A DNA stretch of 64,000 nt, taken from the NCBI GenBank assembly GCA_937127445.1, contig CAKZLY010000015.1, forward strand, positions 231,766 to 295,765, read 5' to 3'. The first letter of the stretch is position 1. Every line of letters begins with the position of its first letter. Positions 1 to 64,000 of this stretch are shown piece by piece. The translations under genes and the position numbers were made by a program. This DNA is from Eximiradius sp. (GTDB lineage: Bacteria; Bacteroidota; Ignavibacteria; Kapaibacteriales; UBA2268). A model generated the notes under the pieces. The model was not told the DNA's origin. It did not search any database and was given only the letters and a program-made list of their open reading frames with translations.

Positions 1-711
1 TATACAAAATATACTGATTCATATAAAAGTATTATCGAAGCATTTATCCACGCTGGTTCGATAAATAATTGTAAGGTAAACATTGATTTAATCAACAGCG
101 AAGAGATTACAGAAGAAAATGTAGAAAGCTTACTTGGACATTTAGACGGTATATTAGTTGGCCCTGGTTTTGGCTACCGTGGCATTGAGGGTAAAATTAC
201 TGCGATTAAATATGTGCGTACAAACAAAATACCATTTTTTGGTATTTGCCTTGGTATGCAATGCAGTGTTATTGAATTCGCAAGAAATGTATGTGGATTG
301 CCTCAAGCAACAAGTGGCGAATTTGAAACAAATGATTACTGCGTGATTGATTTGATGGATGAACAGAAGAACATCAAAGAAAAAGGCGGAACAATGAGGC
401 TTGGTGCTTATCCGTGCGTGCTTCAAGAGAATTCGCTTGCTTTCAAAGCATATGGTTCGAAAGAAATTTCAGAAAGGCACCGTCATCGCTATGAGTTGAA
501 TAATAAATTCAGATCTTTACTCGAAGAAAAAGGTATGGTTATGAGTGGAACTTCCCCCGACGGTAATCTTGTCGAAATAATTGAGTTTCCTGACCATCCC
601 TGGTTCTTAGGTGTGCAGTTCCATCCTGAACTAAAATCCAGAGCTGTTACAGGTCATCCTTTATTTATCAGTTTTATTAAAGCTGCACTAAATAACAAGA
701 ATAAAAAATAG
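1..711 (+). CDS. pyrG: CTP synthase, C-terminal glutamine amidotransferase part (5' truncated by window)
   Basis: Frame +1 is open from base 1 ([19 protein letters not shown]...[17 protein letters not shown]...[10 protein letters not shown]...[11 protein letters not shown]); GATase nucleophile motif GICLGMQ and typical CTP synthase C-terminus. The ORF track start at 214 is internal. Confidence 0.95.
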
Positions 712-821
712 TGTAATCTTTTAAGGAAATTTAATATTTTACAACAAAGTAGTTTGTTTTTTTGTTGTTTTTTTATATTTTTTTAAATTATTTTTTGAAG
801 TGATTAGTTTCTTTTCATCAT

Positions 822-3113
822 ATGAGCAAATCTAAAGAAATAGATTACCGTACTAAGGAGAAAATTTCTGAATTGTGGGATACTATTAACAAAGCAGCAG
901 AGATAACTAATTATTCAAATTCTAAGTATTCTGAATTAATTGAAAAAATTGATGCTTTAAGCAAAGAGATAAGTGAAAAAGAAAAAATCATCGAAGAGGC
1001 GAACTCTAAAATTTTTGAAAACAACAAAGTTATCAACAACCTATCTAATCAAGTAACAGAACTCAACAAACGCTACGATGAACTTTATTCTCTATATTCA
1101 CAATATGATTACGTTTATAAAGAAAGAAATAAATTACTATTAGAAAATGAAGATCTTTCATCGCAAGTAAAAGAATTAAGTAATAAATTAGAGAATGCAG
1201 AAACAGAAATAAATGAATTAAAGATAATACAAGCAAATTATAATGATTTATTATCTGAAAACACAAAAAATTTGAGGAAAATTGATGAACTCACTAAAAT
1301 TGCTAATGACTTTCAATTTGCTCAAAAAGAAATCACACGAAAAAATTTAGAGTTAATCGAAAAACAGAAAGAAATTCAGAAGTTAAAAAATGAATATGCC
1401 GATGCACAAAATATTATTTTTAAATACCGTAATCTGGAAAATGATCTTCAAAATAAATCAACATTAGTAGATGATTTACAAACACAACTTACTGAAATTC
1501 AAAATAAAACCAATGATTATTTGCAAAAAATTGAACTGCTCGAAAATGAGAGTAATCAGCTAAAATCGAAGTTAGAAGAAGAACAGGTAATAATAAAGAA
1601 TTTTGAGCTGACAACAAATGAACTTTTGAAGCAAGCTTTCCAACACGAGACGCAAATTGCAAATGCGAACAATACTATTGCTGAATTATCAGAAAAATTA
1701 GATTATTCCAATAAAACTATTAACAATTTCAAAACTGAGAATTCTGCTTACAAAGAAAAAATTACAGATTTAGAAAATGAAATAATGCTGATTAAAGCTA
1801 ATAATTCAGAATTGCTTATTAAAAATGCTGATTTATTAAACAAGAATAATTTACTTGAAAAAGAGAACACAGAACTTCATAATATTAAATCAAAATATCA
1901 ACAAATTTCGCAGCAATTAGCAGAAGAAATATTAAAAAATGAGCAAATTAAACAGAAGTTGGACGATTATACAATAAGAAGTACGAAATTGCTCGACGAC
2001 ATTCAATTGCTAAACGATAGCGTTGCTTTAAAAGAGGAGTTAATTAATAGACAAGCGGATGAAATCTCAAGGTTGAAAGAACAAATTGATAATTTTCAGG
2101 ACAAGTTCATTACAATTCAGAGCGAAAATCTATCGCTTTCAGCACAAATTGAGGCATTGCAAATTGTTCAAAATAAATATGAAATTTTGTTCGAAGAGGT
2201 AAATCAATTAAAAATTCAAAACGACCAATTAATTGAACACAAAAGGTTATTATCCAATGAAATTTCAGAATTACAAAGAGATAAAGCCAAACTATCCTCT
2301 GAATTAGAATTTAAAAATAACATAATTAATGAAAAAGAGAATAAAGTATTAGAATTATCTGAAAAATACAACAAAGCAGTTGAGAAATCTCTCAAATTAA
2401 ATGATTTAGAGAAAGAATTGTTTGATATAAATACTGAAAATAATGAATTAAAAGCTAAATTAGAACAAAATATTCAATCAGTTCAAGAAAAAGATGCTAT
2501 TATTGATGATTTAACAAATAAATTGCAAGAGTCTGAGAATAGAGTAGCTGAATTAAGCGATAATATGTTCAATATTCCTATCAACAGTCAGCTTCAAGAA
2601 CTGAGGAATCAAATAATTGATCTCGAAAAAATAATCGAAGAAAAGGACAAAACAATAAACAGTTTGAATAAGAAAATTGAAAAGTTAAATATCAAAGCAA
2701 ATTATGGAAGGATGCCTGAACTATTTCCAGTAGAAGATGACGATAAAATAGAAAAATTATCAAAAGAAATAGAAAAGCTACAATATGAAATTCAACGAAA
2801 GGATGAAGAAATTGAAAAATTGAAGATTCAAACTGAAATGCAATTAGATGAAAATTTATATGCCGTTCGGGATAAATTAATAATGGATTTAAATACTGAA
2901 AAAACTCTCAAAGACTTACAGATAGTTACACTTAGAGAGAAAAATGAGGCTTTACGTGAGATATTAAAAAACCGTTACGAACAAATAAAGATATTAGAAG
3001 AAGATTTTAATGAACTAAATGAAAGCATAAAATTAAGTAAAAATCATAAAGAAAATCTTATAGCACAAATAGAGAGTTTAATTAACAAATTAGAAAGTTT
3101 AGAAGATGATTAA
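822..3113 (+). CDS. Long coiled-coil protein of unknown function (763 aa)
   Basis: Continuous ORF, Glu/Lys/Asn/Leu-rich heptad-like sequence throughout; no signal peptide or TM segment visible; overlaps downstream sir2 by 8 nt. Confidence 0.8.
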   Translation: MSKSKEIDYRTKEKISELWDTINKAAEITNYSNSKYSELIEKIDALSKEISEKEKIIEEANSKIFENNKVINNLSNQVTELNKRYDELYSLYSQYDYVYKERNKLLLENEDLSSQVKELSNKLENAETEINELKIIQANYNDLLSENTKNLRKIDELTKIANDFQFAQKEITRKNLELIEKQKEIQKLKNEYADAQNIIFKYRNLENDLQNKSTLVDDLQTQLTEIQNKTNDYLQKIELLENESNQLKSKLEEEQVIIKNFELTTNELLKQAFQHETQIANANNTIAELSEKLDYSNKTINNFKTENSAYKEKITDLENEIMLIKANNSELLIKNADLLNKNNLLEKENTELHNIKSKYQQISQQLAEEILKNEQIKQKLDDYTIRSTKLLDDIQLLNDSVALKEELINRQADEISRLKEQIDNFQDKFITIQSENLSLSAQIEALQIVQNKYEILFEEVNQLKIQNDQLIEHKRLLSNEISELQRDKAKLSSELEFKNNIINEKENKVLELSEKYNKAVEKSLKLNDLEKELFDINTENNELKAKLEQNIQSVQEKDAIIDDLTNKLQESENRVAELSDNMFNIPINSQLQELRNQIIDLEKIIEEKDKTINSLNKKIEKLNIKANYGRMPELFPVEDDDKIEKLSKEIEKLQYEIQRKDEEIEKLKIQTEMQLDENLYAVRDKLIMDLNTEKTLKDLQIVTLREKNEALREILKNRYEQIKILEEDFNELNESIKLSKNHKENLIAQIESLINKLESLEDD

Positions 3114-3837
3114 TGAAGTAGCAAAAATTCTTAGAAAAGTTCGGAAAGTTGCCCTATTGACAGGTGCTGGTGTATCAGCTGAAAGTGGGATTGCGACTTT
3201 TCGGGATCCAGATGGACTATGGGCAAAGTTCAATCCAATGGAGCTTGCCAGTATGAAAGGCTTTACGTCGAACCCGCAGCTTGTATGGGAATGGTATCAA
3301 TATAGACGCAAAATTATCGCAAATGTTCAACCAAATGCGGGGCATTATGCAATTGCTGAAATGGAAAAAATGTTTGAATTTTTTAGTCTTGCTACTCAAA
3401 ATGTTGACCGATTGCATCACAGAGCAGGTTCGAGAAATGTTATCGAGTTGCACGGGAATATTATAGAAAATTATTGCATAAAATGTGGCGAGTATTATAA
3501 AAAAGAAATCAATGTCGAAGATAATAGTTTGCCGAAGTGTGAAAGCTGTGGTGGTCAGATAAGACCTGCAGTTGTATGGTTTGGCGAGATGTTACCAGAA
3601 GAAGCACTATCTAATGCTTATGATGCAAGTCAAATAGCGGAAGTATATTTTTCGATTGGCACTTCTGCCGAGGTATATCCTGCTGCTGACTTGCCCAGAC
3701 ACGCTAAAAGAAATGGTGCAGTGCTAATTGAGATTAACCCAAATCAAACTGTATTATCAGGATTTGTTGATTTCAAAATAGCTGAACCATCGGCCGTCGC
3801 TTTACCTAAATTACTAAAATTGTTAAAAGAGGAATGA
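3106..3837 (+). CDS. cobB: NAD-dependent protein deacylase, Sir2 family (SIRT5-like class)
   Basis: LTGAGVSAESGIATFRD, TQNVDRLHHRAG, ELHG, CxxC zinc pairs (CIKC, CESC); YxxR motif (YQYRR) typical of desuccinylase-type sirtuins. Confidence 0.93.
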   Translation: MINEVAKILRKVRKVALLTGAGVSAESGIATFRDPDGLWAKFNPMELASMKGFTSNPQLVWEWYQYRRKIIANVQPNAGHYAIAEMEKMFEFFSLATQNVDRLHHRAGSRNVIELHGNIIENYCIKCGEYYKKEINVEDNSLPKCESCGGQIRPAVVWFGEMLPEEALSNAYDASQIAEVYFSIGTSAEVYPAADLPRHAKRNGAVLIEINPNQTVLSGFVDFKIAEPSAVALPKLLKLLKEE

Positions 3838-4232
3838 GTATGATTCTTGGAATTGGAACAGATATTATTGAAGTTGAGCGAATAAAAAGTGCAATTGAAA
3901 AGTATGGTGATAGATTTCTTCGAAGAATATTTACAAGCAAAGAAATTGAGTATTGCGAAGAATTCAAAGAAAAGAAATTTCTTCACTATGCTGCACGATT
4001 TGCTGTAAAAGAATCTTTTAGTAAGGCAATAGGGACAGGTATTACACAAGGTTTTAAGTTCAATGAAGTTGGTATAATAAACGAAACAAACGGCAAACCT
4101 GTCGTTGTGCTTGATGGTAGAATGAAAGAGAAATACGAAAAATATAGAATTGACGTTTCTATTTCACATACTGAGCATTATGCAGTTGCTTTTATTGTAA
4201 TGAGTGATGAATCTCAATCAGTTATCAACTAA
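3834..4232 (+). CDS. acpS: Holo-[acyl-carrier-protein] synthase
   Basis: MILGIGTDIIEVERIKSAIEKYGDRFLRRIFTSKE...ARFAVKESFSKAIGTGI...VSISHTEHYAVAFIV; overlaps sir2 stop by 4 nt. Confidence 0.95.
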   Translation: MSMILGIGTDIIEVERIKSAIEKYGDRFLRRIFTSKEIEYCEEFKEKKFLHYAARFAVKESFSKAIGTGITQGFKFNEVGIINETNGKPVVVLDGRMKEKYEKYRIDVSISHTEHYAVAFIVMSDESQSVIN

Positions 4233-4246
4233 TAATTAATGAAAAA

Positions 4247-4879
4247 ATGCAAAAAATAAATATATATACTGATGGAGCTTGCTTGGGAAATCCAGGCCCA
4301 GGGGGTTGGGCATTTATAGCAGAGATTGATGGAAATATTATTGAAAAAAGCGGATTTCTGCCTGACACTACAAATAATAGGGCTGAATACCAGGCAGCGA
4401 TTGAAGCAATTAGTTTCGCAAGCCAATTTAGCAAAGAAATTCAAATCAATACAGACAGTGAATTACTGCTTAATACAATAACGAAGTGGATATATTCCTG
4501 GCAAAAGAAAAATTGGAAGAAATCTGATGGGAAGGTGGTTCAAAATCTTGATTTAGTGCAAAAGCTTTGGGAGTTAATCAATAAATATAAAGTATATTGG
4601 AACAAAGTTCCTGCTCATTCAGGAATTGTTTTGAACGAACGTTGCGATATGCTTGCAAAGGAAGCAGCTATAGGAGCAAGTTCCACCAATATAGAAGCAA
4701 AAAACAATTCCACCAATGTAAATTTGTTCGAATGCATTCAGGAAATTCATTCTACAGATGGAAAGTATAAATTAGTATTGAAAAATGATAATTCGTTAGA
4801 ATTATTCAGTAATAATCAAAAATTAGCTAACTTCAATTTTTCGCTTGATGTTTTATTAAAGTCGAGCAAAGAAAAATGA
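4247..4879 (+). CDS. rnhA: Ribonuclease HI family protein with C-terminal extension
   Basis: IYTDGACLGNPGPGGWAF, NNRAEYQA, INTDSELLLNTI, NERCDMLAKEAA: catalytic D-E-D-D present; about 65 aa C-terminal extension. Confidence 0.9.
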   Translation: MQKINIYTDGACLGNPGPGGWAFIAEIDGNIIEKSGFLPDTTNNRAEYQAAIEAISFASQFSKEIQINTDSELLLNTITKWIYSWQKKNWKKSDGKVVQNLDLVQKLWELINKYKVYWNKVPAHSGIVLNERCDMLAKEAAIGASSTNIEAKNNSTNVNLFECIQEIHSTDGKYKLVLKNDNSLELFSNNQKLANFNFSLDVLLKSSKEK

Positions 4880-5790
4880 AAAGAAGAGATTTCATAAAAA
4901 AAATAACAGACTTTATCACATTTGGGGGTGTTTTTTTCTCTGCTAGTAATATCATAGCTAAAAAGAAGAAAAAAATCAGACCTAAGAAAAATAAGAGTTC
5001 AGAAATTATTTTAACAAATGAAAGTATGTTTGAAAAGATACTTAAGCAAGCTGAACAAAATAAGTGGAAAACAAAGAATATTGGTGAAGTTGTAATTGAA
5101 GTAGCAAAATGCTTTTTAGGCAGACCTTATGAGGGCGGAACACTAGAAGTAAGCGGCGAAAATGAAGAAATAGTCGTTAATTTGATTGAATTTGACTGCG
5201 TAACATTGATAGAAAGTTCGCTTGCATTTGCCCGGATGATTAAAAAGGGACTTGCAACAATGAATGATCTCACTCGCGAGCTTGAATTTATAAGATACCG
5301 GAAAGGAAAACTGGTAGATTATACTTCACGACTTCATTATACTTCCGATTGGATTACAGATAACGAAAGCAAAGGAGTTGTCTCAGATATTTCGAAGAGT
5401 TTAGGTGGAACACCTATTCAATTCAATGTGTTTTTTATGTCCGAGAATTCCGAACTCTATCCAGTGCTTCGAAAAGTTCCAAAAATGATTGCAGAAATTG
5501 AAGTTTATGAAGAACATATAAGAAAAAGAACTTATCATTATATTCCTAAAGAGCAATTCCAAAATATTGAGAGTAAATTCCGATCAGGCGATATAGTTGC
5601 CTTTGTAACAAACAAGCCAGGTTTGGATTTTTCGCACGTTGGGCTTATTGTTGTGGAAAATAATGCTGTTAAACTGCTACACGCTTCTTCGAACCAGAAA
5701 AAAGTGGTACTGGAAAACACTTTGCAAAATTATTTGACCAACAACACTGCTGCAACTGGTGTTTGCATAGTTAGACCACTCGAAATTTGA
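4876..5790 (+). CDS. DUF1460-type (N-acetylmuramoyl-L-alanine amidase-like) protein with putative Tat signal
   Basis: N-terminus MKRRDFIKKITDFITFGGVFFSASN resembles a Tat RRxFxK signal; body FDCVTLIESSLAFARMI...FRSGDIVAFVTNKPGLDFSHVGLIV resembles NlpC/P60-like DUF1460 proteins. Confidence 0.75.
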   Translation: MKRRDFIKKITDFITFGGVFFSASNIIAKKKKKIRPKKNKSSEIILTNESMFEKILKQAEQNKWKTKNIGEVVIEVAKCFLGRPYEGGTLEVSGENEEIVVNLIEFDCVTLIESSLAFARMIKKGLATMNDLTRELEFIRYRKGKLVDYTSRLHYTSDWITDNESKGVVSDISKSLGGTPIQFNVFFMSENSELYPVLRKVPKMIAEIEVYEEHIRKRTYHYIPKEQFQNIESKFRSGDIVAFVTNKPGLDFSHVGLIVVENNAVKLLHASSNQKKVVLENTLQNYLTNNTAATGVCIVRPLEI

Positions 5791-5885
5791 AAAAATATTT
5801 CAAAAGCAATAAAGAATAAAAATAATTAGAATATTTATGAAATTTTATTTAAATTTTGTTTATTTTCATTTCACTGTTTAGAAAA

Positions 5886-6599
5886 ATGAAAAAAATCTGT
5901 TTAATATTGTTAGTTCTATTCTTAGCTAATAATATTATTTATTGTCAATCTGAAAGGATATCATCTCTACTTAAATTAGTTGCACAAGGAAAAATGGAAG
6001 AAGTGCGTACAGCTATGCCTAAGCTGTTGGCTGATTATCCGAATGAGCCTGGAGTGCTTTTGCTCCAGGGTGTTTTGATGGAAGATGGAATGCGGGCTGT
6101 AAAAATATACAAAAACATAGTAAAAAATTACCCCAATAGCGAGTGGGCAGATGATGCTCAGTGGAGGATTGTACAATTTTATGCTGTTATTGGAGATACC
6201 CTTGAAGCCAAAAAGGAACTTGAATTTTTCAGAAAAAGTTATCCTAAATCTGAATTTTTAGCTCCTGCGACCGATGTTGTCCATTCATCGATTTCCTCTG
6301 TAAAATATGATTTCAAAAACAGAACTAATAATGAAAAATCTACACCAAAAGCTCAACCAGAGAACCAACGCTGGGGACTTCAGGTAGGTTTATACTCCAC
6401 AAAATCAGCAGCAGAATACGAAAAAAAGCGTTTTTTAGCAATGAAGCTGCGAACAGAAATTATCGAAAAAGAAGTTGATGGAGAAATAAAATACGCAGTT
6501 GTGATTGGGAATTATTCATCAAAGGAATCAGCCGAAGCAGCGAAAAAAGAAGTCGAGAAAAAGTGTGAATGTACCCCTTTTGTATTCCAAAAAGAATAG
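5886..6599 (+). CDS. TPR-like / SPOR-domain secreted protein
   Basis: Likely ATG start at 5886 (MKKICLILLVLFLANNIIYCQ signal peptide) rather than upstream TTG at 5856; tetratricopeptide-like middle; C-terminal SPOR-like repeats (WGLQVGLYSTKSAAEYEKKRF...YAVVIGNYSSKESAEAAKKEV). Confidence 0.8.
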   Translation: MKKICLILLVLFLANNIIYCQSERISSLLKLVAQGKMEEVRTAMPKLLADYPNEPGVLLLQGVLMEDGMRAVKIYKNIVKNYPNSEWADDAQWRIVQFYAVIGDTLEAKKELEFFRKSYPKSEFLAPATDVVHSSISSVKYDFKNRTNNEKSTPKAQPENQRWGLQVGLYSTKSAAEYEKKRFLAMKLRTEIIEKEVDGEIKYAVVIGNYSSKESAEAAKKEVEKKCECTPFVFQKE

Positions 6600-6602
6600 A
6601 GC

Positions 6603-6792
6603 ATGAAAAAAAAAAGAACAATTACTTTCAGACGAAAAAAAATATTCTCAGTTAAAAGTCAAAAATGGAAGCGTAAGTAATTTTCGCTTTTACGATGGGC
6701 AGTATCGCAAAAAAAATAATTCCCTGAGTCCAGAATTTATTCAAGCCTTCAAAAATTATTTGATTAATAAAAATAAACAAAATAAAAAGTAA
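6603..6792 (+). pseudogene. Small ORF (about 62 aa if frame restored) interrupted by an A10 tract directly after ATG
   Basis: ATG at 6603 followed by 10 A (6606-6615). The ATG frame terminates after 26 codons, but the other frame from 6607 is open to TAA 6790-6792 (KKKEQLLSDEKKYSQLKVKNGSVSNFRFYDGQYRKKNNSLSPEFIQAFKNYLINKNKQNKK) and has no start codon of its own; one A fewer restores ATG-to-TAA. Confidence 0.5.
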
Positions 6793-6799
6793 CCTAATT

Positions 6800-8428
6800 A
6801 TGAGCACAATCTTAAAAGGCAACATTCTCGATATAATTAATAGAACCATTAAGAAAGGTTATATTCAAATTGATAATGGTATTATTAAAGATATTGTTTA
6901 TACCGATGAAGTAGATGACAATACATTCATTATGCCGGGGTTTATCGATGCTCATGTACATATCGAAAGTTCTATGCTGCCACCATCGGAGTTCGCTCGT
7001 GCAGTAGTTAAATTTGGAACAGTTGCAGTGGTTTCTGACCCCCACGAAATTGCGAATGTGCTTGGAGTAGAAGGCGTTGAGTATATGATAACGAATGCAC
7101 GGCGTGTTCCTCTGAAATTTTTCTTCGGGGTACCATCTTGTGTGCCTGCTACAAATTTCGAAACATCAGGAGCAAAGATAACATCTGAAGATATTGAAAT
7201 TCTTTTCAAGAAATATAACTTAAAATATTTAAGTGAAATGATGAACTATCCTGGAGTAATTTACGAAGATCCTGATGTAATAGATAAAATTGACATTGCT
7301 AGAAAGCTTAATAAAAAGATTGATGGACATTCACCGGGATTTATTGGAGATAATTTACAGAAGTATGCTTCGTTCGGAATTTCTACAGACCACGAATGTT
7401 TTACTTATTCCGAAGCATTGGAAAAAATCAAATATGGAATAAAAGTATTAATTAGGGAAGGTTCTGCTGCAAAAAATTTTGACGTTCTATCAAAGCTTAT
7501 TGCCGAGCACAATAATATGTGTATGTTGTGTTCGGATGATTTACATCCGGATGATTTGATAAAAGGTCATATTAATTTGTTGGTAAAGAAAGCATTGAAA
7601 ATGGGTTTTGATTTGTTCGACGTATTAAGTGTGGCTTGCTTGCGACCAATGGAACATTATGGACTAAATGTAGGATTACTGAGAATCGGCGATCCTGCTG
7701 ATATGATCATTGTTGATGATCTCCAAAATTTCAATATTTTGAGAACATACATTGATGGAAAATTAATTTTTGAAAATGGAGTGACATATATTAGTCCATT
7801 TATCTCTGAAAAATTGAATATTTTCGAAGCCGAAAGAATTACGCTTGAAGACATCCAAATAGAGGCAAGGAGCTCCCAAATTAATGTTATCAAAGCTCTT
7901 GATGGGGAGCTAATTACAGAAAAAATTATTTGCGATGCTAAAATTGTAAATAATTGTGTTGTCCCAAATATCGAAGATGATGTGTTGAAACTTGTAGTCT
8001 ATAATCGTTATAAAAAGGCAAAGCCAGCAATAGCATTTATTAATAATTTCAAGTTGAAAAAAGGAGCAATAGCTTCGACTGTTGCTCACGATAGTCATAA
8101 TATAATTGCTGTGGGTGCAGATGATATTTCATTGATTAATGCAATAAATGCAATTATTGATAGTAAAGGCGGTTTGTGTGTTGCTACATCGGCGGAAAGT
8201 ATTTTGCTTCCACTACCAATTGCAGGGCTTATGTCTGCAATGGATTATCCATCGACTGCTAATCTTTATAACAAACTCACAGAAAAAGCAAAGGAATTAG
8301 GTACTGACTTGCAAGCACCATTTATGACATTATCATTTATGGCTTTACTCGTAATACCAAAGCTAAAATTAAGCGATAAAGGATTGTTCGATGGTGAAAA
8401 ATTCGAATTTATTGATTTATTTGTATGA
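6800..8428 (+). CDS. ade: Adenine deaminase
   Basis: IMPGFIDAHVHIESSMLPPSEFARAVVKFGTVAVVSDPHEIANVLG, DGHSPG, STDHE, CSDDLHPDDL; typical adenine deaminase C-terminal domain (TVAHDSHNIIAVG). Confidence 0.96.
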   Translation: MSTILKGNILDIINRTIKKGYIQIDNGIIKDIVYTDEVDDNTFIMPGFIDAHVHIESSMLPPSEFARAVVKFGTVAVVSDPHEIANVLGVEGVEYMITNARRVPLKFFFGVPSCVPATNFETSGAKITSEDIEILFKKYNLKYLSEMMNYPGVIYEDPDVIDKIDIARKLNKKIDGHSPGFIGDNLQKYASFGISTDHECFTYSEALEKIKYGIKVLIREGSAAKNFDVLSKLIAEHNNMCMLCSDDLHPDDLIKGHINLLVKKALKMGFDLFDVLSVACLRPMEHYGLNVGLLRIGDPADMIIVDDLQNFNILRTYIDGKLIFENGVTYISPFISEKLNIFEAERITLEDIQIEARSSQINVIKALDGELITEKIICDAKIVNNCVVPNIEDDVLKLVVYNRYKKAKPAIAFINNFKLKKGAIASTVAHDSHNIIAVGADDISLINAINAIIDSKGGLCVATSAESILLPLPIAGLMSAMDYPSTANLYNKLTEKAKELGTDLQAPFMTLSFMALLVIPKLKLSDKGLFDGEKFEFIDLFV

Positions 8429-8503
8429 TAGGAATACTTTCTAAAGCATAACTAAACTATAATCTTAAGCAAAGCCAGTTTGTTCAATTATTTTGTTCTT
8501 GAT

Positions 8504-8869
8504 TTATTTTTCTTCTTTACCTTTTTCGTGTGGTTGGTAGACAACAACATCAACCTCGAAAGTTGTGATCATTCCACCAAAATTATGCCCTGTAAAAATT
8601 TCGTCCAGATGATCTATGAACTCAAAAATTTTCTCTTTTTTATCTATTATTTCAATAACAATTGGTAAATCAGTTGATAGAGCTAGTATTTTAGCTGAAT
8701 GAATCATGCTATTTGCTCCGTACGAAAGTACACCACGAAAAACGGAAGCACCTGCCAATCCCTTACGTTTAGCTTCAAGAACCAAGAACTCATATGTGGG
8801 CTGGTGTTTGTATTTATCTTGTGAACCAATGTAAATGCGTAAAACTTGTGATTTCCCCTCTAATTTCAT
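8504..8869 (-). CDS. DUF190 domain-containing protein
   Basis: MKLEGKSQVLRIYIGSQDKYKHQPTYEFLVLEAKRKGLAGASVFRGVLSYGANSMIHSAKILALSTDLPIVIEIIDKKEKI; DUF190 family, commonly next to crcB. Confidence 0.9.
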   Translation of the reverse strand: MKLEGKSQVLRIYIGSQDKYKHQPTYEFLVLEAKRKGLAGASVFRGVLSYGANSMIHSAKILALSTDLPIVIEIIDKKEKIFEFIDHLDEIFTGHNFGGMITTFEVDVVVYQPHEKGKEEK

Positions 8870-8872
8870 TGC

Positions 8873-9256
8873 TTATCTCCATATATAATTAACTACTGTT
8901 TTGCCCAATAATGTAAGTGAAATACCTAAAAATATACTTACACCCATATACAACATCAAAAACAAAACTTCCCTATCATTTATCAAATTTATTGTATCGT
9001 TCGTAAAAGTAGAAAAAGTTGTTAGACCACCACAAAATCCAACTGAAAGCATTAACCTCATCTCAGGTGACAACACTTCTCCTTTCTCGAATAAACCAAG
9101 AATAATGCCAATTAAAAAGCATCCCACTAAGTTTACAATTAAAGTGCCTAACGGAAAGTTAGTTGGGAAAATTTTATGAACAAATACAGTTGTAACGTAT
9201 CTTGTGATGCTGCCGATAAAACCGCCTATTCCTGCTAACAGAACCCCTTTTAACAT
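8873..9256 (-). CDS. crcB: Fluoride efflux transporter CrcB/Fluc
   Basis: LLAGIGGFIGSITRYVTTVF...PLGTLIVNLVGCFLIGIILG...GFCGGLTTFSTFTNDTINLI; canonical Fluc motifs. Confidence 0.95.
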   Translation of the reverse strand: MLKGVLLAGIGGFIGSITRYVTTVFVHKIFPTNFPLGTLIVNLVGCFLIGIILGLFEKGEVLSPEMRLMLSVGFCGGLTTFSTFTNDTINLINDREVLFLMLYMGVSIFLGISLTLLGKTVVNYIWR

Positions 9257-9257
9257 A

Positions 9258-9340
9258 AAACTCCTATAAAAAATTACTTATAATTTCTTATAGGAGTTAT
9301 CAGCCATTGCTGGCGGTTTTGGCGAACTCCATCACCTTTT
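9258..9340 (-). promoter_or_regulatory. Fluoride riboswitch (crcB motif) with SD-sequestering expression platform
   Basis: Minus strand reads AGGUGAUGGAGUUCGCCAAAACCGCCAGCAAUGGCUGAUAACUCCUA, matching the crcB/fluoride aptamer; the 3' strand AACUCCUAUAA is perfectly complementary to UUAUAGGAGUU containing the crcB Shine-Dalgarno. Confidence 0.93.
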
Positions 9341-9442
9341 GATTGCAAAGTTATAAAAAAATTGTCATCGGTGCAAAAACATTCGAGAAAAAGATACAGG
9401 AATTGGATTGGTAACAACATAAAAATCAAGAGGATAGTACCT

Positions 9443-10195
9443 TTACAAATCACTTGCAATGAAACAAAATTCTTCGTTCAAGTTGAAATAATGTTCAAAC
9501 TGATGTTTGCTTATAGACTTGCGATTTGAAACAAAAGACTTAAGAGTAAAAATTTTTAATCCAATTTCGTCAGCAATAAACTCATATAAAGAATTTGCAT
9601 CAGTACCATAGAAATCGCTTGCACCGATACCAGACTCGAATAAAATAGTCGGCTTACTTGATTTAAGCAGATTTCTTGCTCCTTTCAATACGGGGAATTC
9701 ACCACCTTCGACATCAATTTTAAGGAAATCTATGCGAACATTTTGCGGGATAAGCGAATCTAAAGTCTTAACTTCTACTTGTATTTCTTCAATTTGGGGT
9801 GAAGCGATATCATAGCGTCTTCGTTTAATTCCACTATAAGCTGGAGCATTCTTCACGAACTGAAAAGTTGAGCGTCCTTCTTTATCCGAAAGTGCATAAG
9901 GATAAATTTTTGCTTTTGAACTGAATTTATTAACTAATTCAGTGTATAAATGCGGTAGTGGTTCGAATGCGTAATGAATTCCATCAGGAGCGTATTTATG
10001 AAACAGTTTTAGAATATCACCCTTGTGGCAACCAACATCTATGCAATTTGAGTTAGATTTAAGAATTTTTTTTAAAATAAATCTGGTAATTCTATCATAC
10101 TCAATATTTTTCGTGATATCAATTTTCGACAAGATTAATGCTTCGCGTAGAATGTTTTTTAGAAGTCCCATATTCACTCTAAAATAAAAAAGCAA
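9443..10195 (-). CDS. FkbM family methyltransferase
   Basis: NCIDVGCHKGDILKLFHKYAP...HYAFEPLPHLYTELVNKF...IDFLKIDVEGGEFPVLKGARNLL; true start may be the MGLLKN Met (10171). Confidence 0.88.
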   Translation of the reverse strand: MLFYFRVNMGLLKNILREALILSKIDITKNIEYDRITRFILKKILKSNSNCIDVGCHKGDILKLFHKYAPDGIHYAFEPLPHLYTELVNKFSSKAKIYPYALSDKEGRSTFQFVKNAPAYSGIKRRRYDIASPQIEEIQVEVKTLDSLIPQNVRIDFLKIDVEGGEFPVLKGARNLLKSSKPTILFESGIGASDFYGTDANSLYEFIADEIGLKIFTLKSFVSNRKSISKHQFEHYFNLNEEFCFIASDL

Positions 10196-10264
10196 TTTAC
10201 TATTATTATGAGTTATTTCAAAATACCTAATCGAAACAATTTTCGCAAGAACAAATAATAATAA

Positions 10265-10291
10265 TATGGGGCGTATTTCTTACGCCCCATA
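10265..10291 (-). terminator. Stem-loop (TATGGGGCGTA/TACGCCCCATA) downstream of sppA
   Basis: 11-bp perfect inverted repeat with 5-nt loop just after the sppA stop on the minus strand. Confidence 0.6.
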
Positions 10292-10320
10292 AAATCGATT
10301 AAAAATGGGTTTGAGAACTC

Positions 10321-12759
10321 TTATTTTATCAAATCGTAATAGTCAAATGGCAAAATGTGTAGCGGTTTGCCATTATTATTAATTCGGAACTTAACATCAT
10401 TGGAAATTTCTTTCGGGAAAATATTAATTTCTTCTGTTTTGGCTTCAAAACTAAAATCAAAAGGAATATTAGATTTTGGCCAGAATTCATCAATTTCAAG
10501 GACATCGTTTTTCTTGAAATTGATTTTCTTTTTTGCAATTTCAATTGCTTTATCAATGCCACCAATTTCGTCGACAAGTCCAATGGATTTACCTTTTGCA
10601 CCGGAATAGATACGGCCTTGTGCAATATTGCCAATAGCTACACTATCAGTATTTCTTCCTTTTGCAACTTTATTTACGAAGTCTCCGTAGAAATCGGATA
10701 TTAATCCTTTGAATTGGGATAGTTCTTCATCGGTGAAATTGCGTGCGGGAAGACCAATTCCAATGAATGGCAAAGAAATTGCATTTCCTAAATCAGAATG
10801 TTTTCCTCGTTTGACGACATCATAGGTAATACCCAAGCTGTCCATCAATCCTTTATTATAAATATAAGAAGCAATTACACCAATGGAACCAGTTATGGTA
10901 ATTGGTGTAGCCAATATTGTATCAGCATCCATCGAAAGCCAATAACCACCTGATGCAGCAACTGAACCTTGTGAGACAATAATAGGTTTTTTCCCTTTAT
11001 AGCGGCGCGTAACCTCGGCAACTAAATCGGATGCAAAGGCAGAACCACCAGGCGAATTTACTCGGAGAATAACTGCTTCGTATTTACTACTTCCAAGAAT
11101 ATTTTCCAGAACTTTTGATAATTTTCGTCCAGAAATACCAGTTTCTAAGTCGCAAACACCTTCGGCATAGACAATAGCAATTTTTCTATCTTGCTCGCTC
11201 CAGCGATTATCAATTGGGGTAAAATCTTCAAAGCGAACTGTTTCATTTGAAATTACATAATCTTTGTTATTTAACTTGATGAGAGTATCAATTTTGTCCC
11301 AGCGGTGAATTCTATCAATTAATTTTTTCTCTTTTGCTTTGTTTGCAGTAATAATTAATGAATTTAAGATGTCGTCAAATTCGTTTTCTGACAGATTTCT
11401 TGCTGTTTTAATGTCTGCTTTTGCTAAATTGAATAAGTCGTCGATGTATTCTTCACGCTGTTCTTTTTCTCCATCGGAGAAGTTTATTCTCGAAAAGCTT
11501 TCGGCAGCAGATTTATACTTGAAAAGGCGAATTTCTTCAAATCCCAAGCCATATTTTTCCATAAATTTTTTGTAGTAGCTTCTGCTCGACGAGAAACCTT
11601 CAATTGCGACTTCACCAAGAGGTTCGAGTATAATTTCATCTGCAACAGTTGCTAAATGGTAGTTTCTTATGTTGAAACTTTCAGAAAAAATCACAACTCT
11701 TTTACCGGTGGCTTTGAGCTGTGCAAGTTTTTCTCGAATTTCCCACATATCGGAATAGCTTGCAGTAAAATCAGTGATATTAAGATAAAGTTCTTTTATT
11801 TCCTTGTCGTTTTTAATTGCGTCAAGTTTTTTCAGCACATCATAAATTGTTGTATATTTTGATGAAATTGGGAAAAGAATAGATAAGAAAGAGGATTCGG
11901 GTTGGAGCGAACCAGTAAGTTCGAGTTTAGCAACTTTTTTCTTGCTAAGAAAAGCATCGTAGATAATTGAGCGGTCAAGTGGAGAAAATCTCACCAAATA
12001 GGCATTTGTTGCATCACTAAAGTTATCTTTTGAAGGTGCAGCAACAACTGAACCAATCCCAAGATAGCCAAAACTGATATCAAAACCAATTGAAAGACGT
12101 TCGTCTGAGAAGTAGCGTCCACCAATTCTAATTCCATCAAGAACTTCATAATTAGCGCCGGCGCTCCATTTTACCTCATTGTAGTCATCCAAGTTGCTGG
12201 CAGCAGCATCAATAAAGAAGGTAAGTGGGTAATTCTTAATCGGTCTAATGGCTAATTCACCAACGTGTTCTTCATTCAAATTTCTAAAATTACTTCGATA
12301 AATATATCCTGCAGAGACATAAGGCAATGGACGCCAAAGAAGACCGATGATATAAGAAGGCCTATAACCATAAGGATTGTCGCCACTTATTGCAGAATAT
12401 CCAAATCCTACCCCAAATGTTCTATCTCCAAATCCAATAGAATATCGCATATCATAGAAGGATTTACCAGAAAAATCGTAGCGAACAACTCCCGAACCAA
12501 AATATTTGCCTCCCATGAAAATTCCATAATCAGGCTTTTCAAAGTTCTTGTTTTTGTCGTTAATCATAAAAAGAGATTCATTACGGTTTGTCATCGCAAG
12601 AGTGGCAGGATTGATGAAGCCATAATTACCATAGCGGAAGGCACCTTCGCTTGACTGCGTCCAGAATGATTGCGAATAATATGGAATGAAGCCAACACTT
12701 TTTGCAAAAATTTCGGGGACAAAAATCACAAAAAGTAACAAAGTTATTATTTTTCTCAT
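10321..12759 (-). CDS. sppA: Signal peptide peptidase SppA (67K type) with N-terminal outer-membrane-barrel-like domain
   Basis: Signal peptide, about 260 aa beta-rich N-terminal region (GFGDRTFGVGFGYSAISGDNPYGYRPSYIIGLLWRPLPYVSAGYIYRSN...), then the two-domain SppA core with YKSAAESFSR (Lys) and GSVAASGGYWLSMDADTILATPITITGSIG (Ser). Confidence 0.9.
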   Translation of the reverse strand: MRKIITLLLFVIFVPEIFAKSVGFIPYYSQSFWTQSSEGAFRYGNYGFINPATLAMTNRNESLFMINDKNKNFEKPDYGIFMGGKYFGSGVVRYDFSGKSFYDMRYSIGFGDRTFGVGFGYSAISGDNPYGYRPSYIIGLLWRPLPYVSAGYIYRSNFRNLNEEHVGELAIRPIKNYPLTFFIDAAASNLDDYNEVKWSAGANYEVLDGIRIGGRYFSDERLSIGFDISFGYLGIGSVVAAPSKDNFSDATNAYLVRFSPLDRSIIYDAFLSKKKVAKLELTGSLQPESSFLSILFPISSKYTTIYDVLKKLDAIKNDKEIKELYLNITDFTASYSDMWEIREKLAQLKATGKRVVIFSESFNIRNYHLATVADEIILEPLGEVAIEGFSSSRSYYKKFMEKYGLGFEEIRLFKYKSAAESFSRINFSDGEKEQREEYIDDLFNLAKADIKTARNLSENEFDDILNSLIITANKAKEKKLIDRIHRWDKIDTLIKLNNKDYVISNETVRFEDFTPIDNRWSEQDRKIAIVYAEGVCDLETGISGRKLSKVLENILGSSKYEAVILRVNSPGGSAFASDLVAEVTRRYKGKKPIIVSQGSVAASGGYWLSMDADTILATPITITGSIGVIASYIYNKGLMDSLGITYDVVKRGKHSDLGNAISLPFIGIGLPARNFTDEELSQFKGLISDFYGDFVNKVAKGRNTDSVAIGNIAQGRIYSGAKGKSIGLVDEIGGIDKAIEIAKKKINFKKNDVLEIDEFWPKSNIPFDFSFEAKTEEINIFPKEISNDVKFRINNNGKPLHILPFDYYDLIK

Positions 12760-12835
12760 ATAAACCTCATAAGAAATATGTTTAATGAACTCTCAATAAT
12801 TACGATAATTGATCAAATATGTTTCAAATTTACAG

Positions 12836-12867
12836 TTTGAAGATTAATAATATTTGTTATAATTTTG
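12836..12867 (+). promoter_or_regulatory. Bacteroidota-type promoter (TTTG-N20-TAATTTTG) upstream of proS
   Basis: TTTG at 12836-12839 and TAATTTTG at 12860-12867 separated by exactly 20 nt, fitting the -33 TTTG / -7 TAnnTTTG consensus. Confidence 0.5.
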
Positions 12868-12904
12868 TTATTTTTTGAATAGCAAAAATTAGCAAAGGAT
12901 AATT

Positions 12905-14605
12905 ATGAAACAATCACAATTATTTATACCAACTTTGAAAGAAAATTCTTCCGAAGCACAAATTCCATCGCATCAATTAATGTTGAGAACGGGTATAGTC
13001 AGACAGCTCGCATCAGGGGTTTTCTCATTTTTGCCACTGGGTTATAGAGTAATCAAAAAAATCATACAAATTCTGCGTGAGGAAATGGATGCTATCGGTG
13101 GGCAAGAATTTTTGCTGCCAGCACTTAATCCAATAGAAATCTGGGAACAAACCGGAAGAGTAGAAGCAATGGGAGATGTATTGTTTCACATAAAAAACCG
13201 CGAAGGGCTTGTGCTCGCTCCAACTCACGAAGAAATTATTACTTATCATGCAAAGCAACATATTAAATCATATCGCGATTTACCTCAAATCTGGTACCAA
13301 ATCCAAACAAAGTTTCGGAATGAACCACGCCCGAAATCAGGTGTATTACGTGGTCGTCAATTTATTATGAAGGATTCTTACTCGCTTGATTCATCCTGGG
13401 AAGGATTAGATGTTTCGTATCAGAAGCACCACGACGCATATTGCCGAATATTTGAACGCTGTGGTATCAAGTTCTTTGTAGTTGGTGCTTCCTCTGGTGC
13501 AATGGGTGGGAACAAAAGTGAAGAGTTTATGGTGGTATCTGATTCTGGCGAAGATGTTGTTGCAATTGCTGACGATGGTTATGCTGCAAATGTAGAGATA
13601 GCAACTTCTGCCCTATCTCCTGTGGGTAGAATTGAAATTGAATTGCCAATTGAAAAATTCCCTACTCCAAATGCAAAGACAATCGACGATTTGATTGCAC
13701 AATTTGGCATTCCAGAGGAAAGATGTGCCAAATCAGTTGTTTACATAGTCGAAGACAAACCTGTGCTTATTTTTATGAGAGGCAATGATGAGCTTAACGA
13801 AAGTAAACTGCAAAGTGTATTAGGCACTGGAACGTTTCGCCCTGCTGAGAGCGAAGAATTAATTCGTTATACAGGCGCAGACCACGGTTCTATTGGACCG
13901 ATTAATTTAAAAACTAATATAAGAATAATTGCGGATAAGCTGCTCAAAGATGCTAATGGGTTAGTTAGTGGTGCAAATGAAGATGGTTATCATTATAAGA
14001 ATATTGATTTTAGACGTGATTGTCCATTTATTACTGAATTTTATGATCTTAGAACAATTCGTGAAGGAGAGCCATCTCCAATATCAGGTGCACCAATTAA
14101 AGTAGTAAAAGCAATAGAGCTTGGTCATATCTTCAAACTTGGGACTAAGTATTCTGAAGCGCTGGAAGCAAAATTCCTGGATAAAAACGGGAAAGAGCAA
14201 CCAATTATTATGGGAAGCTACGGTATAGGTGTGGAAAGGATTATGGCTTGCTTTGTCGAACAAAACCACGACGAGAAAGGTATAGTCTGGGAACGTCCAC
14301 TTGCGCCATTTGATATACATTTGATTGCTGTTAATCAGCAAAAATTCCTGGGGGTTAAAGATAAGTCTGATGAACTTTACAGAGAATTAGGTAAAGTGGG
14401 TTATGAAGTTCTTTATGATGATCGCGATGAAACTCCTGGAGTAAAATTTAATGATGCAGATTTGATTGGTTTGCCACTGCAATTAATTGTTGGTCCGAAA
14501 AATTTAGAAAACAATAAAGTAGAAATCAAAATTAGAGCTACTGGCGAAAGAAAATTAGTTGAAATAGATAAACTTAAAGAAGAGTTGGCAAGCTTGATTA
14601 AATAA
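12905..14605 (+). CDS. proS: Proline--tRNA ligase
   Basis: LMLRTGIVRQLASGVFSFLPLGYRVIKKI...LAPTHEEIITYHAKQHIKSYRDLPQIWYQIQTKFRNEPRPKSGVLRGRQFIMKDSYS; bacterial-type ProRS with YbaK-like insertion. Confidence 0.97.
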   Translation: MKQSQLFIPTLKENSSEAQIPSHQLMLRTGIVRQLASGVFSFLPLGYRVIKKIIQILREEMDAIGGQEFLLPALNPIEIWEQTGRVEAMGDVLFHIKNREGLVLAPTHEEIITYHAKQHIKSYRDLPQIWYQIQTKFRNEPRPKSGVLRGRQFIMKDSYSLDSSWEGLDVSYQKHHDAYCRIFERCGIKFFVVGASSGAMGGNKSEEFMVVSDSGEDVVAIADDGYAANVEIATSALSPVGRIEIELPIEKFPTPNAKTIDDLIAQFGIPEERCAKSVVYIVEDKPVLIFMRGNDELNESKLQSVLGTGTFRPAESEELIRYTGADHGSIGPINLKTNIRIIADKLLKDANGLVSGANEDGYHYKNIDFRRDCPFITEFYDLRTIREGEPSPISGAPIKVVKAIELGHIFKLGTKYSEALEAKFLDKNGKEQPIIMGSYGIGVERIMACFVEQNHDEKGIVWERPLAPFDIHLIAVNQQKFLGVKDKSDELYRELGKVGYEVLYDDRDETPGVKFNDADLIGLPLQLIVGPKNLENNKVEIKIRATGERKLVEIDKLKEELASLIK

Positions 14606-14631
14606 AGATAAAGAGAATGGAAGATTAGATA

Positions 14632-14666
14632 AAAAAGAGGCTGCCCTTGAAAGACAGCCTCTTTTT
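14632..14666. terminator. Bidirectional terminator AAAAAGAGGCTG...CAGCCTCTTTTT between convergent proS and lpdA
   Basis: 12-bp perfect inverted repeat flanked by A and T tracts. Confidence 0.85.
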
Positions 14667-14672
14667 ATTAAA

Positions 14673-16076
14673 TTAAAAGTTTACTGCTTCACCATATGCA
14701 GCCGCCGCTGCTTCCATAATAGCTTCGCTCAAAGTAGGATGAGCGTGAACAGTTTTGAAAATTGATTTTCCAGTTGCACCAACGCTACGAGCTAGTCCAA
14801 TTTCAGCAATAAGTTCTGTCACATCAGGACCAATCATATGAGCGCCTAACACTTCCCCATATTTGGCGTCAATAACCAACTTGACAAAACCGCGAGCTTC
14901 ACCGATACCGTGAGCTTTGCCACTGGCAGTGAATGGGAATTTTCCGATTTTCACTTCATAGCCTAATTTTTTTGCTTTTGCTTCAGTTAGTCCGACGCTG
15001 GCGACCTGCGGTTGGCAATAGGTGCAACCAGGAATATTGTTATAATCGACACCTTCAACTTCGTGACCTGCTATAAATTCAGCGGCAACAATGCCTTCTG
15101 CTGAGGCTTTATGTGCAAGCCAGGGTGCACCGGCAACATCACCTATTGCAAAAACACCTTCGACGTTTGTTCTAAGGAACTTATCTACCTTAATAAATCC
15201 TTTTTCTATTTCAACACCGATATTTTCGAGACCTATGTTTTCGATATTTGCTTGAATACCGATAGCATTTAATGCAATATCAGCTTGGAGGGTTTCTTCG
15301 GAACCATCTTTTTTCTGAACTTTAACTTCAACACCATCACCTGCTGCTTTGGCGGATAATACTCTTGTATTAGTTAATATTTTGATTTTATCTTTTCTGT
15401 AATTACGCTCTAATTCTTTTGAAATCTCTTCATCTTCAATAGGAAGCAGTCTATCCATCATTTCAATAATAGTAATTTCTGTTCCAAATGAGTTGTAGAA
15501 GTAAGCAAATTCGACACCAATAGCACCAGCCCCCATAATAATCATGGACTTAGGTGGTTCTTGCAGAATGAGTGCTTCTTTGCTAGTAATCACTTTTTTC
15601 CTATCGACTTCGATATCTGGGAACATACGTGGTCGAGCGCCAGTTGCAATAATAACATTTTTTGTTTCGATAGTGTCAGTAACTTTGCCATCCTTATCTT
15701 TTACTTCAATAATATTTTTGGTTTTGAATGACGCTTCTCCTTTAAGATGCTCGACTTTGTATTTTTTGAAAAGGAAGCCTATTCCGTTGGACATTTTGCT
15801 GGCAACATCACGGCTTCGCTTAATTACTTGATGGAAATCGACGTCAAATTTTTCGATATTGAAACCGTAGTTTTTAGATTCTTTCAAGAAGTGCATATAT
15901 TCAGCGTTTTTCAGCAAAGCTTTTGTTGGAATACAGCCCCAGTTCAGGCAAATACCGCCAAGATGCTCTCGCTCGATACAAATTGTTTTCAAACCAAGTT
16001 GCGATGCTCTAATTGCTGCAACATAGCCACCTGGTCCCGCACCAATTACGACAAGGTCAGCACTAATTTTATTCAT
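14673..16076 (-). CDS. lpdA: Dihydrolipoyl dehydrogenase
   Basis: VVIGAGPGGYVAAIRASQLGLKTICIEREHLGGICLNWGCIPTKALL redox disulfide; C-terminal HAHPTLSEAIMEAA. Confidence 0.96.
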   Translation of the reverse strand: MNKISADLVVIGAGPGGYVAAIRASQLGLKTICIEREHLGGICLNWGCIPTKALLKNAEYMHFLKESKNYGFNIEKFDVDFHQVIKRSRDVASKMSNGIGFLFKKYKVEHLKGEASFKTKNIIEVKDKDGKVTDTIETKNVIIATGARPRMFPDIEVDRKKVITSKEALILQEPPKSMIIMGAGAIGVEFAYFYNSFGTEITIIEMMDRLLPIEDEEISKELERNYRKDKIKILTNTRVLSAKAAGDGVEVKVQKKDGSEETLQADIALNAIGIQANIENIGLENIGVEIEKGFIKVDKFLRTNVEGVFAIGDVAGAPWLAHKASAEGIVAAEFIAGHEVEGVDYNNIPGCTYCQPQVASVGLTEAKAKKLGYEVKIGKFPFTASGKAHGIGEARGFVKLVIDAKYGEVLGAHMIGPDVTELIAEIGLARSVGATGKSIFKTVHAHPTLSEAIMEAAAAAYGEAVNF

Positions 16077-16194
16077 AATCTCTCCATAATGTGAAAAAAT
16101 ATTAACTAAATTAGTCGTTTAGACGTTTTAATGTTCATAAATATTTAATGATTGTTGTTTTTGTCAAGATTATAATTAATGAAATGGGGAAAAC

Positions 16195-17802
16195 ATGAGA
16201 AGAGTGTCGATGCAGTTCGTACTATTTATGGTAATTTTGAATTATACGATAAATTTATCTGCAAATGATGTCAATAATTTAATAGAATTTAATGCACAAA
16301 AGTTCAAGTTCATACTGGAAACAGCTGTTCAAAATCATTTAGACACATTTGATATTGAGCAAGCATCGGAAAGTGCATTCCGTGCAATGCTCACGTTTTT
16401 AGATAATCAAAGCAATTATTATTCAGCCAAACAACTAAAAGAATATCAAGAAAAGAACACGGGTAAAGCAGAAGGGATTGGGATTAATATTGCAACACTA
16501 AACGATTCGATTGTAGTTGGGTCAGTGCAAAAGAATTCACCAGCAGAAAAAGTAGGAATAAAGCGGGGCGATATTTTGTTGTTTGTTGATAATCAAGCAG
16601 TTACAGGGAAATCACAGCAAGAGGTAAACGAACTACTTGCCGACGATACTGGTACAGTGGTTAATTTGATACTAAAAAACACAATAGGTGAATTAAAGAA
16701 TTATGTTGTAGGAAGAGAAATTTTCAAAGTGTCCAGCATTGCGACATCATTTTACTTGAAATCGCGTAAAATTGGCTACATTGCATCTTCTCGTTTCACT
16801 TCTTATGTGTATGAGGACTTGACGAATGCTATTGATAATTTTCTAAAAAAAGGAATAGAATGCTTAATTATCGATTTAAGAGGAAACCCTGGAGGTTTTC
16901 TTGACGAGGTGGTGAAAGTTACAGCAGAATTTCTTCCCAAAAATAGTCTTATTGTTTACACAAATTCAAAAAATAGCGATTTTATTTTGAATTTTAGAAC
17001 AGAAAAAGACGGTAAATATCTGAAAATACCATTAATTTTATTGGTAGATGGGCAAACAGCTTCTGCGGCAGAAATATTTGTAGCAGCTTTGCAAGACTAT
17101 GATCGAGCAATAGTGTTTGGCGAAAATACATTTGGCAAAGGCACAGTGCAACGATTATGGACGTTGAAAGATGGTTCTGGCTTCCGATTGACTGTTGCTG
17201 AGTATTTTTCTCCGATTGGTCGCCGTATAGACAAAGGAATTTTGAAAAAAAATATTGAAAAAACTGAACTTGACGAAAGCCTAAAATTATCTATTGGTGA
17301 AGAAGCATTCAAAGAAATATCCAAGGCGTTTGAAGAAACAGGTGGCGCAACTCGTTTGCCAACTTTTACAACAAAGAAAGGGAGAACGCTTATTTCAAAA
17401 GGAGGTGTTTTCCCGAATGAATTAGTTCGAAGCGATACATTAACTTTACTCTCAAAAGTGCTTATGAATAAGGGAATTTTTTTAGAATTTACACGTAAGA
17501 TTTATTTTGCTCTATATCAAAAGAAAATAGCAAATGAATACAGAGACTTAGAAAATTATCTACAAAATTTCAGTGTTGATGAGTATTTGTATAATGATTT
17601 TCACCAATTTTCGTTATCAAAGAATATTTGGAATGCAGATATGGCAAAAATAGACGAGCACAACATCAAAAATTTAATAAAGTCTTATTTAGCACTCTGG
17701 AATTGGGATAATCCTGGATTCTTAGCATCCCGTGTTTTCGACGATAAAGTATTCAATAAAGCAATTTCAAACTTAGAAAAAGCAAAATCACTAATAAATT
17801 AG
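16195..17802 (+). CDS. S41 family C-terminal processing peptidase with PDZ domain
   Basis: Signal peptide, PDZ (GIGINIATLNDSIVVGSVQKNSPAEKVGIKRGDILLFVD), catalytic DGQTASAAEIF and GENTFGKGTVQ. Confidence 0.93.
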   Translation: MRRVSMQFVLFMVILNYTINLSANDVNNLIEFNAQKFKFILETAVQNHLDTFDIEQASESAFRAMLTFLDNQSNYYSAKQLKEYQEKNTGKAEGIGINIATLNDSIVVGSVQKNSPAEKVGIKRGDILLFVDNQAVTGKSQQEVNELLADDTGTVVNLILKNTIGELKNYVVGREIFKVSSIATSFYLKSRKIGYIASSRFTSYVYEDLTNAIDNFLKKGIECLIIDLRGNPGGFLDEVVKVTAEFLPKNSLIVYTNSKNSDFILNFRTEKDGKYLKIPLILLVDGQTASAAEIFVAALQDYDRAIVFGENTFGKGTVQRLWTLKDGSGFRLTVAEYFSPIGRRIDKGILKKNIEKTELDESLKLSIGEEAFKEISKAFEETGGATRLPTFTTKKGRTLISKGGVFPNELVRSDTLTLLSKVLMNKGIFLEFTRKIYFALYQKKIANEYRDLENYLQNFSVDEYLYNDFHQFSLSKNIWNADMAKIDEHNIKNLIKSYLALWNWDNPGFLASRVFDDKVFNKAISNLEKAKSLIN

Positions 17803-17811
17803 GAGTTTTCT

Positions 17812-18624
17812 ATGAAAAAAAGCACAAACATAATAATATGGATTTTATCATTTGTAATTATGATAGCAAGCGCGATATACCAGAGAATGACAGGCCCAAC
17901 TTATCCGATGAGGGGAAAAACTGAAATCAATGGAAAAGAGATAAAATTCAAGCTACCACGCAGTCACGACGGAAGCGGCAGTGAATTGGTTAAAATTGAA
18001 GTGCCGGATGAAGCAATTAGTGGGCAAATGACTTTGAAACGTTATAAAAGCTATGATGAATGGACAACACAAGCAATGAAACGCGATGGGAAGTTTTTGC
18101 TTGGAGATATTCCAGAGCAACCGCCTGCAGGCAAAGTTATCTATTATGTTGATTTGATTACAGAAAATGGCGAAAAAATAAGGTTGAACGATGAACCGGC
18201 AATAATCAGATTCAAAGGAGTTGTCCCGAAGTGGTTGTTAATTCCCCACGTAATTTTTATGTTCTTTGCAATGGTGCTGTCAGTTAAAACTGGGTTGCAC
18301 ACTGCTTTCGGTGGAGGCAATTTATATAAGTACGCACTGTGGACAACTGTATTATTTTTCATAGGAGGAATGATATTAGGCCCACTGGTACAAAAATTTG
18401 CTTTTGATGCATATTGGACTGGTTGGCCCTTCGGGCACGATTTAACGGACAATAAAACGTTGGTTGCATTAATTTTCTGGGTTATTGCATTATTCAAGCT
18501 ACGGAAAAATCCAGATAATAAAACTTGGCCAATTATTGCTGCAATCGTAATGCTTGCTGTATATCTTATACCGCATAGCGTTTTGGGTTCTGAAATTGAT
18601 TACACAAAAACCCAAAATCCATAG
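17812..18624 (+). CDS. Conserved membrane protein of unknown function
   Basis: N-terminal TM, soluble loop, then several C-terminal TM segments (WLLIPHVIFMFFAMVLSV, YALWTTVLFFIGGMILGPLV, TWPIIAAIVMLAVYLIPHSVLG). Confidence 0.75.
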   Translation: MKKSTNIIIWILSFVIMIASAIYQRMTGPTYPMRGKTEINGKEIKFKLPRSHDGSGSELVKIEVPDEAISGQMTLKRYKSYDEWTTQAMKRDGKFLLGDIPEQPPAGKVIYYVDLITENGEKIRLNDEPAIIRFKGVVPKWLLIPHVIFMFFAMVLSVKTGLHTAFGGGNLYKYALWTTVLFFIGGMILGPLVQKFAFDAYWTGWPFGHDLTDNKTLVALIFWVIALFKLRKNPDNKTWPIIAAIVMLAVYLIPHSVLGSEIDYTKTQNP

Positions 18625-18635
18625 GAGGAAATAAA

Positions 18636-19199
18636 ATGAAGAAATCAATTGGACCGAAAACACTAATTTATCCAAACCCTGTTTTGCTTGTAGGGAGTTA
18701 CGACGAGCAAAATGTTCCAAATCTTATGGCTGTATCCTGGGGAAGTATTTGTTGCAGTGACCCGCCTTGTGTTGCAGTTTCTATAAGAAAAGCAAGATAT
18801 ACATATAACAACATAATGCAGCGAAAGGCGTTTACAGTGTGTATTCCATCGGAAAAGCACGTCAATGTTGCTGACTATTGTGGTATATATTCAGGTAAGC
18901 AAGAGAATAAGTTTGCAAGAAATAATCTAACGGAAGTTAAATCAAGTGTAGTAGATGCACCTTTTGCTGATGAATTCCCAGTAGTGCTGCATTGCAAGCT
19001 TCGAGAAATAAATGATTTAGGCGTACATACGCAGTTTATTGGTGAAATATTGGATGTTACAGTTGATGAAGAAATTTTGAATGAAAAAGGCACCCCAAAT
19101 ATTGAAAAAGTGCTACCAATAATTTATGATTATGGAACAAAAACATATTACGGTATAGGACAAAAATTGATTGATAGTTTTACTAACATTAAAAGATAG
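18636..19199 (+). CDS. Flavin reductase-like (FMN-binding) family protein
   Basis: PNPVLLVGSYDEQNVPNLMAVSWGSICCSDPPCVAVSIRKARYTYNNI...FTVCIPSEKHV. Confidence 0.88.
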   Translation: MKKSIGPKTLIYPNPVLLVGSYDEQNVPNLMAVSWGSICCSDPPCVAVSIRKARYTYNNIMQRKAFTVCIPSEKHVNVADYCGIYSGKQENKFARNNLTEVKSSVVDAPFADEFPVVLHCKLREINDLGVHTQFIGEILDVTVDEEILNEKGTPNIEKVLPIIYDYGTKTYYGIGQKLIDSFTNIKR

Positions 19200-19207
19200 G
19201 AGACAAT

Positions 19208-20347
19208 ATGCAGAACTTTGTTTTTCATAATCCGACGAAACTAATTTTCGGCGAGAACACAATTGAAATAATTGGGAAAGAAATATCAAAGAATAGTATT
19301 AAAAGAGTTCTTTTGCTTTATGGAGGAGGTTCGATAAAGAAAAATGGCGTATACGACGCAGTTGTAAAATCACTCAAAGAGAATCATATTGAGTTTGTTG
19401 AGCATTCAGGGGTTGTCCCAAATCCAGTGCTTTCACACGCAAATGAAGGAATTAGCTTATGCAAAAGGAATAATTTAGAAGCAATATTGGCTGTTGGCGG
19501 TGGATCAGTAATAGATGAAGCAAAATCTATTGCAGCAGGCTATTATCTTAATAATTTGTGGGACGCATTCGAAAGAAAAGCGGAGATCAAAGACGCTTTG
19601 CCAATTTTTACAATACTTACAATTTCAGGGACTGGTTCAGAAATGAATCCGTTCGCTGTTCTGACAAATGAGTTGGATAAAAAGAAGTGGAATATTGGTG
19701 CTGCTTGTCTTTACCCGAAAGTAACAATAATAGACCCCAGAATTCAGATGAGCTTGCCATGGTCTCAAACTGTTAATGGCGGGATCGATGCAATTAGCCA
19801 TATTCTTGAATATTACTTTAATTCGACTGTTCAGGAAGTTTCTATTTCTGTTTCTGAAGCGTTGATAAAAACGATTGTATTATGTTTGGACAAATTACAG
19901 GTTAATCAAAATAATTATCCAGCAAGAGCAAATTTGGCGTGGGCAGCAACTTTGGCATTGAATGGATTTGTTGGAGCATCTACTCTTGGTGAATGGACAG
20001 CACATAGAATAGAACACGGGATAAGTGCAATTTATCCGGAAATTGCTCACGGTGCGGGACTCGCTGTGGTCTTCCCTGCCTGGATTTCTTACACAAAAAA
20101 CACAAATCCATCACAATACGAGCGCTTCGCAAAAAATGTGTGGAACTGCTACTCGCTTGATGAGGCTTTAGTTGCGATGAAATCGAAATACAGTTCTTGG
20201 GGAGCTCCAGTTTCATTAAGAGATTTAAACATTCCCAAAGAAAAAATTGGTGAGATTGCCCATAATGCATCACGGCTTGGAGTGGTTGGGAATTTGCTTC
20301 CACTAACGGAAAAAGAAATGGCAGAGATTTTGGATCTGGCGTATTAG
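19208..20347 (+). CDS. Iron-containing alcohol dehydrogenase (butanol dehydrogenase-like)
   Basis: FHNPTKLIFGENTIE...LLLYGGGSIKKNGVYD...AVGGGSVIDEAKSIAAG...GGIDAISHILEYY...TAHRIEHGISAIYPEIAHGAGLAVVFPAW. Confidence 0.94.
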   Translation: MQNFVFHNPTKLIFGENTIEIIGKEISKNSIKRVLLLYGGGSIKKNGVYDAVVKSLKENHIEFVEHSGVVPNPVLSHANEGISLCKRNNLEAILAVGGGSVIDEAKSIAAGYYLNNLWDAFERKAEIKDALPIFTILTISGTGSEMNPFAVLTNELDKKKWNIGAACLYPKVTIIDPRIQMSLPWSQTVNGGIDAISHILEYYFNSTVQEVSISVSEALIKTIVLCLDKLQVNQNNYPARANLAWAATLALNGFVGASTLGEWTAHRIEHGISAIYPEIAHGAGLAVVFPAWISYTKNTNPSQYERFAKNVWNCYSLDEALVAMKSKYSSWGAPVSLRDLNIPKEKIGEIAHNASRLGVVGNLLPLTEKEMAEILDLAY

Positions 20348-20373
20348 TATTGAGTAAAGTGGAAAAACATTCG

Positions 20374-20404
20374 TGGGTAGGGTTTGAATACCTTACCCAT
20401 TTTT
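20374..20404 (+). terminator. Intrinsic terminator after Fe-ADH gene
   Basis: TGGGTAGGG-TTTGAATA-CCTTACCCA followed by TTTTT. Confidence 0.75.
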
Positions 20405-20526
20405 CTAAAATAATTGCTGAATTGAGAATAATAAATAAAGAAACTTACTGAGAATAAGTTCAATTAGAGGAACACATATAAAAAACTATTTACTGCTGTG
20501 ATAATAAAAAAAGTAAAATGAAGTTG

Positions 20527-20599
20527 TGGTCAGGGACGGAATCGAACCGCCGACACAAGGATTTTCAGTCCTTTGCTCTACCAACTGAGCTACCTGACC
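20527..20599 (-). tRNA. tRNA-Phe (GAA)
   Basis: Minus strand GGTCAGGTAGCTCAGTTGGTAGAGCAAAGGACTGAAAATCCTTGTGTCGGCGGTTCGATTCCGTCCCTGACCA; cloverleaf with anticodon loop CTGAAAA; CCA tail not encoded. Confidence 0.96.
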
Positions 20600-20656
20600 A
20601 AAGAGCAAATTAGAGTTACAAAAATAACTGTTTTTTTTAAATTACACAAATATTTT

Positions 20657-21367
20657 TTACATTTCGCTCAACAATTTTTTGACTTCTTCCCAGGTTCGAG
20701 CCATCAAATCGCTTTCTTCTGCACGAGTTTGAGGAATTTCTCTTATAGGTTTTCCTATTTTTACTTTTACCTGTCGAGGACGAATGCCGTTAATACCCTG
20801 ACTTAATATTTCATAAGTTCCTTTAATAGCGACTGGGACAATAGGTTTGTGGCTTTTTGCAGCGATAATGAAAGCACCCCGTTTTGGTTCGGATAGGTTA
20901 CCGTTTTTGGTACGTGTCCCTTCTGGGAAAACAAGGACGGAAGAACCTTTCTGAACACTTTTAATTGCAAGTTCCATACTGTTCATAGATTTGCGTGGAT
21001 CTTCGCGGACAATCCCAATATATGGCGATTTTTTCAAACCATAGCCAAAAACAGGTATTTTTTCTAGTTCTTTTTTGTAAATTATTCGGAAATCATTCTC
21101 AATTGATGCTTGTAACACAGGAATATCAAACAAACTTGAATGATTTGCTACGAAAACATATGTTTCCTGTTTTTGTAAATTACCAGCACCTTCGACAATA
21201 ACTTCAATACCTGCAATTTTTAGAATTCGTCGAGCCCAACGACGTGCGCAAGCAGAGAAACCGGGTGATTTAGCAAAAGCCATATGAAGAATTACAGCAA
21301 CAGAATCAAAAAGCGTAACAAGTATAATTAGCAAAAGTCTTACGAAATACATTATTTTCTCACACAA
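20657..21367 (-). CDS. plsC: 1-acyl-sn-glycerol-3-phosphate acyltransferase
   Basis: VANHSSLFDIPVL (HxxxxD), FPEGTRTKNG, VPVAIKGTYEI. Confidence 0.93.
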   Translation of the reverse strand: MCEKIMYFVRLLLIILVTLFDSVAVILHMAFAKSPGFSACARRWARRILKIAGIEVIVEGAGNLQKQETYVFVANHSSLFDIPVLQASIENDFRIIYKKELEKIPVFGYGLKKSPYIGIVREDPRKSMNSMELAIKSVQKGSSVLVFPEGTRTKNGNLSEPKRGAFIIAAKSHKPIVPVAIKGTYEILSQGINGIRPRQVKVKIGKPIREIPQTRAEESDLMARTWEEVKKLLSEM

Positions 21368-21481
21368 GTTTCATAGTGAACAAAAATAACTTATTTCAAT
21401 ATTTTTTTCAAAATTTTGAAACAAATATATTTGTATAACGTAATAACAAAAGAAAATATAAGAATTATAGACGGAGAAGTA

Positions 21482-22795
21482 ATGAGAAAGCTTTGGTATA
21501 TGGTATTTTTTTTATTAATAGTAACAAATATATATTCGCAGTATTCATCAAAGCAAGTGTATGGATTACGTGAAGTTCTTCAAATAGCGCTACAAAACAA
21601 TTATGATTTGAGATTGAGCAATGCCTCAGTTGAATTCTCGGAAGTCGATATGAAAAATGCTTTTGGTCAGTATTTGCCAAACATCTCGGTTAGTTCATCG
21701 TACTCGCGTCAGTTGAACAATCCGGATGAAATTCGCGATGAACTGCTCAATCAATATAATGCTCGGATAGGTGCTAATCTTGTATTATTCGATGGGTTTG
21801 GACGTGAAGCAAATTACACAAGAGCTCAAAAAACAATGCAATCTGCTGTTAAAACAGTTGATTTTCAAAAGCAGACTGTATTTCTGGATGCTTACAATGC
21901 TTATATTAATGTTGTTCGTTCATATCAAATAGTACGTGCCAGAAGAGAGAATCTTTCGCTCGGAGAAGCTGAACTTTCTCGTATTAGAGCCCGTTATGAG
22001 GCAGGAGTGCTACCCGCAACCGCTGTTTACGCGCAAGAAGCGGATTTAGGCAATCGTACACTGGAACTAATAACAGCAGAAAATGAGTTAAACATTGCAA
22101 AAGCCCAACTTCTAACAATTATGGGTATGCCACCCACAATGGATGTTGAATTTAGAATAGATGATTTGCCATCATTTTTGCCGGGAGAGGAAATCAAAGC
22201 ATTTCGCAATGAAATAGGCAACATCAATAACGCTGTTAATATTGCATTGAACAACAGATTGGACTGGAAGTCGTCGAAACTTCGGTTAGAAGCAACACAG
22301 GAAAATCTTGAAATTGCTAAATCTTATTATTATCCACAGATTTCTGCTAATTCGTATTGGTCGTGGATGAATACTTCACTAAAAGGTTTCGACAAAAGTA
22401 ATTATTATTTTGGATTGTCTTTGAGCGTTCCGATTTTTAATAATTTCAGCACTGATCTACGAGTACAATCGGGCAAGTTGGAGCTTACCCGAATTTCGGT
22501 TGAATTGCAAAAGCTCGAACAGCAAATACTTTCATCAGTTCAAATTGCATTTTTAAATTTGCAAACAGCTGAAAAACAAATAGAAATAGCCAGCAAAACC
22601 GTTCTCTCAGCACAAGAGAATTACCAAAGCACACAGGAACGCCTAAATGTCGGAGCAGCGACAACGAATGATTTAATTCAGGCGAATACACAGCTTATTT
22701 CATCCCAAATTAACCAAATCAATGCCATATATAATTATATAAAGGCACGAAATGATTTGAAATATTCCATTGGCACGCTTAGTTTTGAACAATAA
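21482..22795 (+). CDS. TolC family outer membrane efflux protein
   Basis: Signal peptide from ATG 21482 (preceded by GGAGAAGTA); duplicated TolC-like coiled-coil repeats (ARIGANLVLFDGFGREANYTRA..., FGLSLSVPIFNNFSTDLRVQ). Confidence 0.9.
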   Translation: MRKLWYMVFFLLIVTNIYSQYSSKQVYGLREVLQIALQNNYDLRLSNASVEFSEVDMKNAFGQYLPNISVSSSYSRQLNNPDEIRDELLNQYNARIGANLVLFDGFGREANYTRAQKTMQSAVKTVDFQKQTVFLDAYNAYINVVRSYQIVRARRENLSLGEAELSRIRARYEAGVLPATAVYAQEADLGNRTLELITAENELNIAKAQLLTIMGMPPTMDVEFRIDDLPSFLPGEEIKAFRNEIGNINNAVNIALNNRLDWKSSKLRLEATQENLEIAKSYYYPQISANSYWSWMNTSLKGFDKSNYYFGLSLSVPIFNNFSTDLRVQSGKLELTRISVELQKLEQQILSSVQIAFLNLQTAEKQIEIASKTVLSAQENYQSTQERLNVGAATTNDLIQANTQLISSQINQINAIYNYIKARNDLKYSIGTLSFEQ

Positions 22796-22807
22796 ATAGG
22801 AGGTATT

Positions 22808-23461
22808 ATGAACGAGCATAACGATTTTCAACAAGAAATGCAAGACAAATACAGAAATTTAGTCCCTGATTATTCACAGCCGCCCAGCCCCGTTGATTTT
22901 CGGATTGGTTTTGGGCGCCGATTAGGTGCATATATGATTGATTTTGTAATTTATACGTTCTTGCTTGTTCTTGCAATGAGTTTTTTTGGGATACTTGATG
23001 ATTTTGCATCATTGATGACAATGGGGCAAGACTTTGGAAGCAACCATGAAGAATTACAAATTTTTATGAAAGATTTATATGCTCGGTTTTATCCGTTGGT
23101 ACTTGTAATTGCGTTTGCATATTACTCAATGGAGATATTTTTTGCACAAACAGTAGGTAAAATGGTACTAGGCATAAAAATAGCAAATTCGGATCGCACA
23201 CAAGCAAGTCTAGGAACGCTTATAAAAAGATTTGTAGCGAAGTATTTTAACTACTTTTTGCTATTGTTGTATATTTTAACAAACGTTGAAATATTCTCGA
23301 CTTTGCAATCAATATTTGGCATAGTAATTTTTATTGGTTTTTTTCTTGTACTTTCAGAATCTAAGATGGCGTTACACGACCGCATTGCAAAAACAGCAGT
23401 ATTTTTTAAAGATGAGATTTTACTGGATGAAATTAAAGAAGAAAATAGTATTAATATATAA
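22808..23461 (+). CDS. RDD family membrane protein
   Basis: GFGRRLGAYMIDFVIYTFLLVLAM...GKMVLGIKIANSDRTQASLGTLIKRFVAKYFNY; RDD motif region. Confidence 0.88.
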   Translation: MNEHNDFQQEMQDKYRNLVPDYSQPPSPVDFRIGFGRRLGAYMIDFVIYTFLLVLAMSFFGILDDFASLMTMGQDFGSNHEELQIFMKDLYARFYPLVLVIAFAYYSMEIFFAQTVGKMVLGIKIANSDRTQASLGTLIKRFVAKYFNYFLLLLYILTNVEIFSTLQSIFGIVIFIGFFLVLSESKMALHDRIAKTAVFFKDEILLDEIKEENSINI

Positions 23462-23473
23462 TTGGGAAGATCA

Positions 23474-24751
23474 ATGGCAAAGCGAAAGAACAACAAAAAA
23501 GGTATTATTATTGGAATAACAATTGCTATTCTGGCAATAGTGGGAATAGTATTAGTTATTTTTGGACGTGGTGAGCAAGCAATTGCAGTTACGGTAGAAG
23601 AAGTAAGTAAAAGAACAATAACACAAACAGTTTCGGCGGTGGGAAAAATCCAACCTGAAACCGAAGTCAAAATTTCCTCGCAGACATCAGGAGAAGTTAT
23701 TTTCCTTGGAGTTAAGGAAGGCGAAACAGTTAAAGCACGTCAGTTGCTTGCACGTATTAATCCCGATATTGTCGAAACTCAGCTTGAGCAAGTAAAAGCA
23801 AGTGTCGAAGCTGCAAAAATCGATATTGACGCACGTGTTTCCGAGAAAGAAAGAGCAACAAATGATTTCTACCGTGCGAAAGAATTGTTCGATAAGAAGT
23901 ATATTTCGAAACAGGAATTTGATAATTACAAAGCATCGTATGATTTAGCTATGAGTTCGTATAGATCTGCGATGGCTCGCTACGAACAAGCAAAAGCGAC
24001 ATTGCGACAGTATGAAAGGTCTTTGGCTCGCACCTCAATATACTCACCTATTGACGGCGTTGTTACTTCGCTTTCAGTTGAGCTTGGTGAAAAAGTGGTC
24101 GGAACAGAAATGATGATGGGGACGGAGATGATGCGAATAGCAGACCTGAATGTAATGAATGCCGTTGTTGATGTTGACGAGAACGATATTGTGTATGTAA
24201 AGCTTGGAGATACTGCCTATGTTGAGCTGGATGCAATACCTGATAGAAAATTTAAAGGAGTAGTACTTGAAATTAGTCATTCTGCTAAAGTATCGAGTGT
24301 AGGTACACAAAACGAAGTAACTAACTTTGAGGTTAAGATACGACTATTGGAGCGAGACACACGTTTTCGTCCAGGTATGAGCTGCAATGTGGAAATTCAA
24401 ACAGAAACACGTCAAAACGTTCTTTCTGTTCCTTTGCAATCAGTAACCATAAGAGATTTAGGAATGAATTCGTTTAATGAGAACGAAACTGGACCTGATG
24501 AAAAACCAACACAAAGCAAATCTCGTCCTCAACAAATTGTATTTACACTCGAAGGCAACAAAGCAAAAATGCGAAAAGTTGAAACAGGCATAAGCGATAA
24601 AGGTTATATAGAAATTATTTCTGGGTTATCATTAGGCGAAAAAGTTATTTCTGGAAGTTATCAGGCAGTAAGTAAATTACTAACAGACGGGACAAAAGTA
24701 AAAGTAGATTCATTATTTGGAAAAGGACCTAAAAAATCTGGGAAAAAATAA
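23474..24751 (+). CDS. MacA/HlyD-type periplasmic adaptor subunit
   Basis: N-terminal [45 protein letters not shown] lipoyl-like domain, coiled-coil hairpin, [22 protein letters not shown]. Confidence 0.92.
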
Positions 24752-25461
24752 TGAAGGAAAATGATTTGCTCATAGAGATAGAACACATTTCAAAAGTATA
24801 TGAAATAGGAGTAGAAAAAGTATTTGCTCTGAGAGATGTTTCACTACGTATTCATCGCAATGAATATGTAGCTATAATGGGACCATCAGGTAGTGGAAAA
24901 TCCACTTTGATGAATATTATTGGATGCTTGGACACTCCTACTTCGGGCAAATATATTTTTGAAGGCGTAGATGTAAGTTCGCTTACAGATAATGAACTTG
25001 CAGAAATCCGTAATAGAAAAATAGGATTTGTTTTTCAAACATTTAATTTGCTTGCACGAGCAACAGCTTTAAAGAATGTTGAATTGCCACTCATATATGC
25101 TGGGATAAGCAAAAATGAACGCATTGAACGTGCAAAGAAGGCACTTTCCGACGTTGGGCTTGAGGACCGAATGAGCCACAAGCCAAACGAACTATCCGGT
25201 GGACAACGTCAAAGAGTAGCAATAGCTCGAGCTTTAATTACAAATCCATCAATAATACTTGCGGATGAACCTACGGGAAATTTAGATACAAAGACAGGCG
25301 AAGACATTATGAGGCTGTTTGCTGATCTCTGGAAATCAGGCAACACAATAATTCTGGTTACTCACGAAGAAGACATTGCACGACACGCACATAGAATAAT
25401 ACGAATTCGTGATGGACTAATCGAAAAGGAAGTACAAAATCCAAATCCGATTTATCTATAA
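24751..25461 (+). CDS. ABC transporter ATP-binding protein (MacB/LolD type)
   Basis: Walker [10 protein letters not shown], signature [15 protein letters not shown], Walker [13 protein letters not shown]. Confidence 0.96.
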
Positions 25462-25475
25462 TTGATGAGAATATT

Positions 25476-26729
25476 ATGTTACTGCTCGAAATAAAAGAAT
25501 CTATAAAAATCGCATTTGAATCTATGAAGGCGACGAAGCTTCGTTCGGGACTTGCATCGCTTGGTGTAGTAATTGGAATTTCTTTTGTAATAATAATGGG
25601 TTGGATATTAGCCGGACTGGACAAAGCAGTAGAAGACACCTTTAATATTATTGGGAAAGATATGCTGTATGTTGATAAATGGGATTGGGCAGGCGGAAAA
25701 AACTGGAAAGAAGTGCAAGCGCGTAAAAATATCACTTACGAGCAAGCATTACGCTTCAAAGAACTAATTCGCTCAGCAGAAGTAGTTGTTCCCAATGCTC
25801 GATATTGGGGCGGACAGGTGAAATATGAAGGTGAAATATACTCTGGGATATCAATAGAAGGCGTTACTTATGAATATGCACGAACTCCTATGGGGAATAT
25901 TGAACGTGGCAGATTCTTCAGCGAGTTCGAAGATAGAAACGGCGAGAATGTATGTGTAATTGGTTCCATACCTGCAGCTCGTATTTTCCCAGATAGCAAT
26001 GGAATAGGCAAAACAATCAAAATTAACGGAAGAAACTTTCTAATAGTTGGTCAAATTACAAAGCAAGGCACAATGATGTTAGATTTTGTTGATAATATTA
26101 TTTATATACCAATGAAAAGTTTCTTCTCTACATTTGGATATACAAATAGAAGTTTTACAATTTGTGTAAAAGCCGGCAGTATCAATGCGATGGATGAAGT
26201 TCGAACCGAAACCGAAGGAGTAATGAGAACAGTCAGGAATATTCTACCGGGAAAGGAAAACGACTTTTCGATAAACGAAAGTCAGGCGTTCGAAAAATCG
26301 TTTACAACAATAAGAGCAGCAGTTTGGGGTATTGGGATTGGAATGACTTTTCTATCGTTTTTAGTAGGTATGATTGGGATAATGAACATAATGTTTGTTT
26401 CGGTAACCGAGCGAACAAAAGAAATAGGGATACGCAAAGCAGTTGGGGCAAAGAAACGCTCTATATTGTTTCAGTTTCTTGTAGAGGCAGCAGTTTTGTG
26501 TATGATTGGTGCAATAACATCATTCATATTTTGTTCCGTATTAGTATATTTTGTAGCAACATATTTACCGTTATGGAACGAAAGTTTCAACTTCCTATCG
26601 CCAATAATACCGCTTAATTTGTTAATCATAGCAACGATTGTATCAATAATTGTTGGAGTGTTAGCTGGACTTATTCCAGCAATGCGGGCGGCTAATTTAG
26701 ACCCAATAGAAGCGTTAAGGTATGAGTAG
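25476..26729 (+). CDS. ABC transporter permease (MacB-like FtsX family)
   Basis: LRSGLASLGVVIGISFVI, periplasmic MacB-PCD-like domain, C-terminal MNIMFVSVTERTKEIGIRKAVGAKKRSILFQFLVEA. Confidence 0.93.
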   Translation: MLLLEIKESIKIAFESMKATKLRSGLASLGVVIGISFVIIMGWILAGLDKAVEDTFNIIGKDMLYVDKWDWAGGKNWKEVQARKNITYEQALRFKELIRSAEVVVPNARYWGGQVKYEGEIYSGISIEGVTYEYARTPMGNIERGRFFSEFEDRNGENVCVIGSIPAARIFPDSNGIGKTIKINGRNFLIVGQITKQGTMMLDFVDNIIYIPMKSFFSTFGYTNRSFTICVKAGSINAMDEVRTETEGVMRTVRNILPGKENDFSINESQAFEKSFTTIRAAVWGIGIGMTFLSFLVGMIGIMNIMFVSVTERTKEIGIRKAVGAKKRSILFQFLVEAAVLCMIGAITSFIFCSVLVYFVATYLPLWNESFNFLSPIIPLNLLIIATIVSIIVGVLAGLIPAMRAANLDPIEALRYE

Positions 26730-26772
26730 CTTTGATTAGTAGTGATAATTAAGATTGTATTTTAATAAAACG

Positions 26773-26803
26773 AAAAGAGGCTGATAAATGGACAGCCTCT
26801 TTT
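26773..26803. terminator. Bidirectional terminator AAAAGAGGCTG...CAGCCTCTTTT between convergent permease and lpxA
   Basis: 11-bp perfect inverted repeat; same stem sequence as the terminator at 14632. Confidence 0.85.
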
Positions 26804-26823
26804 TGTATAAATAAGTATACTCA

Positions 26824-27603
26824 CTATCTATGAATACCACGGGAAGAATTTCGGATAAAATCGATGCAATATTGGACATCATCAGAAAATTGTGGGTGAT
26901 TTTTAATAAATTCCTCAATACCTTGCTTATTATTAAAGCCAGAAAATAGAACAGTATCGTAGAAAATTTGAAGTTCGTTAATCACATCTTCCGAAAAGCC
27001 TCTTCGACGCAAGCCAATTTTATTGACTTTTTCAACACGGGGTGGATTTCGACCAATAAGTACAAACGGCGGAACATCCATAACAATTTTAATATCGGCA
27101 CCGATCATAGCATGTTTGCCAACGGTTACAAATTGATGAATTTTAGCAAAACCACCAAGAATCACAAAATCTTCGAGATGCACGTGCCCGGCAATTTGAG
27201 CAACATTGGACATAATTACGTTATCACCGACAATGCAATCGTGAGCTACGTGGCAATAAGCCATAATTAAGCAATTAGAGCCAACGGAAGTTTTACCGGT
27301 GGATGCTGTTCCACGGTGGATAGTTGCGAACTCGTGAATTACAGTATTATCACCAATAATAGTGAGAGTATCTTCGCCGGCATATTTTAAATCTTGCGGC
27401 TCGGTTCCAACGATGGAGTAAGGGAAAAGCCTACAATTACTGCCAATGGTAGTTCTACCATCGATGTAAGCACCAGCCATTAGAACTGAGCCGTCGCCGA
27501 TTGTAACTTTGTCGCCGACGAAGCAATTTTGGTGTATAATAACATTCTCACCTAATTGAGCATTAGGCGAGACAACAGCTGAGGGATGAATTTGTACTGC
27601 CAT
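26824..27603 (-). CDS. lpxA: Acyl-ACP--UDP-N-acetylglucosamine O-acyltransferase
   Basis: Hexapeptide repeats; IHPSAVVSPNAQLGENVIIHQNCFVGDKVTIGDGS, ATIHRGTASTGKTSVGSNCLIMAYCHVAHDC, NKIGLRRRGFSEDVI. Confidence 0.96.
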   Translation of the reverse strand: MAVQIHPSAVVSPNAQLGENVIIHQNCFVGDKVTIGDGSVLMAGAYIDGRTTIGSNCRLFPYSIVGTEPQDLKYAGEDTLTIIGDNTVIHEFATIHRGTASTGKTSVGSNCLIMAYCHVAHDCIVGDNVIMSNVAQIAGHVHLEDFVILGGFAKIHQFVTVGKHAMIGADIKIVMDVPPFVLIGRNPPRVEKVNKIGLRRRGFSEDVINELQIFYDTVLFSGFNNKQGIEEFIKNHPQFSDDVQYCIDFIRNSSRGIHR

Positions 27604-27606
27604 ATA

Positions 27607-29010
27607 TTACCTATCAACAATTGCTGCTTGAAATTCTGCTTCTGCAACGGGGACGCCGTCGACATAAGCAATACCTTTAAACATAAGAGTATTAAGTTTT
27701 TTGTGAACAAGTTCAACTTCCATAACCAATTGGTCTCCTGGAAGCACTGGCTTTTTGAAACGAGCGTTTTTAATTCCCATAAAGAAGAGTAGTTTATTGC
27801 CAACTTCTTCTGGAGCGAGTTGACTCCAAACTATTAAACCACCAGTTTGAGCCAGGGCTTCACAAATGAGCACGCCCGGCATAACGGGTCGTTCGGGGAA
27901 GTGACCAAGGAAAAATGGTTCGTTAAAAGTAATGTTTTTATATCCAATAATTTTAGTTTTTTCTTCATTGAAATGTATAATTCTATCTATAAGCAAAAAC
28001 GGGTAACGGTGCGGCATAATTTTAAGAAGCCCGTTTATATCAAGAACAACATCAGGGGCTTTTGATGGATTAAGTCGCTCTAATTCAAGTTGTTTGAGAT
28101 ATTTTTTGCGGAGAAGCTTAACAAACTCAAAATTGCTTGCGTGGCCAGGACGAGCAGCAAGGATTTGAGCTTTGATTGGAGCACCAACAAGAGTCAAATC
28201 GCCAATCATATCAAGCAATTTATGGCGAGCAGGTTCATTTTTGAAACGTAAAGAAGAATTGTTGAGAATACCACCATTAACAAGTGAATCAGGGACGTCT
28301 GAAGTTTTGAAAGTCTCTTTGACCCATTGTTTTTTTTCTTCGGAAAGCTCGCAATCAATAATAACAATAGCACTATCAAGGCTGCCACCTTTAATCAAAC
28401 CATTTTTATAAAGCATTTCAACTTCTGTAAGGAAGCAAAAAGTGCGCGCTGGTGCGAATTCTGTTTCAAATTCCTGCTCTAAATTAAATAGACCAGTATG
28501 TTGACTGCCTAATGCTGGATTGAAATAATCTACCATAACAGTAATTCGATAGTCATCGAGAGGCAGGGCAACAATATCGACTTGTTTGGCTTCGTTTGTA
28601 TAGCGAACAGTATCATCAATAACAAGGTATTTTCGTTCAGCATTTTGCTCGACAACACCAGCTTGCTTCAATGCTTCAACATAAGGCAAGGAACTACCAT
28701 CGACAACAGGTGGTTCGTTTGCGGATAGTTCAATGATACAGTTGTCAATTCGCATACCAGCAAGGGCAGCAAGAACGTGCTCAACAGTATGAACACGGAC
28801 ATCGTCTATACCAAGAGTAGTTCCACGAGAAAGGTCAACGACATAGTCGACAAGTGCAGGAATTTCTACCCTTTTCTCTAAATCTGTGCGGATAAACTTA
28901 TATCCATAATTTGCAGGTGCCGGCTTAAAAGTGATAGTAGAAGGGTTGCCTGTATGCAGGCCAATACCGGAAAAGGATACCTCTTTTAAAATAGTTCTTT
29001 GTTTTTCCAT
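27607..29010 (-). CDS. lpxC/fabZ: Bifunctional UDP-3-O-acyl-GlcNAc deacetylase / 3-hydroxyacyl-ACP dehydratase (LpxC-FabZ fusion)
   Basis: LpxC N-terminal (SGIGLHTGNPSTITFKPAP, VEHVLAALAGMRIDNCIIE, RHKLLDMIGDL) and FabZ C-terminal (IMPHRYPFLLIDRI, GHFPERPVMPGVLICEALAQTGG). Confidence 0.96.
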   Translation of the reverse strand: MEKQRTILKEVSFSGIGLHTGNPSTITFKPAPANYGYKFIRTDLEKRVEIPALVDYVVDLSRGTTLGIDDVRVHTVEHVLAALAGMRIDNCIIELSANEPPVVDGSSLPYVEALKQAGVVEQNAERKYLVIDDTVRYTNEAKQVDIVALPLDDYRITVMVDYFNPALGSQHTGLFNLEQEFETEFAPARTFCFLTEVEMLYKNGLIKGGSLDSAIVIIDCELSEEKKQWVKETFKTSDVPDSLVNGGILNNSSLRFKNEPARHKLLDMIGDLTLVGAPIKAQILAARPGHASNFEFVKLLRKKYLKQLELERLNPSKAPDVVLDINGLLKIMPHRYPFLLIDRIIHFNEEKTKIIGYKNITFNEPFFLGHFPERPVMPGVLICEALAQTGGLIVWSQLAPEEVGNKLLFFMGIKNARFKKPVLPGDQLVMEVELVHKKLNTLMFKGIAYVDGVPVAEAEFQAAIVDR

Positions 29011-29111
29011 TTAACTTATTACTTTAGTTTATACTAAATTTTGCACAAAACATAAATTCAAAACTACAAATTATTTAGGTATAAAAAAAATAAAATAAGG
29101 GTGCCCATTAG

Positions 29112-30605
29112 TTATATAGACATAATATAAAGATAAAGATCTTGGTGTGTATTCAGTTTGAGTTTTTTCTTAAGGCGGAGACGAGCCTTTTGCACACTGG
29201 AAGGAGCAACATTTAGAATTCGAGCAATTTCTTTCGTTGTGTAGTTCATACGAATATAAGCACAATGTCGGAGTTCATTTTGAGTAAGATTTGGGAATTT
29301 ATTCTTCAAGTTCGTAAAGAAATTTTTATGAACAGCTTCGAAGTGCTTTTTAGATATTTCCCAATCACGTTCAGGCAAGAAATATGAATTGAGTAATTTA
29401 TTAAGCCGGCGAACATCATCATCGGAAATATTATATTTTTTAGCAAGAAGTTTATGACGTTTATTGAGTTCTTCAATAAGTTTATTTTTTTCATTAAGAT
29501 AAACAGTTTCAACAGCAAGTTTTCTTTGAATGGCAGATAGTTCTGCTAGCTCAGTATTATCCAGAATGATTATCTGGTAGTAGTTTTTATCAAGCACATT
29601 AAAAAAAGAAACAGTTAAAATAATATATTTTATTTTATTATTCCTTTCTATTCTAAACTTGATAGAAACATTTTCATCTTTCAGTTTATACTCTTTCATC
29701 ATTTCGATAAAATTCTGGAAGTATTCATAATCATCAGCGTAGATGTAATTCAATAGTTCAGAAATGCTTAATTCCTCAACATTTTGGAGTTCCAAAATAT
29801 CCAAAGCTTTTGGATTTGCAAACACAGGAACAAGATTGTCGAGAACAATTATTCCGACAGGTGCGTATTTAGCGAGCGTTCTATACTGGGCCTCGTTTTC
29901 TGCAATAATTTTTTCTTGTTCTTTTTTTTGAGTAATGTTTTCAGCAACTTCCAAAATTCTATGCAATTTTCCGTCCTTGTTAAAAATAGGAGATGCTTTT
30001 ATTAACCAATAAGTGCCATTTCGTGTTTTACGGATAAATTCTTCTGGTTTTAAGGATTGTTTGACGCGAAAAACTGAGCAATTCTCGCAGGGTGAATTAT
30101 CGTCTGCCCAAATTTCGTAACATTTGCGGTTGAGCATTTCTTTTAGTGTCAGGTTAGATCCTTCAACAGCACTTTTATTTGCCCAAAGAATGTTATAATC
30201 AAGGTCTTGGACAATCACAAAGTCGCTTTGGTAGTCAAGAATGGCTTCTTTTTCGATTTCAGCATCTTGGAGGGCATATTCTTTCAATAACTTTTCAGTA
30301 TTATCTTCGAAGAAAACACAAAATAGCCTTTTCCCCATTTGGTTTAATGTTAAACAAGAAACTTCGAGATAATATGTTTCGTGTTTAGCATTTTCGTATT
30401 TAATATTAATTTTAATTTTGTTATTATCAAATGAGGCAAAATTTAATGGCAAGTTTGTAATTTTCTCGAAAGATTTGCCTTTGCAAGAGTCATCACAGAC
30501 AAAAATTTTTGAAAATGCAGAATTAAAAGCAACAATTTGAAAATTTTCGTCTAAAATACATTTGGCATCGAGACTATTATTAAATATTTCTTCGTAAATA
30601 TTCAT
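29112..30605 (-). CDS. Multi-PAS sensor protein with C-terminal LuxR-type HTH
   Basis: Repeated PAS-like segments (LDYQSDFVIVQDLDYNILWANKSAVEGSNLT...CENCSVFR...; APVGIIVLDNLVPVFANPKALDIL) and LTQNELRHCAYIRMNYTTKEIARILNVAPSSVQKARLRLKKKL. Likely start MNIYEEIF at 30605. Confidence 0.85.
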   Translation of the reverse strand: MNIYEEIFNNSLDAKCILDENFQIVAFNSAFSKIFVCDDSCKGKSFEKITNLPLNFASFDNNKIKINIKYENAKHETYYLEVSCLTLNQMGKRLFCVFFEDNTEKLLKEYALQDAEIEKEAILDYQSDFVIVQDLDYNILWANKSAVEGSNLTLKEMLNRKCYEIWADDNSPCENCSVFRVKQSLKPEEFIRKTRNGTYWLIKASPIFNKDGKLHRILEVAENITQKKEQEKIIAENEAQYRTLAKYAPVGIIVLDNLVPVFANPKALDILELQNVEELSISELLNYIYADDYEYFQNFIEMMKEYKLKDENVSIKFRIERNNKIKYIILTVSFFNVLDKNYYQIIILDNTELAELSAIQRKLAVETVYLNEKNKLIEELNKRHKLLAKKYNISDDDVRRLNKLLNSYFLPERDWEISKKHFEAVHKNFFTNLKNKFPNLTQNELRHCAYIRMNYTTKEIARILNVAPSSVQKARLRLKKKLKLNTHQDLYLYIMSI

Positions 30606-30766
30606 TGCAACAAAATAGAAAACAACGACTATAAATTTACAATTAATTTGAAATTTATCATAACTTAAATATATCAATAAGCACTAATTTTTTTGAATTG
30701 TCAATAAATTTAATTAATTTTCATTGAAGAAATATATTTTATTGTGTTATTAAAACAAAGCAAAAG

Positions 30767-32578
30767 ATGGAGCAATTATACGAATTCCCAGATGAATATG
30801 ATGAGCAGGGTCTATTTGGAGGAAATGAAAATAAAGATTTAGAGTTATTTTTAGAAAAAGTAATTGAAACCGGCAATACATTAAACATAGAGTTAATCAC
30901 AAAGGCGTATTGGTTCTGCGTAAATTATCATCGAGGAGTAAAGCGAAAGAGTGGGTATCCATACTACACGCATCCACTAAATGTTACATTAATTTTGATT
31001 AAAGAATTAGGTATATTCGATGAGCAATCTATTATTGCATCGTTGTTGCATGATGTTATTGAAGATGTTGAATCGGTTACAAAGGGAATAATTGCAGAAG
31101 AATTTTCAGAAGAAATATCTGAGATAGTCGATGCTGTAACGAAGATAGACGAACCCGACGAGGAATTAATAAGCTTAGTAAAAAGTGAAAAAGAATTAAT
31201 AAAAATAAAGAAAGCGGAAACTTATAGGAAGTTGTTTTTGTCGCTTGTTAAAGATGTAAGAGTTATACTTATTAAGCTTGCAGACAGGTTGCACAACTTG
31301 CGAACGCTGCACTATTTAGGGCAGCAAAAACAGTATGAAGTTGCCGTTGAGACGCTGAATTTCTATGTTCCGTTTGCACATAGACTTGGTCTGAACAAAG
31401 TTAGAATGGAGATGGAAAATAGAGCATTTTATTATTCTGATAGGAAAACATACGAAGCAATCAAAGACGCTCTCAATAGCAAACGGAGAGATTTTATTGA
31501 ATATATAAAGGTATTTGTTAATCTAATTCAAAAAAGTTTAAAAGAAAAAGGAATAGAAGCGACTATTACAATAGTGCATAAGTATGAGTATGAAATTTTT
31601 CAAATGATAAAAGATGGCAAGAGTTTAGAGGATATAGATAATTTTTATTCGATAGTTTTAATACTACGAACAAATGATGTCGCAGAGTGTTATCGTGCTC
31701 ACGGGATATTGGCAAATGTTTTTAATGCAATTAGTTTTGCCGATTATGTTGCAAATCCGAAGTTGGACTGGTATAGGTCATTGAATACAGAGCTTTTCGG
31801 TCCAGATGGGAAGCGCGTGGAGATTTTAATTAGAACAGAAGAGATGGAAAAAATTGCTGAGGGAGGTTTTGCAGCAAAATTTTCTTTGAAATCAGGACGA
31901 ATCAGAGCCTTAGCCTTGAACGACACAGATGTGCAAAACTGGGGTATCTGGATGCGTGATATGATTCTGACAGAAGGAGAACGAGCAACACAAATTATTT
32001 GGGATTCTATAAAAACTAATCTATTCGATAGCGAACTTACTGTATATTCAAAAGAAGGTCATCCTATCAAGCTACCTGAAGGAGCTACAATTATTGATTT
32101 CGCATTTAATATTAGTCAGGAAACGGGTTTGCATTGTATTTCAGGAAAGGTGAATGGAATTGTGCGAGAATTAAAATATAAGCTTCGAAACGGAGATCAG
32201 ATTGAAGTTATCTCTTCGCCAAATAGTTTTCCATCTGTCGAGTGGATAGAATATGTTGTATCCTTCAAAGCTGTCTTTCATCTTCATAATTACTTTAAGA
32301 ATAATTCAACTCTTCAGAATCGTTCCAAAACTATGAAAAAAAATTATGAAGTGAAACTTTTGATAAAAGGCGAGGATCGAGAGGGAATGCTTATGGACAT
32401 AACTATGGCAATTGGTTCAAACAATATCAGAAGAGTTAATCTTGATGCTTCAGGGTCAATGTTTGAAGGAGCTATCACAGTATACGTGAAGGACGAAAAT
32501 CAATTAAATGAGATTTTTGGGAAGTTGCTATTAATCAAAGGTATTCGTGGAGTTGAAAAAATAGAAGAAATAGAGTAA
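30767..32578 (+). CDS. RelA/SpoT homologue (HD hydrolase intact, synthetase degenerate), TGS and ACT domains
   Basis: HRGVKRKSGYPYYTHPLNV, LLHDVIEDV, IKLADRLHNLRTL (hydrolase); TGS VYSKEGHPIKLPEGATIIDFAF; C-terminal ACT; synthetase motifs altered. Confidence 0.92.
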   Translation: MEQLYEFPDEYDEQGLFGGNENKDLELFLEKVIETGNTLNIELITKAYWFCVNYHRGVKRKSGYPYYTHPLNVTLILIKELGIFDEQSIIASLLHDVIEDVESVTKGIIAEEFSEEISEIVDAVTKIDEPDEELISLVKSEKELIKIKKAETYRKLFLSLVKDVRVILIKLADRLHNLRTLHYLGQQKQYEVAVETLNFYVPFAHRLGLNKVRMEMENRAFYYSDRKTYEAIKDALNSKRRDFIEYIKVFVNLIQKSLKEKGIEATITIVHKYEYEIFQMIKDGKSLEDIDNFYSIVLILRTNDVAECYRAHGILANVFNAISFADYVANPKLDWYRSLNTELFGPDGKRVEILIRTEEMEKIAEGGFAAKFSLKSGRIRALALNDTDVQNWGIWMRDMILTEGERATQIIWDSIKTNLFDSELTVYSKEGHPIKLPEGATIIDFAFNISQETGLHCISGKVNGIVRELKYKLRNGDQIEVISSPNSFPSVEWIEYVVSFKAVFHLHNYFKNNSTLQNRSKTMKKNYEVKLLIKGEDREGMLMDITMAIGSNNIRRVNLDASGSMFEGAITVYVKDENQLNEIFGKLLLIKGIRGVEKIEEIE

Positions 32579-32596
32579 ACGGCACTAATTGAATTA

Positions 32597-33694
32597 TCAG
32601 AAGAATATAATTTTATTTGGATTGACACCTATGGAATAAGTTTTTATTGGTATAGAATCGAAATTATTTTTGAAAATCAAGAGTTCTCCATTTGAAGTAA
32701 ATCTTTTTGCATTACCAACTAAAACAAGAGAAGCATCAGGACTAATTGAAAGCGAATACCAAATTGAATTTGGATTTTTATTTATAGTTTTTGGTTCAAT
32801 TTGAGCGAATGATTTATTTAATTGGATGAAGAACACACCAGAAATTGCATCAGTATTTCCTTGAAGAAAATAAAGAGTGTCCAAAGAGGGAGAAAGCGTC
32901 AGATCAGTCGGGCGTGTACGCCATTGGCGAGTGATTTGATGTGTAGAAGCATCAATTTCTACGATCCCACCAAGGGAATCAGGAAGCGAAGGAAGATTAT
33001 AGTAGGCAGCGTAAATACGATTGTATTTGCTATTTGCAACTACTTCGATAAGATTTTTCCCGCAAAAGATGTTTTTGAACTCTTTGGAACTGTTAATATC
33101 AACAATGGACAGAGAGCCGGCTTTCGGAGCATTGTGGAAAAAATCGCCATAGCCAGAATTAGCAACATAAAGATAATTACCAAGTCTTGTTGCACCCTCA
33201 GGAAAAGGGCCGACATCAATTGTTTCGCCTTCATATGTTAGAGTTTTTGGGTTGAATATTGCAACTTGGTTTTTAAAAAGTAAAGTAACGTAGGCGGTAG
33301 TATCGTTGATAACAACAATATCGCGTGGCATTGAATTTTGAGGAAGAAATATTCTGCCAATAGATTTTCCATTAATTTTATTAAAAACTTCTATTGTTGA
33401 ACTGGTAGAAACAGACACGAAAACAGTATCACCTTTGATTTCAATGTCGGAGGCAGTATCGCCAATTCTAAGTTCTGGATTAGCTCTTCTGAAATATTGA
33501 TTAATAATTATCCCATTCATTAAATCTAAACGAGAAATAGATGCATTATCGCTTCCCCAAAGCCCTTCGCAAAGAATGAAAACGCCATTTTCCCCAATAA
33601 TAAAATCTGAGGTTTCTGGTGAATTTGGTGTTCTAATACAAGAAACACACAAAATTAAAATTAGAATTGACAATGTAATTTTTTGAAAAATCAT
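32597..33694 (-). CDS. Lipoprotein with YncE-like beta-propeller repeats
   Basis: Lipobox LILCVSC; repeats such as IFLPQNSMPRDIVVINDTTAYVTLLFKNQVAIFNPKTLTYEGETIDVGPFPEGATRLGNYLYVANSG. Confidence 0.82.
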   Translation of the reverse strand: MIFQKITLSILILILCVSCIRTPNSPETSDFIIGENGVFILCEGLWGSDNASISRLDLMNGIIINQYFRRANPELRIGDTASDIEIKGDTVFVSVSTSSTIEVFNKINGKSIGRIFLPQNSMPRDIVVINDTTAYVTLLFKNQVAIFNPKTLTYEGETIDVGPFPEGATRLGNYLYVANSGYGDFFHNAPKAGSLSIVDINSSKEFKNIFCGKNLIEVVANSKYNRIYAAYYNLPSLPDSLGGIVEIDASTHQITRQWRTRPTDLTLSPSLDTLYFLQGNTDAISGVFFIQLNKSFAQIEPKTINKNPNSIWYSLSISPDASLVLVGNAKRFTSNGELLIFKNNFDSIPIKTYSIGVNPNKIIFF

Positions 33695-34953
33695 TGTAGA
33701 GAATGAGATAAAAATTCAACAAATTTATCAGAAGAACCAACTTTGGAATAAACATAATCTCGGGAAGCTTTGGAACGGGAGTTATATGTAGATTTATCAA
33801 TCGTTAATTCTGTTATCCAGCGGTGGAGATCTTTAGAATTATGTATTATTGATAGCGCATTGCCTTCAAGCATAGGCTTGGCATCAGGTGAATTAAAGCA
33901 ATTCGGACCACAGGCAACAGGGATGCCGTATCCCGCAGGTTCTGTGAGAGAATGAACACCCACTCCAAAAGCACCACCAACATAAGCAAAATGAGCGTTT
34001 GAATATAGCATCAAGAGCTTTCCAACGTTATCGACAAGGACAACGCCACCAGGTTGAACAGTCTGCGGTTCAGACAGAAGTTTTGACAATCTAATTGAAT
34101 TTGGGAAAACAGTTTCGATGGATTGGAGAAAAGTTTCGTTTGGCTCGTGAGGAACCAGAATAGATGTAATTTTATTTAAATTACTGAAATTATATTTGAT
34201 TAGAGCGTTTGCAATTATTTCAAAATCTTTTTCCCAAATGCTTCCTGCAACAAAAATAAATTTATCTGAGAAAGAAGAAGTTGAAATAATCGGTTTAGAT
34301 TTAGCGGTCTTGACTTTTTGAACAATTCTATCGAAACGGGTATCTGGAAGAACTTTAATATCAGTTTTTATTTTTAATTGTTGAAAGTAATGGAGATGTT
34401 CGGAATTGACAACAAAAATTGCATTAAAAAGCGAAAAAACGAATCTATAAAATTTCTTCATTAAGAGTGTTTTATTAAAGAAGTTCTGATTTGGTGCAGT
34501 AGCATTAACAAGAAAAGTAGGGACATTGTATTTTTTCAAAAGCAATAGATAATTAGCCCAGAGTTCGTAACGAACGAAAACAACTGCATCTGGTTTGATT
34601 TTATTAATTACAAGCTTTGAGTTTGTTGGTAAATCAAGCGGAAGATAGAATATAGCGTCGGCGTATTCATATTCTGCTTGGGTTTTATATGCAGAAGGTG
34701 AAAAAAAAGAACAAACGATTTGTACATCAGGGAATTTTGTTTTCAGAGTTTCGATAATAGGTTTTGCTTGTTCGAATTCACCCACAGAAGCGGCGTGGAA
34801 CCAAATTATTTTTCTTGTATGGTTAAGTTTATTTAGAGATTGAAGTGATAAATTAACATTTTTTTCTCTTTCTTTAAATTTTAGGAAGAATGGTTTCAAA
34901 ATAAAAGAGAAAAAATAGAGAATAAGCAGTGCAATATTATAAAGAATAATCAT
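33691..34953 (-). CDS. waaA: 3-deoxy-D-manno-octulosonic acid transferase
   Basis: IWFHAASVGEFEQAKPIIETLKTKFPDVQIVCSFFSPSAY...PDAVVFVRYELWANYLLLLKK...YVGGAFGVGVHSLTEPAGYGIPVACGPN. Confidence 0.93.
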   Translation of the reverse strand: MIILYNIALLILYFFSFILKPFFLKFKEREKNVNLSLQSLNKLNHTRKIIWFHAASVGEFEQAKPIIETLKTKFPDVQIVCSFFSPSAYKTQAEYEYADAIFYLPLDLPTNSKLVINKIKPDAVVFVRYELWANYLLLLKKYNVPTFLVNATAPNQNFFNKTLLMKKFYRFVFSLFNAIFVVNSEHLHYFQQLKIKTDIKVLPDTRFDRIVQKVKTAKSKPIISTSSFSDKFIFVAGSIWEKDFEIIANALIKYNFSNLNKITSILVPHEPNETFLQSIETVFPNSIRLSKLLSEPQTVQPGGVVLVDNVGKLLMLYSNAHFAYVGGAFGVGVHSLTEPAGYGIPVACGPNCFNSPDAKPMLEGNALSIIHNSKDLHRWITELTIDKSTYNSRSKASRDYVYSKVGSSDKFVEFLSHSLQ

Positions 34954-34969
34954 ATTTAGTTAAATAGAA

Positions 34970-34999
34970 AGATGCCGCCTACGGATGTAAACGGCATCT
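34970..34999 (-). terminator. Stem-loop AGATGCCG...CGGCATCT downstream of PorV-family gene
   Basis: 8-bp perfect inverted repeat; minus strand reads AGATGCCG-loop-CGGCATCTTTCT. Confidence 0.6.
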
Positions 35000-35016
35000 T
35001 ACTAATAGAGCAATAA

Positions 35017-36066
35017 TTACAAACCTATTTGGATTGTAATACGATTTACTAAACCAATATCAAAAGTTGGGCTGATAGAATAATCAATTTTTCCGTAGAA
35101 TTGGTCAGTCAAATAGGAATAACCCACACCACCCGAGAAACCAAATTGGTCAGTGTTGAATACATAACCAGCACGGAAAGAAATCATATTTTTCCAGGTG
35201 TATTCGGCACCGATTGAGAACTGTTCAGGAGTATCGGAAAGAGTGGTAAATCCAACACCAGCATCAACTTTGTGTTGTTCATCTTTGTAGACATTGCCAG
35301 AGAGACCAGCACGGAAAATGATAGGAATATTATGGTAATAAGAGAGATAATCTACATCAATTGGTGCTGCCCAAAGAGCATCATTATATTTTTTTGAAGA
35401 GCGAAGTCCGCGACCAGTATATTTTTGTTCAGTTCCGAGATTGTGAATAGAGAAACCGAGTTTAATGTCATTAATACCAGTATTATACATTGTACCGACA
35501 TCGAAAGCGATACCGTTAGCATCCATTTCAGCAAATGAATTATTAACATATTTTGCAGTAATTCCGAATGAGAACTGGTCAGTAAGATAACCGGCAAAAG
35601 TGATACCAACGGCAACATCAGAAGCTTGGTATTCATAGCCAGTTCCTTCTGGTCGTTCAACAGTAGTAATTTCAATATCGCTACTGTTTAGAGAAGTAAC
35701 ATTTGCAGCAATTACAAAATTTTCACCAATTGGCATTGAAGCTGCAGCAAAGTTGTGGCTAAAATCGAATAGCCATTGAGTGTAGGAAAATTCGCCAGCC
35801 ATAGCACGGACATCTGCTAAACCAGCAGGATTCCAATAGATTGCAGAGAGGTCGTTAACCATAGAGGAATAAGCGGCTCCGATGGCGCTTCCTCTTGCAC
35901 CAACAGGGATTTTTAAGAATTGAGCACCAGCGGCACCTACTTTACGAAGTTCTTTTCCACCTTTGGACGAACCGTAAGTATTTTCCAATGCGAAAAGATT
36001 GTTGGTGCTCATCAAGACTAAACAAGCTGCGATAAGATATACTATTTTTTTCATTTTATTCTCCAA
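35017..36066 (-). CDS. PorV/PorQ family outer membrane protein
   Basis: GAAGAQFLKIPVGARGSAIGAAYSSMVNDLSAIYWNPAGLADVRAMAGEFSYTQWLFDFSHNFAAAS; canonical PorV-family N-terminus. Confidence 0.9.
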   Translation of the reverse strand: MENKMKKIVYLIAACLVLMSTNNLFALENTYGSSKGGKELRKVGAAGAQFLKIPVGARGSAIGAAYSSMVNDLSAIYWNPAGLADVRAMAGEFSYTQWLFDFSHNFAAASMPIGENFVIAANVTSLNSSDIEITTVERPEGTGYEYQASDVAVGITFAGYLTDQFSFGITAKYVNNSFAEMDANGIAFDVGTMYNTGINDIKLGFSIHNLGTEQKYTGRGLRSSKKYNDALWAAPIDVDYLSYYHNIPIIFRAGLSGNVYKDEQHKVDAGVGFTTLSDTPEQFSIGAEYTWKNMISFRAGYVFNTDQFGFSGGVGYSYLTDQFYGKIDYSISPTFDIGLVNRITIQIGL

Positions 36067-36088
36067 TTATCAAGTAATTAAACATTCA

Positions 36089-36115
36089 CGGTGGAGGGTA
36101 AAGCCCCTCACACCG
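36089..36115 (-). other. Intercistronic hairpin between the 1533-aa gene and PorV-family gene
   Basis: CGGTGGAGGG-TAAAGC-CCCTC(A)CACCG: 10-bp stem with one bulge, no T tract. Confidence 0.55.
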
Positions 36116-36126
36116 CAAGTTATTAA

Positions 36127-39100
36127 TTATTCAGTAGTAATTCTGAAACCACCAACAACTACTGAGAAATTCTTAATAGTCTGTGCACCGTCTGGTGTAG
36201 TAATAACAGCCGCTAAAGTTTGGCTTGCAATACGTTGTCCGTTCTTAGTGAGTAAGTCCCAAATATTTAGAGCGTAACGGTCTTTTTCAGATGAAGTATT
36301 TTCGTCGTGCTTAATCGAAATCACAAGGTCGCCAGTGATAGTGTAAATATCAATTGTACAGACTTTTGGCAAGCGAGTGAAATAGATTTTAGCATCATAA
36401 GGTGAACGTTGACCTTGATGAGTTACGTAATATGGATTAGGCACAACCTGAATTTGGTCAAGAAGTTTATCTGTATATTTTTCGCCTTCTTCCATTGATT
36501 TGGAGATTTTAACACGAACTTTAGCACCGGGCATTGGTAGCCCCAAAGCACCACCGAATGTGCTGAGAACAATTTTATCTCCTGGTTTGAAGTCTTCGCC
36601 GAAAGTATAATCAGATGCTCTACCCCATTCGTTTTCGTTCGGGAAGCGACCGCCACGATTTACATAGTCGAGGCCAAACAGGACGCCGGAGATATCCAAT
36701 CCGTGGCAGAAATCAACTGTATCACGACCATCTTCCGAAATACCGGTTAAATAATATTTTCCTTGGCCAACGTATGTTTTAGCTTTTTTAGCAAGTTCAG
36801 TTCCATAAGGACGAGCGAATACACGAGGAGCTTGCAAAGCAGTAGCGCGACGACCGTTTATCCAGCCGTATGCTGCAATATTATACTTGCCAATGTATTC
36901 ATTAGTATTAATACCGTGATAAGCAAGATTGCGAGGATCTGGATAGTAACGTGCAGGGAATTGGAAATAAGAGGTAGTGTGAGCCGGAATAGTATCGATA
37001 AACATATGTTTGATTTCATCAGGATAAGTTACTTTCTCAGTTGCGTTTGGTCCTTTTTCAGGAGCTGGACGTTCGTAGCTGATGCGGTTTGTAATGCGAA
37101 GGTTTAGATAAGGCACTCTGAAACGCTTGTTTTGTTTTTGACCATCAGGTCCCCATTCTAAGTGCATAATTTCTTCGCCACCTGGTAAGAATTCAACAAG
37201 ATATTCACCAGGACCATTATTGAACGAACCATAAGTAACACCACCAGCAACTCTGTCATATGTTTGATATGTAAAGTATGAATTTACTGGCTGTGTTGTT
37301 AGAACAATATCTTGATTTGGTTTTCTATCGAGATTGCGCTTAATTCCAATATGAGTTGAAGCATTAGTAGTACGGTTGGAACCGCCGTCGGCAAATTTAG
37401 CTTTGTGGATAGTCATTGTATCTGGACGGAAGTTGCCACCAAATTGTTGGATAGCGAAATCAAAATCAAAACCCAAAGTTCCGTAAGCAGGTGGAAGCAT
37501 TGCATAAGTGTAGCAATATCCCATCTCTTTGAAATTACCGCTTGAGAATTTACCAGAGCGAGTAATTATTTCTCGGCTTTCAGGAGTACCGAATGTTACA
37601 GTTTTATTCGAAATACTGTCAAGAACCAGTGTATCTGAGAGTACATAAGAGAAAGCATTTTCAGTGAACAATCCTCTATATGATTCAAGATAGCATGGTT
37701 GAACTTCAAAGAATGTGATACCATCAAATAATGTTTGATTTTTATTGATATTTCTCAAAGTCATTCTTCTTTGATATAATCCGAATTTATTAACATCAGT
37801 TTCAGGGCGACCCATAAAACGCAGCTCACGTTGGTACCAGTATGGCTGAAATTCTAATTCGAGAGTGTCGCCACCGAATAGCTGCATAGCGCGTTCAGGA
37901 TCTAATGCATAGAAGTTGAAATTATATAGACCACCAATGTTTTTGTCAACATCAATTACTTCAAACTTTAGGCGTTTTTCAGCGCGAGGAGCAGCAGGAT
38001 ATACTTCAGTGAAGTTTGGAAGTCCAGGGTTACCATCATTATATTTACCAGGTGTTGGTTGGTTGAAGTCACCTTCGTCCAAAGCTAAAATTTTGTAGTA
38101 ATAAGGTATGTTATTGATTAGTTTCTCTGTTTTTGTTGGGTCGTCGTTAGTAGTAATAACACCATCATTATTATCGTCGCCAATGTCAGTAAATGTACGG
38201 TTATTTGTGATTTTTGTCATATAAGGAAGAATTACCTTTTGCTGAACTTCAGAAGTGCTTTCGAACTCACGGAAATGGTAGTCTGATACTTTACCTTCAA
38301 GGATTAATTTATAGATTTCTTGCAAAGCATTGTTTACTTGAGCATCATTTTGCATCCATTGATTTTTTGGAAGCGGAACGTAGGCATCGACAATAAATGT
38401 AAGTTTTCCATCTATATATGCAGAACGTAAAGTATTTTTCAAATAAGCAGTATCAACAGTTTGGGTTAAATTCCCGTTATTTTTCAAATAGACTAAACCA
38501 TCTGCTGGAATTGAGTTAAGGTAAGCAGTATCAACGTTTATAGATTTCTTTTGATAGAGAAGTGGATTGTATTTCATTAATGCACGGTTTATATAAATCA
38601 AACCAGTAAGTATACTATCAGCAAAGAAATTTCTTTCTTTAACGTTATAGCTAACATATGGGAAGTCAATTAATTCTCCAGTCTGAGAATTAGTTAAAGT
38701 AATTTTTTTGAAATTAGCAATACTGTTGAAGTAAGGTCCCCAAGGCTGTGAGTAGTAACTTGTATCAAAGTTTGCTACAACAGGAGCTGTAGGATAAGGA
38801 TTGTTCGCTTTAAATGTTGGGTCTATATAAAGCGTATTTCTAACAACTGAAGTAGGATAGAGATTACAGCCACGTGGAATGCGCATAACACGAACAACCA
38901 TCGAATCCACAATATTATAATTAGCATCAACGTATGGACCAACAATTCTCAATGAATCGATTGCAGGATAATTAGTATTATTTTCATCGCCTGTTTTTAT
39001 GTATGATTTTTGGAACGGAGTAGGCATCATCCATCTGCGCAAGAGTTTCCAACCAAGAGGACCTTTGCCACGAGGAAATTCGCTGGTTGGAGCAATAGTA

Positions 39101-40728
39101 TTTTGGTCATAAGCATCTAAATCAGTGCGGCGAGCACGGTACAGAGCATACCCCATAAAGTCCATACCACGTTCTAATGGGTCAACGGAAACTTCGGCAG
39201 TAGAATCCCAGGTAATACGAACTGCATTATTCATACCTTCGGCTTTCAAGAAGACGGTTCTATTAGGTGGCTTTGGAGCAGCAAAATTTTTATTATAAAC
39301 GTCGATAGCAAATTTTGTTTTTCTTACAAGATCTTGAACGTCTTCTTCTGAACCATCAGCATCTCCACCTTTCGAGGTATTTGCAAGAATGATACCAACG
39401 ACAACACGAACGGTATCCATAGGACGCATATTGAATGGGCCTGTTGCCATCATAAAACGTTTATCACCAGGACCGGTATCACCTTCGCGAATACCAGCAG
39501 CAATAAATGAATATCTTTCATCATCTTCTTTTGGATCGTAGTCAATAGACCAGTTTCTGAAAGTACGCAAACCGAGCTGGTTGCTATAAGCATAATAAGC
39601 GCTATCTTTGCGAATAAAATCGCTATCTTCTTTAATAACAAGGTCTAATCTTTCGATTTTCTTTTCACCTGTTTGAGGATCGGTTGTCCAAACGGTATCA
39701 TAATGCTGAATTACAGCAGGACTCTCGAGGAATGTATAACCAAGGTAGCCAAAACCTTGTCCGCGTTCACCACGATCGGTATTAGTCCATTGGAAAGCAA
39801 GGTTAAGTGTGGTATCAGTGTTATAGAATTTTACTCTATCGTTTGCTGCACCAGCACTCAAATTAGAAGAGATAGCCATATCAACGTCCATAACAGGTGC
39901 GAGCCAGCATTCTCTCAAAGTATCAGTAGAATGATTTGTAATGTTATAAGCTAAGAAAACAATATCACGATAATCGCCGAATCCCCAAGAATATATCATT
40001 TGTTCAAATTGAAGGCGAAGAGGATAACCTTCTTGACGGCGTTGAGCTGTACCACCTTCGTAGCGGCTTAAATCAGTATCTTTGAATGTAGCAAAAATAT
40101 CTTCGCCAGAAATGAAAGCAGGACCTTTCGGATAAGTGTTGGTATTGCGCATGCCAACATCAGGAATATACCATCCAAAATATCTATCCTTTGTTACAAC
40201 AGCGTTTGGATCAGGATTAGCATCCCAGATAGGCCAGTTGGGACCATCATTTTCGTTAATTGGCTTTCCATCGTTAGTGTAGAAGTCAGTTGAGAAATAA
40301 ACTCTATATTTTTTTGCAGCTTCGTTATCAACTAAATCACCATCAGCAATTCTACCAGGTACCATCCAGGAAGCGCCTGAATTTGGGTTATAAGTAACAC
40401 TAACATAGTTTCTGAATTGATCTGTGCCAGGTCTTTTTTTCTTGGCAGCAAACCAAACACCACCTCCGAAAATGTAGTGATTTTGTGAACCACGAGGCCA
40501 AATACCACTACCTTGGCTAAGAGCGGTATTCAATGCAAAAATACCGTAGTTAGTAGTGTAAAATTCAAGGTTGCTTACAGTATTTTTTTGCAAATCGAAG
40601 ACACCACGAGCTGCTCTTTGAACTTCGTAGAGAGGCTTGCCTTGCGCATCACGAGCAACGTCAGCAAAAAGCGAACCGGCAGAAAGCCCCAGAGCAACAA
40701 GTATTAGCAGAAATTTTTTAGGATTCAT
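36127..40728 (-). CDS. Large (1533 aa) secreted protein with T9SS/FlgD-like C-terminal domain
   Basis: Signal peptide MNPKKFLLILVALGLSAGSLFA; C-terminal IQVVPNPYYVTHQGQRSPYDAKIYFTRLPKVCTIDIYTITGDLVISI...; EF-hand-like DDNNDGVITTND. Confidence 0.8.
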   Translation of the reverse strand: MNPKKFLLILVALGLSAGSLFADVARDAQGKPLYEVQRAARGVFDLQKNTVSNLEFYTTNYGIFALNTALSQGSGIWPRGSQNHYIFGGGVWFAAKKKRPGTDQFRNYVSVTYNPNSGASWMVPGRIADGDLVDNEAAKKYRVYFSTDFYTNDGKPINENDGPNWPIWDANPDPNAVVTKDRYFGWYIPDVGMRNTNTYPKGPAFISGEDIFATFKDTDLSRYEGGTAQRRQEGYPLRLQFEQMIYSWGFGDYRDIVFLAYNITNHSTDTLRECWLAPVMDVDMAISSNLSAGAANDRVKFYNTDTTLNLAFQWTNTDRGERGQGFGYLGYTFLESPAVIQHYDTVWTTDPQTGEKKIERLDLVIKEDSDFIRKDSAYYAYSNQLGLRTFRNWSIDYDPKEDDERYSFIAAGIREGDTGPGDKRFMMATGPFNMRPMDTVRVVVGIILANTSKGGDADGSEEDVQDLVRKTKFAIDVYNKNFAAPKPPNRTVFLKAEGMNNAVRITWDSTAEVSVDPLERGMDFMGYALYRARRTDLDAYDQNTIAPTSEFPRGKGPLGWKLLRRWMMPTPFQKSYIKTGDENNTNYPAIDSLRIVGPYVDANYNIVDSMVVRVMRIPRGCNLYPTSVVRNTLYIDPTFKANNPYPTAPVVANFDTSYYSQPWGPYFNSIANFKKITLTNSQTGELIDFPYVSYNVKERNFFADSILTGLIYINRALMKYNPLLYQKKSINVDTAYLNSIPADGLVYLKNNGNLTQTVDTAYLKNTLRSAYIDGKLTFIVDAYVPLPKNQWMQNDAQVNNALQEIYKLILEGKVSDYHFREFESTSEVQQKVILPYMTKITNNRTFTDIGDDNNDGVITTNDDPTKTEKLINNIPYYYKILALDEGDFNQPTPGKYNDGNPGLPNFTEVYPAAPRAEKRLKFEVIDVDKNIGGLYNFNFYALDPERAMQLFGGDTLELEFQPYWYQRELRFMGRPETDVNKFGLYQRRMTLRNINKNQTLFDGITFFEVQPCYLESYRGLFTENAFSYVLSDTLVLDSISNKTVTFGTPESREIITRSGKFSSGNFKEMGYCYTYAMLPPAYGTLGFDFDFAIQQFGGNFRPDTMTIHKAKFADGGSNRTTNASTHIGIKRNLDRKPNQDIVLTTQPVNSYFTYQTYDRVAGGVTYGSFNNGPGEYLVEFLPGGEEIMHLEWGPDGQKQNKRFRVPYLNLRITNRISYERPAPEKGPNATEKVTYPDEIKHMFIDTIPAHTTSYFQFPARYYPDPRNLAYHGINTNEYIGKYNIAAYGWINGRRATALQAPRVFARPYGTELAKKAKTYVGQGKYYLTGISEDGRDTVDFCHGLDISGVLFGLDYVNRGGRFPNENEWGRASDYTFGEDFKPGDKIVLSTFGGALGLPMPGAKVRVKISKSMEEGEKYTDKLLDQIQVVPNPYYVTHQGQRSPYDAKIYFTRLPKVCTIDIYTITGDLVISIKHDENTSSEKDRYALNIWDLLTKNGQRIASQTLAAVITTPDGAQTIKNFSVVVGGFRITTE

Positions 40729-40768
40729 ATTCTTTTTACATCCTTTATATTATTAATCATAAACTCAA

Positions 40769-43700
40769 TTAGAAATACATATTAAATCCGAGCCAAATTC
40801 TAAATGGCGTACGGAATAAGGAACGGAATTTCATTGATGTTTCAGCATTTTTTAAGTACTGTTGGTATTTTTCGAGCTGAGTAACAATTCCATTGCCATC
40901 TAAATCAGCAATGGGATTGTATAATCTATTTCCATAAGAGTCATATTGGTCAGAACGGAAGCTTTCAGCTTGAGCATAATTTGCTTCTTTATAAAGAGGC
41001 ACTTCCGAGAAAGTACCAATTTCACGATCTAATGTACGTCCATCATCAATTGGGTCACCAGTTGTCGTATAGAAACCAGCAGGACCACGCATATTTAGGA
41101 TATTACGCATATCAGCAAAGAATTCGATGCGAGAATTTTTCATACCTTGCCCGAACCAATTACGGAGGAAGAAAGATTTAGCAACTCTACCATCTAAGCT
41201 CCAATATGATGGACCGCGTTCAGCATTACGTTCTGAAATTGGTCTACCATTAAGGTCAACTCGAGTATATGGGGAGCCGGACTCATAGCCACCTGTGAAT
41301 GAGAATGTAGTATTTTCAAGAGGATAAATACCACCGATTGAAGGACCTTCTCCTTTTTGCCAATAGAAGAAAATGTTATAGTTAATTACGTGGCGAACAT
41401 CGTTATCAAGAGGATAAGTAGCCAGTGGGAAAGTTGGTTTTTGAGAATATGGGTCAATATCGATTCCTGCGTTATCAAATGCACTCGAAGAAGTACCATC
41501 AGAATAGGACAACGTATAATTTATCTGAAAACCTAAATTATTGGAAGCACGCTTATAAAGTTCGAATTCGATACCGCGAGAATTACTGTATTCAGTAACG
41601 TCGAGCAAATAGAAAGGATCGGGAGTAGCAGCAACATAGATAACCCCTAATTGATTATATGTATCTTTGAAATATGAAGTAATAGTCATCGAGAAGTCTT
41701 CCGACAATTGATTTCTATAAGCGACTTCGTATTGACGACTCTTTTCAGCTTCCATATTAGGATTTCCTAAACTACTGCCGGAGCGAATTCTTGAAACATT
41801 AAAGTTATCGTAGATGTTCGAAAGAAGGGGCGTTTTAAAATACATACCGTAAGCAATAGAAAGGTTTGATTTTTCAGTAATTGGATAAGTAATGTTAATT
41901 CTTGGGCTAACCTGATATTTCATTTCAGAATCTTTGAATGTATTTCTATCAGTTACGATAGAAGTAAATCTGGAAAGGTCAGTTCTATAGAGTGAATTAG
42001 AATTAAACATATCCAATCTCAAACCAGCAGAAAGGATTATGCCTTTGTAAGAAAATTGGTCTTGAGCATAAGCAGCAAATTTGAATGGTTTGAAAGGTTT
42101 ACTGGATTCTTTGTATAGTTGTTCATTATCAGCATAGATATTACCACCCCAGCGGTCAGTATAAATATCGTAGAATGGATTACCATCCCAAGGATTTGAG
42201 TTTTGATGACGATGAAGCTCAACAAAACGCATTTCGAAACCAGCTTTAGCATTATGGTCGAAATCACCAGTTTTGAAAACGTTAGTATAGCTACCATCTA
42301 TTTGTATATAGGAACCTTCACGAAATTCAAAGCCGCTTGAATTACCATGAGTGTAATAAGCATTAGGCAAACCATAAGCATTGTTTGAACCAGTTGCATT
42401 TCCACTACCTTCGTAATATCCAGTCAAAGGATTTTTCGCAATAAAATCTTTTTTAATATATCCGTCTTCGGATGTACGAATTTCTGTAAGTGATTGATAA
42501 ATATCAATAATCTTGTCACCAACACCTTGTGGTGCAGGAACTAATTTATTTAAAATACCATCATATATGTATTTATCTTCTGGTTCATAAAGTTCGAAGC
42601 CGCTGAAATAACCTGGATCTTCCCATTTCTTTCTTCTTGAACCTGCCTCATTTTGAATATTTTGGGATACTGTAAGCTGATAATAGCTACTTTCAGTTAA
42701 TGTATGATTAATACGAGCATATATATTCGATAGTTGAATGTTTACAACATTTTGTTTTGCAATGCGTTCAGGAATACCGTTAGGAGTGGGGACTCCATTA
42801 ACAATATCAACTTTACCGTTCTTCATCAGAGGCGTTCCTTCATCATTTGCATAAAGCCAAGAACGAGAAGAAACTTCATAATTAGTCATACCGAACATAC
42901 CGCCGGTGATAAGTTTAATGTCGTTAGTAATAGCAAAAGACAATACACTAGTAATGTTTTTTCTCCATAATTGGTTATCAGGCATGTGTCCTAAATTATT
43001 ACCAAGAGGATCAAATATTTTATAGCTTGCGTTGCGATATTTTTCATAAAGATAGTTTGTTGAGATATAGAAAGTAGAACCATCGATTAAAGGAAGTGGA
43101 CCGCCAACACCGAATTCGACAAGATGCTCGTTTTTGCCTTGAAGTTTGTGACCTTCACCATAGTCAATAGCTTTATATCGAGTACCATCTTGAATTACTT
43201 TAAGTCCATTTTTTTGACGTCCCCAGAGAGCAGCAGCGTCAGTTCTATAGCGCAAGAAACCTTCGTAGCGGTCAGTGCGTCCAGTTTTAGGAACAGTATT
43301 GACAACACCACCTAATGCTTCGCCAACTTCTGCGGAGAAACTCCCTTTGAGTACTTGAACTTCTTCGGTAGCGTTAGTAGAAACGATAGGAGCATAGTAT
43401 GAACCAGCAGCACCGAAACCACCAGTGAACTGATTACCAATATCAAGACCATTGTAACGAATTTGAGATTCAGAAGCACGGCTGCCGCGAATTGCGAAAC
43501 CGCCACCAGTATTTGTAACACCGGCACTCATACCAACAACGCTTGCTAAACCTTCGCGAGCAATATTGGTGAGATCTTCGCCAGAAAGAACGTTTTTCGA
43601 GCCTATAGCGGTTTTATCAACCAATTCTTTCTTGGCAATTACTTCGATTACTTCTGTTTGAACGCCTTCATCACGAAGTCTTACGTTAATTTCTGTAACC

Positions 43701-43981
43701 TGGTCGGCAACGATACGCACTTCGACAACATATTCGGCTTTGCCGACAGCGGTAACTCGAACTTTGTAAGTTCCAGCAACAATGTTTGCAATTGTAAATT
43801 CACCATTCGGACTACGAACAACCGCACCACGCGTTGTTCCTTCGATACGAACACTTGCACCAATAACACCTTTGCCATCAGTATCCACAACGCGTCCTTT
43901 TAAAACACCGTGAATACTTGCGAAAGCATCTGTTGGCAGTGCTATTGCTACAAGTAGAAGCAATAGAATAATTTTCCGCAT
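40769..43981 (-). CDS. TonB-dependent receptor with N-terminal carboxypeptidase-regulatory-like domain
   Basis: LKGRVVDTDGKGVIGASVRIEGTTRGAVVRSPNGEFTIANIVAGTYKVRV; plug GGGFAIRGSRASESQIRYNGLDI; barrel ending GFNMYF. Confidence 0.93.
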   Translation of the reverse strand: MRKIILLLLLVAIALPTDAFASIHGVLKGRVVDTDGKGVIGASVRIEGTTRGAVVRSPNGEFTIANIVAGTYKVRVTAVGKAEYVVEVRIVADQVTEINVRLRDEGVQTEVIEVIAKKELVDKTAIGSKNVLSGEDLTNIAREGLASVVGMSAGVTNTGGGFAIRGSRASESQIRYNGLDIGNQFTGGFGAAGSYYAPIVSTNATEEVQVLKGSFSAEVGEALGGVVNTVPKTGRTDRYEGFLRYRTDAAALWGRQKNGLKVIQDGTRYKAIDYGEGHKLQGKNEHLVEFGVGGPLPLIDGSTFYISTNYLYEKYRNASYKIFDPLGNNLGHMPDNQLWRKNITSVLSFAITNDIKLITGGMFGMTNYEVSSRSWLYANDEGTPLMKNGKVDIVNGVPTPNGIPERIAKQNVVNIQLSNIYARINHTLTESSYYQLTVSQNIQNEAGSRRKKWEDPGYFSGFELYEPEDKYIYDGILNKLVPAPQGVGDKIIDIYQSLTEIRTSEDGYIKKDFIAKNPLTGYYEGSGNATGSNNAYGLPNAYYTHGNSSGFEFREGSYIQIDGSYTNVFKTGDFDHNAKAGFEMRFVELHRHQNSNPWDGNPFYDIYTDRWGGNIYADNEQLYKESSKPFKPFKFAAYAQDQFSYKGIILSAGLRLDMFNSNSLYRTDLSRFTSIVTDRNTFKDSEMKYQVSPRINITYPITEKSNLSIAYGMYFKTPLLSNIYDNFNVSRIRSGSSLGNPNMEAEKSRQYEVAYRNQLSEDFSMTITSYFKDTYNQLGVIYVAATPDPFYLLDVTEYSNSRGIEFELYKRASNNLGFQINYTLSYSDGTSSSAFDNAGIDIDPYSQKPTFPLATYPLDNDVRHVINYNIFFYWQKGEGPSIGGIYPLENTTFSFTGGYESGSPYTRVDLNGRPISERNAERGPSYWSLDGRVAKSFFLRNWFGQGMKNSRIEFFADMRNILNMRGPAGFYTTTGDPIDDGRTLDREIGTFSEVPLYKEANYAQAESFRSDQYDSYGNRLYNPIADLDGNGIVTQLEKYQQYLKNAETSMKFRSLFRTPFRIWLGFNMYF

Positions 43982-44026
43982 TTTTTTACTCCTATAACAA
44001 ACTTAGCTAAAAAATAAACAAAACAT

Positions 44027-45985
44027 TTATTTAACAATTGTTATTACTTTTGTATCTCGTTTACCGCCACTGTAAATATCTAAATAATAAGTTCCTGTTT
44101 GCAAATTCTTTCCAGAAATATCAATTTCGATAGTATTAGGTCCGAATTGATATGTATTATCGAATTTTTTCAGATCGTCAACTATTCTACCTGTGGCATC
44201 AAAAATTGTCAAATTAGCTTTATCTTCTTTGGGCATATAGAAAGTAACAGACAAAGACCCATTAGAAGAGATAGGATTTGGTTTAACGTGAAGAATTTTC
44301 ACTTCACAATTGCAAGGTTCTTCATCTTCGACGCTTGAAGCAAGAATATCGAAATTGCCGACTAGCAAATATTGATCTTTGCCACCGTAGAATTGTTCAT
44401 TGAATTTTTGTTGTTCGGTCATACCAGGAGTAGTAATTGTTGCCATTTTGAAAATAGGAACATTTTTCAGGTCGTTTGGGATTAAATCTGGCAACATTGT
44501 CATTCTATCTAATTCATCAGATTGAGTAATATTTATTGGGGCAGACCAGGAATTTTCTGAAGTATTTCTGATAGAAACAAAAACGTCTGTTGTTCTGAAT
44601 GTACTATTTTCAGGGTCGTAATCAATTAATCCGACCCATTTAGCTAAAAGATAGCGTCCATCGACAGTACGAGCAACGTCGAGTTCGTTATCATTCCAGT
44701 TAGTGCGTTGATTATTAGCATCTGTAATATCCTGATAAAGAATCCATCCGCCAATATCTTGTGCGATTGGATAAATATTCCATACGCCTGTATTATAATT
44801 ATAATTGATTTCAACAACATAAGAAATAGTCTCGCCGGTGCCATAAGCGTGAAGCTTTGCAACAAAGGACATAAAAGTAGTGTTGTTCAATTCATAAGTT
44901 GTAAAAGCTTTATTGTCGTAAATAAACACAGCACTATCAGCAGGGTGTCCTTTGGAGGTAATAAAATTATTCACAACACTCCAAGGAAGCAAAATAAATT
45001 CAGACCAAGTGCGACCTTTATCAGTTGAAAGAGAAATACCAAAGGTATTTCTTTGAATTGAATAAGCTTCGAAACCACCAAAAACAGCAAGACATAGATT
45101 ACCATTCCCAAATTCTTTGAAATCAACAACTTCATTTGAACGATAACCGGGATTGACAGTCCTGAATTTAGAGCTCGACCAAGCATCAGGGATTATATGT
45201 TGGATTGAAGATTCGCTAAGTTCAATAACTTTTCTCAATCCAATATGGTTGGCATTAGCAACATCCTGGTTGTTGGTTGGAGAAATACGGCTAACAATTA
45301 GGTGATAAAAGCCTTCACCATCTTCGGTAGTATTTGCATAAACACGAGAATCAATTCCCCATTCCAAGCCAGAATAGCCGGCAACATCTTTTGAATGGCG
45401 AATTGGAATAGAGCCGTAGCTATCGTTCCAGAAACCTACAATATGTCCAGTCCAAACACTTTGTTTTTCGATTACTCTTGAAGCATTAAAGCCAACAGCT
45501 AATTCATTTTCAAATACAAACGGATGGAAACTCGGGTAGCGAGCTTCATCAAAATTGGATACAGTTTTATCGTAAGCAATTTTAGCAGGTTCCCAAGTTT
45601 TGCCCCAATCGCTTGAAACGCGTATAAACAAGTTATTTTTAGTATTGTTGCCTGAGTAGTTTGGATAGCGATCATTATCAATGAAACCACGTTTAATTGT
45701 TACCAATTTATTTGTTTTAGGCTCATATTTGATAGCTTTGTTAGTCATCATATTCCCGTAAGAATAGACGTTAGCAAGCGAATCAAAAACGACGAATTTA
45801 GAATTAGCTTGCACTTTGTAATTAGATTTTACATACTTGACATTCTCAACTCCTACGGTAGGCAAATTAATACTGCGTTCAGGAGAAGGAAGAAGTTGTT
45901 TAGACATAACTTCTGCAAATAACGAATTAGTCATTAAAGCAGAAGCAATAATCAAAAACAAAAATACAGTAGATTTTTTCATCAT
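44027..45985 (-). CDS. Secreted sialidase/BNR-like protein with T9SS type A sorting domain
   Basis: Signal peptide; SSDWGKTWEPAKIAYDK and LSTDKGRTWSEF Asp-box-like motifs; C-terminal VKPNPISSNGSLSVTFYMPKEDKANLTIFDATGRIV...TYYLDIYSGGKRDTKVITIVK. Confidence 0.85.
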   Translation of the reverse strand: MMKKSTVFLFLIIASALMTNSLFAEVMSKQLLPSPERSINLPTVGVENVKYVKSNYKVQANSKFVVFDSLANVYSYGNMMTNKAIKYEPKTNKLVTIKRGFIDNDRYPNYSGNNTKNNLFIRVSSDWGKTWEPAKIAYDKTVSNFDEARYPSFHPFVFENELAVGFNASRVIEKQSVWTGHIVGFWNDSYGSIPIRHSKDVAGYSGLEWGIDSRVYANTTEDGEGFYHLIVSRISPTNNQDVANANHIGLRKVIELSESSIQHIIPDAWSSSKFRTVNPGYRSNEVVDFKEFGNGNLCLAVFGGFEAYSIQRNTFGISLSTDKGRTWSEFILLPWSVVNNFITSKGHPADSAVFIYDNKAFTTYELNNTTFMSFVAKLHAYGTGETISYVVEINYNYNTGVWNIYPIAQDIGGWILYQDITDANNQRTNWNDNELDVARTVDGRYLLAKWVGLIDYDPENSTFRTTDVFVSIRNTSENSWSAPINITQSDELDRMTMLPDLIPNDLKNVPIFKMATITTPGMTEQQKFNEQFYGGKDQYLLVGNFDILASSVEDEEPCNCEVKILHVKPNPISSNGSLSVTFYMPKEDKANLTIFDATGRIVDDLKKFDNTYQFGPNTIEIDISGKNLQTGTYYLDIYSGGKRDTKVITIVK

Positions 45986-46087
45986 TATCTACCTCTTAAA
46001 TTATTGGTAAAAGTATTGAATGTATTTTTATACATTTTTCAAATATACAAAAAAAATTCATCAAACATAAAAAATGTGAAATATTTG

Positions 46088-47458
46088 TTAATAAAGTTTT
46101 AATTTAATTCCATAAATCAAAGAACCAGTAGTAATATATTTTGTTTTAGCATTGAGAACAAGTCCTTCGAACGATTTTATTTCACCGCCAAATTTCAAAT
46201 AAACACCGTTGAAAAGTTCGACATCTGAAATAAGCCTTGAATAAAACATAGCTCCATTGCCAGATAATCCCGCACCAATTCTTGTATTTAGAGAAATACG
46301 TTCGTAATCAAAAACATCATAATCCATAAATGTGGAGACCCAATATTGTTTGTAGTTTTGAGCTAAATTTATTGGTATATAGACATACTCACTTGATTGG
46401 TCGTGATTATTCCCAATTTCGACTTTTGAGTTAAGAGAACCATTTGTAAAAGGAACTTTAATCATAGTTGTTCTGTCGTAATTATATTCTGTATAGCCAA
46501 ACTCTATACCCAAAGCTACATCCTCGGTGCAATTATAAGCAATACTCTGTGACAGAGAGGAAATGGTTTTAGCATTTTTATTAATAGAGTTTGCGGTATA
46601 AAGTGTTGATAATATAACAGGAGTGGTGAAATTTTCAAGGAATGATAAATTTATGTTAGCATTAGGATTCAGTTTAATTTGATTATTTTGATTTGCAAAA
46701 TTTGAAGAAAGCAACCGAGATGAAAATAAAGTAAACGAAGAAGCATTAGAAGTAGTTAAAAGTTTTTCGTTAGAATAATTATTACTACTTAAAGCCTTTG
46801 AAATATTTTCTGAATCTTCAACAATTTTAGAATTAATGGCAGGTTGATATAAATTATATGATATTGCATCTGAAAGAATATCATTTGAGGAAAAGCTTTC
46901 AGATAATTTAGAATTACTTTCTGATAAAATCTGAGCGATTTGAGAATCTTTGTTATATTTGGAAACAAAAACTTTCGGTGAATGAGATTTTGGTGTAGAG
47001 GTATTCTGTTTTGTAGTATCAGAAAAATCATCAGATAAATTTGGGTTATTTTGCTGTTGCTGACTGCTCGGATTATTAAGTGATAGAGCACGGGAATTGC
47101 TAACAGAATCTGTATTTGAAGTATTTGTAATAAAATAAAGAGTAGCAATCATAAACAAAGCGAACATAAAAGAAAGTCCGGGCAACCATAGAGGAAGTTT
47201 TCTTTTTTCTTTTTGAGCGACAGCAGGTTCATTAGCCGACAGGATACGCATCAGGACTAAGTCTTCTGTATTTTTGAGAAAATCCTGTGACGCCTGAATA
47301 GATTGAGCATCTTCGCGAATTGCAGAATTGATAAGCACAGCAGAATCAAACTCTGCCTTGGTATCTGGATTGTTTTTCAGCAAATTGCGAAGATGAATAT
47401 CCTCGTCGTAAGAAAGTTCACCATCAAGGTATTTAGATATTAAATCGTCAAGTTTCAT
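46088..47458 (-). CDS. Putative trans-envelope anti-sigma factor (cytosolic anti-sigma domain, one TM, linker, OM-barrel-like C-terminus)
   Basis: LISKYLDGELSYDEDIHLRNLLKNNPDTKAEFD (anti-sigma like), LPLWLPGLSFMFALFMIATLYFI TM, Ser/Asn/Gln-rich linker, alternating beta-rich C-terminal about 190 aa ending YGIKLKLY; overlaps sigma gene by 11 nt. Confidence 0.7.
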   Translation of the reverse strand: MKLDDLISKYLDGELSYDEDIHLRNLLKNNPDTKAEFDSAVLINSAIREDAQSIQASQDFLKNTEDLVLMRILSANEPAVAQKEKRKLPLWLPGLSFMFALFMIATLYFITNTSNTDSVSNSRALSLNNPSSQQQQNNPNLSDDFSDTTKQNTSTPKSHSPKVFVSKYNKDSQIAQILSESNSKLSESFSSNDILSDAISYNLYQPAINSKIVEDSENISKALSSNNYSNEKLLTTSNASSFTLFSSRLLSSNFANQNNQIKLNPNANINLSFLENFTTPVILSTLYTANSINKNAKTISSLSQSIAYNCTEDVALGIEFGYTEYNYDRTTMIKVPFTNGSLNSKVEIGNNHDQSSEYVYIPINLAQNYKQYWVSTFMDYDVFDYERISLNTRIGAGLSGNGAMFYSRLISDVELFNGVYLKFGGEIKSFEGLVLNAKTKYITTGSLIYGIKLKLY

Positions 47459-48011
47459 GTATTTCCTTCATAATTGGTTGCAACATTCTACGAAGAAGAA
47501 GCCTTGCTCGGTGTACTCTAACTTTTGCAAGAGAGAGTTCGATGCCTAGTATATCGGCAATTTCCTGGTAAGAGCGTTCTTCGTATTCGCGTAGTATTAG
47601 CGCTTCCCGCAAAGTAACTGGCAATTGGGCAACTGATTTTTCGATAAATTCACGCATACCAACATCACTACTTGGCATACGCAATTGACCGTGATAGACT
47701 TCGTCGAAAATTTCGTGTTCTTTGCGAGCTCTGATATAATTCAAGCAAGTATTGCGAGCGATAGTATAAAGCCAAGCAGCAAAATTATTTCCTTTAAAAT
47801 TAGTCCGGTGTTCATAAACTTTTATAAAAATTTCTTGAAAGGCATCTTTTGCAATTACAGAATCGCCAAGCATACGCAAACAGAAGCGATAAATATTTTG
47901 TTGGTATTTATTATACAAAATATGAAATGCTTCTGCACTACCTTTCTTGAAATTTTCAGCAGCTTCGATAATCTCGCTATCACTTGCAATATGTTTGCTA
48001 CTTTTAAACAT
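47448..48011 (-). CDS. ECF RNA polymerase sigma factor
   Basis: AFHILYNKYQQNIYRFCLRMLGDSVIAKDAFQEIFIKVYEH...FAAWLYTIARNTCLNYIR (sigma2) and LPVTLREALILREYEERSYQEIADILGIELSLAKVRVHRARLLLRRML (sigma4). Confidence 0.95.
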   Translation of the reverse strand: MFKSSKHIASDSEIIEAAENFKKGSAEAFHILYNKYQQNIYRFCLRMLGDSVIAKDAFQEIFIKVYEHRTNFKGNNFAAWLYTIARNTCLNYIRARKEHEIFDEVYHGQLRMPSSDVGMREFIEKSVAQLPVTLREALILREYEERSYQEIADILGIELSLAKVRVHRARLLLRRMLQPIMKEIHET

Positions 48012-48097
48012 TTATTAAGCACATTACACTTGAACGTAAGACAAAAATAGTTTTCATAAAGTTACAGATTTTTTTGAATTATTTCATTTATTTAAAA

Positions 48098-48131
48098 ACA
48101 AGGATGTTAGAAAAAAAACTAACATCCTTGT
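48098..48131 (-). terminator. Terminator hairpin ACAAGGATGTTAG-A8/T8-CTAACATCCTTGT downstream of POT transporter
   Basis: 13-bp perfect inverted repeat; T-rich tract follows on minus strand. Confidence 0.8.
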
Positions 48132-48152
48132 AAAAATATCATTAAATATTCT

Positions 48153-49574
48153 TTATTTATTGTTGTTTGTATCACGAGTTCCAATAAGTTTTTCATAGAG
48201 GAAGAGGCTGATAATACATAAAATTCCAATACCAGCAAAAATCAACCAAAGTTCTGATGGATGTGCATATTGGGCAACTTGTTCCTTGGTGAGACCAATT
48301 TGCTCTGCAGCGGCTAAGGCTTCGTTTATGGTAACTCTTGCGGGGAGAACAATATCGGAGCCGCTTGCAGCTAATCTATCTTTTATGAAAGCAATCATTG
48401 GATTATCAATAAAAGCAACATAGAGAAAAGCACCAACTATACCTCCAATTGAGGAACCGAAGAACCCATAGAGGAAGCCAAATCCCATATAGGTAGCCTT
48501 TTTGTCTGGTGGTGCTATTAGTCCAAGATAAGAAATGTATTTTGGGTGAGCGGTCATTTCACCGATTGAAAAGATGAAAATACCCGCGATAAACACCCAA
48601 ATGCTGGTGCTTAATGAAAGGATAGCCATACCAAGAGTAGCAATAGAAATACCTGTTATCATAGTTGGGAAAGCTCGTGCATTTCGGACAAGTGCCGAAA
48701 TAACAATTTGAAGTAAAATAATAGTAAGAGCATTAATAACGGTAACGTGTTCGACATCAAAGCTCCATTTAATTCCAAAAGTATTATAAACAAAATTATT
48801 AAGTGGAGTTGGATCGACAAATGCTTTAACATACCAAAGAACGCTATCGAACATTTGGAAGTAGAGAATCCAAAAGAGCGAATAAAGGAAAATAAATAGG
48901 ATAAATCTCCAATCCATAAAAACGATAGCGATTTTGCTGAAAATTGCTTTAATAGCAGTGCCTAAAGATTCTTTTGGTTTTTCTTCTCGTTTTGGTTCAC
49001 GGAAAAACAGTAAAGTAGGGATAACCATAACACCAGTAAAAATTGCAGAAGCTATCATTACATAGCTCCAATCAATAGATTTTAAGTATGGGACTAAAAA
49101 CATTGGAAAGAGGAAAGCACCAAGGTTAATAGACCAGTAGAATATTCCAAATCCAACGGAAGAAGTATTCTCGTCTGTTACTTTGGCAATAGTTCCTGAA
49201 ATAATTGGTTTAAATGTTCCCGCGCCAAGTCCCATAATGACTAATGAGAAGAAGACAGCTGAATATGCCGTGGTCTGACTTGTGAGAAAATAGCCAATTC
49301 CGAGCAAAGAAAAAGCTACCATAAGGGTGCGACGATAACCCATTCTATCGGCAATTGCTCCGGCAAGAATCGGAAGGAAATAAAGTAGCGGTTGGATTGT
49401 ACTTTTAATAAGTCCAACGCTTTCTTTTGTAAAATTAAGTTGGTCTGTAAGATAAACGGAGAGAATGCTCATCATACCATAGTATGAACCTCTCTCGAAA
49501 AATTCAAAAAGGATAACCAACCAAAACATTGGTGGAAAATCTTTTAAACTTACTTTTTTCTTTTCTTCTGCCAT
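48153..49574 (-). CDS. Proton-dependent oligopeptide (POT/PTR) family MFS transporter
   Basis: EFFERGSYYGMMSILSVYL (ExxER..YYG), GAIADRMGYRRTLM, GIFYWSINLGAFLFP. Confidence 0.92.
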   Translation of the reverse strand: MAEEKKKVSLKDFPPMFWLVILFEFFERGSYYGMMSILSVYLTDQLNFTKESVGLIKSTIQPLLYFLPILAGAIADRMGYRRTLMVAFSLLGIGYFLTSQTTAYSAVFFSLVIMGLGAGTFKPIISGTIAKVTDENTSSVGFGIFYWSINLGAFLFPMFLVPYLKSIDWSYVMIASAIFTGVMVIPTLLFFREPKREEKPKESLGTAIKAIFSKIAIVFMDWRFILFIFLYSLFWILYFQMFDSVLWYVKAFVDPTPLNNFVYNTFGIKWSFDVEHVTVINALTIILLQIVISALVRNARAFPTMITGISIATLGMAILSLSTSIWVFIAGIFIFSIGEMTAHPKYISYLGLIAPPDKKATYMGFGFLYGFFGSSIGGIVGAFLYVAFIDNPMIAFIKDRLAASGSDIVLPARVTINEALAAAEQIGLTKEQVAQYAHPSELWLIFAGIGILCIISLFLYEKLIGTRDTNNNK

Positions 49575-49666
49575 AAATCATTCTAATATTATTAACAAAA
49601 ACTTACTAAAAGCTCAAGATAATAATAATTTTGCTTAATAAAAAATTATTTTTTGATGAAAAAAAA

Positions 49667-52600
49667 TCAATAATTAATCAGAAACTTACCAAATACTGAT
49701 TCATAATAAATTGAGTTATTGCTGATAATTGAGTAGAAATAAACACCATTGGGCAACAAATTCCTCTGGTCGTCAACATTATCGAAACTTAGAATATTTT
49801 CTCCAATTGTAGCTATAAAACTGAATTGACGAATTTTTTGTCCAAAAGAGTTGTAGAAATAGATCGTAAACGATTGATTGTTTTCGGGAGAAAGCAAGTA
49901 GAATTTAAGATTAGTTTTATATTTTGAAGGATTTGGATAAATCAAATTATCTTTAATTTCACCATTTTTGGAAATTTTCAGGAAATATTTTACGGTATCA
50001 CGGTTAGAGGAAGCGTCAGAAAAATAAATAAGTACCGAATTATCTAATTCTCTAAGAGTATCAGGTATAATTGTAAGCTTGGCTTTGAGCGGACGAGTAT
50101 TTCCAAAAGTTTCGAGTTGGTAGTATTTGCAGCGTTCGGGTGTTTGCATAACGCCATTGATACGGACTCGCAAATCATTTTGTCTGACAACAGGCAAAAG
50201 TGAATTATCATAGAGTTCAACAGAAATTAGGGGGGAATTTGAGATATAATCGCCGTTTTTTACGATTTTATCATCAAATTTAGCAATAATCCAAGGACGA
50301 ACTGTATCTTCTCGCGTATTGAAGTTAGTCTGACGAATGTTGTTGAATAGAAAGCGTTCTGTATGAGATGAAGTAATTGATGACTGTATCGAAATTGTCC
50401 CGCTAAAATTATCAGTTGGGATTTTAGCAACAAAGGGAAGCGTTTCATTTACTTTGATTGTATCAAGAGTAAATTGATATTGAGCGCTAGCATTAAATTG
50501 GTCCTTAATAGCGATTTGAGCTTTGATATTACCTGAATTTGAACGTAAAGATAAGTTTTTAATGTTGAGTTGGATTTCGTTAGTATCGCCACGCAAAATG
50601 TTTGGAAAAGAAATATGTGAATTTGGCAAAAGTAGCAATTCTTCTGATGGCTCTAAATCAATGGTAACATCATCAATAAAAATGTCGTCTAAATAATGCG
50701 ATTTCTTTAAAGATAAATTGATCTTTAAGAATGGGAATTTTTCGGAAGAAACGTTGGAAAGACTAAATAAACCTGTTCCCAGAAGTGTAGTATCCAAGGA
50801 AAGTGAGTTATCAGAAGAAAAAAATGTTAATTGTGTTTCAATATTTTCAGGTTCATCATAGTAACCAGTTATTTTGATACTGCCCCACCTTTTAGCAGGA
50901 GAAACACAAGAATAAGTTGCATTACCATTAAGCGAGTAAAATTCAAGGTAACCTTCGACCATTGCACTATCAAAATCATTGATACTTTCCCAAATTTGAT
51001 TACTGCTTTTTCCACCTGCATAAACAAAAGATTTATTGGAAGCTAATTGTTCTGCAAGATTAGAGTGATACAAATCTTTGAGAAGCAAACGAAGGCTATC
51101 GATATAAGCAAAATCGGTATTGGGAACAAGTTCTTCGAAAGCACGGAAAGATTGATTGCAAGTAGCAATCAGAACATAATCATCATTTGTTACGCTATCG
51201 CGGAGAAGCCTAACCAAGTTGCGAGCATCATCAGGCAGTTCCCATGTATCAAATCTATAATAGCGACCTTTCGGCAATCGTTGATTTTTAGGCACGACAA
51301 CAACGTTGAAACCACGGTAATACCGGTGGTCAATATACACATCGTTGCCAAGAGTAATATTCACCCAGGAATCGAGTTCGCCAGTAGGATAGCCGTTTAG
51401 CCCGAGCAACGAAAAGTGTATTTTTGGATTTTTGATTTTTATTTTATCATCAGATATTTCAGTGCCGTCGAATTGAAAATTAGAAAAATCTGAATAATCT
51501 GTAATTTTAATTTGGGTTTTACTTAATTGGTTATCCGAAGTATAAAACGGTAAAAACGAATAATAGCTCGATGTTCCAGTGGATAAATTAAGAACTTTAT
51601 ACCGTAAAACATAAGATTTATTGGCTTCCAACTCAATTTCAGGTTTCCAATCCAAATATCCATCATAAACAAAAATCTGTCGACCTTCTGAACTTGCAAT
51701 AATATTAGTATCTTTATCATTAACTGAAAGAATATCTAAATAAAAAGCAGCCTGTTCCTTGTCGAAAAAATTAATAAAACGAAAAACTAGATTATGAGGA
51801 GTAACATTCCAATTAGCTTGTGGGTCGATTGGAATAATATTTTGGGAATACACAAAGAAAGTAGAATTCACTGAATTATCAGAAAAATTTTTATCCACAA
51901 AGAAATCGCTTTGTGCTAATATTTCAATTGAATGTTCTCCGGGTAAATTTTCGATTGGAAGTTGGAATTCGAACTCGGCTATATTGCAGATTAGATTAAA
52001 ATGCTGGAATAAAGTATCTGCTTGATTTTCGTATTTTCGAATTAGGCGAACATACAAAGGATTGTTCTGGGCATAACCATTGTTATAAACTCGACCTTTA
52101 ACAGTGGCATATTTTTCAGTTTCGGAGAGAACAGTCTCGTTGTTTTGGTTTGAAATGGAAATCTCATTGCGAGGTATAAACAGATCAGGTTCATAACCTA
52201 ATCGAATAGAAAGAGTTGGGTCGCCAAGAAGGCTGACTAAATCACGAGTTACATAATACACCCATTGAGAAGGATCGAGACGAGAGGTTCCATATAGCAA
52301 AATATCACCAGCACGTCGAAGTGCTATGCGGTAGTCCGAAAAACCATCAACCATATAAGTCATCAGTGAAAGGGCACCTTCGACCATACCAACACCAGTT
52401 GAACCATAAGTAATAACAAAGCCATTATCTTTCGCAAGGACGTAAGATTCATTTCTACCGTGAAAATCAAGAGGTTCGGCAAATGCACCAGCATTGCAAG
52501 AGAGAGTGGAAAGAAAGCCTGTCCTTCCTTTATTGTTCATATATTCGACGTGCCAGCCATCTAAATCGAACACCTGCGAAGAAGCGTGTCCGAAAAAGAA

Positions 52601-55309
52601 AGTCCAGATAGTTCCAGAATTTAGGTGAGACAATATTTCATTTTTTTGTTCTTCGCTACCAGCATTGAAATTTTTTATTCCCACCCACGCTGTTTCGGCA
52701 CAAATCGGGTATGGCTCAACCTTGTCGAAAACATTATAACGGTATGATGCGAATGAACGGCGTTGCAATTCGCTATCTCCGCCAGAAAGAAATAAGAATT
52801 TTTTCATCCAGCGGGCATTTGGTTGGTTTTCGAAAGCAATTGCTTTTTCAATATAGTTAGCAACTTCTTGTTTTGTTTGGGCTGGAATACGCCCGACTAT
52901 TACTTCTGGATCGAAATCCTCTCCGTCCAAAAGTCCGAACCAATAGTCTGAAACTGGCCAACCAAAAGATGGAATAAAGCAATCGCTACGGCTACCTGCA
53001 AGGACTTTCCTGCTGTCCCAGGAGGCGTCTCCAATCAAGAGTAAATATTTGGGTCTAATCTCCCAATTCTGGTAGGCATATAGTAAATATTTTTTAATGG
53101 CAAGTGGAGAAATTTTACCATAATTAAATTCTTTGTATATATCATCAACATCAACTAAAATGTTTGAAACACCTTTGCTTGCTTTGTATTCTGAATACTG
53201 CTTAGCTTTCTCGAAAAATTTATTATGAGAAACAATTATTAGCTCAGCGCCTTTATTTTCATTAGGTAAATCTGTTTCATTAGATAAACTGACAACTGGA
53301 ATTTGAATAGAGTTAAATGAATTCAAGAAAATAGAATAATTCTTATCTGCTTCGAAATCAAAATTAATTTGAAACGATCCAGCATTTTTCTGTGCAAAGA
53401 AACCATTAATAGATGCAATATTATTGCTTAATTTTTCAAATTTTTCGGATTTTCCTTTTAACGATGCAAAGACCCAATTTTTGTCGGAAGAGTAATTGGA
53501 CATTTCGTTGCTACCAATGCTTTGGAAGAAGGAACGTACATCAGAAGGTAAAGTTTTGCGCATATTATTTGCAAAAAGCACTAATGAATTATCTGGCAAT
53601 TGATTATAAATTGAAGAAAGAACATTAGAACTGATGTTATCATTGAAAATTAAAACTCTTATTTCTGAGAAATTATGATAAGCAAAAACAAATCCACTAT
53701 CAATATAAACACAAGTATCATTTATCACTAATGTGTTAGCTTGCGAACCAGCAGAAGCAGCAAATCGGAACCCTTCCACACCGTTAGAGAATGAAATCAA
53801 TTTATTTATAGTGTCGAGCAAAACAACATTGGAAGAGTTAAATCCGGGAATTGTTAGATTACTTGGTTGCTGTAGTTTTTTTATATCAAACTGAATAAAA
53901 CCTTTTGTCGGAAATGGCTTGACCTTGCCCTGGAAGCGAAAGAAATCCACTCCGAGCAATCCATTTGAAGAATCAACTCTACGATTGAGTATTTTAAGCT
54001 CGTTAAGTCCATTATAAATATTATTGCCGGCGACTGAGAAACTAATAATTGAATCTGTCCATTGATTGACAAAAGTAGCATTAGCAGTGTCTTTGTTGAA
54101 AATTGTATGGAAAAAATATTTTTGAAGGGGATCTTTTCCACGATATTGAAGCCCAATGCCAGGTAGAGAAATATTTAGAGTAGCAAATCGATATAAGATA
54201 CGAAGAGAATCATTTTCGGAAGGCAAAATCGGGAAATAATGCTTAAAGCCGAACAGTTGCTCTTCCCACCACTCCTTAAAACGATGAATTTTTGCCCAAT
54301 ACCACCCTTCAAGATAATCTTGACGAGAATAAATATCATTAGTCCCACCGAAATATTCTTTATCAAGTTCGATGTGATAATCAATTTCAACAATTTGTAT
54401 AGAATTTGTTGCAGTTACTTCTGGGAATAAAGATAGCCGAACTGGTGTTTTATTATCATCTACGAACAGATAGAACACAGCTTTATCAGTGTAGAAATCT
54501 AAATAAGTCGTATCTCCCTGGGCTGCTCTACTTAAAAAATAAATTTTTGATTTAGAATTAAAGAATTGATTATCAGAACTAATATAAATTGGATAGTCCA
54601 TCCCCATATAAAGCAGATGAAAAGCGTCAACTGGTTTATTTTCCCATTCGGGTATTAAACTAAGTATCTGCAAGCCATCAATTGCAGCAATTGAAAATTT
54701 ATTGGTCTCTATTTTTAAATACTTTTGTTTAGGATTATACCAATTTGCGGACTGAGGATATATCTGCTGCTTAATCGAAGAATTGTCTAATATCGCTGGC
54801 AAATGTTCAGGATTTATTATATCCCTGAAAAATGATTTTTCGTATTCAAATAGTTTTTTATTGCTTTTTGAGAAAGTATTTATTGGATAAGTAAAAGAAA
54901 TCTTGATTTCTAAACTATCAGCGATGAGTGGAGTACCGTTTTCGAAAAGAAAAGGATTTAGCTTAAGTCGAGCAATTTTAACGTTTCGTCGTATTGAGGA
55001 ATGTATTTTCTCTAATAATGCAAGATTAGATTGAGTTTCAAATTCAATAACAGTTGCTTTGTAGGAATACACTTTGTAAGATAAATGGAAATCATTATCC
55101 TTCTGCAAAGCAATTGGGAAAATTAAACTATTAAAATTACCGAGAGTGTCGAACGATGTAAATAGTTTCAACTGATCATAATTATTAATGACCATTTTTT
55201 CAAGATTATTCAGCTTGATAATTATTTCATTTTGGTTTGAGTTTATTATTAATTCAGAAAAAAGCGAAAAAGTCGAGAGAAAATAAAGCAATATTATTGT
55301 TTTTTTCAT
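49667..55309 (-). CDS. T9SS sortase PorU-like C25 family peptidase (1880 aa) with C-terminal sorting domain
   Basis: C25 catalytic region WTFFFGHASSQVFDLDGW (His) and GFLSTLSCNAGAFAEP (Cys); PRPKYLLLIGDASWDSR-type motif (RPKYLLLIGDASWDSR); C-terminal YPNPSKYKTNLKFYL...GVYFYSI. Confidence 0.85.
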   Translation of the reverse strand: MKKTIILLYFLSTFSLFSELIINSNQNEIIIKLNNLEKMVINNYDQLKLFTSFDTLGNFNSLIFPIALQKDNDFHLSYKVYSYKATVIEFETQSNLALLEKIHSSIRRNVKIARLKLNPFLFENGTPLIADSLEIKISFTYPINTFSKSNKKLFEYEKSFFRDIINPEHLPAILDNSSIKQQIYPQSANWYNPKQKYLKIETNKFSIAAIDGLQILSLIPEWENKPVDAFHLLYMGMDYPIYISSDNQFFNSKSKIYFLSRAAQGDTTYLDFYTDKAVFYLFVDDNKTPVRLSLFPEVTATNSIQIVEIDYHIELDKEYFGGTNDIYSRQDYLEGWYWAKIHRFKEWWEEQLFGFKHYFPILPSENDSLRILYRFATLNISLPGIGLQYRGKDPLQKYFFHTIFNKDTANATFVNQWTDSIISFSVAGNNIYNGLNELKILNRRVDSSNGLLGVDFFRFQGKVKPFPTKGFIQFDIKKLQQPSNLTIPGFNSSNVVLLDTINKLISFSNGVEGFRFAASAGSQANTLVINDTCVYIDSGFVFAYHNFSEIRVLIFNDNISSNVLSSIYNQLPDNSLVLFANNMRKTLPSDVRSFFQSIGSNEMSNYSSDKNWVFASLKGKSEKFEKLSNNIASINGFFAQKNAGSFQINFDFEADKNYSIFLNSFNSIQIPVVSLSNETDLPNENKGAELIIVSHNKFFEKAKQYSEYKASKGVSNILVDVDDIYKEFNYGKISPLAIKKYLLYAYQNWEIRPKYLLLIGDASWDSRKVLAGSRSDCFIPSFGWPVSDYWFGLLDGEDFDPEVIVGRIPAQTKQEVANYIEKAIAFENQPNARWMKKFLFLSGGDSELQRRSFASYRYNVFDKVEPYPICAETAWVGIKNFNAGSEEQKNEILSHLNSGTIWTFFFGHASSQVFDLDGWHVEYMNNKGRTGFLSTLSCNAGAFAEPLDFHGRNESYVLAKDNGFVITYGSTGVGMVEGALSLMTYMVDGFSDYRIALRRAGDILLYGTSRLDPSQWVYYVTRDLVSLLGDPTLSIRLGYEPDLFIPRNEISISNQNNETVLSETEKYATVKGRVYNNGYAQNNPLYVRLIRKYENQADTLFQHFNLICNIAEFEFQLPIENLPGEHSIEILAQSDFFVDKNFSDNSVNSTFFVYSQNIIPIDPQANWNVTPHNLVFRFINFFDKEQAAFYLDILSVNDKDTNIIASSEGRQIFVYDGYLDWKPEIELEANKSYVLRYKVLNLSTGTSSYYSFLPFYTSDNQLSKTQIKITDYSDFSNFQFDGTEISDDKIKIKNPKIHFSLLGLNGYPTGELDSWVNITLGNDVYIDHRYYRGFNVVVVPKNQRLPKGRYYRFDTWELPDDARNLVRLLRDSVTNDDYVLIATCNQSFRAFEELVPNTDFAYIDSLRLLLKDLYHSNLAEQLASNKSFVYAGGKSSNQIWESINDFDSAMVEGYLEFYSLNGNATYSCVSPAKRWGSIKITGYYDEPENIETQLTFFSSDNSLSLDTTLLGTGLFSLSNVSSEKFPFLKINLSLKKSHYLDDIFIDDVTIDLEPSEELLLLPNSHISFPNILRGDTNEIQLNIKNLSLRSNSGNIKAQIAIKDQFNASAQYQFTLDTIKVNETLPFVAKIPTDNFSGTISIQSSITSSHTERFLFNNIRQTNFNTREDTVRPWIIAKFDDKIVKNGDYISNSPLISVELYDNSLLPVVRQNDLRVRINGVMQTPERCKYYQLETFGNTRPLKAKLTIIPDTLRELDNSVLIYFSDASSNRDTVKYFLKISKNGEIKDNLIYPNPSKYKTNLKFYLLSPENNQSFTIYFYNSFGQKIRQFSFIATIGENILSFDNVDDQRNLLPNGVYFYSIISNNSIYYESVFGKFLINY

Positions 55310-55408
55310 TTTATTTCGATAAAAATATTCAACAAAATAGAATTAATAAAGACAAAATATACGCAAAAAGATTTCTTAAATTAAAAAAATAATTATATTT
55401 TTAGAATT

Positions 55409-56026
55409 ATGGATGAGAGAAAAAAAGATATTATTAGAAATAAAAGTCAAGATGACAAAGAATTAATCATACTCATTTTAGAAAAAAATGATGAAAAGGC
55501 GTATAAAATTCTCGAAAAGAGATACTCGAAAATTTTGGCAAATTTAATCAGAAAAATGATAAAGGATGAAGATGATGTAGCGGATTTGGTGCAGGAGACT
55601 TTTATAAAAGCATTTAACTCACTAAGCAGTTTCAAATTTGAGTATTCATTTTCATCGTGGTTATATAGGATAGCATCAAATAACTGTATTGATTTTATCA
55701 GAAAGAAAAAATTCAATACTGTTTCAATTAATGCTGAAAGCAACAAATCGAATGAAGCATTATATATTGAGATTGAGGATACCGATAAAACTATTGATAC
55801 AAAATTAATTGAACAAGAGAGATTTGAAATAATTAAAAAAGCTGTTGAAGAATTGCCTGAAAAATTCAGAGAAATTATTTCATTGCGTCATTTTGAAGAA
55901 CTTGATTATAGCGAAATAGCAGAAAGATTAAATATGCCGCTGGGGACAGTGAAAGCGAATTTATTTCGCGCTCGCAAGATACTACAATTAAAATTAAAAC
56001 GTTATAAACATATCTTATTAAATTAA
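55409..56026 (+). CDS. ECF RNA polymerase sigma factor, divergent from PorU-like gene
   Basis: DDVADLVQETFIKAFNSLSSFKFEYSFSSWLYRIASNNCIDFIRKKK and LPEKFREIISLRHFEELDYSEIAERLNMPLGTVKANLFRARKIL. Confidence 0.95.
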   Translation: MDERKKDIIRNKSQDDKELIILILEKNDEKAYKILEKRYSKILANLIRKMIKDEDDVADLVQETFIKAFNSLSSFKFEYSFSSWLYRIASNNCIDFIRKKKFNTVSINAESNKSNEALYIEIEDTDKTIDTKLIEQERFEIIKKAVEELPEKFREIISLRHFEELDYSEIAERLNMPLGTVKANLFRARKILQLKLKRYKHILLN

Positions 56027-56037
56027 TTTGAAAGTTT

Positions 56038-57288
56038 ATGTTGAAAGTATCTATTCTATCGATTGGCGATGAGATATGTATTGGTCAGATTCTCAATTCA
56101 AATGCCCAATGGATAGCAGAAAAATGTACAGAAATTGGGACAGAAATTATATTTCACCTGACTGTTGGAGATAATAAATTTAGATTAATAGAATCGCTTA
56201 AATATCTTGAAAAAAGTTCAGATGTAATAATAATGACGGGTGGACTTGGTCCGACAAGTGATGATATAACAAAATCAATTCTACTGGAGTATTTCGGCGA
56301 CCAGCTATTGCTAAATAAAGATGCTTATTCGGATATAGAAGAATTTCATAGAAAAAGAGAAAGGGAGATATCAAAATTATCGCTTTCTCAGGCAGAAGTG
56401 CCATCAAAATGCCAGGTTATACGTAATAAGTTAGGAACTGCTCCTGGGATGGTATTCTACGAGAATGGAAGATATTACATATCGTTGCCGGGAGTACCTT
56501 ATGAGATGAAAGAAATGATGGTAAATTTTATCATTCCGTTACTCATAAATGAAATTGAAAAAAGGCACGAATCGGTAGTAAAATATAAAACCATCCACAC
56601 ATCAGGAATACCTGAATCGAACTTGGCAGAATTAATCGGAGACGAAAGAAAGTTCATGAAAGAAGGCGAATCGCTTGCTTACCTTCCATCGACAAAGGGT
56701 GTTAGGTTAAGAATTGGGGTCACAGGTATGGATTTTTCTTCGTGCGACAAAAGATTATACGAGATTGAAAAAACACTAATTAGTAAAATCGCTAATTTTG
56801 TTCTGCCACTGGGAAATAAAGAACTAACAGAAACAGTTTGTGAATTACTCAAAACAAAGAATAAAACTTTGTCGGTAGCAGAATCTTGCACGGGCGGGAT
56901 GCTTGGTGCAGAAATAACCTCAGTAAGTGGAGCAAGCGAATTTTTCATTGGAGGTGAAATTACCTATTCGAACTGGGCAAAAACTATACGACTAAATGTT
57001 CAAGAGAAGACATTGCTCGAATTTGGCGCAGTAAGCGAGCAAACAGCTTGTGAAATGGCTGAAAATGTAAGAAAAATCTTTAATACTGACTTTGGAATTA
57101 GTATTACGGGGATTGCCGGCCCGACAGGTGGAACTCCTGAAAAACCTGCTGGCACAGTATGGATTGGTTTATCAAGCCGAGAAAAGACATATGCAAAGAA
57201 GTTTATTTTTGGTGGGAATAGAAATATCAATAGAGAAAGAGCAGTATTTACGGCATTAAATGAGCTCAAAAAGGTATTAGTTGAATAG
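56038..57288 (+). CDS. cinA: CinA family protein (competence/damage-inducible, nicotinamide-nucleotide amidohydrolase domain)
   Basis: SILSIGDEICIGQILNSNAQWIAEKC...MTGGLGPTSDDITK...LPGVPYEMKEMM; C-terminal VAESCTGGMLGAEITSVSGASEFFIGGEITYSNWAK. Confidence 0.94.
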   Translation: MLKVSILSIGDEICIGQILNSNAQWIAEKCTEIGTEIIFHLTVGDNKFRLIESLKYLEKSSDVIIMTGGLGPTSDDITKSILLEYFGDQLLLNKDAYSDIEEFHRKREREISKLSLSQAEVPSKCQVIRNKLGTAPGMVFYENGRYYISLPGVPYEMKEMMVNFIIPLLINEIEKRHESVVKYKTIHTSGIPESNLAELIGDERKFMKEGESLAYLPSTKGVRLRIGVTGMDFSSCDKRLYEIEKTLISKIANFVLPLGNKELTETVCELLKTKNKTLSVAESCTGGMLGAEITSVSGASEFFIGGEITYSNWAKTIRLNVQEKTLLEFGAVSEQTACEMAENVRKIFNTDFGISITGIAGPTGGTPEKPAGTVWIGLSSREKTYAKKFIFGGNRNINRERAVFTALNELKKVLVE

Positions 57289-58096
57289 GATTGCGAAAAT
57301 ATTAATCTATCTTGTGCTAATCTTGACATCAATAGGTATGATAGTGCCTATGCTACTGATGGTATTTTATTCTTTGAAAGAATATCCCGAAGGCAAAACG
57401 CTAATTCAATTACTAACATCAGACTTTACTTTGAAAAACTATATAGATGCTTTTAAAAGTGATAGATTTGATATATATTTTTTCAACTCAATATTGGTTG
57501 CAAGCATTGTAACGTTAAGCAATTTGCTTTTTTGTCTGATGGTAGGATATGCTTTGGCAAGATGGAAATCGCTTACAAGTAAAATAATATTTTCGAGTGT
57601 AATAGCAGTTTTGTTTATTCCTTCGCACGTGATAATGGTACCATTATATAGGTTAATGGTAGAATTAGGTTGGATAAATACATATTTTGCATTGACAGTT
57701 CCGTGGATGGTAACTCCGTTTGGAATTTTTTTGGTAAGGCAGTATATATTGAATCTGCCGAATGATATTGAAGATGCGGCACGAATAGATGGAGCGAGTG
57801 AGTGGCAGATATTATTTACGATAGTAGCACCACTTGCAAAACCAATTTTGTTTGTTTTAGGAATATATACATTTCTATCAAATTGGAATTCTTTTTTATT
57901 TCCTTTTCTTTTCACAAATGAAGAATCATTCAGAACGCTTCCGGTTGGTTTGGCATTTTACCTTGGAAAACAATCAATAGATTGGGGGCATTTGTTTGCA
58001 GGCGCAGCAATTTCGGGTCTGCCAATAATCATATTATTCATCATATTCCAAAAGCAAATCATTCGTGGGCTCACCTCCGGAGCACTCAAAGAGTAA
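57281..58096 (+). CDS. Carbohydrate-type ABC transporter permease (MalG/UgpE-like), TTG start, no partner in window
   Basis: Six TM pattern and EAA loop EDAARIDGASEWQILFTIVAPLAKP; overlaps cinA by 8 nt. Confidence 0.9.
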   Translation: MNRIAKILIYLVLILTSIGMIVPMLLMVFYSLKEYPEGKTLIQLLTSDFTLKNYIDAFKSDRFDIYFFNSILVASIVTLSNLLFCLMVGYALARWKSLTSKIIFSSVIAVLFIPSHVIMVPLYRLMVELGWINTYFALTVPWMVTPFGIFLVRQYILNLPNDIEDAARIDGASEWQILFTIVAPLAKPILFVLGIYTFLSNWNSFLFPFLFTNEESFRTLPVGLAFYLGKQSIDWGHLFAGAAISGLPIIILFIIFQKQIIRGLTSGALKE

Positions 58097-58211
58097 TCTT
58101 AAATAAATATCTATCGCATTTTTTCTTTACAATTAAACATTTTTTTCTTATCTTATGCTTTTTTTAGATAATTAATTATCATTTATTAATAATTATTAAT
58201 GTTTATGTATT

Positions 58212-58508
58212 ATGAATGAGATATACTTTTCTGACAGCGATTTAAAGTTGATGACTGAAAAATTCAAGATGTTATCGAAACATTCGCGATTAAAAATCAT
58301 TAGAGCACTTTTTGACGGTGAAAAAAATGTAACTGAAATCATCAATGCAACTGGGCTTATGCAAGCAAATGTCTCGAAGCAATTAAAACTACTGCAAAAC
58401 GCTGGAATAGTTCAATGCCGTCCGGAAGGTCTATTGAGATATTATAGAATATCCGACCCGACAATAAAGAATATTTGTACGGCAATATGCGATAAAAATA
58501 AGCATTAA
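58212..58508 (+). CDS. ArsR-type HTH transcriptional regulator
   Basis: FKMLSKHSRLKIIRALFDGEKNVTEIINATGLMQANVSKQLKLLQNAGIVQCRPEGLLRYYRI. Confidence 0.92.
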   Translation: MNEIYFSDSDLKLMTEKFKMLSKHSRLKIIRALFDGEKNVTEIINATGLMQANVSKQLKLLQNAGIVQCRPEGLLRYYRISDPTIKNICTAICDKNKH

Positions 58509-58528
58509 AATAAAATTAAGGAGTTAAA

Positions 58529-58873
58529 ATGTTTTGGGATAACATTTTTGAAGGATTATTAGTATTGACAGTAGGAATGACAGGTGTTTTATCAGTACTT
58601 TTTCTGTTTTATTTAATCATTGAGGGAGTGAACAAATTAGAGATTTTTCTTGTAGAAAAACAGAAAAATAAGGCAGAAAGGGCTAAAACAATTATTGAAT
58701 CAGAAAATGAAGACGATTTAGTAGCAATACTGACAGCAGCAGCATCGGTTACATTATCAAGTAAGATTAGAATTAAACAAATAAGATTTATCAAATCACA
58801 GCCTGTTTCACCGTGGGCAACATTAGGAAGAATGAATTTGATAAGTTCCCACAATATTCAGAAGAATCAATAA
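58529..58873 (+). CDS. Oxaloacetate decarboxylase gamma-type subunit (OadG family)
   Basis: Single N-terminal TM FEGLLVLTVGMTGVLSVLFLFYLII, charged region, C-terminal SKIRIKQIRFIKSQPVSPWATLGRMNLISSHN; upstream of beta subunit. Confidence 0.8.
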   Translation: MFWDNIFEGLLVLTVGMTGVLSVLFLFYLIIEGVNKLEIFLVEKQKNKAERAKTIIESENEDDLVAILTAAASVTLSSKIRIKQIRFIKSQPVSPWATLGRMNLISSHNIQKNQ

Positions 58874-58885
58874 TGGAGTGATGAA

Positions 58886-60043
58886 ATGTTTGAACATTTG
58901 ATGAGATTTGTAGAACAAATGGGATTTTGGTCAATTGGTTATCCCCAATTGATTATGTTTGCAATTAGTGGAATATTAATGTATCTGGCTATAGTAAAAG
59001 GATTTGAGCCTTTGCTACTATTACCAATATCATTTGGGGCAATACTTGCAAATTTACCTAATTCTGGTTTGCTTGTAGCGCCTGTAATTGAAATGATTAA
59101 TGGGGAACCAGTGTTTCACGAAGCAGGTGGGTTATATTATTGGATTTCGAAAGGCATAAAATTAGAGATATTTCCGCCGTTGATATTTTTAGGGATTGGA
59201 GCGATGACAGATTTTGGTCCGTTGCTATCTAATCCAAAAACTTTCTTGCTTGGGGCAGCGGCACAGCTTGGTGTATTTGCCGCATTTATTTTTGCAGTAG
59301 CACTTGGCTTTACATTCAAGGAAGCGGCTTCGATTGGTATTATAGGTGGTGCAGATGGACCGACTGCAATTTATTTGACATCGAAATTAGCACCGCATTT
59401 GTTGGGACCAATAGCTGTGGCAGCATATTCATATATGGCGTTAGTTCCGTTAATTCAGCCTCCGATAATGAAATTGCTAACAACAGATACAGAAAGAAAA
59501 GTAGTAATGGAACCACCTAAGAAAGTATCGAAACGTGTTAAAATTTTATTCCCAATAATCGTAATGGTTTTCAGTATTCTGGTAGTTCCACCGACAGCTC
59601 CACTTATTGCAATGCTAATGGGTGGGAATCTTTTAAGAGAAAGCGGCGTTGTAGAACGTCTTGCTAAAATGGCTTCTAACGAACTAATAAACATTGTAAC
59701 GTTTTTCTTAGGGACAGCTGTTGGGATTACAATGGCGGCAGAATCATTTTTAAGATTGCAGACAATTTTTATTATAATTTTGGGTGTAATTGCATTTGGA
59801 ATGTCAACGGTTGGTGGAGTGTTAATGGGGAAAATAATGTATAGATTAACTGGTGGAAAAGTAAATCCATTAATTGGTTCTGCTGGTGTATCGGCTGTGC
59901 CAATGGCAGCGAGAGTATCTCATAACGTTGGTCTTGAATACAACAAACACAACTATTTGCTAATGCACGCTATGGGACCAAATGTAGCAGGTGTTATTGG
60001 TTCTGCAATTGCAGCCGGCATTTTGTTAGCAATATTTAAATAA
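58886..60043 (+). CDS. Sodium ion-translocating decarboxylase beta subunit
   Basis: LIMFAISGILMYLAIVKGFEPLLLLPISFGAILANLP, FLGIGAMTDFGPLLSNPKTFLLGAAAQLGVFAAF, AASIGIIGGADGPTAIYLTSKLAPHLLGPIAVAAYSYMALVPLIQPP. Confidence 0.96.
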   Translation: MFEHLMRFVEQMGFWSIGYPQLIMFAISGILMYLAIVKGFEPLLLLPISFGAILANLPNSGLLVAPVIEMINGEPVFHEAGGLYYWISKGIKLEIFPPLIFLGIGAMTDFGPLLSNPKTFLLGAAAQLGVFAAFIFAVALGFTFKEAASIGIIGGADGPTAIYLTSKLAPHLLGPIAVAAYSYMALVPLIQPPIMKLLTTDTERKVVMEPPKKVSKRVKILFPIIVMVFSILVVPPTAPLIAMLMGGNLLRESGVVERLAKMASNELINIVTFFLGTAVGITMAAESFLRLQTIFIIILGVIAFGMSTVGGVLMGKIMYRLTGGKVNPLIGSAGVSAVPMAARVSHNVGLEYNKHNYLLMHAMGPNVAGVIGSAIAAGILLAIFK

Positions 60044-60069
60044 AGGTAAACATCATAAATTATTATTAA

Positions 60070-60097
60070 AGAGACGCTATAATGCGTCTCTTTTTTT
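60070..60097 (+). terminator. Intrinsic terminator after decarboxylase beta subunit
   Basis: AGAGACGC-TATAAT-GCGTCTCT followed by T run. Confidence 0.9.
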
Positions 60098-60635
60098 ATG
60101 AAGCTTGACAAAAAGAAAGGAATAAATTAAAAATATTATATAGTTTATCTTTTTATTGTTACCTACAAAAAATAGTCAGAAATAAATACAAGAAGAATAA
60201 ATACCTTTGCGGTATTGAACAATAATAGTCATAATAATGAATTTAAATAATTGTTATTCACAGTATATAGATTAATAACAATTTTGCAATTGATACTATC
60301 AATTATTACTGGTTTAGGATAATTTCGTCAAATTAGGCATTGATTAAATATTTATTAGATTTAGTCTTTTCACTATTTGGTTTACAGTAGAAACAATAAT
60401 TAAATATTTGAGAATATATTTTTGTAATCTGAAGTATTTAGAAATATTAATCAGTAAGTAATCGTATAAGTAAATTAATTGAAATACAAGCGTTATTCTA
60501 TTAAGTATTTCAATAAAAGAAATGTTTTTATGATTATACATACAATTGCTACAAATTAATATTGAGATGAAAAGTCACTTTCTCAACATTAAACATAATA
60601 GTCTATGCGCCATATTCAAATGTAAATTTATTAAT

Positions 60636-60669
60636 AAAAAAGCCCCGGAATTGCTCTCCGAGGCTTTTT
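60636..60669 (-). terminator. Terminator of the large T9SS/FN3 gene
   Basis: AAAAAGCCcCGG...CCGaGGCTTTTT inverted repeat immediately downstream of the stop codon on the minus strand. Confidence 0.8.
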
Positions 60670-60688
60670 ATTGTAAGGTTAAGTAGCG

Positions 60689-63600
60689 TTATTTGATTAC
60701 AACTACTTTCTGAGTTTGAGCGTAACCGTTAGATACAAGTCTCAACATATAAGTACCGTCAGCAAGGCGACCAGTAGCGTCCATAGTTGGAATGCTCATT
60801 GGCCAAGTGCCTTCTGAAAGGTTTAAGTTAGTAGCGAATACAACCTCACCCAAAGTATTGACAAGTTCTAAGCGGAAAGAAGCAGCTTCGTAAGCTTCGA
60901 TGTTGAAGTAGATGTTGTCAGAAGCAGGATTTGGAGAAACACTGCTTAGAGCAAATGGAGCGTCTAAGTAGCGAGTGTCGTTATTAAATTCACCTTCTTT
61001 GAGCGCTGTTTTACGGCTACGTGGGTTGTTAACTGTCGAAGTAGTGTTGTAGAGAATACCAGCAGATGTTTGATTGTATTCGAATACGTGGAATGCATAG
61101 TTAGTGTTGCGAGTAAGACCAGTAACATTTAAGGAATTACCGTTCCCTGCATAAACAATCTTAACACCTAATGTTTGATCAACAAAAGCAGCTGAAGCAA
61201 AGTTAGCGTTAGCAACACTTGCATAGTTGTGGTTTTGGGTCGGTGTCCAGTTCGGGAATGTAGTTGAGTTTTCAACAGCAGCAACGATTCTACCGTTTCC
61301 ATTACCATTAGCCCAGTTCATATTAATGTTTGTACGTCCCCAGCTGAGCCAGTTGATATTGCTTGCTTGAACAGTTGGAACAACAAGAGGTTGTTCAACA
61401 TTCAAAGTAGCAGCATTACTAATGACTGTTCCACAATTACCAACAACAACACGATAACGATTGCCATTCATTGATAGATCTACATTATTGAGGACTAATG
61501 TAGCACTATTAGCACCAACGATATTATTCCAAGGACCATTGTTAACAGAAACTTGCCACTGATATGATGTAGCATTTTGTGCAACAACAGAGAAAGTAGC
61601 ATTTTGACCTGCTAAAACAGTTACATCGGTTGGCTGCTGAGTAATTACGACCGCAGGAGTAACAACGATGACAAAGTTAGCGCTGTTTGTACAACCAAAA
61701 TTATCAGTGTATGTATATGTAATTGTATGGCTACCAACACCAGCAACAGATGGATTGAACATACCATTGGCAACACCTGCACCGGAGAATGTTCCACCAA
61801 TAGGAGAAGCTGTTAGTGCAAATGGATTGTCAAGAACACAAACTGGTTGATAAGTTGGGATAGTAATTTCTGGAAGAGGTTTAACTGAAATAGTAAATGT
61901 TCCAGTTGCTATACATCCAAGAGCTTGATAAGTGTAAGTAATAATGTGATTGCCTACACCTGCTTGAGCTGGATAGAATACACCATTAACAACTCCATTA
62001 CCAGTGTAAGTACCACCAGTAGGTGTAGCACCAGACAATGTAATAGGATTGGCATCAATACAAACGATCATATCAGCAGGAACGGTTACAACTGGAGTAG
62101 GAACAACTGTAATAGTAAACTGAGCAGAGTTAGTGCAGCCATTTGCGTCTGTATAAGTATAGGTGATTGTATGGTTACCAACGCCAGCAACAGCTGGATT
62201 AAACATATTATTGGAAACGCCTGTGCCACTGTAAACACCACCTGCTGGTGTTGCTACATTAAGTTGGAACGGAGAAGCAGATACACAAACTTCAAATCCG
62301 TTAACTGTAATTTCTGGCAATGGATTGACAGTAATTGTAAAGTAGTCTGAATTAGTGCAACCATTTGCATTTGTATAGCGATATTCAATTTCGTATTCGC
62401 CTGGATTCATATTTGAAGGATTAAATGTCGTAATTGCAACTCCATTCAAATAGTATGTGCCACCTACTGGCAATCCACCAGTAAGAGTGAACTGCGGAGA
62501 ATTAGCACAAACAAACATATCGTTTGGAGCTATAACATTTGGAAGCGGATTTACAGTAATTTCAAATTCGCAATAGTTATCACATCCGGTTTGTGAATTC
62601 TGATAAGCGTAAATGATTGTATGTACACCAACACCGGCTTCAGCTGGATCAAAGTTACCATTATCATCAACTCCTTCACCAAAGAAAATACCACCAACAG
62701 GAGTTGCACCTTGCAATTGATACAAATTAATTAAACCTGCATCAACGCAAACATCAAATGAATTTGGACAAGTAACTTCTGGAGCAGGATTAATATTAAT
62801 TGAAACTGTATGTGAACCAGTATTGCCATAAGCATCAGTGATATATGCTGTTACATCATAATTGCCATCAGTTTCCCAAATTGCAGTTAAACTATTCCCC
62901 CAATCATATGCTTCATCAGCATCTTCAGCATACCACTGAATGCTAACATTAGTTAGATTAACTGTAAATACATTTGGATTGAATTGGCAACCTGTTTCAG
63001 GACCCGTAACAACATTCAAAGGATAAGTGGTCACAGTACGAACGTTAGACCAAGCACTAGTATTATTGTTGTATATAGTTCGAACTTTATATTGGTAAGT
63101 TGTATTTGGATCGGCAGAGAAGCCAAAAGTAAATCCATTAGCGGTTGGGAATGCACCAACATCAACGATTTCGCCGTTAACATCTGCTTCAAAATAGTCA
63201 TATTGACTAGAAGCAAGAGTCCAATTAGCAAAAAATGAGTTTGTAGTAACATTTGTTGCGGCAATTGCAACAGGAGCAACTACACCAAGTAAGGTTTCTT
63301 TGCTGCGTGGGTTAAGTGATGCTTGATTAACATTGTAAACGGCTGGATTTGAACCGTTGTATTCGGTAACGTGGAAGTAGTAAGTTGTGCCGGGCGTAAG
63401 ACCAGTAACATCGACAGAACGAGCTGTTCCAGTTGTTCTACCGACAACATAAGCAGTTTTGCCTGCAGCAGTAACAGGTACTTTATTATTCCAGTTACCA
63501 TTTACTCCTGCATAAGCTGCAACGTTAGCATTTAATGCATTAAGAATTGCATTCCATTGGGCAGGATTAAGGCTCTCTACTGCAACCAAAAGCAAGCGAC

Positions 63601-64000
63601 CAACACCATTACCATTCAACCAAGTAACTTTCATAGAGTTAGGTGTAACTTGAGAGAAAGTAATGAACGAAGCTTGGTTTGGAGCACCTACAGTAGCCTG
63701 TTGAACGGTTGTGAATGACCATACTGATGACCATGGACCTTGTTCACTGCCACGCAATGCTCTTACTCGCCAGTAGTACGTTGTATTGTAGCTCAAACCA
63801 CTCAATGCTTGGGTTAAATTGCTTGTTGTACCACTGAATACTGTCGTACCAAATGTACTGCTTGTCGATACTTCTACCTGATACCCTGTTGCTGTTGCTA
63901 CTGCCTGCCATTCTAATGTCGGTGTCAATGTTACGTTTGTTGATCCATCTAATGGCATATATAATACTACTGCTGTCAATGGCTGCATCATCGTTGTGAA
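60689..64000 (-). CDS. Large modular secreted protein (FN3 domains, tandem about 75-aa repeats, T9SS sorting domain); N-terminus beyond window
   Basis: ORF open to window edge: codons upstream of ATG 63991 read FTT, matching the end of an FN3 repeat (compare WSFTT). C-terminal VSPNPASDNIYFNIEAYEAASFRLELVNTLGEVVFATNLNL...VVVIK sorting domain. Confidence 0.9.
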   Translation of the reverse strand, partial: FTTMMQPLTAVVLYMPLDGSTNVTLTPTLEWQAVATATGYQVEVSTSSTFGTTVFSGTTSNLTQALSGLSYNTTYYWRVRALRGSEQGPWSSVWSFTTVQQATVGAPNQASFITFSQVTPNSMKVTWLNGNGVGRLLLVAVESLNPAQWNAILNALNANVAAYAGVNGNWNNKVPVTAAGKTAYVVGRTTGTARSVDVTGLTPGTTYYFHVTEYNGSNPAVYNVNQASLNPRSKETLLGVVAPVAIAATNVTTNSFFANWTLASSQYDYFEADVNGEIVDVGAFPTANGFTFGFSADPNTTYQYKVRTIYNNNTSAWSNVRTVTTYPLNVVTGPETGCQFNPNVFTVNLTNVSIQWYAEDADEAYDWGNSLTAIWETDGNYDVTAYITDAYGNTGSHTVSININPAPEVTCPNSFDVCVDAGLINLYQLQGATPVGGIFFGEGVDDNGNFDPAEAGVGVHTIIYAYQNSQTGCDNYCEFEITVNPLPNVIAPNDMFVCANSPQFTLTGGLPVGGTYYLNGVAITTFNPSNMNPGEYEIEYRYTNANGCTNSDYFTITVNPLPEITVNGFEVCVSASPFQLNVATPAGGVYSGTGVSNNMFNPAVAGVGNHTITYTYTDANGCTNSAQFTITVVPTPVVTVPADMIVCIDANPITLSGATPTGGTYTGNGVVNGVFYPAQAGVGNHIITYTYQALGCIATGTFTISVKPLPEITIPTYQPVCVLDNPFALTASPIGGTFSGAGVANGMFNPSVAGVGSHTITYTYTDNFGCTNSANFVIVVTPAVVITQQPTDVTVLAGQNATFSVVAQNATSYQWQVSVNNGPWNNIVGANSATLVLNNVDLSMNGNRYRVVVGNCGTVISNAATLNVEQPLVVPTVQASNINWLSWGRTNINMNWANGNGNGRIVAAVENSTTFPNWTPTQNHNYASVANANFASAAFVDQTLGVKIVYAGNGNSLNVTGLTRNTNYAFHVFEYNQTSAGILYNTTSTVNNPRSRKTALKEGEFNNDTRYLDAPFALSSVSPNPASDNIYFNIEAYEAASFRLELVNTLGEVVFATNLNLSEGTWPMSIPTMDATGRLADGTYMLRLVSNGYAQTQKVVVIK
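61650..62800 (-). repeat. About five tandem repeats of about 75 aa (about 225 bp) within the large T9SS/FN3 protein
   Basis: Recurring [ILVM]CV-x-A-x-P-x-x-L...TP-x-GG-x-Y/F-x-G-x-GV-x-N-x-x-F-x-P...AGVG-x-HTI-x-Y-x-YT-x-x-x-GCTNSA-x-F-x-I-x-V-x-P-x-P. Confidence 0.85.

Follow-up and report, generated by a model that had tools for sequence, protein, structure and literature searches.

A fluoride riboswitch that probably acts by masking the Shine-Dalgarno sequence of crcB in Eximiradius sp. (Kapaibacteriales)

How the RNA immediately ahead of a fluoride channel gene might govern its expression is the question raised by a short minus-strand segment of the Eximiradius sp. genome, examined here within a 64,000-nucleotide stretch of one contig (the window). 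A first-pass annotation had proposed that the segment contains a near-consensus crcB aptamer, to be checked by an Rfam covariance search, and that fluoride binding frees the Shine-Dalgarno (SD) sequence of a crcB-DUF190 operon. The search (cmscan) returned a full-length match (1-64) to the fluoride (crcB) riboswitch aptamer, RF01734, at 9284-9345 on the minus strand, scoring 56.9 bits where the gathering cut-off is 34 (E 4e-13), and a covariance search of the 2.45-Mb genome found this to be its sole match. From the sequence and its alignment to the RF01734 consensus, the strands GGAGUU (9325-9330, minus strand) and AACUCC (9293-9298, minus strand) were identified as the aptamer pseudoknot, in which the loop of the first stem makes six perfect pairs with the 3' tail (9330-9325 with 9298-9293); the original description of this pairing as P1 was mistaken. 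Judged by sequence, the minus-strand element is a bona fide fluoride aptamer directly ahead of crcB, then DUF190, and selective binding of fluoride and Mg2+ by 9284-9345 is predicted from membership in RF01734.

The aptamer is located in the 5' UTR, 28 nt from the crcB start and adjacent to a putative promoter. The crcB gene (8873-9256, minus strand) encodes a Fluc fluoride channel of 127 aa (PF02537, E 4.7e-30), homologous over residues 1-123 to the solved Fluc channel 5a43 (E 7.4e-15). The start of the next gene, 3 nt past the crcB stop codon, is that of a 121-aa DUF190 (COG1993) protein (8504-8869, minus strand; PF02641, E 8.1e-32) with 1o51 and 2dcl as relatives of solved structure. Matches to both Pfam families downstream of the aptamer agree with crcB-DUF190 as the proposed target, and DUF190 adjoins crcB in 7/7 riboswitch-crcB loci of the family. 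The closest named crcB record (L043), 91% identical, belongs to an 'Ignavibacteria bacterium' metagenome assembly, and the next ones are labelled Bacteroidetes. An adenine deaminase-like gene (window 6800-8428, plus strand) is convergent with the crcB-DUF190 operon, and the only tRNA within the window is tRNA-Phe (GAA) at 20526-20599 on the minus strand.

Upstream of the aptamer, a putative -33 element, TTTG (9374-9377, minus strand), is found 20 nt from a putative -7 element, TAACTTTG (9346-9353, minus strand), of the form TAnnTTTG. The combination TTTG-N20-TAACTTTG, the Bacteroidota promoter form, ends exactly at the first position of the aptamer. The -7 element is proposed from conservation and enrichment: TAnnTTTG occupies the same place in 4/4 genus members, as TAACTTTG or TAAATTTG; in 11/15 loci of the family no more than 12 nt separate it from the aptamer downstream; and on this contig it is found in 68/210 upstream regions versus 27/210 coding stretches. 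Both elements together, with a TTTG-type element, precede 17/210 genes on the contig, versus 3 matched coding stretches. Because the promoter-like motif ends where the aptamer begins, the crcB leader probably consists of the aptamer, a hairpin and the start codon alone. A 61-aa ORF (9274-9459) that overlaps this region was rejected as a gene, as the first-pass annotation had suspected: its frame is broken in three other genus members, leaving 10 to 42 codons, and it starts upstream of the putative promoter that abuts the aptamer.

The same AACUCC that closes the pseudoknot forms the foot of a second structure's 5' arm as well, which makes it the switching strand. The 11-nt complementarity noted earlier, between AACUCCUAUAA (9298-9288) and UUAUAGGAGUU (9269-9259), is perfect and correctly placed, and forms part of a longer hairpin of 18 bp (9259-9298, minus strand) with arms at 9298-9281 and 9276-9259 and the loop UAAG at 9280-9277. 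One of the 18 pairs is G-U, and the inner 12 pairs are A/U-rich. Folding of the leader gave a stability 5.7 s.d. beyond that of shuffled sequences, with this hairpin present in the minimum free energy (MFE) fold. Within the 3' arm lies AGGAG (9261-9265, minus strand), identified as the SD by folding and by SD usage in the genome; its GGAG ends 4 nt ahead of the ATG at 9256, exactly where the first-pass annotation had located it. The two folds are mutually exclusive through the common strand AACUCC, and only one of them leaves the SD unpaired. Predicted energies are -18.6 kcal/mol for the full hairpin, -6.4 kcal/mol for the hairpin without AACUCC, and -6.3 kcal/mol for the pseudoknot strands treated as a plain duplex. 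In unconstrained folding the unpaired probability of the SD is about 0, and when the pseudoknot strands are withheld GGA is unpaired with a probability of about 0.85-0.9 while the inner 12 pairs stay in place, so that the switch needs only the outer 6 of 18 pairs to move.

The hairpin was examined for covariation at further RF01734 loci found by searching at the level of order, class and phylum, with the arms anchored on ACTCC and GGAG/GGGG and the next six pairs scored. Arms from the same locus formed on average 4.73 of the six extension pairs, versus 3.59 of six when arms were swapped between loci. The observed value was reached in 0/20,000 permutations for 30 distinct platforms and in 19/20,000 for the nine of the own family, numbers that are indicative, as the permutation ignores relatedness of the loci. 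Pairs change together between loci; at the second position, for example, A-U is replaced by G-C. The possibility that the hairpin is a dispersed repeat was rejected, there being one copy per genome.

Use of SDs by this organism matters because Bacteroidetes are described as naturally lacking them (PMC6847099). Across 210 well-defined starts on one 296-kb contig, GGAG precedes 31 (14.8%), versus 2/210 (about 1%) further upstream and 1.5% in shuffled sequences. Spacing to the start is mostly 4-8 nt; the spacing of 4 seen at crcB is at the short edge of the genomic range and is shared by only 2 of the 31 GGAG genes. The anti-SD CACCUCCUUU is intact at the 3' ends of 16S rRNA, as read from other genera of the family, the 16S gene being missing from this assembly. 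GGAG is found 4-10 nt from ATG in 10/12 anchored leaders of the family. By these counts the genome does use SD-directed initiation. The resemblance of the hairpin arm to an SD is nevertheless built in, because only an arm reading GGAGU can compete for ACUCC; GGAG is forced by this complementarity, and selection for it as an SD is not required. Pure terminators of the family, L010 and L011, accordingly carry an SD-like sequence too.

The element is probably a fluoride riboswitch of the ON type that controls crcB through a translational expression platform. We infer the response to fluoride, its direction, its kinetics and a translational rather than transcriptional readout as follows. Transcription would start a few nucleotides ahead of the aptamer. 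With no fluoride present, AACUCC would leave the pseudoknot and zip with UUAUAGGAGUU into the 18-bp hairpin, burying AGGAG and crowding the AUG, so that crcB would be poorly translated and DUF190 likewise, by coupling. With fluoride and Mg2+, the pseudoknot would retain AACUCC, leaving the hairpin only the 12 A/U-rich pairs of its inner part and GGAG single-stranded and open to 30S binding. The choice between folds would be kinetic, made during transcription of the 3' arm, rather than an equilibrium reached afterwards; a co-transcriptional decision is probable because the gain of about 12 kcal/mol on completion of the hairpin would be hard for the ligand to reverse. The decision of the B. cereus fluoride riboswitch has been described as co-transcriptional (PMC11077080). 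The earlier proposal that fluoride frees the SD is supported in its ON-with-fluoride logic and in its SD-sequestering hairpin; it needs amending in that only six pairs toggle and that a purely translational mechanism is probable rather than given.

The main competing explanation gives the hairpin the role of an intrinsic terminator, either predominantly or together with SD masking; without fluoride the polymerase would stop at UUUUAUGUU near the start codon, and fluoride would keep it from doing so. Terminators are the best-studied platform of fluoride riboswitches (PMC11077080, PMC13273304), and 9259-9298, which was flagged by a terminator-like scan, has a long, strong stem with G-C pairs at its base and then six U in 8 nt. 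That tail, UUUUAUGU, follows GGAG directly; it is a weak tract, with a U run of only four before A and G, and its terminator score is about -5, under the usual threshold of 0 (a d'Aubenton-Carafa-type score). By the same measure, the same arm is a clear terminator in L010 and L011 (+32 to +36), which have tracts of U7-U9 and an ATG 30-40 nt beyond, while two close relatives, L006 and L015 (about +7 to +9), pair U7-U8 tracts with SD spacing, so that a degree of termination may occur here as well. At the present locus the AUG is at SD distance in 4/4 genus members, and UUUU just ahead of ATG, found in 10/210 genes of the contig, is not unusual here. Because of the SD spacing and the weak U-tract, translational control of crcB is favoured, as the probable reading, over termination or dual control, which we consider unlikely.

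Two other explanations appear very improbable. A functional aptamer with a non-regulating hairpin, or a riboswitch in decay, would fit poorly with a hairpin that covaries between loci and does not vary across the genus, unlike the diverging aptamer and gene, and with an aptamer that retains its consensus at the score given above. The other, with an equally slim chance, is an alternative switch in which the aptamer segment AAAACCGCC pairs with GGCGGUUUU within the crcB codons, a 9-bp complementarity that is present in the MFE fold. Its two halves have independent causes, because the aptamer consensus includes ACCGCC and the conserved Gly-Gly of CrcB is encoded by GGCGG; in L005 the pairing is weaker and in L015 it is missing, and this long-range pairing was dropped as not conserved.

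Four species of the genus share the 46 nt from the pseudoknot strand through the ATG (9254-9299) without a single difference, including the loop and the G-U pair, whereas in the same four genomes 11/46 aptamer columns and 77/126 third positions of crcB vary and the upstream DNA diverges too. In sister genera of similar divergence the platform drifts (36 of 43 positions for L007/L008, 60 of 88 for L010/L011). Among syntenic leaders, that of crcB alone is identical in all three comparisons, and in the comparison with G064 two others of 34 are also identical. This invariance is suggestive rather than extraordinary, and may reflect sequence-specific constraint, recent replacement or chance. A constraint on the hairpin beyond pairing, such as a tuned polymerase pause at the U6 run or contact with the ribosome or a protein, is a decidedly doubtful proposition.

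Arrangements differ within the family. At L003, L007, L008, L009, L012 and L013 the riboswitch precedes a membrane-protein-like gene of 395-405 aa and not crcB, so that a riboswitch without crcB downstream is often seen in the family. The clear terminators formed by the GGAG arm at L010 and L011 stand ahead of a gene other than crcB, membrane-protein-like and of 383 aa, and at L006 and L015 the arm is at SD distance with a U7-U8 tract. Elsewhere in the phylum, the fluoride riboswitches at L148, L149, L151 and L153 have a competing hairpin (GUAGGU/C) that lacks GGAG and ends just 1-2 nt short of the ATG, which looks like masking of the start codon itself. Within one family, then, the same competing arm serves in some loci to terminate transcription and in others to mask an SD, which suggests that a platform can pass readily between the transcriptional and the translational type; the interchange would be easy to evolve because a strand complementary to ACUCC is automatically an SD. 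These natural variants make the transition of a riboswitch from transcription to translation testable.

Terminators overlapping the crcB motif were noted at its discovery (PMC2864571), P. syringae and B. pseudomallei are each accepted as having translational fluoride riboswitches (PMC13273304, PMC8814607), and a 2026 study interprets its covariation models of aptamer plus hairpin as spanning platforms of the transcriptional and the translational kind (PMC13273304). The SD-masking mechanism is thus already known for fluoride riboswitches, and the present locus is a further probable case; what it adds is a clean and computationally well-supported SD-masking candidate in an SD-using lineage of Bacteroidota. 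Compared with the RF01734 crcB motif, it has in common the full-length match, the pseudoknot strands, the 5' UTR position and the crcB target, with no difference at the level of the aptamer. With the translational switches of Pseudomonas syringae and Burkholderia (PMC8814607, PMC13273304) it shares a platform at the ribosome binding site and the lack of a strong terminator, but it differs in phylum and in gene, and its hairpin is A/U-rich and of 18 bp. With the transcriptional switches of Bacillus cereus and Thermotoga petrophila (PMC11077080) it shares a 3' strand of the pseudoknot that is contested by a downstream hairpin; theirs is a terminator, whereas here 4 nt separate the hairpin's foot from the ATG and the U-tract is a weak one.
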